Positions 1 through 64,000 of a DNA stretch of 64,000 nt are shown in pieces. Position 1 is the stretch's first letter. Each line of letters opens with the position of its first letter. The stretch comes from Ectocarpus siliculosus (taxonomy: Eukaryota; Sar; Phaeophyceae; Ectocarpales; Ectocarpaceae). A program made the translations under genes and the position numbers. The DNA lies in assembly GCA_000310025.1 (NCBI GenBank), contig FN649740.1, positions 2,182,834 to 2,246,833 on the forward strand, in the 5' to 3' direction. The notes beneath the pieces were generated by a model. That model saw only the letters and a program-made list of their open reading frames with translations, did not search any database and was not told where the DNA came from.

Positions 1-14
1 ACACACACACACAC
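1..14. repeat. (AC)n microsatellite at window edge
   Basis: A short pure AC run opens the window. It lies in the intron downstream of the last visible myosin exon and has no coding content. Confidence 0.8.
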
Positions 15-272
15 ATGCCGTTTTTTGGACGCATAAGCCGCCTGAAAGCGCGATGACGAGAAATGTAGATACGCACAAAAAAAACAAGTGTTTGTCTCGC
101 CAAGAAAGTAGGTCTGAGGAAGAGAATATCCAGAGGGCTATGTCCATATGTACACTGCTTTACTCCCCAAAGAAACTAATGAAATCCCCCCTAATAGCTT
201 TCCCCGACACAATCAATCCCTCAATATATAGCGCTCCCCGACAACAAGACCGACGGGACGGACGATTCTAAC

Positions 273-3200
273 CTGCGCTTCCTCGGCGGCGGCCTTGGCC
301 TTGTGCCTGTTGGCCAGGGCCTCCTGCAGCCTCTCGAAGATCCAGGGAGCCTTCTCCGGGCCGGTCTCGTTGAGGATCTTCTGGAGGGTGGAGATCTGAC
401 CCGCGCGGAAGAAGACGCGGGTTCTTCCCAGCCGGAACACCTCCGAGGGGACCTGCGATGCCACATGCCCAGAACAGAACAGAACAAAAAAAAAATGTTG
501 TCACCCAGAACCCCGCTACAACTTTGCCGGAGCTGATACACTCAAATAGAATCAGCAGCAGTGAGGCCACATGCCCAGAACAATTTTTTTTTGACAAAAC
601 ATGTCAGCCAGAACCCCGCTACACCTTGCCGGAGCTGTTACTACCGCATAGATAGAGAGAATCAGCAGCAGTAAAGCCACGTGCCCAAAAACAAGAAAAA
701 TAACAAGCTTGTCACAACACCCGTTACAACAACTGCCGGAGCTGGTAGAAACGCGTAGAGAGAAGTGGGCGGTCTCGTGCATTTGGCTGTCCACTTTGAT
801 GCTGCACCTGACGGTCTTTCGTACGAGCATCCCCGAGTCACCCACCACCACCACCATTTCTGGCTAGGTACCCGAATAGCAAAAAGGGCGATACGTTGTT
901 GAATCTGGAAACAAACGTAATTCAAGTGTGTCAACACAGATCCATCGAGCAGCATCGTCCGGCGGTGTGTGCCTCTACAGTACTGCTTGACCGCACAGCA
1001 ACGACGACCTACACGCTAAACTGAACCCTTGCGCCACACCTGCCTACTAGTACCCCCCTGCACACCTCAAAGGCCCAAAGGATGGCCGCGATCAAGGCCG
1101 TCTCTGGCTCCCCCTCGAAAAGCTTCTCCGCCTCCGCAGCGCTATCCCCGAGGACCTGGGGGGGGGGGGGGTCGACGGATGGTATCGCGGCGTCGGTGTA
1201 TGGTGCGGGAAGGAACTGTGCTTCTCCGGAGAAAGCGGATGTTGTCTACATATGTATCTGCCTCTAAAACACCCCCCCCCGAAAAAAAAGCTGGTATCTA
1301 CGCATTGATTGATTGACCTCTCAAGCGGCACGGCAGCCGTCATCGAGGCCAAACAAACATGGATATGCATACCACCGTGCACAGAGCGTTCTGGAGGGGA
1401 TGGTGATCGAACGCTTCGGAAATAGCGGGCGACACCGCTTGCTCAATGCAAGCCCTCGCAGAGCAACCACGGAAATGGGGTTAAATGGGGTTAAACTAAA
1501 TCTACTGCTGTTGTAGGGAGAGAGGGAAACGAACGCTATGGACGGACAAACTGAACTTCGGGTCTGTATTTCTGTACCCCATATCTTGGGGTGTACCTTA
1601 TAGTGACCACGGAAAATCGGAGGAGGAGGAGGAGGAGGAGGAGGTACTCGGCGAGGGTTGCACTGGATTCTAACGCAAGACAACAGCAAAAACAACAACA
1701 ACAACAACAACGACAACAACTAGGTACATGTCGCTTCTCGCACCTCCTTGAGCTCGGTGTACGTGACGCGGGTGGGCATGCCGACCTTGAGCACCTCGCA
1801 GGTCTGCAGGATTCCCAAGCACTGCAGCTGGTCGACGACATACCTTGCGGTAAATCACAAATCACAATAGAAGACACAGGGAACAGGTCGAAAAACAAGA
1901 GCTCACAAAATGCGGCGCAAGCAGGCCCTCCGTCGTGACAAGAAAGGCGGAAACTCGGTCGACGCACGTGTAACCACCTATCTTGCGGCGTGGGGAAATG
2001 GGCGGGGCTTGCATGCACGAGGACCCGGGGCGCTAATTACAGTCGCGGTTCTCTCCTCCAAACACACCGCACCTGTTGTCGAACACACCGCACTGCATCT
2101 CGGCGTTGGGCTTGATGCAACGCGCGAAGTTGCACATGGTGCTCAGCAGCGTGACGTTGAGGGCCTCCATGGACCCCAAGAAAGCCTTCGCCACCGTAGG
2201 CTTGACCAGGGTCTAGAGAGCCGACACGCAGGTAGAGGGGGGCGAGGAGTATTCGGTGTTGTCGATTGCGTCTTTTGATTGTTTTCCGCAAAGCGACTCT
2301 TTCGCTAGGTAGGTTTTACCACAAGTAGTCAACGCTGACCGACGTGGTCTGACGAGTTGGTAGCCTTTGTGAAACCTGTCTTTCTCTGCCGCATGCTTTG
2401 CCTCTGGGAGCACACGGTGGGGGCAAGACAACCGAAATATTCGTCGCCAGGAGAAGGCGGACGTCTGCGGCCGTGGAGTAACTTACAGCATATGGCCTAC
2501 GCATTCACTGCATGCATGAGGTTGCAATCACGACCGTACCCGGGTGGCACACACCTCCACACACATCTTGCTGAACAAAACAGAAATACGGGCTTTGCTG
2601 CTCATGAGCACACAGCATGCATGACCCGTCAACAACAACAACAACACCAACAAAAAACAAGCGGATAACCGACAAAGCGTAGTATAATAGATAGCGGCGT
2701 GCCCACCTTGCGTGCACGTGTCGGCTTCGCTTTGGCGGCAGCGCCCCCGCTCGGGGCCTTGCCGTAATGGCTTGTAGCCTCCTGTACAACCTACAAATGA
2801 ATAAATAAAAACATCCAAGGGTTTCCCCGTGAAGGCGAACAGGGGGGGGGGGGGGGGGGACTCTTACGTTTTTGCATGCCTTAGCGGTTACAGACCATTG
2901 ACCACGCATCCGTGAGAGGACGGAGCAATGTTCCCACAAAACTGATCCCCGATGGCCAATCGTCCCTTCCTTCTTTGCCAAAGGTGGTTGGGGGGGGGGG
3001 GCAACTTCTGGGTCGGTTTAACAGTGCGGAACAACCATGGACGCGGTGATCTAAGCGTCTGATTGCCGTACCTAACGGCAAGGACGCAAACAAGCTCTGT
3101 GTTGTTGTGCTATTGGTGCTCCGGTAGTCGCCATGTTTATCTGCAACCAAAAGTGATAACCCAAGCGAGAGCTCTCCATCTCCAGCCTATAGTAGCAAAG

Positions 3201-3310
3201 CGCAATTGCCTTGATGAGTTATGTCTGTCACAGTCTTGCGTCGACGGATTTTCACGCTAGTAGACAAACAGACAGACAGAGACAAAGACAAACAGACAGA
3301 TAGACAGACA

Positions 3311-3343
<33 letters not shown>

Positions 3344-6300
3344 GGCAAGGCCGGACCGGCTGTTCAAAGTAAAAAAAATCGGTCGGTTGCCGGCTCATCG
3401 CTTCTCCTCACTCACCTTGCTCGTGCTTGCGGCGAGAGTGCTGCTGAACGACTCCGGGACTCGGTCCATGTTCCTCTCCACCCACCCTTCAACGGTGTAC
3501 TTCACTTTCCCGGCGTAGTGCCTCACCCAGAAGCATTCGCGCTGGATTTGGTTGGTCAAGTCCGCGCAAAAGAGAGACGAGAAAAGGGGCGGGAGAACGG
3601 GAAGATAGCCGGTCACCTCGGCAGACCATGCCGTCCAAAGCTACAAAAGCGTCATCGTCTCTCGATGCTTGTTTTCGGCACCAACAGGAACCCGTGAATC
3701 TCGTGAATCATCAACGCCGCCGCGGCGGTGCACAGCTTGTTGAATAACAATACGGTGAGCTTGGTGGGCGCACTATAGCACCGCGCGGCCCACGCCCCGC
3801 TCGAAGAAGGGACGGTGCCATCGGGGGCGTTGTCGCTAAAATTTGGTCTCCCGGACAGCTGTCTCAAAGAACCGAGGCGTTTTCTTCTGGACCTTGACTT
3901 CTGGGCCTTGACTGAATTTGCCAAACACCCCTACTACGCAAAGGTAGACAGGGATTTTTGCCGCGAGATAGTTCGCGCCGGGCGCCGGCGCACATCAATC
4001 TACAGCACTCCCACACTCGCCACTTCGACCAGGCGCCGCTGAACCGCGTCCTCCCAATGGACCGCAACAACAGCAGACACCTGGTGGATCCATGACGACG
4101 AGCCAACAAACAACGCGCCATGCCGGCACCGTCGTGGTTACCGCCGGGCACATTTTAGAGCTATACATAAGGGTGTGTGCATGCATCCTCTCACCATGTC
4201 CTGCGGCTTGGTGCGTGGGAAGTCTTCGTGTCGCTCGTGCTCCTTGTGCAGCGCGCTCAGGTAGCGGGAGTCGCTGGGGTTAGGCTCGGCGCACACGTTG
4301 TCCAGGCTGCCCCCCCCAGAATAGTATGGGATGCAGACCAAACGAGCACGGGGGAAGAGGATGTAACCAAGGAAACGGACGGTCAGAAGACAGTTATGTC
4401 CGAGACAACAGGGATAAGGTCGTCGAGACAGCGGTAGTAGCGTGAAAACCAAACACGCAAATCTCGTCCTCGACAACCTCTTTTCGTGCACCTCCCTCCC
4501 TCCCTCCGTCTTGTCTCTCTCGATCGAGGTTGACAACATGAGTGTTAGCAAACATCCGGTAATTGTTTGCGAAGAATGGCATATTCCCCGTAACGTCTCA
4601 AAATTGAGGAGAGGTATGTGTTCACGGTAGTGAAGCCACGGTATTGTGTGTTTGGCACCCCCCCCCGCCAGTGTCTGCACCTGGGGATGATGCCCTTGGG
4701 CCTGCTCGAGAGCATCTTGAGGCACTCCGCGTTATCCGGGCAGTTGGACACCACCACGTCGATCCCCTCGGCCTCGTAAAGCTTGAGCTCGTTGTTGAAC
4801 ACCTGCTTGTTGAAGGTGTCCTGCAGGCTCTCGTTGGTGAAGTTGATGAGCAGCTGCTCGAACTCGTTCTTCGTGTCGAAGTTCTCGAAACCTTGGGTCG
4901 GTCGGTCGCACGCGCGCGGTAGAGAGACAAGGGGGGGGGGGGGGGCACCTACAGCACCAGCAGACAACAAGGAACTATTAATCTATGTCTCTGTTGACAC
5001 ACACCTAGGACGAAGAATCTTGGCTAAAAACTTGGCCATCCCCAAACGAGAGGTGTTCAAGGGACCACACACAGCAGCAGCAGACAAGAAGCGACTACTA
5101 GGTCCCTTGACAAACACTAAGGACGAAGAATTTTCGCGGAACGTCTACCATTCGCAAGCGAGAATGGCTCGGAAGTGTTGTGCGTCTGCAAACCAGACTA
5201 AGGCACACAGAAGGCGTAGTTTCGCCATCGAAAATGCCCGCGCTCTTGAAACGAGCGAAAAAACGAACAAACAAACGCGTTGTGTGCGTATGACGGAAAA
5301 ACCACACACCGAAGATGTCCAGCACGCCGATGAACGGCAAACTGTCCGGGCCCTTGCCCAGGGAGGTGTTGATGACCGCAACCACCCAAAGGAACAGGGC
5401 CTGCGTGGGGAGGGGCATACGAAAAGGGGACCCGGCAGAGGAGAACTTCAAGACCCTTGCAGCTGCGACGTCGTGCGACACCGAAGCAACGGTGGTCGAA
5501 TGCGGAACTTTCATACCAAGCATTTGCTCCTCCACACGCTCGTTCCGAAGGTCGAAAACACGCACACAACGGAATCTTTGACGCCACCATCCAGACGCGC
5601 CCACAAGGAATGGAAGACGAACAGTACGAAGCCGACCCACCAACAGGCTCCGAGCGCGATTTGTTTCCTGCCGCATCGCGCTGGGCCACTCGAGTCTAGC
5701 CAAGCCGCTTCCCTCAATACACGAAGAAACTTCTACACCAAAACTTGCACCGTCCAGATCAAGAAGCAGATGGAACGACGAAAATATCCTGGACTCTGCA
5801 TCTGTGTATAGAGATTTGGATTCTTTGTGTACTCCACAAAGAAAAAGAAAAAACGACATGATGATGGTCATGATGATGATGGTGATAATACCTCGTAGAG
5901 CGACTTTACGATCGCGTCGCGGGTGAGGTTGGCCTCTTCCAGGCCGAGCTGAATCGTGAACGTCTCCCCCCTGGTGACGACCACCCTCTGCGTCAGCATG
6001 GCCTCTAACGCACCCTCTTCCACAGCAAGGAACGCCGCGAGCGTCGACAGGGCCTGTCGCTCGCGTAGCCAAGCCAAGTTTTTTTTCATTTTGGCGGCGT
6101 TGCGTGAGAAAGAAGACGGCAAAAAAAGAATGAGAAGCTGCAGCCAGCCACCTGAACGGTGGTACACACTGCTGTGCGGTAAGCAACAAGGCGAGCTCCT
6201 ACTTACATACCAAAATCATCAAAGCAATGGTCCGTGTTTACCCCGGGCATCGGTATCACAGCGGGCATGGGCAGGATCTAACTTGAACAAACACTTGGTA

Positions 6301-7056
6301 TGATCAATTTTTGGCAAGCGATTTTAATCAGGACATCAAGCCGGGCATTATTCGCTTTTTGTGATATAGATGCTATATTCGGGGTTAGGGCCTGTGTTTG
6401 ATTTTTTTTTTTTTGACTACCTTTTCTTGTCTCTTGACCACCAAACCACAGTCACGTGCCCCAATCAAGGAAGGAGATGGATGGGGGCAAGCGGGCAGTT
6501 CATCCGTCCCCCGATGTTGCCGCAAGAAGGCACGCGGGCCATGATTTATGCCTTGGACTTGATCTCAAACAAAGAGTACAAGCCGTCGGTGTTTACAATA
6601 CAGCAAGAGGTTGGCTGTCGAAACCACTTTCCCCACACATGGCCCCCGTGGCCTGGTGCTCAGGAAGGTACACTGGGCGGGGGATTGATAGAGGCATCCC
6701 ACTCACCTCGCGGTCGGAGATGGAGGCGATCTCCCCCTGCTCGTGGTCCACCTTGTCAAACTCGAGGTTCGACATGTGCAGCACCGACGCCAGCATGCGC
6801 CAGACCTGGCCGTCGATAGAAGCGAGCGCGGAAGGGAGCTCAGGTTTAATGTGTTGTGTGGCGGGTCCAGGAAGAGGGATCGCACAGGAAGTGCGTTTCC
6901 AGCGATGTGTGCATAGGTTGCTGTCGAACTACTAAAACAAGCTATTCAACAGAAGTGTCTTGAGAGCCGAGAGATAGGCAGCAAGATAGCAGAGACAAAT
7001 AGAGCACGGTGGAGAGGGACAGAACGAGAGACAGGCAGACAGAGGGAGACGCACCC

Positions 7057-7091
<35 letters not shown>

Positions 7092-10000
7092 CGCACACAC
7101 ACATAATGAGAGACAGAGACAGAGACAGAGTGCTCGCTGTCAAACGAATCATTCCATTCATCAACACCCAACAACATGCACACCTGTGCTTGCGACTCGG
7201 GGCTCATCCCAATCGTGTCGAACGCGGACTTCACCGTACCGAACTCTTCGGTATCATCCATGCAATCCAGCGTGACGCACTCGCTCTGAGCGAGAATCTT
7301 GTACGATTCCACATCTTCCAGCTGTACGGTCCAAGCATCACACGACAAGCCGGCGTAAGTTCCGCCGCAAGACGAGCAGAGAAAGCGAATGGGATAGGCA
7401 GAGACACATTAACAGACAGGAAGACACACAGGCAGGCAGCCAGGCAGGCGGGCAGGGGGAGAAACATGATGTCAGCTTGCTTTCTCAAGCCATACTGCAT
7501 GAACTCAACGCGGCAAACAGTCGGTCCACCAAGGAGCGTGTTTGTTACTATTCACACCTACAGGAGCCCAACATTGTGTTGAACAACCATGTGAATTGGC
7601 CGTTTCCCCTGTGCACCAGCTCAAACCCTTTGACGCCCACATCAACGCCAACAGCGTTCCCCCTAGATGCCCGCCGCCACGCATCGGCTCCCTTTAGCAC
7701 AAACTGCTCCCCGCCCCGACGCTTTGGCGCCGCTATATGCTTCTTCGCTCCGAAACCGTTAAGCCCCACACCCGAGAAAAACGCAAGCAGGCCTTTCTGC
7801 ACCAATCACCTTGAGGTCGTCATCGAGGGCGGAAGCACCGGCGACGAGCTGGTACAAGATGTGGAAGTTTCGTTCTCCCTGCCGCCGCCGACACCGAAAA
7901 GAGAGCGAGACAAGAGAAGAAAAAAAAACCGCCAACGCCGACGACGGTCAGGAAAACTGGTGCAGACAGAAACGCACGGGTCGCTACAGCTGTGTGTTAG
8001 TTGTAAAGACAACACAGCAGTGCTTACAGCGCATACATCCAACGAGGCGACCGTCGCAAGGAATGCTCACGCGAAAATTCGCAAACACTGGCGGCCGCTC
8101 AATACTTCCGGTGCTGGAGAAATCGCATTCGACACGGGTGATACAATCAAGTCGCCTCATATTCTCCGAATACAGCAGTGCCGGGTGCCCGCCAATAGTG
8201 CCGGCGAATCCGGGGTCCACACAACCGGTACTATGGAGCCCCCCCCCCCCCTCTCCCTGTCACCCACCGTTCCCTGGGTAAGCACGCGGCTCTTCTCCAG
8301 CAGGTAGGTCTCGATGAACGCGCCGGCGAGGCGGTACTTGTCCGTGGTGAACTGCAGCTTGAGGAACTTTCCGAACCGGGAGGAGTTGTTGTTCCGAAGC
8401 GTCTTGGCGTTCCCGAAAGACTCCAAGATAGGAGAGGAGTCCACCACCTTCTGGTCCAAGTTCGCGACTCCCCCCACAGACCGGCGCGTGAGAAAGCTGG
8501 TCGCCGAGAGTACGAGCGTGCGCACGCCAGCCAAGGGCAGTGAGGGGCGAAGGGGAAACAAGCGATCCGTGTATATGTCTATAGCCAGCCACGATAAGGT
8601 CTTCCGTCGTCCGCTACGCGCGCTACTCAGACGCTGCTGGTGAAGGTTTTGAGTTAGGCTGCTGCTGCTGCTGCTGCCGTGCACTGGAGCGGGGCGTTGT
8701 ACTCGGAGGAAAGAATATTTGTTTGCTGGTTGTCGAGGAATTTAACAAGGCTTGTCGTACTGCCGCTGTGCACTGGAGCGAGGGGTTGCTCACGGAGGAA
8801 GGCGTTCCTAACTAAAGGTTGTCGAGGTATCAACAAGGTTGTAGGGGGGGGGGGGGGGTTGAGTCAGGCCCAAGCGATCTAAATAGAGGTGGAACATAAA
8901 ACACGTCAATAAAACAATGGACGTTACGTCGCTCTCGACATACGCAGGAGTAGGATTCAGACTGGCCGTGTATTTCGTCCCTCCGCCCTTGCACGCCCAT
9001 TCCCTGCATCTGTCCCCCTTTTTGTGAAGGAAGAGAACATAGAGTAGCAGCCCCGAGCACCGTCGAGAAAACGAGCGCCACGCGTGGTGGCTCACTTCGC
9101 GACGCAACTCACGCCCAGCACGAACACACTCCGGCGCCAGCTTTTAGCATACACACGTACGCCCCCATTTGCTGCAGCTCTCATTCATGAAACAAACTCA
9201 CCTCAGAATAATCTTTGACGTCTCGGTTTTGCCCGCGCCGCTCTCTCCGGACACAACGATGGACTGGTTGGCCATTTTTCGGCCGGCGCCCAGACGCATC
9301 TGGTGGTAGGCCAACTGCCAAGCCGAAAATGCGGCACCGGCGCTCGAGCGTTAGAGGTTATGATATAGGAGGAGTGACCTCCTTTTCGTCTGCTGATCTC
9401 TCTCGCCGGGCATGGTCTTGACAGCAGTGGGCGACAAAGCACGGCAGTGTCCGGTTGCGGTGACCAAACATCGTTGGTCTAACGTCGTACCCAGCGAGGG
9501 TTAAAATTGGTCGCGCTTAATAAAGCTCTAGCATGAACGCGTGAGACATTCTCTCCCATTTTATGCTTGTGCTCATCATCTATGTCTGTCGCCTCTCCCA
9601 GACAAGCGCTGCATCCATCTTGGATCCCACTCCGAGGAGGGCGAGCGAACCGGGGCGTTGGCCATTGTCTACGTAATTTTCGACTTCACCAACCACACTG
9701 CTGTAGCCGAGCACGGTCGCCTGCCGTTTCTCTCTTTCAACCGCGCATGCTGGCTCTTTCACTTCAAAGATGAAGTCGCAACGGGCGGGGTTTGCTCACC
9801 TCGGCGATGGCGTAGGGGTGCGGGGTCTCGGGGTTGAGGGATTTGTCCATGTAGTCACGCATGTCCGGGCTGGGCACTCTTTGTAGTGGGTTCACCGCGA
9901 TCAGGATAGTGCCCTAGCGGGAGGCCCGGGAAGAAAGAAAGGCCAGGCCAGAGAAGGGGGGGGGGCGGGACAAACACACACAAACACACACACACACACG

Positions 10001-12967
10001 AGACAATTTAATCACCTGTAGGGCGGAGGATATGGTGGCTGTCCTTCCGCAGGGCTGGCCACAAAACGAGGCGTGTGTTACCTCTGGTCAATCCCGACAC
10101 TTTCCTCTCACAGCGCCCCGACGTCTAGTTACTAGGCAGGGCTCCACCATGGTGTGCTGTTTACTACTACTACTGTGTGTGTTGCCACAACCGCTAACAA
10201 AATCAGCTGAGAAGAGTCACAGTGGACTGCTTGTGCTGGGCGCGCCGCACGACCAAGCGACTCGGCGCAGCAGCGCGCAAGCTGGGTTTCTCGCCGACGG
10301 CGGCGTTCCTTCCAAGCGGGTCAGGGAAAGCGCCGTACCCTGCTGGCTCAAAGCACGGCTAAACTTAGGATCCACAGACGACGGCAGCAGAAAAAGAGGG
10401 ACACCACATGCATGCACGTTTCTTTCTCCTTTTCGTCTCACCATGAACGTGTACGGCCGCTGGTTCCTAAGCTTTGACCTCTCCCTCAGGTTGTGGAGGA
10501 TTCCGGCCTCGTGGATGTGATGCAGCGACGTCATGTCCGGCACGACTCTCGGGTTCGTGGGAAACGTCTCTCCAAAGCCCTGCAGGTATCAATTAACATC
10601 TGGGTTCAGCTGGATGGCTACGCTCAGGAAAGATGAGGGGGGCCGAGGGTCGACAAAACCCATCAAAGCCAAAGGTCAAAGTACGAGATGGGTAGACTAT
10701 GCGGGCTAAGGAAACAAAGCAAGGAGCCCAGATGATAAATTACAAGTGATTCATGCGTGTGCTTGTATATGTGCGGGGTGCCGGGCGCAGGGGGATACCG
10801 TCGTTGGAGGACGTTTGTTTGTAGAACCCAACAGAAGGCGTCATTTTTCGGCGGATAGCTCATCACATGCACCTCGATCGATTCAAGCGAGTACAACAAG
10901 TAATCTCCAAGCGACTGCTGTCCTTCGCAAAGTGTCAACAGGCAATCACATCTTTTCCAAAACGTCGCCGTCGAAGTTACTACGCAAGAGTAGCGCGGTA
11001 AGTCCTGGCCTTTGTCTGCCAATAATAGCCAAACATTACAGCAGTGTGGGACCGCCGCTTTGTCGGTCGAAGCCTTCCTCTGTGCATGTGGTCTATGCTC
11101 CTATTCAATGAGATATTCAGCTCTGTACACTCGGGCCCCGGGGCTCCTGATGGAATGGAAAAAGAGGGCCCGCGTAGTGGGATTTCTGGCCTCCTGCTAC
11201 CGCAACCCCCTTTCGCCCATTTTTTTCGTACTCTTTATCCAGTTGGGTCAGGGGGGCTATTGTATACCTGGTAGGATTGAGTGTGGAAAAAAATTTCAAA
11301 TGGCGGAGGAACACTAATAGAACCACAAGCAAGAGAAAAAATACGCCCGCGTGTACTCTCTCATGTATGCATACCATTAGCTTTAGTATCGCATTCTCAA
11401 AACTTTAGTACATATTGCATTCTCAAAACTGAAAACAGATGAAACCTCCAAGCGTATCTGTGCATATCACACACGAACCGATTGAGTTCGCTGTGTGTAG
11501 CGCGCCTGCTGTGTGCAAGCGCACAGCAAATATCGAAGTCCCGACCTGTACTTGAAGTAGTTCCCCGCCAGAGGTGAAACGTTTGGTTACTGCCGTTGCC
11601 CAATCAACCCATGGCATCTCTACAGCAGTTCGGCGCAGCAAACGCAAGGATGATGACCAGCTTCTGGTTCATCCTTGTGGAAACGTAGCCCAGGCCGGAC
11701 GAAAACCCGGCATATCGCTCCGTACCGGCACCGTCACTGTAGGGATGCGAGGTCGATGGTCTAAACGAACTACGGCAATGCGTCTACACGAGTGCACCTC
11801 CCGCCTTCTCAGGTTGAACTTTGACCCAGATCGGTGTACAGCTGTGACCAACAACGTCAGATATCCCGCTTACACGTCGGTGCCTCTTTTGATTAGAAAT
11901 AACACCAACAGCAAAAACATTTTGCGGTGTTACATATGTGGTGGTGCGTTGTGCTTTCGTCCCGTACGTCTGGCGCCAGTCTAAACCTACATATGCATAT
12001 CGACGCACCAGCTGGGGTGGCAAGACAAAGGAAGCAAAGCACAGAGGAGGGCGCGCTGGTTGTTGCTGATATGTATATATCCCGCCTTCGATGTTCCGCA
12101 CGGGAAGGGTGAAACCATTCCCCCCGCGTGTTCTCACGAATAAATCGCTGTTCCACCTACAGGAGAATTGCAAATTGGTTTTTAAGTCTCTTTCCTGAGA
12201 GAGATTTGAGCCCACACCCTGGTGCGAAGTTGTGCCCAGTGCAGCTGCGTAGGCCAGCGGGGCGACGGGTGGAAACTATTATACGCAGAGAATGGAAGGC
12301 AGCACGAAGTGACAGAGGGGACCATCGGCGGCTCGCCCGCAAACTCGGCGGATTGCAGCTGCAGCAGCAGCTTATAGTCCAACACGCTTGGTTTTTGTTA
12401 CGCAGGCTTCAACAACCCAAGGCTGAGTCGCAATATTGAACGCTTTATCTCAAGACAGCAAACAACCAGTTTTGGTAAGAGCCAACATCAGTTGGTTGGT
12501 TGCTTGCTTGCCTCTTGCGTGGACATATTATTGATGGATGAGTGCAAGTAGGCGGGTGGATACACTACTCGAAGGAGTGCTTCATGCGCCCGCCTTCGAC
12601 TCGGTGCTATTCAAGGTCAAGGCACCTAGCCTGGGGACACAGGGGGGGTAACGGGCCGACCGCAAGAATTGTTGTATGTACTATCACAACACACAACACA
12701 CCACCTCCTTCTTTGTGCGCGACCCGCGCACTCGTTCGCTTCTCCAGACAGATGTCTATTTATCCGCATTGTGTGTCTCACCAAATCGATCTTGTGCTCT
12801 TCGCCAGTGCTCTTGTACCGGACCGTGAGCATAGTGTTCTCCTGGTGCACGACCTCGGCGATCGTCCATACCTCCCCTTCCTCATCGTCCGTCCAGATGT
12901 CGCTTCCGACTGCGATCGTTTCCGCCCGCATTAGGTCGCCGGACACCGCCGACATGTCAGGAGCCAT
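273..12967 (-). CDS. Myosin heavy chain, motor domain (3' end beyond window)
   Basis: ATP-driven actin motor. Exons, 5' to 3': 12967-12782, 10579-10442, 9913-9800, 9299-9202, 8496-8268, 7878-7810, 7321-7184, 6805-6707, 6053-5892, 5400-5310, 4891-4681, 4306-4195, 3541-3416, 2781-2707, 2212-2073, 1843-1744, 452-273. All have GT-AG borders and matching phase, giving 756 residues. Visible: N-terminal SH3-like segment (about 15-60), P-loop GESGAGKT (164-171), switch [11 protein letters not shown] (from 214), switch II DIFGFE (439-444), HYAG motif, a short basic loop 2 on its own 75-nt exon (592-616), the ARCIKPN actin-binding stretch, and converter ([13 protein letters not shown]). The ATG at 12967 is the first in frame. 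The last visible exon enters an Ala/Glu/Lys-rich neck with no clear IQ motif. Catalytic motifs are intact, so it is probably functional. The tail is not visible, so the myosin class cannot be assigned. Confidence 0.95.
2865..2962 (-). repeat. tRNA-like SINE fragment (S2-type)
   Basis: On the minus strand this reads GGATGCG-GGTCAATGGTCT followed by an ACCGCTAAGGCATGC stretch. The same core occurs near 11.7, 26.2, 49.8 and 61.2-61.4 kb. The core resembles a tRNA A box. It sits in a myosin intron. Confidence 0.5.
3261..3345. repeat. (GACA)n microsatellite
   Basis: Imperfect tandem GACA repeats in a myosin intron, about 70 bp upstream (plus coordinates) of the exon ending at 3416. Confidence 0.85.
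7021..7137. repeat. Purine-rich (GA)n tract
   Basis: Long GA-dominated run inside the myosin intron between the exons at 7184 and 6805. Low complexity; open frames through it are noise. Confidence 0.8.
11664..11785 (+). repeat. Dispersed SINE-like repeat S2, copy in myosin intron 1
   Basis: Contains CGAAAACCCGGCATATCGC followed by GGGATGCGAGGTC and a TGGTCTAA motif. Closely matches 61302-61412, more partially 26214-26283, and on the other strand 49735-49803. Similarity to the 61-kb copy starts about 35 bp further upstream at GGTTCATCCTTGTG. The TGGTCTA motif resembles a Pol III A box, so a tRNA-derived SINE is likely, but no full cloverleaf is visible. Confidence 0.6.
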
Positions 12968-13629
12968 CTTTTCAGGTTTTGACCCTCCGAAAAATATAAG
13001 GTAGGGTTTTTTACGATGGGTGTCCGTCAAGAAGGAGTGCACGCGTTAACACAAATACACGCGGGCCCGTGCTTTTCCGTTGATCCCAATAGGAAGAAGC
13101 CCACGTGGAGCTCCGCATGCAATTAGTGCTGCCGGTGGGCTGTGTTGTGCCCCTGAACACTCGTGGCAAGAGGGGGCTTTGGCTTTTGACGCGGTGTGCT
13201 CAGGTGCTCACAAGAAATTTCATGACGTCTCTCCCTGCCCAAGCGTCACCAATGCTCCCATGATGTTTTTTTTTTATTGTGTCTTCCGAATCCCGCGCCC
13301 ACGAACCAACACGCCGCAACACACATGTGCCAACAGTCCCGCCACCCTGTACAAGTAGGTATCCTCTGGTGTACATTATTACATGTGTCTTCTCTCTCCG
13401 CCCGGAACGCACGAGACCCTTTGGTCTAACCAGAGGCGTGACGATTGTGGGCGCGTCGGAGTTGTGCTGTAGGCGATACTTGTTGTTCCGGTGTTCCGGG
13501 AAAACCGCTACATGTTGCTCTCCAACCTTGCCTGTTGTCCATGGGGCGGTCGGGGAACGAGAGTAATTTTTTTTTTTCTTCATATGACACAACGAAACCA
13601 TCTCTATCATAGAAAAGAGTCTGAGACAG

Positions 13630-13725
13630 ATTAGCAATGGATTCATAGCGTCAGAAAGTACCTGTATGTCTACGATTTACCAGACAGCATATAGGGACAT
13701 CTCCCCTGCGGGTAACAGGCTCAAC
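13630..13725 (+). repeat. Dispersed repeat R3, copy 1
   Basis: Begins TTAGCAATGGATTCATAGC and ends with CTCCCCTGCGGGTAACAGGCTC. Degenerate relatives occur at 22470-22565 (both ends matching) and 23068-23112 (left half only). No coding content; class unknown. Confidence 0.5.
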
Positions 13726-14080
13726 AAGACAGTTTGGTAGCTGTCTTGTACGATTGTACGAGAATTTTGTATTTTTGTACGATTGTACGAGAAGGCGATC
13801 CTATCGCCCATGTCATGCGGCACGATTGTTCAGCTACAGCAGTATTCGAGAGTCGAGCGAGCGGGGACTGTTTTTACCACGCCGCTGGCCGTCGTGGTCC
13901 ACCGTTTCGTCAACAGAAAAGTTTCTTCGCGCGTCCGACCCGTTGTACTGCTGTACGATAAATATCATACCTGGTTGGACGAACATTTATATTATTATTA
14001 TTTTCAAAGCGTGTGTGTGTGTGTGTCGTTTGTCGCTACAAGTACATACATACATGTAGTCGCAAAAGGCGTGCGTGTGT

Positions 14081-14196
14081 CTTTGTAATGTCTGTCTGTC
14101 TATCTAGATGTCTTTCTCCTTGTCTTTCCCTTCTCTCCATCTGGTCTCTTCCTTTCTTTTTCTCTTTCTCTTTCTTTTTCTTTCTTTTTCCACTCT
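14081..14196. repeat. Pyrimidine-rich tract followed by two TTAGGG-like units
   Basis: Runs of TCTG then CTTT dominate about 115 bp, followed at about 14198 by two TTAGGG units. Low-complexity sequence; two units are too few to call an interstitial telomere. Confidence 0.6.
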
Positions 14197-14261
14197 AGGG
14201 TTAGGGTTAGTTAGCGGATGCGTACGTAGTACATGTTGACCCTTCCTTTTACTACAGGTGG

Positions 14262-14362
14262 CCTAGACTATCTGTCGTTGTCGTTGACTTCTATTGGCTT
14301 TTTTTGGGTAAGTTAACCTGTGACCACGGGAATCGACCCCGGTCAAATCAAGTGTTAGAGCC
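14262..14362 (-). repeat. Retroposon R1, internal-deletion copy
   Basis: Minus-oriented match to the middle of R1 (GGTCGATTCCCGTGGTCACAG on the minus strand), with part of the element missing between the AACTTACCC segment and the CAATAGAA segment. The (CAA)n tail is absent from this copy. Confidence 0.6.
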
Positions 14363-15061
14363 ACACTACAGCAGTAGTACGGACAGAAGAAGGTACTGGG
14401 CAGAGAGAACGGAACGGTTTTTGAAAACAACAACACATTATTACATGAAACCGATCGTCCACACTCCTCTTGATATAGTCTGTAAATACCACCACCGTTG
14501 TTGTATGTACAACCAACTTTTGCTGTGCCAGACGCAACGACGAGCGGGAGGCTGAGGTTCAGCAGAAAATCTAACAAGTACAATACAGAGTAGTAGCGCT
14601 TCTGCGGCGAGGTTTATTGCAATAAGGAGCGGCCCCCAAGATGCACGTTAGATGTGTTGTCTAACACCAAGGCGCATCACCCAGGAAGCCTTGGCACAAG
14701 GTAGCACAGAGCAGCGGTATATAATCGGTCGTGTACAAGCAAGCGCACGTGCCATGCTCTCTGGGCAGCAGTACGCCGTTTTGTGCAGCACTGCTTGAAG
14801 TATTAATCATGGGTGATGGGGAGTAAATGAACGTACCTTTGACTCTTTGACTGCATATATATATATATATATGCTCGCAAATCTTCTTCTTGGCGGTAAG
14901 GGGTGCGGTTGTTGTGTCGGTGTGTCCTTCAAATTGCGAGATTAGGCCAACTCTTACGGAACGCCTGCATTTTTTTCTGGAACCCACACAGAAGAATCAC
15001 GGTGGAAATTCCCAGGCCACCAGAGAGCAGCTTCGATTCTTGAGGCCAATCCTCCTCCTCC

Positions 15062-15235
15062 TGTTGTTGTTGTTGTTGTTGTTGTCTTCACATTAAAAAC
15101 CGTTCCGATCTCTCTCTACCCAGTACCTTCATATGTCCATACTGATCCAACTCTTGACGCGGTCGATTCCCGTGGTCACAGGCTAACTTATCCTAAAAAG
15201 GTACACTCAAATGACTGGCCCCCAGGCGTCCCAAG
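15062..15235 (-). repeat. Retroposon R1 copy, (CAA)n-tailed
   Basis: Plus strand reads (GTT)n then CTTCACATTAAAAACCG and continues through GGTCGATTCCCGTGGTCACAG. Read on the minus strand, the element ends in TAATGTGAAGA plus (CAA)n. The tail end is constant among copies while the other end varies, as expected for 5'-truncated retroposons. Confidence 0.65.
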
Positions 15236-15429
15236 CCTATGGTCGGAAACGGAAAGAAAGAGCAAAAGTCGCGTCACCGTCTGATCTGTGTCATCACGAC
15301 GCACATGGGGACGCCTACCTACACGCGGGTGCCGCGCGCGCGCAACAATACCTGCACAAAGACCTCAAACCTCAAACAAAATCAAATCCCAGCCAAAAAT
15401 TCCCGCTGGGATTTGGGCCTCCGGGGGTG

Positions 15430-15480
15430 TTGTTGTTGTTGTTGTCTTCACATTAAAAACCGTTCCGATCTCTCTCTACC
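15430..15480 (-). repeat. Retroposon R1, strongly truncated copy
   Basis: Only the (GTT)n tract and about 35 bp of adjacent R1 sequence (to CTCTCTCTACC) are present. After that the sequence diverges from the other copies. This is a short end-only copy. Confidence 0.65.
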
Positions 15481-15577
15481 GTGTATCTGATCTGCGATTC
15501 GATTTGAAATTTCAGTTTCTCGGCAAATAACAGTACCGTAAGGAAGGAGTGGTATGCATATATATGTCCTTGGTCTT

Positions 15578-15830
15578 ATTGTTGTTGTTGTTGTTGTCTT
15601 CACATTAAAAACCGTTCCGATCTCTCTCTACCCAGTACCTTCGTATGTCCGTACTGATCCAACACTCGACGCGGTCGATTCCCGTGGTCACAGGTTAACT
15701 TACCCTAAAAAGGTACACTCAAATAAACTGGCCCCGAGGGGTCCGCAAGTCAATAGAAATCAACGACAGATATATTCTGGAATCCTCCACTCCCTCTTCG
15801 CGCTATGCGAGGTATCAACTGAGACTAGCA
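15578..15830 (-). repeat. Retroposon R1, longest uninterrupted copy
   Basis: Runs from the (GTT)n tract through CTGGCCCCGAGGGGTCCGC and CAATAGAAATCAACG to CCCTCTTCGCGCTATGCGAGG. It carries the unoccupied version of the site that is filled by an inverted-repeat element in the 45-kb copy. Confidence 0.7.
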
Positions 15831-15928
15831 GTCACTATCTATCATGGGCCGGAGAGAAAGAGGTACACCCCCTTGGTTCAATCTTGGTACTTCACAACGC
15901 AAGCAGAGACAAGGCCATCTGGCACAGA

Positions 15929-16055
15929 AAAAGAGAGAAAAAAAGAGAGAAAAAAAAAGAAAAAAGAGAAAAAAAAGAGAAAAAAAGGAAAAAAATAAAA
16001 ATGGAAACCGTAAGGAGAAGAAGAGAAAATAAATGAAAATAAAATTAAAAAGGGC
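15929..16055. repeat. A/G-rich low-complexity tract
   Basis: Almost pure A and G on the plus strand (runs of GAAAAAGAGAG). Lys/Arg/Glu-rich or Phe/Ser-rich open frames across it are compositional artefacts. Confidence 0.8.
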
Positions 16056-16579
16056 GAGGACAAAGAGGGACCAGGCCGAAAATAACAAGAAGTATGAGGC
16101 AGAACAAGGCACACGGTGGAGAGACCACTAACGAACAAGCAAACACGCAAACATGGCCACCAACCAGCGATACATTGTAATGGTACGAAATCACTACTAC
16201 TGGGGGGTTGGTGCAATGGTGCAGCGTTGGGGGGGGGGGAATTGGCGAAAAGAAATTCAATCCGGCACGTGTCGTGCCACTCGGTCCGTCTCTTCTCGTT
16301 TGCTTTCTTCCCTCGCCGTCTCGTCCGTCTCCTGCCCCCCTCCCGCCCCATTGGTTGTTGGCTTGTGGTCTCGTTTGAACGCTCGTTGTCGGCTGGCCTC
16401 TTCTTCCTTCTCGGTCATGAACCTCTCAGCTCCCTGCAGCACCGCCGCATGCCAGGGTACTCCCCCCTCCACCTTCGCGGCTTCCGTCCACTTTAACTTC
16501 GGTGCCGTGTCTTTCGGTACGGGAATTCCGAGACAACTTGGGTCGGTTGTCGTAGATCCGTGGTCGGCCCCGAATGCCT

Positions 16580-18181
16580 TCAGGTCGTCGAGCACACACT
16601 TCGGGCAGTTCTGTTCCTGTCCCCCCCTACGTGGCTTCTCCCCCCCGCCAGCTCGCCGAGCATCAGTCGTTCCGGGAGTCGCCCGTCCGGCTGCCTTGCC
16701 AGTGCTCCAGCGAACAGTAGGCGTCGTTGTCGGATCGTGGCTTCAACGCTCTGGCATCCGACCCTCTTCAGCGTCTGGGCGTACGAGAGCTGCCGATAGG
16801 TGTCTTTCTTGCGCTTGTACCCGATAACTCGAAGGAGCAGTCGGTGGTGTGTCGCCCGCAGCGTCTGATAGTGGCCGCTGAGTGGTGACCATGTCGTGCA
16901 GCCGAACAGCAGTGCCTCCATCGCCTCCGCGTGGAGGAGGCGGATCTTGAGTCGGAATGGCGCTTTCGGTCTGTCGAAGAGCTCCTGGCCATATCGCCTG
17001 AGGCACGCCCACGCTCCTCTGCTCCTGTAGCTGATCTCCCGGGTGAGGTCGCCATGTTCGTTGACGAGGCCACCGAGGTACCGGAACTCGGTCGTCTGGG
17101 CGTATTTCTGTCCCGCGGCTTCGATAGTCAGTGGTGGAGGAGGCGGGGGGGGCTGTGATGTTGCAGTCGGCTTGTCCTTCGCGCGCATCAGGAGTGTCTC
17201 CGTCTTCTTCTCCGACACCGTTAGCCCGAACTCTCCGAACACCTCAACGATGATGGTCATCATTCTCGCCAGTCCTTCTGCAGACCTCGATACGACGCCG
17301 GCATCATCGGCATACAGCATCCCCCATACTGCCCTCCGTACTCGGTCAAGGGGTGTCTCCTCCGCCCCCCCCGCTTCCGTCTTCCCCTCCTCCAAGTACA
17401 CCAGGCTCCGCAGAACAACATCATCCTCGCTGAATCGGATGACAACGACCTCGAGGACCTCGGCGAAGAAGATGTTGAACAACAGTGGGGATAGCACACA
17501 TCCTTGTCGCACGCCCTGTGTCACGAAGAACCAGTCCGATAGTTCTCCGTCGTCCATGCGCACCCGGGCCCGCATTCCATCGTGGAATTGGCGGATGACT
17601 TTGATCAGCTTCGCGGAAATCCCGGCCCTGGCCAGCACTTTCCATAGCATCTTTCGGTCCACCGAATCATACGCCTTCTTCAAGTCGACGAAGCACATGT
17701 AGAGCGGTATTTTCTTTCTCCGCCCCAGCTCCTGGAGGCGGCGCACGACGAACAACATGTCGACGGTGGATCGCCCGGGTCGAAATCCGCACTGTTCCTC
17801 CGGGAGGATGTTGTTGGCTTCGCAGAAGGCGCTTAGACGGTTGGTGATGATCTTGATGGGGACCTTGCCTACGTGACATAGTAGCGAAATCCCCCTGTAG
17901 ATGTTACAGTTGGACCGGTCACCCTTCTTGTACAGCACCTTGATAGTTGCATCCTTCCACTCTTGCGGAATATCTCCTCCGTTCCACACCTTTACGAGGA
18001 TGGAATAGAGGTGCCCCAGGACGAAGGGTTCGTCGTCATCGATCTTGAGCAACTCGGCAGGGAGGGAGTCATGGCCGGGTGCCTTCCAGTTCTTGAGGCC
18101 TTTCGTTGCCCGTTTCACCTCCTCGAGTTCTGGCACCTCTCCCAACCGTTGAATGTCACGTGTCGCTGGCCGCTGCGTCAC
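16580..18181 (-). pseudogene. LINE reverse transcriptase frame
   Basis: An open frame of about 530 codons holding the RT core. Visible motifs are [24 protein letters not shown], the [13 protein letters not shown] block, [15 protein letters not shown] and the catalytic YADD at about residue 290, followed by a thumb/connection region ending [13 protein letters not shown]. The function would be target-primed reverse transcription of the element's RNA. The frame has no natural ATG: it starts directly after an in-frame TGA at a GTG codon and is offset from the upstream linker frame, which implies an indel. A proline-rich insert follows the YADD block. No RNase H motif was seen. Confidence 0.9.
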
Positions 18182-18864
18182 TCATCGATGATGTCTGGGT
18201 TCAGGGTAGGGGATTTGGTGTTGAGCAGGGTGCTGAAGAATCTCACCCACCGCTGGAGGATGTCGTCCCTGTTCCGGGGCAACACGCCGTTCTCATCCGC
18301 GACGAAGTGCTGTCCCCCCGCTTGTCTCCCGCTGAGGCCCACTGATCTCTCGAGGTGTTGGTACAGTCCTCGCATGTCGCGTTCTTTGTAGATTGTTTCG
18401 AGTTCAGTCACATATATATATCCGTCCAGGTGGGCATAAATGCCCGTTTCGACTGCTGTAGCCACTCCCTTACACGCTGCTTTCAGAGCCCTCCACGTTG
18501 CTGAGTTCCACTTGCCCCTCATCGCTCGGCGCGCTTCCCGCCGTTTGGTAAGGGCCTCCTCCAGCGCTGCTTTCGTCTCTGGGGTCTCACACCACTCCTG
18601 CGTGCGGCGTCTCCGCGGTTCCTCCCCTAGGGTCGTCCGCGCTGCTTCGAGGAGAGAATTGGAAAAGGCGGTCGCGAATTCCGCGGCGGTGGTTGTTCGC
18701 TCTTCCAGTCGTGTGTCGAGGCTGAGGAGGAACCGATTAGTCACCGCACACCGTGCTGCTTCGAACTGCAATTCCCGTCGGTTGAATTGCTTCTGTTTCG
18801 GTTTAGTCCGGGCTGCACGATTGTGGGCAAGACTGCCACCGAGGTTGACGGTGGCTACTACCAT
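18178..18864 (-). pseudogene. LINE linker region between endonuclease and RT
   Basis: A frame of about 228 codons rich in Arg, Ala and Glu, preceded in the same frame by the endonuclease terminus EEDSDHKMVV. It matches the inter-domain region usual in plant and algal LINEs (a helical segment with RRTQEWCETPETK). It ends NPDIIDE-stop, one base out of register with the following RT frame. Confidence 0.7.
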
Positions 18865-19189
18865 TTTATGGTCTGAGTCTTCTTCGACTGGGCGAATGAA
18901 GTCCCATGATGGTTTTCGGAGGTGGAATGGTTGGCAGAGAGGAGGGATGCAGGGGCAAAAGTTTGGGATGCAGCGACACCATGTATTTTTCGGGGGGGCG
19001 CATGGTTGGTTATATTATTACACACGAGAGGGGGGAAATTTCAGGTGCTAACGACTTGGTCGAACGCAATGGTTGACGGGAATTTTCCAGAGTAACAGTA
19101 TATAGCCCGAGAAACCGCTGGTGGGTGGGTGGGGAGGAGGAGGAAATATGGCATTGGAAATTGCTAGCTCACTGTACTAAGCAAGCCTA

Positions 19190-19410
19190 GGCCGCGGCAA
19201 GCCGCGGCGCTAGGTTGTTGTGCACTGTTAGCGCTAGGTTGCTGCACAGTGAAAAAGCTAGTTTGGTGTGCCGTTAGCGTTCAAGGTTGCTGCTGTCCCG
19301 TTTAGGCCAACCCGCGGCGCAAGAGGGGGTAAGGGCTAGGTTGCTGTGCACCGTCAACGCTAGGTCGCTGTACGGTGAAAAGCTAGGTTGCCGTGCAGGG
19401 CTGCACCTAC
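19190..19410. repeat. Degenerate GCTAGGTTGCTGTGCAC repeats
   Basis: At least six diverged units of the form GCTAGGTTGYTGTGCAC, spaced about 25-50 bp apart. A looser echo (CTAGGTTGGTGTGCCGGC) appears near 20010. No coding content. Confidence 0.55.
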
Positions 19411-19719
19411 CCAAGGAATCTTGCAAGAAATGGCATTCCGACATGGAGACCAATAGATTCGACCAAGTCCTCGGCAATTTATTCACAAGCGGGGAGGGGT
19501 AAACAACCCACCACGTCGTCTCTGTGCGTGTGCGGATTTCGCGTTCAAATACGTCGATGGCTCGCGTTTTGTGTGGGTGGATGGGCTGTGAGTCATGACT
19601 AAATAATCGTCTGCTGTAACGTACATCGATTGGTATTCTGGATCTTTCGCACGGGGCATTATGGGTTCGTGTGTGCGCAGGGCTTTGACATTAATTGGGT
19701 TATTGATCACGACTCAGTC

Positions 19720-20455
19720 ATGATCGGGTTTTTAACCAATCATCGGGATGAAGCCATGACCTCAATAACGATATCGATCATGACCGAAGTCATGCCTCGG
19801 TCATGACTCGGCCATGACCGAGTCGTGGCCAGTTCATGACCCGGTCATGACCGTGACCAGTAATGGCCAATGCAGTTCTGGTGCTCCTAAATAATAGCTC
19901 ACTTTCTTTGGCAAGGACATGAAACCGCCTATAAAAATCCTAACGCTAACCCAACCCCAACCCGAAACCCACACGATAGGTGGGAGATTGTCGATAGGTG
20001 GATAAGTTCTAGGTTGGTGTGCCGGCATGGGCGTTAGTTTGGTGTTAAATGAGATAACTAGCTTAGGTGGGTGGGCCGGCTACTAGGTCCTCGGCTGGCG
20101 TTGATAAGAAACGTCTACGCACACAATGGGATTATGATTGCGTCACGATGGGGTGATGAATGACATGACCATGTCTCGGTCATGGTGCACTCATCCGTGA
20201 CACGACCACGACTCGGTAACACAATCATCGCTAGATCATGACCGGGTCAGTCATGATCCAGCAGAACCTGGCCGAAAATTCCTGTGAAAGTGAGAAACAA
20301 CATACTAAAAAGTACTGAGAAACAACAACTAGAGTTATAACCCGGTCACGGCTCGGTCATGATCGGTTCATGGCTCAGTGTTGACCCGATCACTGGGCCA
20401 TGATCCGATCATAACTGTCATACCTTAGTCATCACCCGATCATGATCACGATCAC
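19720..20455. repeat. Clusters of TCATGA / CATGACCG palindromic words
   Basis: Three clusters (about 19720-19860, 20165-20265, 20340-20455) in which variants of CGGTCATGAC and CTCGGTCATGA recur every 9-15 bp in both orientations. TCATGA is itself a palindrome, so the arrays are rich in short dyads. The sequence between clusters lacks these words. Not a CRISPR: units are too short and degenerate and there are no uniform spacers. Confidence 0.6.
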
Positions 20456-21218
20456 GAGCTAACCCAAAATGTCACTCTGCATCTATTGTGGCTTTCCCCA
20501 CGCGGAGGATAGACATCAGTGCGAGGCTGCAGATAAAAAACGATAAAAAGCGGGCCAAGGCTCAATTTCTACAGGCTGCTAGTGTATTGAGTTTTGTGTA
20601 GGTTCCGCGACTGAGCAGCGTTGCCCAACCAGCTGCTGTTACTACTTTTCGTGGTTTTTTTCAGAGAGCCTTTGTTTCTTCTTGTTTTATGAACGAATAT
20701 TCATACTGCTTGACTGCGAGCCCGCACTGCTGTACCCCACGCAAACAAACGTGTCCCGTCCGTGACTTTTCCCTCGTCCCTCTTTCCTTCCCTTTCGCAG
20801 GCGCTGCACGAAATCGCCCGCTCTATCCATGTCGACCTGAAACCGCGGCAACTCTTCTTGGGCGACGGCGGGCGCGTGGTGCTCAACGACTTCAACAGCG
20901 CCAAGGTCACGAGCACGAGCCCCTCTACCGGGATGCCTTGTCCAGCAAGATGGAGCAAACGCAACAAGCTCGCCCCTCGGCCGTCGCCGGAAAATTACGC
21001 CGGACAGGTGGGTACAGTTTGCCCCCGGACTCAAACTTGACAACCTGTTATTTTGGGCGAGGCTTGTTTCCATTTTTTCAATAGAGTGCGAGATCCACTC
21101 CAAGGCACCCTTCGTTCACGTGTGAACGTGTTTCGGAATCTAGATTACATCCAATGTCCTCGCCTCCAACCTAAGCCCAATACCGTAAATTAATGATGTG
21201 CACGTTCCAAATAAGCCG

Positions 21219-21463
21219 GTCGCCCCGGTGGTCTATCTAGTGGTAACCTCGAAGAAACCGCTAGTCGCAAGGTCGTGAAATCGAATCCCCATGGGGTGAA
21301 AAATTTACAAGATTTGCGGGTGAAAGCGAAGAAAAAAAGCTGAAAAGCTCTCGTGAGGACCAAACTTTGACAGAGCACCGTTGACGAGGGAAAGCGACGG
21401 CTGGACCCTTCTCGCGATAAAAAGTAAAATTCAGCACGCACCGCAGGAGGAAGGTGGGGCACG
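21219..21463 (+). repeat. tRNA-derived SINE S1, copy 1 (kinase intron 1)
   Basis: The head, CGCCCCGGTGGTCTA then CTAGTGGTAACCTCG, resembles a tRNA with an A box. About 50 bp on is a B-box-like ATCGAATCCCC, and TCGCCCC can pair with GGGGTGA like an acceptor stem. The body shares a CGAGGGAA...ACCCTTCTC...CGATA block and an ACCGCAGGAGG end with 47179-47403. Stems are too diverged for a working tRNA. Confidence 0.65.
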
Positions 21464-22165
21464 AAAATAAAAAAAAAGAAAGAAATAAGTCCCGGTAGAT
21501 ACTCTCCTGTGTGACCCTGGATGGTTGTAGTTTTACGAAAAACACGCCGAAAAGTGCAGTATTCAACATACACTGAAGAGTGTAGTACGCGTCGCATCAC
21601 GAAAAATGGGGGGACTGTCGCCATAATAAAGAACAAATACATGTATGTAGGACGAAAAAACCCGGCCAAAACGAGGTGTTTGATCGATGCGTGGTGGGTC
21701 GATGTCAGTGTTTCGCCTTTTCGGAGTCGACACACCTCCGAGCTCTCTGCAGTGAAGTTGCCTGGATGGCCGCCCCTCCCTTCTTGAACTCCACTAAATC
21801 ACTATTCTTTTCGACCCCTCGTGGACGTATCTCCTTGCCTCCAACTCCACTAAGCAAGTCACGATTCGTTCGACCCCTCTCTTCTTGCATGTGTACGTAT
21901 CTCCTCCCGCCCCGCCCGCAGCCCTTGACGTTCTCGGTGGACGTCTACAGCATGGGAATTATATTCTACGCTCTTATCGCGGGGAGGCTGCCATTCACGA
22001 AACAGGGTGTGCAGCTGGTTCGCATGAGCACAGCCAGGCCCGAGATGGCACCATGGTGGCACAAAGGCTACACGCAGGTACATGTAGGTCGGTAGCGTTC
22101 TCCCGCGCGTTGCAGGCCACTACATAGTAATACATGTTCTCGAAGAAAGGGATTTCGGATATGTT

Positions 22166-22290
22166 CGTAAGCACGATGACCACTGGATCACCAGTCAGCG
22201 CGCATGTATTCGGTTTGGCCAAAAAATATCTTTTTTCGTGATTTTATTTGCTGACTGGTACATGTGATGGTCCAGTGGTCGTCGTGCTTC
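22166..22290. repeat. Inverted repeat in kinase intron 2
   Basis: Left arm AAGCACGATGACCACTGGAT and the reverse complement of the right arm (AAGCACGACGACCACTGGAC) match, as do the CCAGTCAG ends. The arms are about 35-40 bp with a spacer of about 50 bp. Possible remnant of a small inverted-repeat element. Confidence 0.55.
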
Positions 22291-22469
22291 TCAACAGTGC
22301 ATACTGAAAGGCCAGTCGGACAACAAACCTTTGCAATGGGAGAAGAGAGCTCCGTCGGAAAAAGAGAAGTGCTTATTGTGTAAGCCACCGCCGCCGGTTG
22401 CTGCGGCGTTTTTTTTTTGCTGAATGCAACACCGCGAAATCCATCTGCATGATGAGTCCAGGATATTTT

Positions 22470-22565
22470 AGCAATCAATTCATGGGGTTAGCGGAAGCAC
22501 TACCAGTACTTCTACTGTTTCCCGAGCAGCGCACAGCGATTCTCCCCTGTGGATAGCAGGCTCTT
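22470..22565 (+). repeat. Dispersed repeat R3, copy 2
   Basis: Shares TTAGCAATNNATTCATNG at the left and TCTCCCCTGYGGRTARCAGGCTC at the right with 13630-13725. The middle is diverged. Lies in kinase intron 2. Confidence 0.5.
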
Positions 22566-23067
22566 TTGCAAGCGTGAGAAAAAACAAAGAGGAGGAGGAG
22601 CGTGAAGAAGAAACTTCGGCTAACGACTCGCCCACCCTCCCTTCTACGTGTCGCAAATACTTGCTCAAAAGGTCATCCAAGATATGTGGGCGCGCGACCC
22701 GGACAAGAGGCCGTCTGCCGGAGAAGTCGTCGAGCGCTTGGAACACATCTTGGAAGAGCTTGGTGCTACCCCGAGCTTCTCGCTGGGAAGCGAAACACGC
22801 GACGAACAGCGCTACACGTAGTTTCGAGTGCGGAAAAACTTCTTCGGGCTGCCCGGGTACACGTTGTCAACAGAAATCGTACGTGGAGACTGTTTAGAAT
22901 GTTTCTTGATGAGAACTTGGCCTCAATACCACACAGACATTTGAATTTGAATGTACAGCAGTGCACACGCATATGCATATGTATGAGGTGGTGGTGTCTT
23001 GCTCGTGTTTCCTTGCAATATTACGCAACGAATTCAACTCTATCCATAGATGGGTCGTCCGGGATCA

Positions 23068-23112
23068 ACTAGCAATGAATCCATAGCCTTAGCGGGCACA
23101 CTCAGAGGCACC
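23068..23112 (+). repeat. Dispersed repeat R3, half copy
   Basis: CTAGCAATGAATCCATAGC with a following AGCGGGCAC...CACCTGT matches the left part of the other R3 copies. It is followed by a T-rich run. Confidence 0.4.
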
Positions 23113-23968
23113 TGTGTTTTTTTTCAGGTGCTTTTTTTTTTATTTTGGAAACTTTTGAAACACAAAGTGTCGAAGCTGCATGTATACATACCTATACTTG
23201 AAGTAGGTGATCTTCATGCAATTCTGTAAAAGGTGTGACGTGTGTGTTCAGTAGTCCATCCATTTCATGGCACACTCCACCGCAAGTGCAGTGGGCCAGC
23301 CCAACCCGACGCGGCAACAAAGAGGACTATCGTGCTTCAGCCCGCAGTGCAGTTGATACGGCGGGCGGATAGTTCTTCGTCTTTTTATGAATCGAGAACG
23401 AATCGCGTTTGCAGGGAAACATGGCAGCTGGGGTAAGTGCAGAATTTAGAGCCTGCTGAAGTAAACGCGGCAACCAGGCAATAAACGCCGAGTGTAAGGT
23501 TCCGGTCATTAAACAGTTAGACCGATGCAGAATCCGAATAACAAAGAGGGGTATTGGTATGTAGAGGACCGTAGCGTTTCAAAGAAAAACAACAAAACGA
23601 ATGTAGAATAGTAAGTAGTAGATATTTGCAGCTTGTTACAAGGGCATGAGGTTGCAGGGGAAGGTGGAGCGAGTTGGCCATGTAAAAATCATGAAGCTGG
23701 GCGTGGAGCGCATGCTAACCAAACTACGTGGGATTTCATTGATTGGGCTAGCGAAGCACGAGACAGGAGAGAGAGAGAGAAGGAGAAAGAACGTAGACAG
23801 AAAAAAGTGCACTTTTCTGATTGGTGGATTTTGTTTTAGGAAACTTCCGGTTGCCGGAAAACCCCTGGTCGATCGGTGACGTCATCCAGGATAGTGACGT
23901 CACCCCTTGGGGGGAAAATTCAAAATTTTAAAGTTGACTAGCTGTGCGTCCCCGAGCTAAACTAGAGC

Positions 23969-25349
23969 TCACGTACATGGAAGAATCGAAAGCCTTCTAA
24001 GGAAAAGACGGCGAGGAGCCTTGGAAGCGGAGTGCGAAAAGAGCTTCATGGTGAACGCGAGCGAGCTGATCGACATCGTGCGGTCGATCGTTAGATATCC
24101 TAGTGTAGTGCACATTACTTCGAATTGCATGGAAGCATAGTAGTGCGTGTTGTCATTAATGCCTGGGAGGGGACCGCCAGAGCTCATTAGAACTGCTGTC
24201 CAATTTTCACCTAGTAGCGACGGTACTCACAAAGTAGATGTTGTTGGTACTCCGAGTGGTCTATATCAGGGAGGAATCACCTGTTACCATTATTGTGCGA
24301 ATACGGACTTCATGTGGAAGGGGTCAACAGGTTAGGCGGCATGTAGAACACGTCTTGTCCAACGCCTGCCGAGGTGCATAATCGATGCAGTAAATCAGAA
24401 ACCTTGTCTACACGAAACCTGTTCTCGGTCGGCGTTGGAAATCGTGCATTCAGCGATTTGAAGACCCGGCGCATGTTGCGATCACCCACAAAGTGTCCAC
24501 GGGACACGAGTTGGATTTGGTTGGTTGGGTAAAACATTTGCACGTGATTGTCGGAGCTCTCGCCGGCCGGGGCCTTAAAACAGGATATGTAGGGATCAAC
24601 GGAGATCATCACGGGCACATAGGACATTGTGACGTCACGACAACTCGAAAACAACTTGCTTCGAGTTCTTTCATTCTTGCCCGTGATCACCCGTCTGTCT
24701 CGTTCAAGAGTGGCAAAGTAGCTCGTGGGAGGTTAAGGGGGGCGGCTTGGGGATAGGAACGATTCTATGCATCTTTCCACAGATTGTTGAGGATCCTCTT
24801 CTTCTGTGAGCACAGCTTTTCGTGACGGCATAACCTCAACAGGGGGTGTACGATGACAAGAGATGTCGCCAAAAACAAACCAATAGAGGGGAACGGCTCA
24901 CAAAAAAACTTGGAACAGTGTGACGCCTGCTTTCGTGCCTCCAACCAAACACGTGTGACCCCTGAAAAAAGGGTGACTCGTCGCATTGGTTTAACCGCCA
25001 CTGCGGCTAGAAATGCGGAGAATCCAATCAGATCTCGCTCAGTCATTGTTTTCCATAGGCCTTGCCGGGATTGGGAATCGATCGATGCAGTATCCGCCAG
25101 GACTCCCATCCCCAAGTGAGGGGCTGATGGTACTTGAACAGGCTAGGGTGATCACGCACCGAAGTATTTCCCCCGAAAGGCAAAAGAGATGGTAGCCCCA
25201 AGATACAGGACCTCGTGCATCATCCAAATACAGACAATTCCTACAAAATACCCATGGTACGGAGCCCCGAGTCTCCGTAGACCTTCAAAAAGACAGCAAC
25301 CACCAAAGTCCACAGGGTGAAAGGCACGACTGATGCATCTCTGCACCAC
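23969..25349 (-). other. Protein-like remnants, possibly a decayed DNA transposon
   Basis: Two minus-strand stretches read like protein: about 25115-24765 (MTERDLIGFSAFLAAVAVKP) and about 24650-24310 (GHFVGDRNMRRVFKSLNARF, then VSDLLHRLC). The order and spacing vaguely recall a piggyBac-type transposase N-half (a 'mt..el..fl...' block, then an 'RF..i...L.F' block), but no DDE residues, terminal inverted repeats or TTAA duplications were found. The frames are interrupted. Treat as unassigned. Confidence 0.2.
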
Positions 25350-25659
25350 CCCGCTCTTGTTACATCATGTCGCCCTGCGTTGTAGCCTGATTGGTATCTC
25401 GGGGCCACACAGATGGCCACTTACAAACTGGAGCACTCCGCTAGCTCTAAGCGCACGCTCGTCTCCGAAACGTCGGCAAGTTTCTTCTCCTACAAACCCG
25501 CAGCCTCACATCCTCTTTTCAGGGGGAACCAACCTTCCATCAGAGGCGCCTGTTTTGCTCCTTCCTCCCCCGGCCTGGCGTCCATTCCTCCTGCCGAAGT
25601 GATTAAAAGACCAGGCGAGACGCCTTGCAACCAACACCCCTCCTGCTCCGCCTTCTCTC

Positions 25660-28600
25660 TCACAACACGAGGTGAGGTCGGACGTCTTCCTCGATCGACA
25701 GCTTCGAGCTCGCCCCTACCCTGGTCACCACCGCCGTGCCCAGCGCGCAACCCCACCGCAGGGCGGCCTGGACGTCGCCGCCGCCGACCCAGACGTGGAG
25801 GAAGCCAGCGCTGTCCGGTTGAACAAAAACAAACCGTAGCGAGCCGAATCGTGTTGTAGTGGGACACAAAAGTCAAACATTCATGGTGGTAGAGCTGCTG
25901 CTGCTGCTGCCTCAGCGAGAGTTTATTGTAGCCAATGTCTAAACGCCGGCCTGATCAGAAGGCACAGGAGCAGGACTGCACCACACCAACACAGCTGAGG
26001 TGGAAGAGGCAAGAAGCAGCAAGAGAGAGTGTGCGGGAGAGGATCGCAGCACCAGGGTTGGGAAGAAGTGTTGCCACACTCCCTTACATGCGTGCTTGAT
26101 CACGTGCGAACATGCAAAGGACAACTGGCCCCGACGGTGCTTGCGTATTCCATGGGAAAATGCACAATACTTTTGCGGGACAAAGTAGAACGCCCCGCGC
26201 CCCGTAACCTGACCCGGCGAAAACCGGGCATATCGCTCCGTCCCGGCATTGTAGAGATGCGAGGTCAAGGGTAAAACGACAATAAATAGCATGCGTTTTA
26301 TTGAGCATCCCCCACCCCCCCCGCCCTGAACCCCAACGAAGGGTCCATTTAGGACAGCCGGTTTCATCATCGCTTGACCCTCCCTGTCCACCTAAAGAGG
26401 AGAGGAAACACGGAGAGCAGCATACTTTGCAACCCCACACACCTGAAGGCGTCCCCCGCTCCCGTGGTGTCCACGACCTGCTTGCAGTTCACCCGTCGAA
26501 CGGCACGCAACGAAGGCCCTTGTGAGTGGCGGACGCTTGAAAAAAAAACTTCAAAAAAGTTGAGCGCTTCAGTTCGTGATAAATGTATGGTGAGCGCAAG
26601 GGCGAGTGTGACGACGAAAGGGTACGCCAAGCGAACTACCATTCCTGAAAGAGCGCACTGCTGCGAAATCAGCAGAAAACGACAAACGACAGACTGAAGA
26701 CGCGCCGGCCAAATGGTTGGGCATGGTATGGAAATAGTACCACGGAGCGGGGCACCAGCGAATGGACTCTCTTTTGGGTGCGGTACTCAAGTCGAGGTTT
26801 ACTCTCCCCTCACCCACCCGTAGCTTTTCTTCTTCCTGGCCTCTCACCTTCTGCGCCACTTCAGGCAAAGAGCAACACCAAGAGAGAGAGAACACGGCGC
26901 TCACCTCCACGGGGACGCATTTCTGCTCCCACGACCTCTGAAAGCCACCCTCGCCACCACCGTCGTCACCGGCACCTCCTGCTGCGCCCCCCCCTCCCCC
27001 GCCCTTGACTCTCACGGAACCCCTCCCACCGGCGGTGCCCCCACCGCCGTGTCTCCTGGAAGCGGCGAACGCGCCGCCGCCCCCTCTCGTGACCACGACA
27101 AGACCGACCCCCCTGTCTAGAAAGAACGAAGCGGCTTCGGCGACGTCGCCGCAGCCCGAGATGTTCAGCGCCTCGGCCTGTGCATGTCGTTTTGTCGTCA
27201 TTTAATACCAGTAAGCGACCAAGTGTATGAGAAAGACACACAGCGGGCAAGGGTCAGACAGACAGGAAACAGAGACAAGGGGGAAGCGAAAAAAGTGGAC
27301 CGATTAACAGTCGAGGAGGCACGCCTTGTTGCGCGTTTGTGTCGACGCGTGATACGTTTGTCCGCGCGCCCTCTTCGAGTCAGCACACCGATCCCACGCC
27401 TACCTCTGTGGCGCCATCATGAGAGAAGCACCGGCAGTGTATTTGTTTAGTGGAGAAATCGGGCACCACAAATTATCACACGAGGAGGATAATCCTACGA
27501 AGTAAGCGACAACTTTCGCATATGTCACGCACTCCCGAGTATGCACTTCTGCCACGCCTAAAAAGACCGCCCAGATCGAAAGAAAACCACAAGCTGTTCG
27601 GGTGCAGCCAACATCATCCCCGCACCCTCCCCTTCCGAACTAGTCCATGATACCGAGTCCCGCGACCCCCCCCCCCCAAACGTCACGAAAACCAAGCGAC
27701 CGCGAGAGACACAACGACGCGTGGGCTGGTGTGTTGACCCTCCTCGCTATCCTATTCATCATGGTCTCACACCTCGTTCGGCATGAAGACGTCAAGGTAG
27801 GGGTACAGCGGCTCCAGTCCCCCCCACTCCTCCTTGGCGTCCCACTGGGGCCCGAGAGAGCAGGACGCGCCGCCGGCCTTCGCCTCGGCGAGAAGGCTGG
27901 GTAGGTCCTTCCACAGCGCCGGGCAGTTGTAAAATCCCGCTGTGTATTTCGTAACATTTTTAACAACAAAGGAAACGGAAAGGAATGGATGATTTATACT
28001 TGTAGTGGGCATTGTTTCATCTGGTAGGTAGGTCGTGGCACGATAGGTCCGTGAACACACATAAACGTCTCCCCAATACCTCCCTCCCATAAAAACGTAC
28101 TTGCGGAGTCTTCAAGACATGTAAGAAGGAGCACAACCGAAAATATCTCAAGCCCGAAAAACGAAAAAAAGTCGTTGGGGTGGTGGTGGTGGGGTTGCTT
28201 GCCTACGTGGACGTGGTCTGATTCCAGAAGGCGGGGGACGTCGATGTCCTCCCTGCAGAAGAGCGCCGCCGAGCCTCGGTGCGTCACGAAGCTCCGGTCC
28301 TCTCGTCCCGATAGCACCACACACGCGCCCTGTTATTTTTGTTTCTTTGTGTTGATTAGGTATGGATGCGACGTCGTCGTTGTTGTACGTATGTATCTCG
28401 TAGACATCTCACCCCCCTCGGTTGAGGTTGCTCGTTCCATCACATTTTGTTCAAACTACAAGAGTATGGTGCAAAAAAACAGGTTGTATAGACGAACAGC
28501 AGTGACAAATGAATGTACGGCGCGCACGCCTCATGAAGCAGGGGGGGGGGGGGGGGGAGACGAAAGACGGCAGGATGCAGTTAAACACACTCTGGCTCAT

Positions 28601-29720
28601 CGAACCTTTTTTCTTCCTTTGAAATTCACCTCAAAAATCACCCTCCCAGGTCAACGCGCAACGCATCAAGAACTAATCAACGCGCCACCGAAACAAAAAA
28701 AAATCGAAATCAGGTTTCCCCCTCCGACTCCAACCCCACACCTGATGCTCGCGAGCCTTGGTCTGCGACCACTCCACGCCGTGCTCGATCAGCTTGCCGC
28801 GCACGAACGCCCCCATGTCGTCGCTCGCCACGCTGGTGTGAAGCACGCAGGCCTGCTTCTTCTTGGTGTTCGCTTTGCAGCTTTCAACAGGCGCGGCTGC
28901 TGCCCTCGCCCCGGCTTCTTCTCCGCACGCGGCAGCCTCCGCCGCCGCCGCCGCCGCTGGGTTTAGTTGTTGTGCTTGGTCGTCTTGTGGCGCTGCTGAT
29001 GCTAGCAGTTCGAATGGCGGCTGCGCTCTGTTGAGGTTGGTGGCGTGGACCGCAAAATTGGCCGCGGAGCCGCCGAGCATGACACGGATCGGATCGCTAA
29101 CCAGGGTGTCCTGCGTGTGCGAGCATATGATACGAGGGCGTAAGGAAATAGGGGGGGGCGAGAGGAAGTCAACATTTCCGAGAGCCGTGTGCGAGAGGTC
29201 GTGTAAAGTAAGCACCACCCTGAGTGATTATGCCAGAAGGTACTTAGTATCGGGGACAATTTCTGCACTCTTTGAGGAATGCGTTCTGCTGTGAGGTGGG
29301 TTGTGGTGCAAGCAGGTGTGCCTTGATATGTCAGCGTTGTTTGTTGAACCGCTGTTGTCTCCGGGGATTGCAGAGAGTAGCGCCTTCTCAGGAGCACCAC
29401 ACCACAGGGACATATTCCCCGAAAAGTGCTGTCAGTTGCCGGTTCACCAGCGGTCGACAATCTCTTCCCGTCGCTAATACCTGATTGACTGCGCCGGTCC
29501 TCGCATGAGCGCACGTCGAGGATACGTATAGTCTAAGAACAAGCGCCTGGGAGGACAACACGCGCCCGCCACACTTCTTAAAAGTGGCGCATGAGAACCC
29601 GCTCTGCGGAGGTGAGAGCTGTTGGAAGACACATATTTTGAGGCCCACGTACCTAACCCGGGGCTAGGTGTAACCTCCAAATCTGACACGGGTTGGTTGT
29701 AAGTAAACCTGGTGTTGTCG

Positions 29721-29791
<71 letters not shown>

Positions 29792-29998
29792 ATTGTTGTT
29801 TTGTTGCGGTCCTCGCATTGAAAAGCGCAGTGTCGTCGCCTTGTGAATGTTGTAGTCTACGTATTGTCTCACCGTGCCCCAGGCGGGAAGGCGTTCCAAC
29901 GGCCGGCAAACCACATCCGCGAAAGTGTCGCCAAGAACTGAGACTACCATCCCTCCAGCGGCCCTCCCTCGAGCGAGCGTCGACAGGGCGCCCCGCAT
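25660..29998 (-). CDS. PfkB/ribokinase-family carbohydrate kinase
   Basis: ATP-dependent phosphorylation of a sugar or nucleoside; substrate unknown. Exons: 29998-29873, 29110-28742, 28329-28203, 27939-27773, 27177-26905, 26477-26443, 25810-25660; about 415 residues. Visible: N-terminal MVVSVLGDTFADVV strand, GGSAANFAVHATNL substrate-site motif, ACVVLSG, HVHVAGFYNCPALW, the FMPNE region, GLVVVTRG, and the PfkB signature DTTGAGDAFSAGF with catalytic Asp at about 363. Then VQAALRWGCALGTAVVTRVGA ends the fold near TGA at 25660. An Ala-rich insert (about 80-120) and a Gly-rich insert (about 305-340) enlarge the family fold. The intron after 28203 must use a GC donor to keep frame, and exon 26477 has a NAGNAG acceptor (alternative start 26480). 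The first ATG fits the fold's start. Confidence 0.9.
26214..26283 (+). repeat. Dispersed SINE-like repeat S2, partial copy
   Basis: GGCGAAAACCGGGCATATCGC followed by GTCCCGGCATTGTAGAGATGC and GAGGTCAA, matching the 11.7- and 61.3-kb copies. It lies in the last PfkB intron, antisense to the gene. Confidence 0.6.
29712..29806. repeat. (TTG)n microsatellite, about 30 units
   Basis: Nearly pure TTG repeats, interrupted once by TTA, in PfkB intron 1. An open frame reading it as poly-Asn is intronic. There is no adjacent R1 sequence, so it is not clearly an R1 tail. Confidence 0.9.
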
Positions 29999-30627
29999 CG
30001 CTCCAAGAGGTGTGCATGTAAGTGTGCGAGGAGAGAGTGTAGTGAAGGCAGCCAGCGGGGCAAATAACACGCGAGACTGTGACATTACGCCGCGAAAATG
30101 TAGCGAGGCGTTGGTGGTCCATGGTGCAGGTGTGTACCGTAGTGGATAGTGGGCAGTGACTGCTGCGCACAAGCGTGTGCAGCAGTGTGCAAACATAGCA
30201 ACTCCGCTGACTTCGTTGAACTCCGGAGCTCCGGAGAGCTCAGGAGAAAGACAACCGTTGGGTGCAAGCCCGCACGCGCACTTCGTTGCTGCTCACACGG
30301 GTGAGTCTGGCCTTCCCTCTTCCCTCTCTCCTCGTGTGAGGAGTGAGGAGCCCACCTTCCTGCCCATCAACCCCACGTCGATCTTTATACCCATCCTCTT
30401 TGTGTACTACTTTCGAGTACACGTAGCTCCCACTCATGGTTGAATCGGACGGGTACATAGGGTAAATAAGTTTATTCCACCGCTTAACACACTGTTGTGC
30501 AGCAGATTCCCCCTCGCCCCCCGCCACGGCCGTCGTCGCTGACCAAGCTGGGCAGCACGGGCAGGACGGCACGCCGCGTCGGTCAATTGCCCGCTGACCG
30601 CCGGTGATCGACCGCACAACAGGAATC
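29999..30627. promoter_or_regulatory. Divergent intergenic region, PfkB / thioesterase
   Basis: 629 bp separate the two start codons, which are read outward. This interval must hold both 5' UTRs and promoters unless there are non-coding 5' exons. No TATA box was recognised. A perfect 16-bp palindrome, CTCCGGAGCTCCGGAG, lies at 30221-30236. Shared regulation is an inference. Confidence 0.4.
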
Positions 30628-32858
30628 ATGAGGGTCGCCTATCGACGGCGCCATGCCGGTCCAGACGGCCAAATCCCCGACTTCCTGCGGAGCGAGTTCA
30701 AGTCCGGCTCATGGGAACGAACAGGTACGCTTGGGCGGAATCCTATTTCCCGCGGCGAATCGTCCGTGGTAAGGTTGAAGGGCACATGTGAAGCTGGTAC
30801 TTAGGAGATGAAAACAAGAGTAATTTGGTAATCCATTGATTCTTTCGTTGAGTCGTTAAACTTTGTCCCCTCGACCAAAACACGAGACGGAAAGCAGCGG
30901 CCACAAGCCAAGACACAACTACCCTCAGACATGATTGCCAAGGGACTGGTCGTGAGCCGCGAGTGCGCACCGCGCGACGTCGGGAAATTTAGTTTCCGCG
31001 AGCGGGATTTCTTGTTTCGCCGCGTTTTATTTCGCCGCTACTTGGCTTGGGTATGTAGACTATGTGTGTACAAGTAATCCGGAGTGGGCTCATGAGAGCA
31101 CAGCAGTGTCACCAACGGGTGAGTCAAGATGAAAATACACGAGGCAAGCAGGACTAACCCACAGCTGGCTGCCAGCTGCCAGCTGTGATGACTACCCTGG
31201 GCTCAATAACTCACACAGCTGAAATGTTGTTGACTCGAAGAGCCCAACGAAGCCCCCCCCAACGAAGAACTAAAAACAACTATTTTCAAATCTGTCCACA
31301 TTCTTGAGTATGGTTTCTCAAATAGTACCCACCGCGCTAACTGTTGACTGATGTGCTTGTGTGTGTGCGTTGCGTGCGGAGCCTGCAACGCAACACTACC
31401 GAGGTAGACTATCCGTACGCCCGCAAAAATTGATTCGAAAGCGTACATACCGGAGTTCGTTAATCGCACACAGGGGAGTGCGTTAACCCTTCCGTGACTA
31501 CAGGTCCGATTCCGTTCCGTTTGAAGTTCCGATGACTTTGTGTGCCGACAGATCGCCGGCGTGCCTTGCCTAAGAGAAAAAAAACATGCACAGAGACCAG
31601 CAGAGACACGACGAGGCAGCCCACCCCAAAAGCAAGCACAACAGCAATGCGCAAAGGGCTACACGCGGTGATATTTTCCATGCCTAGCCTAATCTCTCTG
31701 ATGTGGGGCAGTTGTCCTTTCCAGAACCAATGAATTGCCTAGTGCTGCGGGAAAATACGCAATACCACGGCGGGAACATAAGCACCCTTTCGAAATGTGA
31801 TCCACCCGGTCGCGCGCGAGAGAGAGCGGCAGAGACAACGCACGCACGCCAAAGCCGATGCAATTAAGCAATGACGTACTGCCTCGGTGTTTTTGCCTGA
31901 AAAAGACGCTGAGCACAGGCGTGCGGCGTGGCTAGGGGCAAACAATCGCTTCTGATTTTTCCCTCCCCGCTGAAAATTACACGCAAGAGCGTCGGAAACC
32001 AAAATACTTCAGCGGACGTCCCCTCCCAAAGGCACTAATTTTCTTTTTATATTTATTTTCATGAAGACATTAGTACCTTGTGTTTTGGGCTGTACTCTTG
32101 GGGGGTTGAAATCTGTACCACTTCCGACAAGAACAGGGAACAATAAGCATCTCGTCAGTGCCGAACCGCACGGGTGGTGAAAGATGTCCCGTGTGTGACG
32201 GGTGCGGACTGCTGTCGAGAGACGAACCAACAACCAGAGCTACAGCTACCACTCTCTCTCGAAAAAACACGACAGATACAACCGTAGCTTGACGGACGTC
32301 GTAAGCTTGAGATTTTTGCTACGGATACGTAAAGTGACACTACAAGTATACCTCGGCTGCGTTTGGTTAAGTCTCTACGGTACTGATGTCGTTGTGGGCT
32401 CGCTCGTGCTTCGGGAAAAAAAAAAAAACAGGTTTTGACATCGACTTCCCCGCGATCGCGAAGGAACCCGCAGTAGCCGCGGCGATCGGCTACACGGGCC
32501 GCAACTTCATCGGGGACGCCATGGACATCAGGCGGTGGTACAACAGAGACGCCAACGTCATGGCCGGCAGCGTCGTTTTCTCGTTGGGCTGCGAGGGGCC
32601 GCCGGGTAAGCCGCCGCGGTTGGCTCTCCAAGAACGCAAACAAACACGCATACACACAAACACACAAACACACGCAACCTTTTGTTGCCTACCAATGCCT
32701 GCTGCCGTCGAGCAGCACACGCACGCATGCAGCACATGCACGTATGCTGCCTTTCGAAAAACTTGGGGAATTTTTTAAGCAATGCGTGCATACAGTAGGG
32801 TATCGCGTTCCTCTTTTTGCATTGATTGGCGGTTGGCTCTGCGGGCAGCGGGCGGAGC

Positions 32859-32890
<32 letters not shown>

Positions 32891-35148
32891 ATAGGGACTC
32901 TCATGGTGTCGTGAGAGAGGGGAAACTCGTGTTTCGAGTGTTGCGTCCCGAAAACTGAAAAATATAAAACCCAAAACGAAAACAATTCACATCCAACTAT
33001 TACATATTCTGTATCGCCTACCAATGCCTGCTGCCGTCGAGCAGCACACGCACGCATACTGCCGTTCGAAAAATTGGTGACATTTAAAGCAACGTGTTAA
33101 TACTTTTTTGTGTGCCTCTTATTACGTTGGTTGGCGGTTGGCTCTGGGGGCAACGGGCGGAGCTGCTGCTGCTTCTGTTGGGGCTCTTGGTGTTGTGAGA
33201 AAGAAAAACTCACGTCTCGGATACTGTGTCCCTCTGACTGCGTCGATTGGCGGTTGGTTCTGGGGGCAGCGGGCGGTGCTTGCTGCGTCTGTAAGGACTC
33301 TCATGGTGCCGTGAGAGAGGAGAAAGTCACGTCTCGAATATTGCGTGCCTCGTATTTTCTTTGATTGGTAGTTTTCTCCCTCGGACAAGAATGTACAAGA
33401 GTCTTCGTGTGTCTTTATTGGTGAACGCCAAGCATGCATTGTGCAACGGATGTCCATCTCCGCCTCACACCGTCTGCATAGAACGCACAACAACTCCGCA
33501 GCCCAGAAAAAATGACTCCACCGCGTGGTGGCCCGGTCACCAGCGTGGTGGCCCGGTCACCACCGCCCTCGATATATCGCACTGTTTCCTACGGGTGGAT
33601 ACGCCAACCTTCCAAGTCGGTTCGCTCCATAAGAAACCTCATGCGGGAAGCCAAAGGTCCAAACTCCACACCACTCTACCGCAGGCCACTAGAAAGGAAG
33701 CACGACACTACACATGCTCGGGAGTACTAATTTCCACGGCGAGCCAACTCTCTCAGTAGCCAAGGATGACGGCATCGGGTCACCAAATTTCCGTTAGACC
33801 GCCTGGTGCGAAAGGCGACAGCCAGCCCAAAATTCACCAAACCCATTTGACAGTAACAGTTGGGCTCTTTTCAAAAAGTATCGTATCAACCCAACGGGAG
33901 CCAACCCCGCGTTTTTCGGTGCACCCTTTCTTTCGCTCGTTTTTTTTTTTTTTTTTGCGTTAAAAAAAGACCACGTCCACGGAGGCGCGGTGTCTACCGC
34001 GCTAGACGACGTCCTTGGCACCATGGCGTGGCGAGAGGTGGGCTTCCCGAGATGGGGGCTCCCAACGATGCGGCTCACGGTCCGATTTCTGGCGGGCGCT
34101 CCCATGGAACGCCAGCTGCGCTTCGACACACGTGTCGTCAAGCGGGAAGGCCGTAAGGTACATGTCGCCATCGAACATGTTTCTTCTTCGTCTTTGCGAA
34201 CCATTCGACTTCTTCGTGACGTGAAGCTGCATATGCCTGATGTTCGCGCGCACAAAGAAAATCTGTCTCAGGAGCTCGTTCGGACGTAGGCGGTGTTCGA
34301 GTTGGGGGTAGGGTTAGAGGTTAAACGATGTGTGCTTTGAAACGTTTTAGAGGAAGTCGACGGGGACTTGCGCCGAGGAAGAGAGGTGCCGGGGGGGGGG
34401 ACCAGCGGTTTCTTGGCAATGACTGCAAGCGAACAGATAGAGCCCACACACATAAATTTGTGTCTTGTCTCATCATGCTGCATACATTCGTTCGCCGTTT
34501 TAATCCCCCCCCCCCATGTTCCGCCCTCTGGAGGACTCGTGGTCAATGGTCTAGTGGCTACGGCATGCGAATCATGAGTACGCGCCCCCCTACCCCTATT
34601 CCCTATCCCCGATCCCCTCTTGCGCTTTGCCAACGCATCCTCTAATGCCAACACAACAAAGGTTTTTGTGGAGGCCGCGCTGCGAGACCCCACCTGCGGC
34701 AACAAGCTCCTGGCGGAGGGAGAGGGCCTGTTCTACCTCAGGAAACGACCAGCATCACCCCAGACACAGCAGCCACCGCTAACAACGCGGCCGCCGCCAA
34801 CATCGGACGCCGCTGCCAAGTCCTCTCACGGGCGACTTACGCCGTCATCGGCAGAACGTGGAGCAGAGAGATCGCAGCTGCCAATGCCACCGCCGCCGCC
34901 GACACCATCGCCGCCGACACCATCGCCGAGTGTGAGCGCAAACGAAGTCTCGGCCTCGACCAGCCGTTCGCCGCCGCCGCCGCCGCCGCCGCCGCAGCAG
35001 CAGCAGCAGTCGTCATCATCGTCGACAACGACAACGCCGACGGAGCTGCTGACGTACGACGAAGCCGTTCGGCAGTTCGGTACCGGTAACCCGAACGCCG
35101 TCGCGAACCTCATCGCGTTCTACCGGGGGGCGGGGGGCGGCGATCCCA

Positions 35149-35180
<32 letters not shown>

Positions 35181-35222
35181 GCTAACGCGCTTCGGCAAAG
35201 ACAACGACGATCAAGACTTTGA
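30628..35222 (+). CDS. Hotdog-fold thioesterase (4HBT family) with low-complexity tail
   Basis: Likely hydrolyses acyl-CoA thioesters. Exons 30628-30724, 32432-32605, 33970-34157 and 34662-35222 join in phases 1,1,0 and end at TGA, giving 339 residues. The second exon supplies SLGCEGPP and the third DHVHGGAVSTALDDVLGTMA: the HGG motif at 94-96 and acidic residues at 103-104 typical of 4HBT enzymes of the THEM type. LPTMRLTVRFLAGAP and VVKREGRKVHV form the later strands, and FVEAALRDP with EGEGLFYLR completes the fold near residue 180. Residues about 182-275 are Pro/Ser/Gln/Thr-rich (poly-Pro, poly-Gln, poly-Ser), followed by a short folded-looking LLTYDEAVRQFGTGN segment. The start is the first ATG after an in-frame TGA at 30595. 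The N-terminus (RVAYRRRH) is basic, possibly an organelle presequence. Confidence 0.82.
32687..33360. repeat. Tandem degenerate repeats in thioesterase intron 2
   Basis: Units start GCCTACCAATGCCTGCTGCC at 32687 and 33016 (period about 329 bp) and contain a TTGGCGGTTGGYTCTG...GCGGGCGG block. A third partial unit begins about 33239 and a trace follows at 33355. The first unit carries a GCT run at 32861-32890. Confidence 0.75.
34548..34592 (+). repeat. tRNA-like A-box fragment
   Basis: GGTCAATGGTCTAGTGGCTA, then CGGCATGCGAATCATGAG, resembles the 5' half of a tRNA with the A box TGGTCTAGTGG. It also matches the core of the S2 repeats. No B box follows. Lies in thioesterase intron 3. Confidence 0.4.
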
Positions 35223-35429
35223 CTTTGCCTTTTGTCAGGACGAATGATGATGCGCGATGGATTCCACCACAATCTCTGCCTCTGTTTTGCGCAAATTGTT
35301 TTGTAGCGAGATCACGAGGTGTTGTTGCGAGCCCCACCAAGGGCTCTCTCCCCAACTATCCCTCTTCTACAGAGATTCTTCAACGTTGCCAGGGAAGCGC
35401 CAAGGAGGGGGGGGGGGGGGGGGGGGGGG

Positions 35430-35529
35430 NNNNNNNNNNNNNNNNNNNNNNNNNNNNNNNNNNNNNNNNNNNNNNNNNNNNNNNNNNNNNNNNNNNNNNN
35501 NNNNNNNNNNNNNNNNNNNNNNNNNNNNN
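35430..35529. other. Assembly gap (100 N)
   Basis: Exactly 100 N, flanked on both sides by long G runs (about 24 G to the left, about 15 G to the right). Its true length is unknown. Confidence 0.99.
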
Positions 35530-36103
35530 GGGGGGGGGGGGGGGTGCTCCCGGCGCCACGTGGTTGTGCTAAGGCGCCGGATCTTTTTCTTGAGTGCTGC
35601 CGCCGTCGTTGTTGTTGGTGTGATCTTGAGTGTGTTGCTGAATTGTGATGCACAGACCTGCGGGACTAGCTGCAGACAGTGTGCCACGGCTTGTTTTCTC
35701 TCTCGTGTTTTGGAGAAGTTCGAGCGTATCCGAGTGTATTGTGTCCTGTCGCCCACTGAAGTAGGGAATGTTGTCCGTTTTCAAGGGACTACTGCTGTAT
35801 ACAAAACAGAACCGAAAAAAATGTTACCAAACGGACTTTTGGCAGAAAATATGATATGGTGCTACCGCCATCCTCTCATCAACTAGTGGTTTGTTACTCT
35901 TCGTCATTTTCATGTCGACAATGTCGAGTATGTGTTGAAACACCTGGCTTGAAACCCCTGATCCCCCGTCGGATCCATACTTCATAACTACGGAGGTGTT
36001 CGTTCTTAAATAAAAAAATTGAAGGCACACTGGGTTCTTAAAATCGCGAAACGGTGGGACCATTCCTGGAACCGTTTGTTTGTAGAGAGTTACGTGATTG
36101 GAC

Positions 36104-36264
36104 GTGAATTGAAGTCTCTCTTGCCCAAAGAAAACGAGCACAGTGTGCATAGCTTTCTCATGAAACTTCTTTGAAACTTCTTGTGAATTGAAGTCTCTCT
36201 TTCCCAAAGAAAACGAGCACAGTGTGCATAGCTTTCTCATGAAACTTCTTTGAAACTTCTTGTG
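36104..36264. repeat. 79-bp near-perfect tandem duplication
   Basis: GTGAATTGAAGTCTCTCTT starts at 36104 and again at 36183. The copies differ at very few positions (for example TTGCCC versus TTTCCC), so the duplication is recent. Another GTG follows at 36262. Confidence 0.95.
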
Positions 36265-37901
36265 CAGACAAGGATATAATATTGATATTTGGGATGTGCA
36301 CCACGCAGGAGGGAGCAACCGTTCAGGCGAGGCGCTCCTACGCGTGACGGACGGAAAGCCAAAAAAAAAAATGTCTTCCGCCGCTTCTCCTCAAAAGGAA
36401 AAAAGCGGGGGGGGCGGTCGCGTCCGGCCGCGTGGACGAAACTCGGCATCCTACATTAAAAACATTTTTCAATCGTTCTCTCGATCGTATGCATACGCAC
36501 CAGGAAGTGTTTCACCTGCCTGGCGCGCCCGTGTGTAATTAAATCAACCGCCAGTTTCAACATTATATATTAAACTGCGCTGGTGGGTGGGAAAGAAATG
36601 TAGAGTCACCAGCAAGCCCCGACACTCTTGCTTGTTGGAGACAGACCAGCAAGTGCTAACATGATGTCTCCTGTCGCATCTCAGCGGGGCCTCGCCTCTG
36701 CTGTCTGATTGGCCACAAAGAGGTCCAAGACTGTTGCTCTTTGTCGCCGCACAAAACTCAGATTTCAACGCGTTCATGCGTCTCTGCAGTCTTCTGCTGT
36801 GTTCGTTGCTTTCGCATCTTCCATTTATTATCGATCGTTCACCCCCCCCACGCTTGACCAAAAGGGGGGGGGAGAGAGAAGAGAGGATCATTATACCCTC
36901 AGGACCATTCCACAGCACCATCAGTGTAGAACAGTCACCACACCAACCCGACACACTATAGCAAGCCATGCCTGCCCCGACGCTACCAGGGGACTGGTTT
37001 TACCCTATGGATTCCCTTTCCTCCCCCCCCTCTGCCCGTTCCTTGGTCTCCATTCCATAGTTACCCAACGTACCACATCAATCTCGGGCAGGTCTCACTT
37101 CCTAAGACGCCCGAGCTTCGGCAACCGGAACGATATCAATTACCCCATTTTGTAACCTGTCCCGGCGAGTACAGCGCGTGTACGCCGACGCCGACAACGG
37201 CAATCCCGCCTCCTACATGAAAGTTCAAATGATTCACAGCGTGCACACATCGAATCTCATTCGAGAGTTAAAAGCTACCTTGCTTCCACCACGCACACAC
37301 AACATCGTCACGAGACAAATCTACACAAAAAGGGAAGCTTTTCAACAATCATAATGTGATTTTTGATCGTACAAGGGAAATACAAAGCTACCCTACCTTC
37401 GCGGACAAACACACGTCATGAACATAACCAACCCTACCAAGACCATATGAAGTGAGCGAGCGTACAACAAGTAAGTGTAAAAAAATAAAAAAAAAACATT
37501 TTTTACACACTTGACAAAAGCTATCACGAACAACAACACTTACAGCAGCAGAGCACATCTATTGCAAGGAAAAACATGAGAGTCATCCCCCGCCTCCATC
37601 TTCAATCGCGCCCGGCTTTTTGTCCCGGCCAACGAGACATTTTGCAAAGCCGAAAATGGCGGTGGAGTTCTGTCGCAACTATATTGCTAGGAATACCGCA
37701 CGACATGCAGGGTACACGACCTCTGTACACGAAACGTTTCATCTCATCAACACGAAGAAGCGATCCAACAACCAACGCCCCCACGCTGTCACGGATAACG
37801 ACGAAATCGAGAATAAAAAAAAAGTCGGCGGAACTGAGCACACACCAAACTCGCATGGCATAAACGATGTAGATCGATAAAGCGCCAGCGTCAAAGTAAA
37901 A

Positions 37902-38000
37902 TCCCACCACCCTATTACCGTCCCGCAAACTAGATACCAAACCGCACGCAAATTCCCACCACCCTATTACCGTCCCGCAAGCTAGATACCAAACCGTAAT
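37902..38000. repeat. 52-bp tandem duplication
   Basis: TCCCACCACCCTATTACCG occurs at 37902 and 37954, each followed by TCCCGCAARCTAGATACCAA. Non-coding. Confidence 0.9.
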
Positions 38001-38005
38001 ACTAA

Positions 38006-38275
38006 ACGACATATATATACGAGAACCTCAACCTTTCGTAAACCCTACCAACCAACTCGACCATTTCACAAGCATGTATTAGTTAAACGAAGCCGGAGGT
38101 TAAACCTGGGATTCTAGCTTCGAACTGTGCACAACTAACGACATATGAGGGTGAGAACCCTAACCTTCAGTGGACCCTACTAACTCGACCATTTTACATT
38201 TTACAAAAGCTATATGTGGTTAAACGAAGCCGCAGGTAAAAACGCGGCATCTAAGCTTCGAAGCAGGCACAACAA
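38006..38275. repeat. Diverged tandem duplication, about 135 bp unit
   Basis: Both halves run GACATAT...GAGAACC...CTCGACCATTT...GGTTAAAC or AGTTAAAC...GAAGCCG...AGCTTCGAA...GCACAAC. Copies lie at about 38006-38137 and 38139-38275 with several indels, so it is an older duplication. Confidence 0.75.
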
Positions 38276-38586
38276 GAACAAATAAGACCAAGCAAACGGA
38301 CACGCCAACCTCTCATGTACGTGCACACGCACATGTCTTCTCACACCGCCTCCCTGCATACCGCCCCACTCTCGGCATACGACGTGCGTTTACGTGAGTA
38401 CACAATCCCCATGCGCTGCAGGTACGACGGGGAGACTCAGCCGAAACAACTTTACGAAACGACGCCTCTAGATTTGGCCTGTCGCGCAATATTTCGCGAC
38501 AAAGACCTCTTTGCTTGCTTAGCTATTTCGCCTCTCTCTTGAAAGCGGATGGGGCACCCCCCGGATCACGCAGGGAGGACGACGGC

Positions 38587-41500
38587 TTAGGCCGTAGGGC
38601 GGCACTGCGAAGCGGTGGTACGGTCGGGAGGCAAAAAGAAAGGTACACGGGAGGGAAAGAGGGTGACTTCTGTCAGTGAGGCCTTGTGGGAGGAGGCAGG
38701 CATTCGCATGACAGGCGATCCCAGGCAAAAGACCCAACCGCTTGGCCAATGACCCGCAAGAGCGAGCACAGTAGGCAACATCATCTTCCTGCGCACGTTG
38801 GCCAATAACGTGAACGCACACCTCAAACAACAACACGACGTCACTCAACAGCAGCAGTCGCTTCGAATGGCAAGACACCCTACTGTACATCAGCAACCAC
38901 CGGCGCACACACAAAATTTCTGATTCATGACGAGAGGGCCCGTCCACTATAGCAGCCTCTTCGATTGACACCCTAGCCCTTTTTCACAAAAGCCACACCC
39001 AAAGAACATTTTCTGAATTGATGGATGACCAGGGTCCGGTCCGCTCAGCGCGCCGCGTACCTGTGAGTACCAGTCATTGTTGGCGACGCACTCGTAGCCC
39101 TCCATGCAGCAGGTCGAACCCTCCCAGTTGCCACCGCCGCATTGCCCCCATGCTTCGGCGCACCCGTCGGACACGGGCGTGGTCGGCTCGGGCTCGGGCT
39201 CGGAAAAAGGCGTTGCCGGCGTGGGCAAGTCCATGGACGGCATGATCCTGTAGAGGTCGAACGCGTTTTCACCGCCACAGGTCTCTCCCTGTGTTGTGGT
39301 AGAGGTACACGGGAGACGAGGGCAGCGGCGGGTGTGAGAAAGGGAGAGTTCACAACAAAGACCGGTCGGTGTATGCATGCGCGCAACAATGGAACGACAA
39401 GTGAGGGACGAGTTTTTCTTGTGTGATTTGGGATTTTGATCAATCGGTCCTTCAGCGGCAAAACACGGGTGTGTGTGATTGGGGCATGTCAGTTTCACAT
39501 GGGACAATTTTCTCTACGGTATATTTTGTCGTTGTTTGTCACCTCGTCTCCCCGGCAGGCCTTGTCGCACATCGCCGTTCCGTGGCGTTCGTAGTCCAAG
39601 TCCTCGTCGGCCGAGCAGAAGCACTCGAAGGCGTACTGGGTGGCCATGTACGCGGCGCCGATCTCGGAGCAGTATTCGTAGCAGAACTGAGAGTTTGAGG
39701 GAACAGCGAGGAAGGGCAAAGGCATCGAGCGAGCGAAAGCACTGCAAGTCAACACGACAAAATTCCATGAGCGGTCGCGTGTGTGGCAGTGCGGAGTGCA
39801 CACTGACAAAACATGCAACAGCGACGTCTTCGAAATGTTTTTGTCTGGCATGTCGTGTTCTTCTCACGCCTACACTTACCACAAAATGAAACACGATATT
39901 TTCTCCCATCCCACAGCTGATTCTGTAGAAGATATCTACTCTGTCGCAAGAGAAAACATAAAAAAATAGAAACATCTACAGAAAGATCTCATGCGCGCGC
40001 CGTTTCTTCGTAGACAAAAAAGTTCTCACATCCGCGGTCATCAGGTCCGAGTCCAGCTTGTCTCCCAAAATCCGGTCGTCCTGCCTGTCCGTGTAGCAGC
40101 CGACGTACTCGTACATCTCCATGCCACCGTCAGTGCTATCCTCGTCGTCCTCTTCGTCCACGGGGTCGGGCATCGGGGCGTCCGCCGGTGTTGAGCCATC
40201 TGGGAGGCAGCGAGGACGGAGGGTGGGTGGGTGATTAGATGAGAGGCAGCGGTAGCATTTAGCGGGAAGGAACGGCAACAGGAAGGGCGTGTAGGCCGCC
40301 ACGGTGACACGGGCCATTTTTTCTTCCAAGGGTGAGTAGCGCGAATGATGCTAGAAATAGTCACGGCGGTAGGTGGCGCTTCCCCTTAGAGACGGCGGAC
40401 GAGCATCAAGTCCCAGGTATTCATGACGAGAACACCATTCTTCTCTTCTGTTCTCACCGCATGTCTTTTGAGCAGCTGCATACACCCCGCCCAACGAAGT
40501 AAGTACACCGTTCTTCTCTTCCGTTCTCACCGCATGTCTTCTGAGCAGCCAGCTACACCCCGCTCAACGAAGTGAGAACACCGTTCTTCCTCTTATGTTC
40601 TCACCGGAGGTCATGCTGAAGTCGGAGCAGGCCCAGAACTCTTCCGGGTACTGTCCCCGCGTTCCGCACACGTAGCGGTCGAGCTCAATCCAGTCCCACT
40701 TGTTCGGGGCGCAGGAGCTAGGCCACGAGGTCGGGTTGAACTCCTCGTACCCGATGTGCTTGCACGTGTTGCCGGTGTCTATTGTTCATGGACGCAAGAG
40801 AACCGGGGCACCGGGGGGGGGGGGGGGGGGAGCGTCAGCTGCAGGTAGACGCGGATACATTTCATGCGTGAGTGTATATGCATGTGTGCTCTTCGATGGC
40901 AAGAGTTAATTCATTTTGCTCAAGAACGATATCGTTCTTCGGAAAGATTTTCGACAAATAGTTCCCGACGACGCCGCTATTTTTGGCACTGACGCTCTTT
41001 GTCGCTGCGGAGAAATCGAGCTTTGAAAATCAGTCGAGGGGGTGTGGTATCTTACGTCACCTACGATATTCACCTACGATATTCATCACTGCTGGTCGGA
41101 ACGCGAAGCAGGACGGCGCCCATATTTTTCAAGAAGAAACACTCTTGACTCACAGTACACCATCTGAAGGATGCAGTGCTCGCACTCGATGTCCGGGAGC
41201 ACGTAGCGCATCTTGATGTTGTAGCCCTCGATGCTGTTGCTGCTCTGCTCGGTCTCCTCCTCGCGGCACTCCGGGTCCACGTAGTAACGTCCCGGGTAAT
41301 TGGGGTCGATCGGGCTGGCGTCCCCGTCGTCGTCGGCGCGCGTGAGGGGGTGCATGTTGAAGCACTCCTGGGTGGGCACGCCGTCCGGGTCATCCATGTC
41401 GTCCGTGTTGCAAACGAAGAACTCGCAGTGCCCCTGCACGCGAACAAGACAAAAAATAAACCAAGGGGAGGGGTTTTGGGAGGTGGGTGGGTGAGTGGGT

Positions 41501-42921
41501 GGATTTGTTTGGTTGGGTGGGCAAAACTCGTACAATATCTTTGCTTCGCGGATTGGGGGAGGGAAAAGGGTGTTAATGTTGTGTGCAGCAGGAGCTGTGT
41601 AGTGCCCGCCGGGGGTTACAGAGTTCCAATGTTTGGATACGGATCCTTGGAACGTCCAACGTGTGGCTGGCAGTGGCACTGCAGCATAATTGCAGACCTC
41701 CAACACGCAAAATGCAGACCATAATATTTCAACGATCTTCCTGCTGCTGCTGCTGTCAAGCGTGGAGTGGGCACTCTTTACTCACCCAGTGGTAGGCGTT
41801 CATGACGATGTCCATCTCGAGCACTTGTCCGCTCGTGAAGGAATCGAGTGGATCCCAGTTGATGTTCGCGGTGCTGTAGACGTTGGTGCCTTCATCGGCG
41901 TTCTGCGAGAAAAAAACAAAAGATACCAGACGAGGCAGACGCAGAGGAAGAGTAAGTGTAAATGTCAGACATATCATGTTTGCACTTGTCGAATATTCTC
42001 GTGCCTCGCTGTGAAGCAATAGCAGTCGAAACATGACTTCACATGCCTCCTACAGCAATAGTGACGTTTTGGACCGCCGTTCTGGAAGGCGGACCCACGC
42101 AGAACCAACGACGCGGATGGTGTGTCATCTGCAATCCGAAAATAATATACATACGCCGATTGGATTGCGTGGTCCGAACAAGTAACGGTCAACGTTACAC
42201 GAGTACTGTACGTGTTCATCAGGTTGGGGATTTCCCAGCCTCATGGGAACGCAGCAGCAACATTCACTCTGTGTTCCTCGCACCATCACCACGACTTGTC
42301 GAACTAACTGTTGGCGCCTTTGGTTCGTTCGCCACGAGGGCGCCTCTTCCAAAAAGAGACCACACGTACAATTTGTTGTACTGTAGTCCACACGAAATTT
42401 TGCACCTAAAAAATCGCAGAAAAATCAAGCCTACCACATGCATCAACCAACGGTCTCTCTCTCTCCCTCTCTCCTCAAGCAAGGTGCCTCGCTGTCACAG
42501 CAGGAGACACCAAACAGCAGGTTCAGCCTGATGCACAGCAGCAGCAGCTGCAGTGTCTCTTGTCTCCCCCATCACAAAACAGTCGACACCGACGTACGCA
42601 CCTGTTCCGGGTCGCCACACACGCCGTGCCTCTTCGCTATCTCGTTCGTCTCGAGGTAGTTCCCGTTGTCCGCGAACTCGCCGAAGTAGAGGGGGAACTC
42701 CTCCCCGCCGCCGTACGCGTCCAGGGTGGCGCTGTCCACGTTGTCGTAGGCTCTCTGCTTCACGTACTTGGGCCCGCGAGCGTTGTAGCAGTGGGGGCAG
42801 AACTCGACTTCCGGATCGTCCCTGTTGCGTCAAAAGAAGGTTCGCGGAAGCAAGGGTCAGGTGTGGCGACCGAGATAAAAAGGGTTGTTAGATCCTCTGC
42901 TCCAAAGTTGCAACTCAGCGG

Positions 42922-42962
<41 letters not shown>

Positions 42963-43358
42963 GTTCACAGTACTCTCAAAACCCGGGCTTTGGGGGCCTC
43001 TCACATGATATGCGTCCAGGTGGGCTAGCGAACGAGAGAGGAGAGCGAGCGAGCGAGCGAGAAAGTGAGAGAGACAGAACAGCTGGGGCCGGACATACAT
43101 CCACAGCAGCAGCAGTAATGATACTGCTGTACTACTGCTGCCACTGCCTTCTACATGTACCAGTGTACACTAGCCCACATAACCGTTGGCCCCAGAGAAC
43201 ACGCTCTCGTTGTCAAGTCAGCGGGTATGCTCTCACCATGCTTTGAAGTCAATTCCACGCGATAGCTGCCTGGACATCGGATACTTCTGCATGATGTGGG
43301 CAAAGGACACTTGCGCGAATCCGGCCGCGAGGGCAGCGATGGCACCAAGACGAGTCAT
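38587..43358 (-). CDS. Secreted LPMO (AA15/AA10-like) with WSC and CBM1 domains
   Basis: Predicted copper-dependent oxidative cleavage of a wall polysaccharide such as chitin or cellulose. Exons: 43358-43237, 42821-42602, 41902-41786, 41433-41154, 40778-40605, 40199-40030, 39686-39543, 39288-39061, 38604-38587; all phases agree; 490 residues. A 20-residue signal peptide ends ...SFA, leaving His21 as mature residue 1 (HIMQKYPMSR), the hallmark of LPMOs. NAYHWGHCEFFVC gives the second brace histidine (about 152). CEHCILQMVYYTGN and EEFWACSDF match the LPMO C-terminal core. After an acidic linker (to about 325) comes a WSC domain (YVGCYTDR; QYAFECFCS; ETCGGENAFDLY; about 330-425), then a Pro/Glu linker and a CBM1 (WGQCGGGNWEGSTCC...NDWYSQC, about 455-487). 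The final Cys lies on the 18-nt last exon. Subfamily is my inference. Confidence 0.88.
40429..40605. repeat. 72-bp tandem repeats overlapping a splice donor
   Basis: Copies at 40429-40500 and 40501-40573 and a partial at 40574-40605, each carrying GTTCTCACC, which is GGTGAGAAC on the coding strand. The third (partial) copy includes the actual donor of LPMO exon 5; the other two place identical GTGAGAAC donors inside the intron. Confidence 0.85.
40915..41075 (-). mobile_element. Inverted-repeat element M2, partial copy in LPMO intron 4
   Basis: GAGAAATCGAGCTTTGAAAATC followed by GGGGGTGTGGTATCTTACGTC matches one arm and part of the interior of the element at 45187-45406. The second arm is absent or unrecognisable. 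A perfect 18-bp palindrome, AAGAACGATATCGTTCTT, lies at 40922-40939. Confidence 0.6.
42924..42961. repeat. (GCA)n trinucleotide run
   Basis: About 12 consecutive CAG/GCA units in LPMO intron 1. Not coding in the model. Confidence 0.9.
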
Positions 43359-44642
43359 GGTATAACAAAGAGCGGGACAAGGTGTGTGTGTGGTGTGCGT
43401 GGCCTGGGGTGTAGAAGAGTGTGTGGCGAGAGTGGGGATGTGAGATAGACTGCGCGGGGCAGGATGCGACAGCAAGCGAACTGCTGCTGTTGTATGGATC
43501 CGTTTGTATAGTCGTTGACTTTTTCATCCGTTACGTTGCCACGCGATCAACCACCACCACCAGCATTCTGCCACAACGATGAATTTTTGAATTTTTCGAA
43601 ATATTTGTGTTCGGAGTTGGTAGATTCCAACGGAGATCCCAACGGAGATCTTTCCAACGGCACCAGAACTGCCGCGAATTTATTCCGCTTGCTGTCTCCT
43701 GCTACGCTGCTGTGCAACTGCTGTGACATGTCTTCACCCATATACAGCAGTTAGTTATTATTGCATCGATGCATCCATAAAAAAAAAAGAAAAATGCCGT
43801 TCTGTTCTCCGAGCCTTGGTCATTTTGTATAATATAACCCGTAACCCGTACGTACCTGGTCCAACTGACTGACGCGGAATCCTCCCGCGGCCACAACAAG
43901 CCAAATACGCCGAAAAGGGGCTATCTATCTACATGCCGTACATCTTTCTAGAAATAATATGTCGGAAATAAATATTGACTTGGATACATAGAATAACAAA
44001 CAATTTGGAGTGTAAAAATCGTAATTAGTGTTCGCCCTACAAAAGGCGCACAAAACTCCTTTGTCAACAGCAAAAAAACAACGAATAGCCTTATATATGG
44101 GGGTGTTTGATTTAATTAATTGTTTTTGGGTTTGGGGAGTACATATGACCAACAACAACAACAACAGCAGCAGCAGCAGTGTAGCTGGCTCCACAGCAAA
44201 AATGAAGTACGTACGTAACTGCTTGGTTGCGGCAACAACAACAGTAATATTTTGTCTGCAGGCAACGTAAATAAATGCGGACAATAATCAATATGAATTA
44301 GTCCCTGAATGCAAGGCGGTAAATAAATGTGAGCATCGTTGGCACCTGCCCCACATATATACTCGGCAGCCGGAATCAGGGCAGACGATCATCATGTCAG
44401 CATTCATTCATTCGCGTATGTATGTATCTATCTATGTATGTCTTCATTTAGTCGACGAATGACTGACTGTTGATTGTGTGAAGAAGTAACTACTACTGTG
44501 TACACATAGAAGAAGCCTCCCTTGGCCTCGGAGGACTCACGTGCATGTATAGTATGCATACAATAGATAAATAATATTCATCTCGCACCTCCTCCTTGCG
44601 TAGAGAGAGAGAGAAAAGGTGCCCGCAGTTTTCTGATAATGC

Positions 44643-44988
44643 GAAGGTGTACCGATTCTGGTAAAAGTCAATCGACGGATACCCTGCGAATCGGGTCCTC
44701 CTTAACACTCTCCACCCACAGAATTTACCCTCAACTGGGAACCTCTTGTGGCCAGGACGGGAAATTCGGTGGAAGTGTCACAAGGTTCTTTATAGGATCG
44801 ATTCCAAGAGGTGTTCTCAGGACTGACACACATGGTGTCCGTGGGAAAATGTCCAAGTCAGGAGAAAAAACGTGCACCCAAGGAGATTCGAACCAGTATC
44901 CAGCTGACGCCATATTATGCGAAGAAGGTGTACCGATTCTGGTAAAAGTCAATCGACGGATACCCTGCGAATCGGGTCCTCCGTAACA
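44643..44988. repeat. Pair of 65-bp direct repeats around about 215 bp
   Basis: GAAGGTGTACCGATTCTGGT...CGGGTCCTC recurs at 44643 and 44924 with only one or two differences. The spacer contains, on the minus strand, a B-box-like GGTTCGAATCTCC followed by a T run. It may be a small terminal-direct-repeat element or a partial SINE dimer; no coding sequence. Confidence 0.55.
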
Positions 44989-45124
44989 ATAATATATATA
45001 TATGCTCAACCGAGACCGTTCAATCTTCTCTTCTTGTCTTGTTAATAATATTATTATACCGTTGGTGGTGTGCAACACGGGCAAGTAAGTGTAGTCCCCG
45101 GGGATTTTCTTGGGTCACTTGCAC

Positions 45125-45620
45125 GACCTCGCATAAGGCGAAGAGGGAGCGGAGGACTCCAGAATATCTGTCGTTGATTTCTATTGACGAAGTAGTGACA
45201 CAAGATAACACACCCCCTGGACCGATTTTCAAAGCTCGATTACTCCACGACGAAGAGGATGCATAAATGAAACAATACGTTTTCGAACAGCTCTCGACGA
45301 GACGGTTCCAACGCCGCCGTTTTCGGCGCTGTGACTCTTCCTGCTGTTGAGAAATCGAGCTTTGAAAATCGGCCAAGGGGGTGTGTTATCTTGTGTCATA
45401 TACGGTACTTGCGGACCCCTCGGGGCCAGTTTATTTTGAGCGTAACTTTTTTTTTTTTTTTCTTAATATGACACCACGAATTTATTTTTTTTAGGGTAAG
45501 TTAGCCTGTGACCAAGGGGGGAATCGACCGCGTCAAGTGTTGGATCAGTACGGACATATGAAGGTAGAGAGAGATCGGAACGGTTTTTAATGTGAAGACA
45601 ACAACAACAACAACAACAAC
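45125..45620 (+). mobile_element. Retroposon R1 copy interrupted by element M2
   Basis: Plus strand runs CGCATAAGGCGAAGAGGGAG...GATTTCTATTG | 220 bp insert | ACTTGCGGACCCCTCGGGGCC...GATCGGAACGGTTTTTAATG then TGAAGA(CAA)n. The two R1 halves join exactly as in the uninterrupted copy at 15578-15830. A T-rich stretch of about 40 bp (45448-45495) also interrupts the R1 match. Confidence 0.7.
45187..45406. mobile_element. Small inverted-repeat (MITE-like) element M2
   Basis: The 220-bp insert has inverted termini: left ACGAAGTAGTGACACAAGAT, right (reverse complement) ACCGTATATGACACAAGAT, continuing as AACACACCCCC and CGATTTTCAAAGCTCGAT on both sides (arms about 50 bp). It has no coding capacity. 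The R1 copy at 15.7 kb shows the site without it. A target duplication longer than 2 bp was not seen. Confidence 0.7.
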
Positions 45621-45977
45621 AACGTTACGACCTTCGACAAGACGACGGGTGGGTGTGGATACGTAGAACCAGACATGCATCATCCGCACGCATCAGCCCA
45701 CCCGTACCATCTATACTATACATCCGCCAGGTACAGTACTAGATAGGGGGGAGTAATGAGCCGCGGGGGTGACGACTCGATACCTTGCAGTAGTCTTCTA
45801 TCTGCGATGCTGTGCAAGGTGCGAGACACTCACTCTGCGTTCCAGGCAGCAACAACGCAGCAACCCAGTTCAGGAAGGTACTTCCTTTGCGGAATAGTCT
45901 AATATTCGAACGAATCTTCCAGGACTTGTATCCGCTCCCCCCCCGCTGGAAGTTTGTTGAAAATATTGTATGGAACA

Positions 45978-46018
45978 TGTTGTTGTTGTTGTTGTTGTTG
46001 TTGTCTTCACATTAAACT
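45978..46018 (-). repeat. Retroposon R1, end-only copy
   Basis: (GTT)n followed by GTCTTCACATTAAA, then the sequence diverges. Only the tail end of R1 is present. Confidence 0.55.
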
Positions 46019-47178
46019 CGTGTCAGTTGCTAATAATCCCAAAATCTAGCAAAGACGTGGTCGTCCGTGGTCACAAATGCTAGAGCCATGAGCCATCAGA
46101 AGATCCAAAAAACACGCAAACTACAAGAAAAGGGTACACAAGCCCGTAGAGGAACACCTACATCCCTGCCGCACGTTTGCGTGCCCAAAAACTGAACTTC
46201 CACACACTACATTCGACTACAACAGCATCACCCCCCCCGTCCTACACTTTACCAAAATGAATGTCGACTACAGCGTACAGCTGTCTGGAGCTGTCTGGAG
46301 TGCTGCCTGTACAATAACACCATGGTAGGCATGGTACAAGTTCGTGGCGCGCAACTGCTGTCTGAAGTGCTGTCAGAATGCGTCCGTCCGTGGACAACAT
46401 ACAGTGAAAAAGAACAACCAACCAAAGCCATCATTGCAACTGACAATAACCGAATCTACCCCTGATCATCTGTGTTGGACACAGCAGTGAAAATATTCGA
46501 CACTGATCAGGAATAGTTCCACATTGAAGGGTGGGGTCTTCCACGATGCAGGTACACAATAAAGGCACCCGGGCTATCCGCGCCATCTCTGCCACGTCTC
46601 TCTACGAAACCAGTGACGTCATCACATACACACCAACCAATGTTCAGGAAATAACGGAAAATCTTATGCTCGAAGGTGACTTATAGAAAATAAATGTAGC
46701 AAGAGAGGTGAGACACGAGCCTCGACCCGAGATTTGACGTTTCTTACTGGGTACAAGAGCGGGAAAACGAACGGACGGACGTCGTCCTGCATCCATCCAT
46801 CCATCCAGCACACAGCAAGAAGAAATACTTCCAAACGTAGTGTTGCAGATCTCCGAGCCTCTCGTCGTCAAGCCGTATTCATCCGTGCATGCACGCAAGA
46901 CCACACCTTCTATGGCCGGCCGTGTTGCGTACCATACAAACTCTCCAAATCCGAAAATCCGAAAACGGTGACCACACAAAAGAGATGTAAAATTCTCAAC
47001 ATGTTGCGCGTGGACACAATAATACAAGTCATACAAATACATATTATACATATGCAAGAAAGACACGAATAGGGGAGACGAGACAATGACAGTAAGTAGT
47101 AGTAGTAGAGCAACGCCATCACCAGAACTCCAAGAAGAGAGAGAGAGAGTCGTCTCTATGGCCAGGAAACCACATACG

Positions 47179-47403
47179 GTCGCCCCGGTGGTCTAGTGGG
47201 TACCCTCGCAGCCCATTAACCCTTTATGGGTTCGTTCTTTTTCTCACTAAATAAATCCTGGTCTAAAATAAGTTGGAAGCGACGCGCTGCAAAGCTCGTT
47301 GTTATGTCAGTAAAGTAGATCGACTTCATATGTCGCGAGGGAAGGGATTGCTGTACCCTTCTCACGATACAAACATCTCAGGCAGGAACCGCAGGAGGGG
47401 GTC
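47179..47403 (+). repeat. tRNA-derived SINE S1, copy 2
   Basis: CGCCCCGGTGGTCTAGTGGG head with a following GGGTTCG B-box-like word, and a body ending GAGGGAAGGG...ACCCTTCTCACGATA...GGAACCGCAGGAGG. Matches copy 1 at 21219-21463 over both head and body. Confidence 0.65.
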
Positions 47404-47599
47404 CAACCCCCCCCTCCTTCGTGACCCCGGTTGGGTCGTCTAGCTAGTAGAAGTGGAGGATGGGGGCGGGCCAGAGGGCAGACGACAGAGTCCAATGATG
47501 GGAGAAAAAAAAAAACATCCTCACGACACAAGAAAAAGAAAGAAAGAAAGAAAACGAAATGCGCCGGGACGCTCTCTCTCAAAGCAAAAAAAAATAACG

Positions 47600-47797
47600 A
47601 GACAGCAGTAGTAGTGGTCCCGGTATAATACCGGCCGAATAATGCCGGTCGCCCGGTATAATGCCGGTGAAATCGTCTGGCACAGACAGAGTATTCAAGT
47701 TGTTTCATACTCCGAATAATGCCGGTTGCCCGCTACAATGCCGGTGAAATCGGCTGCACCGCACCGGTATTCATTGTACCGGGACCACTACTGTAAC
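47600..47797. mobile_element. Small inverted-repeat element M1, copy 1
   Basis: Ends read AGTAGTGGTCCCGGTATAAT on the left and, as reverse complement, CAGTAGTGGTCCCGGTACAA on the right, both followed by TACCGG. The interior holds two units of CCGAATAATGCCGGTYGCC...AATGCCGGTGAAATCG. No coding capacity. A TA next to each end may be the target duplication. Confidence 0.65.
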
Positions 47798-47948
47798 AAG
47801 GACTTGGCGCCAAACAGCCGCACGCGTAGGGCTGCGTGGCGATACGGATGCACGTACCCAACCAAGCCGTTCACCGAAACAAATCAATCTTATTTCAACC
47901 TCAAAGTACTGCCGCAACTAAAATTTGTTCGGCGGGGATACGTATGGG

Positions 47949-50900
47949 TCAGCTCTTACCGCAACCAACTACAGTACTATCTGCAGGGAGGGCCGGTGAC
48001 CCGCACGATGTATTGAAGTCTCCGGATGGTCCGATTCTCGCACAACTGTAGCTACATAGGGCTGGTGTCGGCGTTGTACAGACCCGCACCACATAAAAAG
48101 CGGGTACGCTGCCTGTCTCTGCCAAGAGACCTCACCCGCAAAAAAAAACAAGGGAACCCGTATGTACCTTCCCGGCGTACCCGCGGCACTTGCGCGCAGG
48201 GCACATTCACTCGCACGACCAAAAAAAAAAAAAAAAGCAGAAACAAACGCCGTTGCACATACCATAGGTCTTCACGTTGAAAATAAATGATCCGGAGTAT
48301 TGTACACGATCTGCGGGGCGTGGTGGTGCCTGGAACAGATATCCCCCCAAGTATCACGGGTCTCTTCTCGGCCCATCAGGTACGAATGCGGTACATCCGT
48401 GGGCCCTTCATCTGATCAAACGAGGAAGGAGCCAGGCGGAGAAAAAAGGGTGCGCGGGGTGTGTGTGGATGGGCGACGCGTGCCGATGGGTGGGGGAGGA
48501 GGTAAGCCGGTAACGTAAGGTATGGTGGATGGAAGATGGGGGCATGGAGGATGAACCGAGGGTGTTTCTTCACTAAAAATAGACCTATTTGAAGCCGATA
48601 TCAAACCATCAGACTAGCCAGCGCTGGCTAGTCTAGCGGTTTGATTTGGCTTCTAAAACATTTCCTCGTGCATGCGACGGCAATTGATACGGTCGCAACA
48701 GACCTTACTGCCAAAAAACAATTTCGGTAGGATGTCACGGGCACCTCTTGCGCGCGGTATCATTTGTCTACCTCACCAGCAAGCCGTGTTCCCGAGAGAG
48801 CAGATGCGGGCGGGTTCCCCACAAAAGTGATGCTGTTGATTCACCTTCACCACGGCAACTAAACTCACTTTCGTACTCCGGTGCAAGACGCGGACAGCGC
48901 CGTCATGTTGCTTACACTGCCCCCCTCCCTGCAAACCGGGGAAGGGGTGCCTACTTTTGCGGCAAAGAGAACAACACGATGACGTGACACGCCGACTTAG
49001 ACGGCAGGGACAAACAACACGATGACGCCAAAAAACACGCGACAACCATGTAACTCGCGCGCACGCACACACCTCGATCCGCTTCAGGTGCGCCGCGGAG
49101 AGCAGCAGCGTCCGCGACAGCTCTCCCTGGTCGATGATGCCCATTATCTCGTCCACCGTCAGCAGCAGCTCGGAGGGCGAGGCCAGTCGCGGCTCCGCGT
49201 ACGCGTTGAGGTTGCCGATAGTATCGTTGAGGACGCTTCGCGACACTTGGATGGTCAGGAACTTGGGAGCCTGTTGGGGTGTTCGGGTTGAGGTTAAAAA
49301 CAGAGTTTTTTTTTAGAGATAGAGTGAAGAAGTGAGGGGGGTAAGTCTTCCCACTACTGTAAGTAGAATCGCCAGGATGGGGTGCCTGAAGCAGAAAATG
49401 AAGATTGAAGACTATTCTTGAGTGCCAAGGATTGAGAATACCTATCGGGGGGGGGCAAGGGGAAGGGAGTCAGGTCCCGTTGCAAGAGGAGAGTACAACC
49501 ATTGGAATTCGGGAATTTAAACTTCCTTCTTGAGAGCGGGCAGCAGAGTCGGGCTCTCCCCGCTACACGAGTCGGGAATCAAGCGAGTGAGACCACAAAG
49601 CCAAGGGTACTACCAAAATTGACGGAGAAACGAGGGGCAACTGCACTGTTCCAGTAGAGCATAAGCAGACACCCCATTGAGCAATGCAGGCTGCGGGAGC
49701 AGAGAGAGAGAGCGGGGTGTACTCATAGTCGTGTCTACCGTAGTCGTTAGACCATTGACCTCGCATCCCTACAATGCCGGGACGGAGCACGCCGGGTTTT
49801 CATCGGACCAGACTATAAACAAACGCACATCATCAAGCAACGGGGGGGGGGGGTATTCTCTGCCGTTGCCTCTTTCCAGCAGTCACCGACATTCGCCCTC
49901 CCGAGCTCCAAACCCGGTAGGTTCGTTCAACCGTACTTGTGAAACAAACGAACGGTACTTGTGAAACAAACCGTGGAAAACCCGTTACCGTACAGGTCCC
50001 TGCTATGACGAATCAACAACCCCCGGCTTACCCTGGCGTATTCCTCCTCCGACACGAAATCCAGCGGCCCAATGCTGCCCCCTACCCCGGCCACCTCATC
50101 ATCGTCGCCGCGGCTGCCGTCTCCGTCCGCCTCCTCGAGCCGCCGGCGGCAAAGCGCCGCGCTTCCCGCAGAGCGCAGGGGCGAGGACAGCTCGGGGGTC
50201 GGGCACTGCTCAGAATCGTCGTCATCATTGCCGTCGTCGTAGTTGTAGGTGCTGCCGCCGCTGTAGCCACCACCGCCGCCGCCGCGGTCGCCGGTGTTGA
50301 CTTTAGCGGACGGGGTGAGAACCTGCAGGTCCCGGACAGAAACGGTGGCGGAGCGCAACGGCGACGACAACTCGGGCGTCGGGCACGCGTCCGAGTCAAA
50401 GCCGTCGCTGCTGCCGCGGCCGTCGTGGTCACTGCCGCGCCAATCGGTGCTAACGTTGGCGTCTGCGTCGCCGCCGGGGCCATCGGCGGCCTTTGAGGCG
50501 GCCGGGTTCATTGCACGGCTCGCTGATCGCGTCACTCGGTCCGAGGGGCAGGCGCTGGCGGCGCGACCTCCGCGACCGGTATCATCACCCCCGCTGGCGC
50601 TCTCCGCCAGGAAACGAGGGGAAAGCATCCGGGGTCTGCCGAACGGGCGCACCGAAGCAGAAGGCGTGAGATCGACAGAGACAAGAGTGCTCAGACAAGA
50701 AGAGAATCTTGCACGGGTACGCAACGGAAGGAGGATTAACCGGTTGGAGGATGGGGGGTAGGGCACCAGAGGAGGATAGGAATACATGCCGCGATTTCCT
50801 GCTACGTGGACTACTTTCTTCACACACAACCAACGCGTCCTAACAAGAGCGCGGGGGGTGGGTGGGGGTCCCTCTCGTCCCCACCTTCGCTACATCTGCA

Positions 50901-53682
50901 GGCACAAAAACGCCACAACAGCAACGACCTCCTTTCCCACGAACCCCTGGTGGAGACTTTCGCACAAAAAAGGCAAAACCACCGGAAGGGCCTTTGACAG
51001 CCCTTGACCGCTAACACGGGGCGAAAACTGATTCTTCTGACACCAGCACCACAAACTCACGTGGCGGGAGTTTCCGGGGTGCGCGGGGGGTCGGGTCGAT
51101 GTTCGGCCGTGTTTTCTCGCGATGAAGCTACGACGGAGGACTCGGGGGATGCGTTGCCCCAGAAGTCGCCACGGGGTCCCTTTGGCAGGCCGCCTGTGAC
51201 AGAGGCCTCGTTTCCCTACAGTAGAGGGCAACGGGCGAGGGCGGGAGGGGGGAGGGAGGGAGATAAGAGCCTTGAGCATGTGGGGGTTGCAGCGAGGCAT
51301 CGTTCTCTTGTGTTTCCCTTGATTGGCAGAACACAACTCCTTGCCACGCCAAAAACAAAAAAAAAGTGTTGGCCTATTCAGAGGGAAGGTGGGGATCGTC
51401 TGCCGAGGTAGCCTCGCAGTAGACCGGAGAGGCTAGGATACGCAAGAAACCAGGGGTTACGGCGGGTGGCTCACAACGCCCCGGATACGTTTTTGGCTGT
51501 GCGGTTTTTTCGCTCCCTCTGGGCGCCCACAGCACCAACTTCTTGTTGTCGCAACGGCTCAGAGCGTCGAGAGCACTCACCCCCTGGTATCGCAATCGCT
51601 ACTCACTCCGCATGTAAGTGTTGTCGTGCAAACCCTCAGTCCAGTATTTGCCTACACGGCCGCGGGTGCTCCCAACGGCACGGCGCCTGTCCTTGGCGCT
51701 AACAAGCCCTGCTTTTCGAAAATCGTCAAAACCTTGTCCCCGCAGGCATCCCAAGGTCAAAAAGGGGAGGGATAGGCCCCCAACACACCCACGACACAAC
51801 AAGCACCATCCGAGCGTGCCGTTTGCTCCAGCGACATAATTCTACTCAAGCACCAACAGCTGCTGTGCTTGTACTACGTCCCTCCTCCCGTCGAGCTTCG
51901 ACACTGACGTCTTTCGACCATCATACGTCCAACCCGATTTGCCCGCAGCCCCCCCCCCCTTCCCGCGACCCACGCCCTTGGGATCACCTGCAGCGACACG
52001 CGCTTGATGGGGGTCGGCTTGGGACGCGTGATCTCCGTCCCCGAGCGGCACGCGCCTTCCTCGCTGGACAAGAGCAAGGAATAGCGAGGGGGAAGGAAAG
52101 CAGCAGGAGTACGATGGGTCAAGGGGCGAGGCTTGCGTCGTCGGTATCGAGGCCTCGGGGGGGGGAGGCACACGGCGGCATCAGCTGTACTCGACATGGC
52201 AGGCCGATACGCGTGTGACCCAGCCGGACGACCGCCTCCAAATAGCAACCGAGGGATTGGGGGAGGGGCGGCCGGAATGCTTTCCGATTTGCGATTGCCC
52301 ACCAACACTCAGCTTGACGGCGCTGGCACACAGGCCGACTGCAAGAACAAAAAACACACAAACCTCACCAAAACTCAAATCAGCGAGACATTCATACCGG
52401 CAACACCCGTCCACGGAGTACGAACCTGGGAGTGGAAGCCACATCTGGCCGCTTGCCTACGCTCAAAGCCGTCTCTATCAAGCTCGCCGTCACGTCGCTG
52501 TTCAGAGGCGACCTAAATCCCAAGCTGGGGGTCCCGGTAGAAGACACCCTGTCGCGAAAGGGGCAGCAAACATCAACGAGCGCCGCTGCTACATGTATGT
52601 ATTGTTGGGGGTTTGTGGAAAGGGACGCGGGCGTCTACCCCGCTGCTGGTGCTGCTGTTGCAACGAATGGCGTTTCTGTTGGCAGAGGCACACCCTCCAC
52701 CATGCCGTTGAGAAAAAAGCTCTCTCAGGTGACAAAAACTAGCATCACGTCGTTCCTCCTTCCTTTTTCAGCCCCTCTCCCGGCTACATGTTTTTCGGTT
52801 CGGTCAACAAGAACGCCTCTTTCTTAGGACGGCGTGCTAACTCGCCACTTCTACTCATCGCTTGCCCTCCCTTCTATGGCTAGACAAAGGGATGGGATTG
52901 GTGCTGACCTAGCTTATTTGCCTGTGCAATAGAGGAGTGTACGCGTAATCATGGAGAGGCCCAGAGCCAACAAGACGCTCCTGATTCCCGACAAACACGC
53001 ACACTGGCATGGTGCCAGAAAAGGGTTCACACACAAGCAAAATAGCGCTTATTGCACTCACCGAGATGCAAAACGTTTATTCCCGCAAACAAGCAGCCGC
53101 CCCCTCCTAACCTCCGCACGCTCGGCCTCAACCACTCACCATCCTCCCCTCCGCAACCTCAGAAAACATCACCACCCCACGCAATAAAAAACAATTCTGC
53201 GATCGAAGACATTCGTTACACGACACCATCACACCGCACCTATTCCCTCCGACCCCAGCAGGGTCTCGCTCTTCTGGCGTCCAGCCCTCGAACTTCATTC
53301 TCGCCGGTGTCGGGGGGTTAGAGCTAGACCCTCCCCACGGCGACGCCGCCGCCCGCCCGGTCATAGGCGTGTCCGCCGCCCCAGCCCCGCCCGAGCTCTC
53401 CGAGGGGGTTCCGTCGTCTACCCGCCCGACCCCGACCCCGCAACTCCTCCTCCGCTGCTGCCGGCGGCTGCTCGAGCGCGACAGCCCAGCCTCCGCCGTC
53501 GAAGACGGCGGCGGTGACCAGTTGCTCGATACGGAAGACCGCCGGCCGCCGCCGCCGCCGCCGCCGTCACCGTCGCGGCTGCCACCGCCGGAGAGCGCGG
53601 AGTTCTCGGCGAGGAGCGCCTCGAGAGACCGAGGCGCGGCCGCAGCCGCACCGCCTCCGCTGTTGCTTCTCTCGCTTTGGTC

Positions 53683-53716
<34 letters not shown>

Positions 53717-56700
53717 GGTTGTGCCCGGCGGAGCATCTCCCGGGCTCCCTGAAGGCACCCACGTTTCGGCAGTTCCGAAAACACGTGAAAGGAAAGGCAG
53801 ATTATAGAAGAGGTCAACAATTGCCGGTCATGACGAAAACAGGGGTAAAAAAACAACAACAGCAGATTCATTGCTACCGAGCGCCCCGACAGCTCTCTCG
53901 GGATGACCACTGGCACTCAACACCACCAAGCTTGAGATCGCTGACAGCTCCACGAAGTCGAGAACTGGTTGTGTCAGATGGTTTTCTAAGATAAAGGAGC
54001 CCAAAGATAAGATGTGCTCTCACCTCGGTAATCTCCCAGTCAGCCAGACCTGGACTGGCCGGGGTCGGGGGCGATCCCGGTTCTTCATCTTCTTCTCCTT
54101 CCTCGCCCTCCTGAGGCACGGGCAAGGTAGAAGCAGCGCGGGCGGGCGTTGCAACGCCCCCCGTGCCGCTAGCAGCACCGGCGGCGGCGGCCACCGCTCC
54201 GTCGGCAATAGCGTCCTCCTCCTCCTCCTCCTCCGCTCCCACCTCTCCGCCGCCGGCCACCCCGGAGCCAACAAACGCCTCCGCCCCCGTGGTCACGCCA
54301 CCGGCCTCGAGGCCCTCTCCGCTCTCCGCATCTCCTTCCTTCTCGGTCCCGGCCGCAGCGCCGGAGCCGGCGGTCGCCGCCCCATCCCCGGCAGCAACGA
54401 AACCGCCGCCGCCGCCCCTGGTTTCACACTGATGGGGCCTGCTCTTGTGGCAGCCATTGGCCGCCGGTCTGCCGCCGGTCTTGGCGCCGGTGGGCAAGCG
54501 GGCGACGCTCGACACCCCTGGGGGGGCGGCGGTAGCAACAGCGGTGTTTGTGTCGAGGGCGACACGAGCGGGACGCACGTACCCGTACTGGAAACCCGTA
54601 TCGGCAGCAACGGGGGACGGGAGGGGGGGCGGGGGGGGCGAGGGAGGCATTTGGTTGCTTAATTAATTCTTCGAGACGAACGGAAGGGTCGGGGAGAGAA
54701 AGCGCGGAGGGGGGGCCTTCAGTCCGATACTCTCGTTGAAATGAACGAAAACCGTGGCACAAAAAATGGCATTGGCACAAAAAATGGCATACAAGCATCT
54801 AACTGCTGCTGTGCGTGTGTCTGTCGACAAGGGGAGCGACAATCTGCGCCCGGTACGGCGGTGTCGGACTGGAACTTTCTGCCCACTTCCCGCCGGACAT
54901 GTTGCGGTTGAAGACAACAGGATGACGCGCTTCGCGAGAAGAACGCTGCAGCGGGGTCGGTGCCGACGCTCGGCACAGGCAGTGACCAACCACCACCGCA
55001 GCGGCCTTCCTTGGGGAACGAACGCTCTTCCTTAGTTGTGGCCGCTGTAACAATTTCCGCCCAATGCGGGTATACACACATGAGATTGCATGTCGCGGCA
55101 GCCTCCTTTCGTTCCACGGTATTTCACCCAGTTCACAGTAGCCTACTTCTTAATTGTTACTAAGGTCAATCGCAGCGAGTCATCGGAGAGCATGGGCACG
55201 TAAAAGCACGGAGAACTTCGGGATCTCGCTGCGTTCGTAGACCAGAGGGGAGGGGAGAAGATTCCCAGTCTCACCGCGGACAGGCGTTCTTCGAGGTCCT
55301 CCAATGCCAGCTGGTTGTACTCGACCAGGGCCTGGTACTTTTCAGTTGCCTACGAGCGCGAGATTTGCCGGAAACAGCAGCAGCAGCAGCAGCAGTGGCA
55401 GAACCAGGCGTTTAGTGTGTTGTCCCGTTGGCGGTGTGCTATGTAGAGCGCGCACGACAGAGAAACAGGCGTGCGTGCGATACAGCAGTCTGGAGGAGCG
55501 ACGAAACATTTTGTGTGGAATAACGAAGATCTCCAACGTCGGCCCCCCTCTTGCAGCACAACCGTAACCGCTCAAGTCTACAGCAGCAGCAAAAAGTAGA
55601 TTAAGGCCGGCTCTGGCGCCAACGAACGACATGCTTGGAATTTGTTTTTGACGCAGGGGATGAGCACCGTCAGCAGGAACTACATACCCCCCGTTCCAGG
55701 ACCTTTAAACCCCGCTCCCTCCCTGCAGCAGCCAGCTGTAAATGCATCGGGCTACCACTTTCTCTCTGAAAGCGACGCTGATTCTTACCTCCTCGATGGG
55801 CCTGTCGGTCCGCATGGTCTCCTCCGCTTGACGCATCAACCTGTCCTGCTCCGCGACCTCCGCGATCATCTCCTTCGTCACCTGACCCGGGCTTGCCGCC
55901 CCAATCGCTGTACATTGTAACGTGCGCGGGGGGGCCGGCCGTTACGACAGCACCGCCGATGAGAAGATTGAGCTAGATGGGACACCTGTGGTGACGCCCC
56001 TGGTATTCCGCGAACCCCCCCCACAAACCAAAAATGTGTTGAAGTGCCGGGAGAGGTGTCTATTGCGTAAACTGCAGCGAGAGCTTTTGACCAAACGGTC
56101 AACGACGCTACAGGGAGGGTCTCCCCCGCGACAACGTAAAAAAAAACTTTCTTCAGCATTTGTACGTTAAGCGAGGCAAGGTAGTAACGGGAACGGTATC
56201 TCGCAGAGGCGGTAGACTACAGTATTGTATGTGGATGTGGGTGTCTAGCATGAGGTATTGCGGGAATACGCCGTGGCTGAATTGTCGCTGTGGGTAGAGT
56301 GCTTGAAGTGCAGGCATATCAGCTACAATAACTGCAAACTGCTGTAGAAGTACATCTCAAGGGCGCTGATGGTCCTTATGCTAGACCGTCAGCGGCATAG
56401 GACTACGAGCGTTGCCCGAAGCATCTAGATAGTTTCGGCAAGCTGCACTGTTGTGTAACGCTATTACTGAGAGTACGATGCCAGCAACCCAGCAGCAGGT
56501 GAAAAAAAAAAGGTAAGTTGCCACAGACAGAGACCAGCGACGCAGCGACGCACGCAGAGACCCTCCTTTCCACCGGGTGTGCGTAGCTCGCTCATTTAGA
56601 GAGCTTCAAGGGTATGGTGATATATCGATCCATAGCCATGGCCGAGGACTACCCTACGTCCACCAGACACTGTAGTCTATATGTAATTCTCACCGCAGTA

Positions 56701-57071
56701 TTACCAGCAGACAGATCGGCTTGGAGCGCAGCATGAAGCCAGGAGGAAGATGACCCGCAAGCCGGGACAAACATGGAACTACTAAATACGTGTAATGCTC
56801 ATCCAACGTGTCCAGATACACGATTGGAACCACGTGCTTCCGAAATTGCGTTTTTGCTCTTCAACGGCAACGCAACGCCTCCTACACGCTTTGTTCGTCT
56901 CTCTCTCACACCTCGGGAGCAGCGTTCTCCGATGCCTGTCCCGTCTTTGCCGTTGACCCATTTCCCGTCCTCGTTCCGACTGCTCTCGAGCACCTTCCGG
57001 AGGTCCCTCGCCTTCGTCTCGAGGCCGACCATAAAGGAGCCGAGCTGCCCGAAGGCCTCCGCGTGGGACAT
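47949..57071 (-). CDS. SKA3-like spindle and kinetochore-associated protein
   Basis: Probable subunit of the SKA complex, which links kinetochores to spindle microtubules. Exons: 57071-56912, 55907-55789, 55349-55275, 54587-54024, 53748-53240, 52063-51988, 51215-51061, 50635-50032, 49270-49073, 48329-48263, 48112-47949; phases agree throughout; about 896 residues. N-terminal helices (SHAEAFGQLGSFMVGLETKA; VTKEMIAEVAEQDRLMRQAE; YQALVEYNQLALEDLEERL) suit the SKA coiled coil. The middle is Ala/Gly/Ser/Pro-rich with a poly-Gln run, RTPETPATP, and two copies of CPTPELSSPLRSA (about 637 and 697). The C-terminus, DFVSEEEYARAPKFLT..LNDTIGNLNAY..LLTVDEIMGIID..LLSAAHLKRIE, follows the SKA3 winged-helix pattern (EEY..P.yl, LN..i..iN, l..eEi, LL.L..l.Rle). 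It is longer than animal SKA3 because of the linker. The last two exons are the least certain. Confidence 0.7.
48588..48658. repeat. Long hairpin in SKA3-like intron
   Basis: A perfect 24-bp palindrome, AGACTAGCCAGC/GCTGGCTAGTCT (48611-48634), is extended by TCAAACC / GGTTTGA and GAAGCC / GGCTTC pairs to imperfect arms of about 33 bp with no loop. May be a fold-back element remnant. Confidence 0.8.
49735..49803 (-). repeat. Dispersed SINE-like repeat S2, copy in SKA3-like intron
   Basis: On the minus strand reads GAAAACCCGGCGTGCTCCGT, then CCCGGCATTGTAGGGATGCG and AGGTCAATGGTCTAACGACT. Matches the 11.7-, 26.2- and 61.3-kb copies. Confidence 0.65.
53688..53717 (-). repeat. Coding (CAG)n run, poly-Gln in SKA3-like exon 5
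   Basis: Plus-strand CTG repeats translate to about 11 consecutive Gln on the minus strand, directly after the exon start segment GAREMLRRAQP. Length polymorphism is likely. Confidence 0.85.
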
Positions 57072-57609
57072 CCTGGCAGGTATCGGCGAACAGGCGACCC
57101 TACACACGCAGGCCGTACTCCTCGCTATGATCGCCGTATGCTGCGCTTCACGAAAGATTCTAGGGGGAGGAGGAGTACAAGTGAAGTTCGAAGGCCGCAC
57201 TTGAATAAAAAAAATTACAACGTATGTAATTTGGCCGCCTCACTTCTCCGGAGATCTCACGTCAATAAAAAAAGAAGCAGGCGACGAAACTGCAAAAAAA
57301 AAAACTACTCGGTGAATCTACCGACGTCACTCGGTGGCCGGAACCGAGCCAGCCGAGATAATCACGCGCCTGCGTAGGTTGCTATTGGTCAAAGGGGATG
57401 GATCCACCTTGCGAACTTCCTTCCTTTCACATTCGCGCGACGCTTCTCTACGTCAACGGCCAGCATCTCAGGGACGCCTACCGCCTCTCTTCTTACCCAC
57501 ACGCACAGCAGGACGTTGGATATCTACAAATCTCCCGTTCTTTCTGTTCTGCGCATTATCGTTTGTTCGCGTGAACCGACCCCTTGACCCGCATCATTGT
57601 TCAACAATC
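57072..57609. promoter_or_regulatory. Divergent intergenic region, SKA3-like / binding protein
   Basis: 538 bp between outward-reading start codons. Several A runs and a CRE-like GACGTCAC at 57323-57330 flanked by ACTCGGTG repeats are visible. No TATA box recognised. A shared promoter is an inference. Confidence 0.4.
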
Positions 57610-60600
57610 ATGAGAGGAACGCGGTTCAACCCAAGTGGCCGCATGACGACGACGATCAAGCTTCTGCTCGGGGCGGCCGCAGCCGCAGGCCTCCTCGGGT
57701 GCAACAGCAGCAACGTAGTCCTGGCCCAGACCACTACTAGCGGGTCGTCGTCTCTGTCGAGCAACCCGGACGGCTGCGTGGCCGACTACGACGCCGCGGC
57801 GGGCGTGGACTACTTCCCCGACAAGGCCGTCATCGAGTACGCGGAGACGTTCACCGTGGATTACTTGCCGACGTACAAGGTCCTCACAGTGTCGGATGGG
57901 TTCTCGGACACGGTGTACGTCCTTTACCAGTGCGGCACGCCCGTGCCGGACCTCGACGACACGACCGTCGTGCAGCAGTACATCAGCATCCCCGTGTCGA
58001 ACGTGTCTACCGGAACCACGGACCACGTCCCGAGAATTGAGGTGAAGTCTTTCGGGCGTGTTGCGCGGTGGTCGTGCTTGGGTAGATGGTGGCCCCTCCT
58101 CCGCGCACTTACATTCTTGGCTGCAAAAAAACTCTTGTTGAATCAATAAATAGTCAAAATAAACTGGTGCTTCGCTTTAACTAGATTGATTTGATGTTTC
58201 ACTCGTCAGCATGGATCCGGTTCTCCTGTGTGGGCAGGAAGTTCTTGATTGATGGGCATGGAATGTGTTGTTGATGCCAGCAATCTCGGCGCTGTTCATG
58301 TTATGACCAGTCGGTACCCCTGCAACCTGAGGTTGTTGTGCTCTTACTGTCTCCGTCTCCTTCTCTCGTCTACGATAGTCCTCAAGCGGTGTCGGGCCGC
58401 CTCCGGAAAACCATGGATCAGCCCGTTAACCTCCGGTGCTGTTGGATTGTCGGTGGTACAAGGTCCAATCAACTCCCGGCACACAGCAGCCGTGGCTAAA
58501 AGAAAAAGTGTAGTGCCCAGTGATGCAGTTGTATTCGCAGCAGTTGCATCTCAGCACCACCGCACGGGAAGGGCCGCCTTGTGCCGGTGAAATTCAGGCG
58601 GGAGATTCCCCCATAATCTCTTCCCCCCCGCGCGCATTATTTAGATGACTTAACTTAGAGGCCGGAAGCTACATACGTTGTAAACCATGAAGTACCTGGT
58701 ACGGCGGTTTCTCGCCGTTCGTATGCATACGAGCCTCTTCTTCGAAGTGTAGACTAAGTGGCTGCGTAAAGAGAGCAAGCCGGCGCCACTACCACTCCTA
58801 CTCTTATTGTAGGCAGAGGCTAGAGACCAAATCACGCCTAAATCGGGAACGTGCTGCACGCCAACCGCCCCTCGTGCCCCCCCCCCCCCTCGCGTCTCGC
58901 GTGCTCACACACAAAACACATCGGATCGATCCCAGCTCCTGGGACACAGGGACAGCATCGTGGCCTACACTGGCAACGTGGGGCTGATCGGGTCGCCATG
59001 CGTGGACGAACTCGTCGATAACGGGACTGTGGTTCAGGCCCTGACGTTCGACACCGTGTGCGGGCAGGACATCATCGACAACGAGGCCCTCGTCAACGCC
59101 TCGGTAGAGGTGTGTTGGTGCACGCTTGCGAGCTTGGGAATGTTGGTCGAAAAGAAAAAAATGAAGAAAAAGCACCGCTTTTGGTACTTTTCGGCACCGG
59201 TTTCATCGTGTCTCGCACCCATGTGTACAAATGCAGCAGTACTAAATATCACTCGTGTTCTTGTTCATCATGACGTCAGTAGAAGGTCTGGTGGTAATCA
59301 TTGGAAGCTTCATATTTTTTATCTACGTACCTTCTCGTGAAACGGCTTCGGTAAGACGGCTGGTTGCGTTTCGACACCCAAGAGACCAGCCCCAACTCAC
59401 TCCCCAACCGGTTCTCACCGAACAATGTCGCAAGCTAAATAATTGCATGCGCATGGTTGACCAAGCCACGCGTAGGTTCGGGCGCACGCTTCCCGCTACC
59501 GGTACTCTCTAAGCAACAGCCTGGTCGGGCGGCGAACACACCCACTACGTCAAGAGTTCGTACACATGTGACAACCGGTTACGGGACCTCCTCGGGCGAA
59601 CGGTTGTTGCTTTGCTGTTCGCCGTGCGCTGCCGCAAAGTGTGCAAGGTCCTCGGCCGTTTATTTTGCTACGCACATATCTAGAACGCAGACACGCATCG
59701 GCAACGCAACGCTCCCCTCCCCCCCTCTCTCTCCGGACTGCCTTCCGGAGGATTTTTTTTTTTTATCGATGAAATAGACAGGGCGGGTTCGTATCCTTAT
59801 CCCCAACCCCACCTACTAAAACAAAGGTTATTGTCCTCTCGAAGGCTACTGCTCTCTCCCTCCGTCACTGCAAAACAGCAACGCTTCGAAAAACAAAACG
59901 CCTCTGGACCGAAAACACACAGGTGGCCTTCGGGGACTCGCTCACGACCTCGTGGTGCCCGAACGCCACCATGGTGCACAACGGGGTGGCTGTCGTGTCG
60001 TACCTGGAGAGCGGGGAGGCCGTGGGACTCGGCCGCGCGGAGGCCATCAAGCTCTTCTCGCTCTTCTACAACGAGGAGGCCAGGGCGAACGAGCTCTTCG
60101 ACGAGATCGAGGTACAAGAGTGGTCCCGACAAAATATCGCCGTACCGAATAGAGCGGTTCCCGATCAGTACAGCAGTAGCCTAACCCTAAGTTTAACTTG
60201 TTGGCGAAAGGATGCAAAGGATCGGCGAAGTTGGGTATAGGGATAGGATCTGCGTATCCCCCTCCCTGGTACATATCCTCAAAAAATCTCAAATCCTCGC
60301 GAATGCGGTTACTTCCCCGATTTATCGCGGTAGAACGTCCTTGGTACAACAACCTACTAAGTTTGTACTCAGGGGCCGTCCCCCAATAGTACTAGTCCCG
60401 ATAGAGCGCTTGTCACTACAACACCGCGATATATTCGTATATCGGGACCACTCCTGCTGTACACACATACGTCGGCGAGCGGCGTGTCTTCCTTGATTAT
60501 CACCGCGACTGCTCCTGCTTGACGCCCGTGTTGGGCGTGGCCTGAATGAAACTGCCGTTGTTTCGTTGGAGCTGATTCTACTGTGTGTACCTTTCGCCAG

Positions 60601-63600
60601 TTCTGCGCCTTCGGAACAGTTTTTAGTGGAAAAACCAAACTCGTATCCGCTGTTGACCGAGACTCTCTGGCTATTTTCTGTGTTCTATTTCTTGTACCGT
60701 GTTGTGCGGGTTTCTGTTCCTCTCGCACTTGTAGGTGTAGACTACCGTAGGCGACAAAAGATGTCACGCCCCGTGAACCAATTCTCAAAAAGCTCATTTT
60801 CTTCAAGGCAACAAAGAGTGACCGTGGCTGGAAACGAAAGCGTTCGAACCGCCTTGTCGAGAGAGCTTGCCGAAAGCGTACCGTTATGATTGATTAATAC
60901 ATTCTGTTCGTCGTGGATTCTTGGAGTTTTGACCATCAGTGCCGGGGTGTGTGACATAACTTAGTGTGTCACTCACGGTATCCCTTTGAAGTGGCATGAC
61001 ACATGACTCGTTCGTCACGCCTCGCTTGTTGAGACCCCCCCTCAGAAGAAAAGTACAGGGAGGTGTTTGAGGCATGGGATAGCCAGGGGAAGACGTTAGC
61101 CGTACTGGGGCATAGGAAGTGGGTTGAAAAACGGCGGGAAGTGATATCGGTAGGATAGATAGAGTACGGTGACATTTTTAGCCACCTTTGGCAAAGTAGC
61201 GAGGAACGATTGGCCATCGGTGATTGGTGAAACCGCTAAGGCATGCAAAATATAGGAATACCCCCCCCCGCCCACCCCCCCACCCCCCCATCCTCTGGTT
61301 CATCCTTGTGAGACGTATATACAAATAGCCTGGGACGAAAACCCGGCATATCGCAATGTCCCGCCATTGCAGGGATGCGAGGCCAATGTCCCAACGACTA
61401 CGGCCTGAAATTACACGAGTCCCCCCGCCACACACACCATATGCTGGTACTCCCCAATAACGCGTTCATTTAGTTCTCTCTCGCGCCCGACCCGCACCCC
61501 ACACGTGACGCGGCCCTGCAGACGGTGTGGTTCTGCACGAAGACCAACGCTCAAGGGTGCAGCCTCGAGCTGGACGAGTCACCCACCGTGGCTTGGTTCC
61601 CCTTCCTCCCGACGGACCAGGACTCGCTGTACTACGAGGCCGGCTCGGGTTGGGGCGAGCCCACCTTGGACTCTTACTACGGTCAGGCCGTCAACGATAC
61701 GGGAGGGACTATGGTGAGTTGGGTTGTTCGGGCGGTTTTTGGCCATTTAGATGCAGGACCTAACCAACCGGGTTTAGCGCAGTACAGTACAGTAGCTTTC
61801 GCGACGATATTGAGTTAGGGCTAGGTTTGAGTACATTAGGGCTAGGGATACGAAACCCCCCTGTTCCGTTCCATACATCAACGGTAAAATCCTCGTGACG
61901 GCGGTCCGTTTGGCGAAGGGGGGGGGAGGGGTCGGGAAGGTACCCTCTATTTAGTGTGTATGTAGGTTGGAGTTTCGACAGGCACGGGGGAGGGGGGCAC
62001 GGTTGTTCTTTGTGCACTTCCGTCTATCTTGCGTCGGGTGTGGGAGTCGTGTTGCAGAGAAGAGGCGTTGTTTGTGTTGGACGAGCTCAAGGGCGGCGGC
62101 ATGGCGAGCAGAGCGCATGCGATTTTCTTTTTTCTCCGGCAAGCGTATTCCCGCGGTGCCCGCATGTTTTTTGTATGGTGGTGCGGCGGTCGTCGGTAAG
62201 TTTTGAGGTGGTCCGTAACCTACGGCAAATATCTGCAAGACCGTGAAGAAAAAGATGCGTCTGTATCACAGGTGTGTGTTGGCGAAAAAACGAGAGGCAT
62301 CCCTTCGGCATCCATTCTCCAGCAAATCCCCCTTCCGGCATTTTTTTACCGATACCCCTCTCTCTTTCGCTCCTGCCCGCGTTACACGTGCCGTCCGATC
62401 GACGCGCGTATGGCGTATTTCATGATAGTATGCGTACGAGTTGGTTTGCTGTTTTGATCTATTTCCACCCTTTCCCCCCCTCCGCCACTGTTTCTGACTG
62501 CTAGTCTGTCCGTCTGTCTGTCTGCCTGTCTGCCTGCCTGTCTGCCTTTGTTTCTGCCTGTAATGTCTGCCTATCTCGTGACCAGTTGGATTGCGGGGTG
62601 GTCGAGGGCTTGATGACGGATGAGGAGATGCTGGCCTGCTTCGCTGATGCCGACATCTGCGTCTTCGCCGCCGACTACGGCGAGGTGTGTAACGACGACA
62701 CATCACGAAGTCCTCCATGAAAGTACCCTTTCCTGACACTATCTTGACTCCTTTATTTTAGGATTGAAAATATTGAATTCAAACCTTCGACGTCATCAGA
62801 ATTGTCTTTCAGGGGCGTAAACGAAAATAGCAACCACGCGGCAAAACTGAACCGTTTCGCGGGCGGTTGACTACAGCTTCGTGTGGTGTGTGTGTAGTTT
62901 ACCCGCCGCAACGACCCCGGGCTACGGGCACCATTGTGAAGCACACGCGGGGAGCTTTGTGTGAAGAACCGAAAAGCCTGGACTCGTGCTCTCAATCGTC
63001 AGATTCCAGCCTCTGGTGCTTTTGCTTACAGTGAGGCGAAATCGTGCGATCGCCCGCATTGGAGGCTAGACACATGTTGCGTGCTTTTACGCGCGTGCAG
63101 ATAATTCTTGAATCGTTGCCATCTGTGAGACTCAGAGTGTGACGGACCTGAGTTATCTATTGTACCACTTTTGGGAGTGAAATGGGCTCCTCCTATGCTT
63201 GTGTCTTTTTTTCTTTCTCCATTTGTCGTTTGTAACGGCCGTGGTTAGCGTGCGTTCGACTAGTAGTTGGGGGAAAGGTGTCTTCTTCGGAGGCGGCGGC
63301 GGCGGCGGCGCGCTTTGGCGGCTCGAAAGCGCCTGCCTGGCCAAAAGTGGTCTATCGCACGCACCCCCATCACACTCAGTTCTCCTTTCCTACAGTACCC
63401 TATCTCGTAGACACCGCATGAAAGTTCCGCGAAGCGGCTCGTGTTTGCTTGCGTTGCAAGAAGAGTACAAGCCTACTGCGACAGCAGTGGATTTTTCGTC
63501 CGTGGCTGCCTGCAGCTCAGGAGGTGGTACATACCCTGCTGCTGAGACGGTGGACGTGTAAATCAGGCTGCAGCGTGTCTGGAAGTAGCATTGTCGCACA

Positions 63601-63822
63601 TGATGTAGGTACGGCGGATGGATGGTGGGGTCCTCACGCGAGTCTCATGTTTCCGTGTTCGTCCTGCCGTACGGTTTTATCGGTGACCAATCGCCGCAGG
63701 TGGAGCTGTTCTTCGACGCCGACGTGCTGAGCCAGCTCCGCTGCATCCAGAACCAGACGGCCTACGACGTCACCCTCTCCGGCATCAACGCGTGGTTCGA
63801 GGCCATCTGGGTCGAGCCTCAC
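57610..63822 (+). CDS. Secreted periplasmic-binding-protein-like protein (3' end beyond window)
   Basis: Resembles the substrate-binding subunits of ABC importers for metal chelates (Peripla_BP_2/BtuF-like), here with a eukaryotic signal peptide. Exons 57610-58041, 58936-59109, 59923-60111, 61522-61713, 62586-62684, 63700-63822; every one is a multiple of three with phase-0 borders, giving 403 residues so far. The N-terminus has a hydrophobic signal segment (KLLLGAAAAAGLLGC) after a second Met (M12) that may be the real start. The fold begins DYFPDKAVIEYAETFTVDYLP, then YKVLTVSDGFSDTVYVLYQCG, the LIGSPCVDELVDNGTVVQ loop, VAFGDSL, EAIKLFSLFYNEEARANELF, TVWFCTKTN, and the acidic FADADICVFAADYGE. 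Cysteines and N-glycosylation sites fit secretion. Ligand unknown; iron-siderophore binding, as for diatom FBP1, is only a possibility. Bacterial ancestry is plausible but untested. Confidence 0.78.
60116..60458. mobile_element. Small inverted-repeat element M1-related, copy 2
   Basis: Left end GAGTGGTCCCGACAAAATAT..CGCCGT and reverse-complemented right end GAGTGGTCCCGATATACGAA..ATATCGC form imperfect inverted termini of about 30 bp sharing AGTGGTCCCG with M1 copy 1. It starts about 5 bp inside the intron after the exon ending at 60111. No coding content. Confidence 0.55.
61202..61271 (+). repeat. SINE fragment related to 2865-2962
   Basis: ACGATTGGCCATCGGTGAT, then ACCGCTAAGGCATGCAAAA and a C run, match both ends of the minus-strand repeat at 2865-2962. 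The tRNA-like middle is missing here. Confidence 0.5.
61302..61412 (+). repeat. Dispersed SINE-like repeat S2, copy in binding-protein intron
   Basis: GGTTCATCCTTGTGAGACGT...CGAAAACCCGGCATATCGC...CAGGGATGCGAGGCCAATG...CGACTACGG. The closest relative in the window is 11664-11785. Confidence 0.65.
62502..62562. repeat. (TCTG)n microsatellite
   Basis: Imperfect TCTG/CCTG units just upstream of the exon starting at 62586, forming much of its polypyrimidine tract. Confidence 0.85.
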
Positions 63823-64000
63823 GTGAGCTACACTACCGCCGTAGACTAGACTGACATGTGTAGCAGCAGCAGCAGAGTAATAGCTGCTGCTGCGGCGGCT
63901 ACAGCTTTCGCAGATGGTGTTCGGTCTCTTGTACGGCGGTGGTAGAGGGCTGCCCCGGGCGGTGTTTCACAGGCGCGTGTTTCGCCGAAGGTTTGAACGC

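Follow-up and report, generated by a model that had tools for sequence, protein, structure and literature searches.

The minus strand of the analysed window, a stretch of 64,000 nucleotides from the brown alga Ectocarpus siliculosus (contig FN649740.1, positions 2,182,834 to 2,246,833), carries between window positions 43358 and 38587 one nine-exon gene, whose spliced model, taken from the window DNA, encodes 490 amino acids with zero internal stops. All elements named in a preliminary description of this DNA were found at the coordinates given there and on the minus strand, and its coordinates and motifs proved correct. The eight introns are all of the GT-AG type, the phases fit at all junctions and no other ATG precedes the start codon within its open frame. 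The exons are as follows.

Exon 1, 43237..43358, minus strand: putative signal peptide over residues 1-20, followed by His21 as the expected first residue of the mature protein; begins with the first ATG of the open frame.
Exon 2, 42602..42821, minus strand: LPMO catalytic domain; borders identical with four of the five covering queries.
Exon 3, 41786..41902, minus strand: LPMO catalytic domain, ending in YHW; His152 aligned to His91 of 5msz.
Exon 4, 41154..41433, minus strand: LPMO catalytic domain, from GHCEFF to CILQMVY; borders identical with seven of seven queries.
Exon 5, 40605..40778, minus strand: end of the LPMO domain, with EEFWACSD; Phe294 set against Tyr184, the axial residue of 5msz, in a weak stretch of 14 residues; end returned by three of seven queries.
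Exon 6, 40030..40199, minus strand: Pro-rich acidic linker and first part of WSC; borders identical with the C70 and C11 queries.
Exon 7, 39543..39686, minus strand: middle of WSC; borders identical with the C70 and C11 queries.
Exon 8, 39061..39288, minus strand: end of WSC, Pro/Glu/Thr linker and CBM1 (residues 455-483); both borders from the C11 query, start from the C70 query.
Exon 9, 38587..38604, minus strand: last Cys of CBM1, RPTA and stop; the weakest exon, compared by eye with the C3 genes.

The exons were checked with a purpose-written spliced protein-to-DNA aligner. The window protein on its own DNA returned the same exons with a score of 2603 (a self-match); the control scores were 48 for the opposite strand and 36-45 for all ten base-shuffled copies. 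As a cross-check, seven queries from six other genes (named here by contig) were aligned to the window. Exon 4 was unchanged with all seven of them, as was the start of exon 5; exon 2 was recovered with all covering queries except the intronless copy on contig C16 (hereafter the virus copy), which gave a different start, and exon 3 started three bases earlier with two partial queries (C70 and C11_3.158), at the queries' own ends. At the end of exon 5, the four queries devoid of WSC ran beyond the border that the other three recovered. With the C11 protein as query, exons 6, 7 and 8 were recovered exactly, and with the C70 protein exons 6 and 7 together with the start of exon 8. Exon 9 (18 bases, CRPTA and stop) was recovered by none of the seven cross-gene queries; its support is one good acceptor, and by eye the residues CRP begin the exon after the same CBM1 junction in the C3 genes, matching the window. 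Because the host paralogue models were built with the window protein as template, the agreement between genes is supportive rather than independent proof. The gene is real.

The preliminary description had proposed a protein of three modules, and Pfam places each of them above its curated cut-off: LPMO_10 at residues 24-300 (E=3.2e-13), WSC (PF01822) at residues 336-415 (E=2.9e-14, 53.5 bits, model positions 1-82 of 82) and CBM_1 (PF00734) at residues 455-483 (E=9.6e-11, 41.8 bits, model positions 1-29 of 29). In the PDB, the WSC module matched 7pz2 (E=8.8e-10). The CBM1, near to 6q8m when residues are compared by eye, retains WGQCGG and NDWYSQC, which we take to be its cellulose-binding face. 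Whether the LPMO belongs to AA10 or AA15 had been left as a question for comparison; put to the PDB chains, the only LPMO matched was 5msz, the AA15 enzyme of Thermobia domestica (E=1.4e-6 with the single sequence and 3.4e-11 with a six-row profile), and the domain is filed under AA15 for this reason. The AA10 assignment was rejected, as no AA10 chain occurred among 16 distinct PDB matches (E up to 1) or in the one profile match (E up to 0.1).

In the T. domestica enzyme (TdAA15A), copper is held by His1 and His91 with Tyr184 as the axial residue (excerpt of PMC5823890). In the window protein, His21 directly follows MTRLGAIAALAAGFAQVSFA (preceding residues VSFA), and, of the 15 models made, all seven that extend to the His (window, C11_2.192, C226, three C3 genes and the virus copy) have an A, G or S right before it, as read from the sequence; this would fit a signal peptide that exposes His as residue 1. 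The second brace histidine, which had been placed in the motif YHWGH, is His152, aligned to His91 of 5msz, and Phe294 aligns to the axial Tyr184 in a stretch that scores only 2.1 bits. Judged by its sequence, the product is a putative secreted copper enzyme, an AA15 LPMO with two sugar-binding modules. The gene structure, the three modules, the two brace histidines and the membership of a local gene family are shown at the level of the sequence.

The genome searched for this family comprises 189 Mb in 492 contigs. Searched with the window protein, it yielded 90 matches, among them rows with WSC only and rows for CBM1, and from these at least 18 AA15 loci were grouped by eye: one each on C15 (the window), C16, C226, C70, C25 and C75, three on C11, four on C456 and five on C3. 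The exons at C11:3148383-3149463 may form a further, nineteenth gene or else be where C11_3.140 starts. At an E threshold of 0.1, CBM_1 was matched 23 times, each time above the cut-off and in 13 places by our own grouping, and AA15 exons were found upstream on the same strand at all 13 places and for all 23 matches (grouping by eye). All CBM1 found sit behind AA15, and this family pattern is more interesting than the single gene. A reading as a single gene is ruled out by the at least 18 AA15 loci and the 13 CBM1 places. WSC gave at least 133 matches in the genome. The order AA15, WSC, CBM1 is present in the window, in C70 and probably in C11, and AA15 with WSC and no CBM1 match was found at the four C456 loci by exon matches; in the one of these four that was assembled, WSC scored and LPMO_10 did not (E 0.01), the AA15 call resting there on exon similarity. 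The C75 locus, a fragment close to the end of a contig, has Leu in the axial motif, and the model C3_5.998 has a probably spurious first exon that falls short of the His. A search of the genome with the LPMO_10 profile returned the intronless copy only and missed the intron-split AA15 genes.

The introns of the catalytic domain lie at alignment columns 46, 125, 165, 265 and 330, in phases 2, 0, 0, 1 and 1. The window gene, C226 and C11_2.192 have the full set, and so do three of the five C3 genes, one of them modelled with a doubtful first exon; in another C3 gene the first intron is off by one column, and the remaining C3 model comes without exon 1. In C70, C11_3.158, C11_3.140 and C25 (partial), the covered introns are shared in part, with one other intron inside the domain in C70 and in C25, and C456d has two others and a shifted end. 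The virus copy has no intron in the catalytic domain. The window gene and its closest paralogue, C11_2.192, are 75% identical over 300 codons (dS 0.56, dN 0.18, dN/dS 0.33), and dN/dS ranged from 0.17 to 0.52 in all eight chosen pairs; in the two pairs that include the virus copy, dS was high (1.5-1.8). As estimated from these alignments, silent sites differ more between the family copies than do sites at which a change alters the amino acid. A tree of 14 of the 15 catalytic-domain sequences, arbitrarily rooted and with several partial rows (C75, with 64 residues, was left out for its length), placed the window gene with the C11 genes (97/93) and C226 and C70 next (85/85), while the virus copy grouped on a long branch with C3 and C25 (96/92).

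To our knowledge, cellulose remodelling in brown algae is poorly understood. We consider it reasonably probable that the locus is a host nuclear gene of the alga for a secreted AA15 lytic polysaccharide monooxygenase that serves the cellulose-directed remodelling of the alga's own wall. Signal cleavage would allow His21 and His152 to hold copper, the CBM1 would dock the enzyme on crystalline cellulose and the WSC module may bind a second wall glycan; the enzyme could then nick cellulose chains oxidatively, by which the alga's own wall might be loosened or remodelled in growth or in the release of reproductive cells. Wall remodelling had already been suggested in the preliminary description and fits as a reading of the domains. 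The match to TdAA15A, the retained CBM1 residues, the AA15 exons upstream of every CBM1 match and the dN/dS values also favour it, whereas the axial Phe, in its weak alignment, speaks against it. In assays of an oomycete AA15 on both cellulose and chitin, the reported products were those of chitin (excerpt of PMC8393829), so the AA15 domain need not act on cellulose. Profile searches of the genome, which miss intron-split genes, gave no match for GH9, GH5, GH18 or GH7; the controls were positive in two, six, six and none of 14 genomes, respectively, the positive ones apparently all prokaryotes. These absences carry little weight, those of GH9 and GH5 being weak evidence for the wall-remodelling reading, because of all the AA15 genes the LPMO_10 search had recovered just the intronless one.

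Defence genes often form expanded families, and an expansion to at least 18 loci would suit an enzyme of defence or surface hygiene, one that would attack the cellulose or chitin of epiphytes, oomycetes or fungi, or would give off H2O2 and oxidised fragments for signalling. AA15 enzymes are moreover able to act on chitin, according to sections of PMC8393829 and PMC5823890; however, CBM1 is a cellulose module and no GH18 match was found in the genome (a weak point), and we regard this role as unlikely. Alternatively, the substrate of the AA15 domain might not be cellulose but another beta-glucan or a mixed polymer, with CBM1 and WSC docking the enzyme on the composite wall. The WSC in the middle of the protein suggests a second ligand and the axial Phe, within its weak alignment, leans the same way, but CBM1 lies behind AA15 exons in 23 of 23 matches, an arrangement that speaks for cellulose as their shared target and makes a different substrate rather improbable.

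One gene of the AA15 family seems to be part of a giant virus integrated in the genome. The intronless open reading frame at C16:4493631-4494740 encodes 369 amino acids with LPMO_10 (7.5e-10) and CBM_1 (5.2e-5) and no WSC. At a distance of 55 kb lies the one NCLDV capsid match found in the genome (C16:4438430). Ten ORFs near this copy were scanned, nine of them between the copy and the capsid, and four matched above the cut-off, namely a Cas12f1-like TNB domain, presumably of the TnpB/Fanzor type, ankyrin, SET and Erv1/Alr. SNase-like and thaumatin-like ORFs adjoin the copy. The position of an AA15-CBM1 gene beside giant-virus genes suggests that the virus may use the same tool against the wall. 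Integrated phaeoviruses of this type have been described in Ectocarpus (PMC13236599, in part); the terms monooxygenase and LPMO are absent from the main text of that paper and from the main text of the review PMC12993054, and AA15 in viruses is mentioned in a passage of PMC5823890. When the virus copy was used as query for relatives outside the genome, in non-eukaryotic collections, no pattern matched, and alignment A1 matched 19 stretches in viral contigs and 17 in genome contigs, none of them a relative. A giant virus as the source of the algal family, with the C16 copy close to the donor and the host introns gained later, would explain an intronless gene near the only capsid match, with ankyrin, SET, Erv1/Alr and TnpB-type matches among the ORFs in between. 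We consider this very unlikely, since the tree, which is unrooted, groups the copy with the C3 and C25 host genes, and the intron positions common to several host copies hint at an old host family; the uptake of a host gene by the virus is as likely.

C70 matched LPMO_10, WSC and CBM_1 in one gene and in the order of the window, and the region at 2.18-2.19 Mb of C11 is probably a single AA15, WSC and CBM1 gene, in which the AA15 linker and the WSC lie nearly 8 kb apart, with small Cys-rich open stretches and repeats in the interval. The domain order is thus shared by C70 and probably by C11, so that the WSC and CBM1 are very likely part of the window gene. A chimeric model, in which the WSC/CBM1 exons belong to a neighbouring gene, draws on the low complexity of linker exon 6 and is extremely unlikely, given that the phases fit at every junction, that C70 has the same order and returns the borders of exons 6 and 7, and that C11 probably shares the arrangement. 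As far as testable, neither of the two observations that the preliminary description had named as speaking against it was made: C70 joins AA15, WSC and CBM1 in one gene, and the small residue before the His in the seven models is consistent with a cleavage site that exposes His21.

On a wider view, brown algae might loosen cellulose mainly by oxidation, with about 18 secreted AA15 enzymes, to which every CBM1 found belongs, replacing hydrolytic cellulases, the WSC linking part of these enzymes to non-cellulosic wall material and an algal giant virus having its own CBM1-bearing AA15 to breach the same wall, a speculative proposal that we hold to be doubtful as a whole. The family in which every CBM1 stands behind AA15 provides a short list of testable candidates for cellulose remodelling. 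Furthermore, a 2012 paper reported no CBM1 sequences in Ectocarpus siliculosus and described brown algae as devoid of CBM1 (excerpt of PMC3532174), and the CBM1 matches would correct this published statement.

AA15 has been described in Phaeophyceae and other algae and AA15-CBM1 fusions are in print (PMC5823890, in part), and WSC is carried by some AA15 (passage of PMC8615602). TdAA15A resembles the window protein in the position of the brace His and in the C..CVLQ...TGN and EE(Y/F)..CAD-type motifs; the T. domestica AA15 sequences, as given in part of PMC5823890, consist of the catalytic domain only with axial Tyr184, whereas the window protein has an axial Phe (weak alignment), WSC and CBM1. 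The oomycete AA15-CBM1 proteins of Aphanomyces hypogyna and Saprolegnia share the C-terminal CBM1 with the window protein; WSC, which the window protein has, is absent from the main text of that paper (PMC8393829). The AA15 proteins with WSC combine AA15 with PF01822 as in the window, CBM1 being unmentioned in the passage concerned (PMC8615602). Within the genome, the C16 copy has AA15 followed by CBM1 as in the window, with a catalytic domain 42% identical, and differs in having no introns and no WSC and in grouping with the C3 and C25 genes. A search by title and start of abstract found no publication with AA15, WSC and CBM1 together, which is no proof of absence. The window gene thus represents an uncommon module combination in a known kind of enzyme.

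The genome that holds the window carries, on its contig C16, an AA15-CBM1 gene that lacks introns and lies within a giant-virus-like stretch, and the only capsid match found in this genome is located 55 kb from it.

L033 4631-5740 (G000 C16:4493631-4494740): AA15-CBM1 gene without introns, in the giant-virus-like stretch
Window 16583-18181, minus strand: reverse transcriptase ORF (RVT_1, E=1.7e-33)

Within the window, the retroelement represented by the reverse transcriptase ORF lies at a distance of 20 kb from the three-module gene. An assembly gap seems to be present at about 35251-35883, because an open frame there enters a run of X.

Among the other AA15 loci, the one on C11 that probably joins AA15, WSC and CBM1 in a single gene (L053, G000 C11:2184001-2190213) has PTPAPVD linkers between the AA15 and WSC exons, and a short open stretch rich in Cys (REVCSNGFPGIQSGDSCC...) occurs there twice. 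Four consecutive, diverged loci with AA15-like and WSC exons occupy C456:908708-953173, and the CBM1 search of the genome yielded no match at any of them.

The LPMO gene of the virus-like stretch is adjoined by a SNase-like ORF (L033 5795-6280) and a thaumatin-family ORF (L033 6339-7517). At L033 469-2989, two ORFs with beta-helix-type matches below the cut-off stand side by side, the second with a Pro/Ser/Arg repeat at its start and F5/8 type C domains. An 892-aa ORF of the same virus-like stretch (L034 6507-9182) has a match to the Cas12f1-like TNB domain and is perhaps of the Fanzor/TnpB type.
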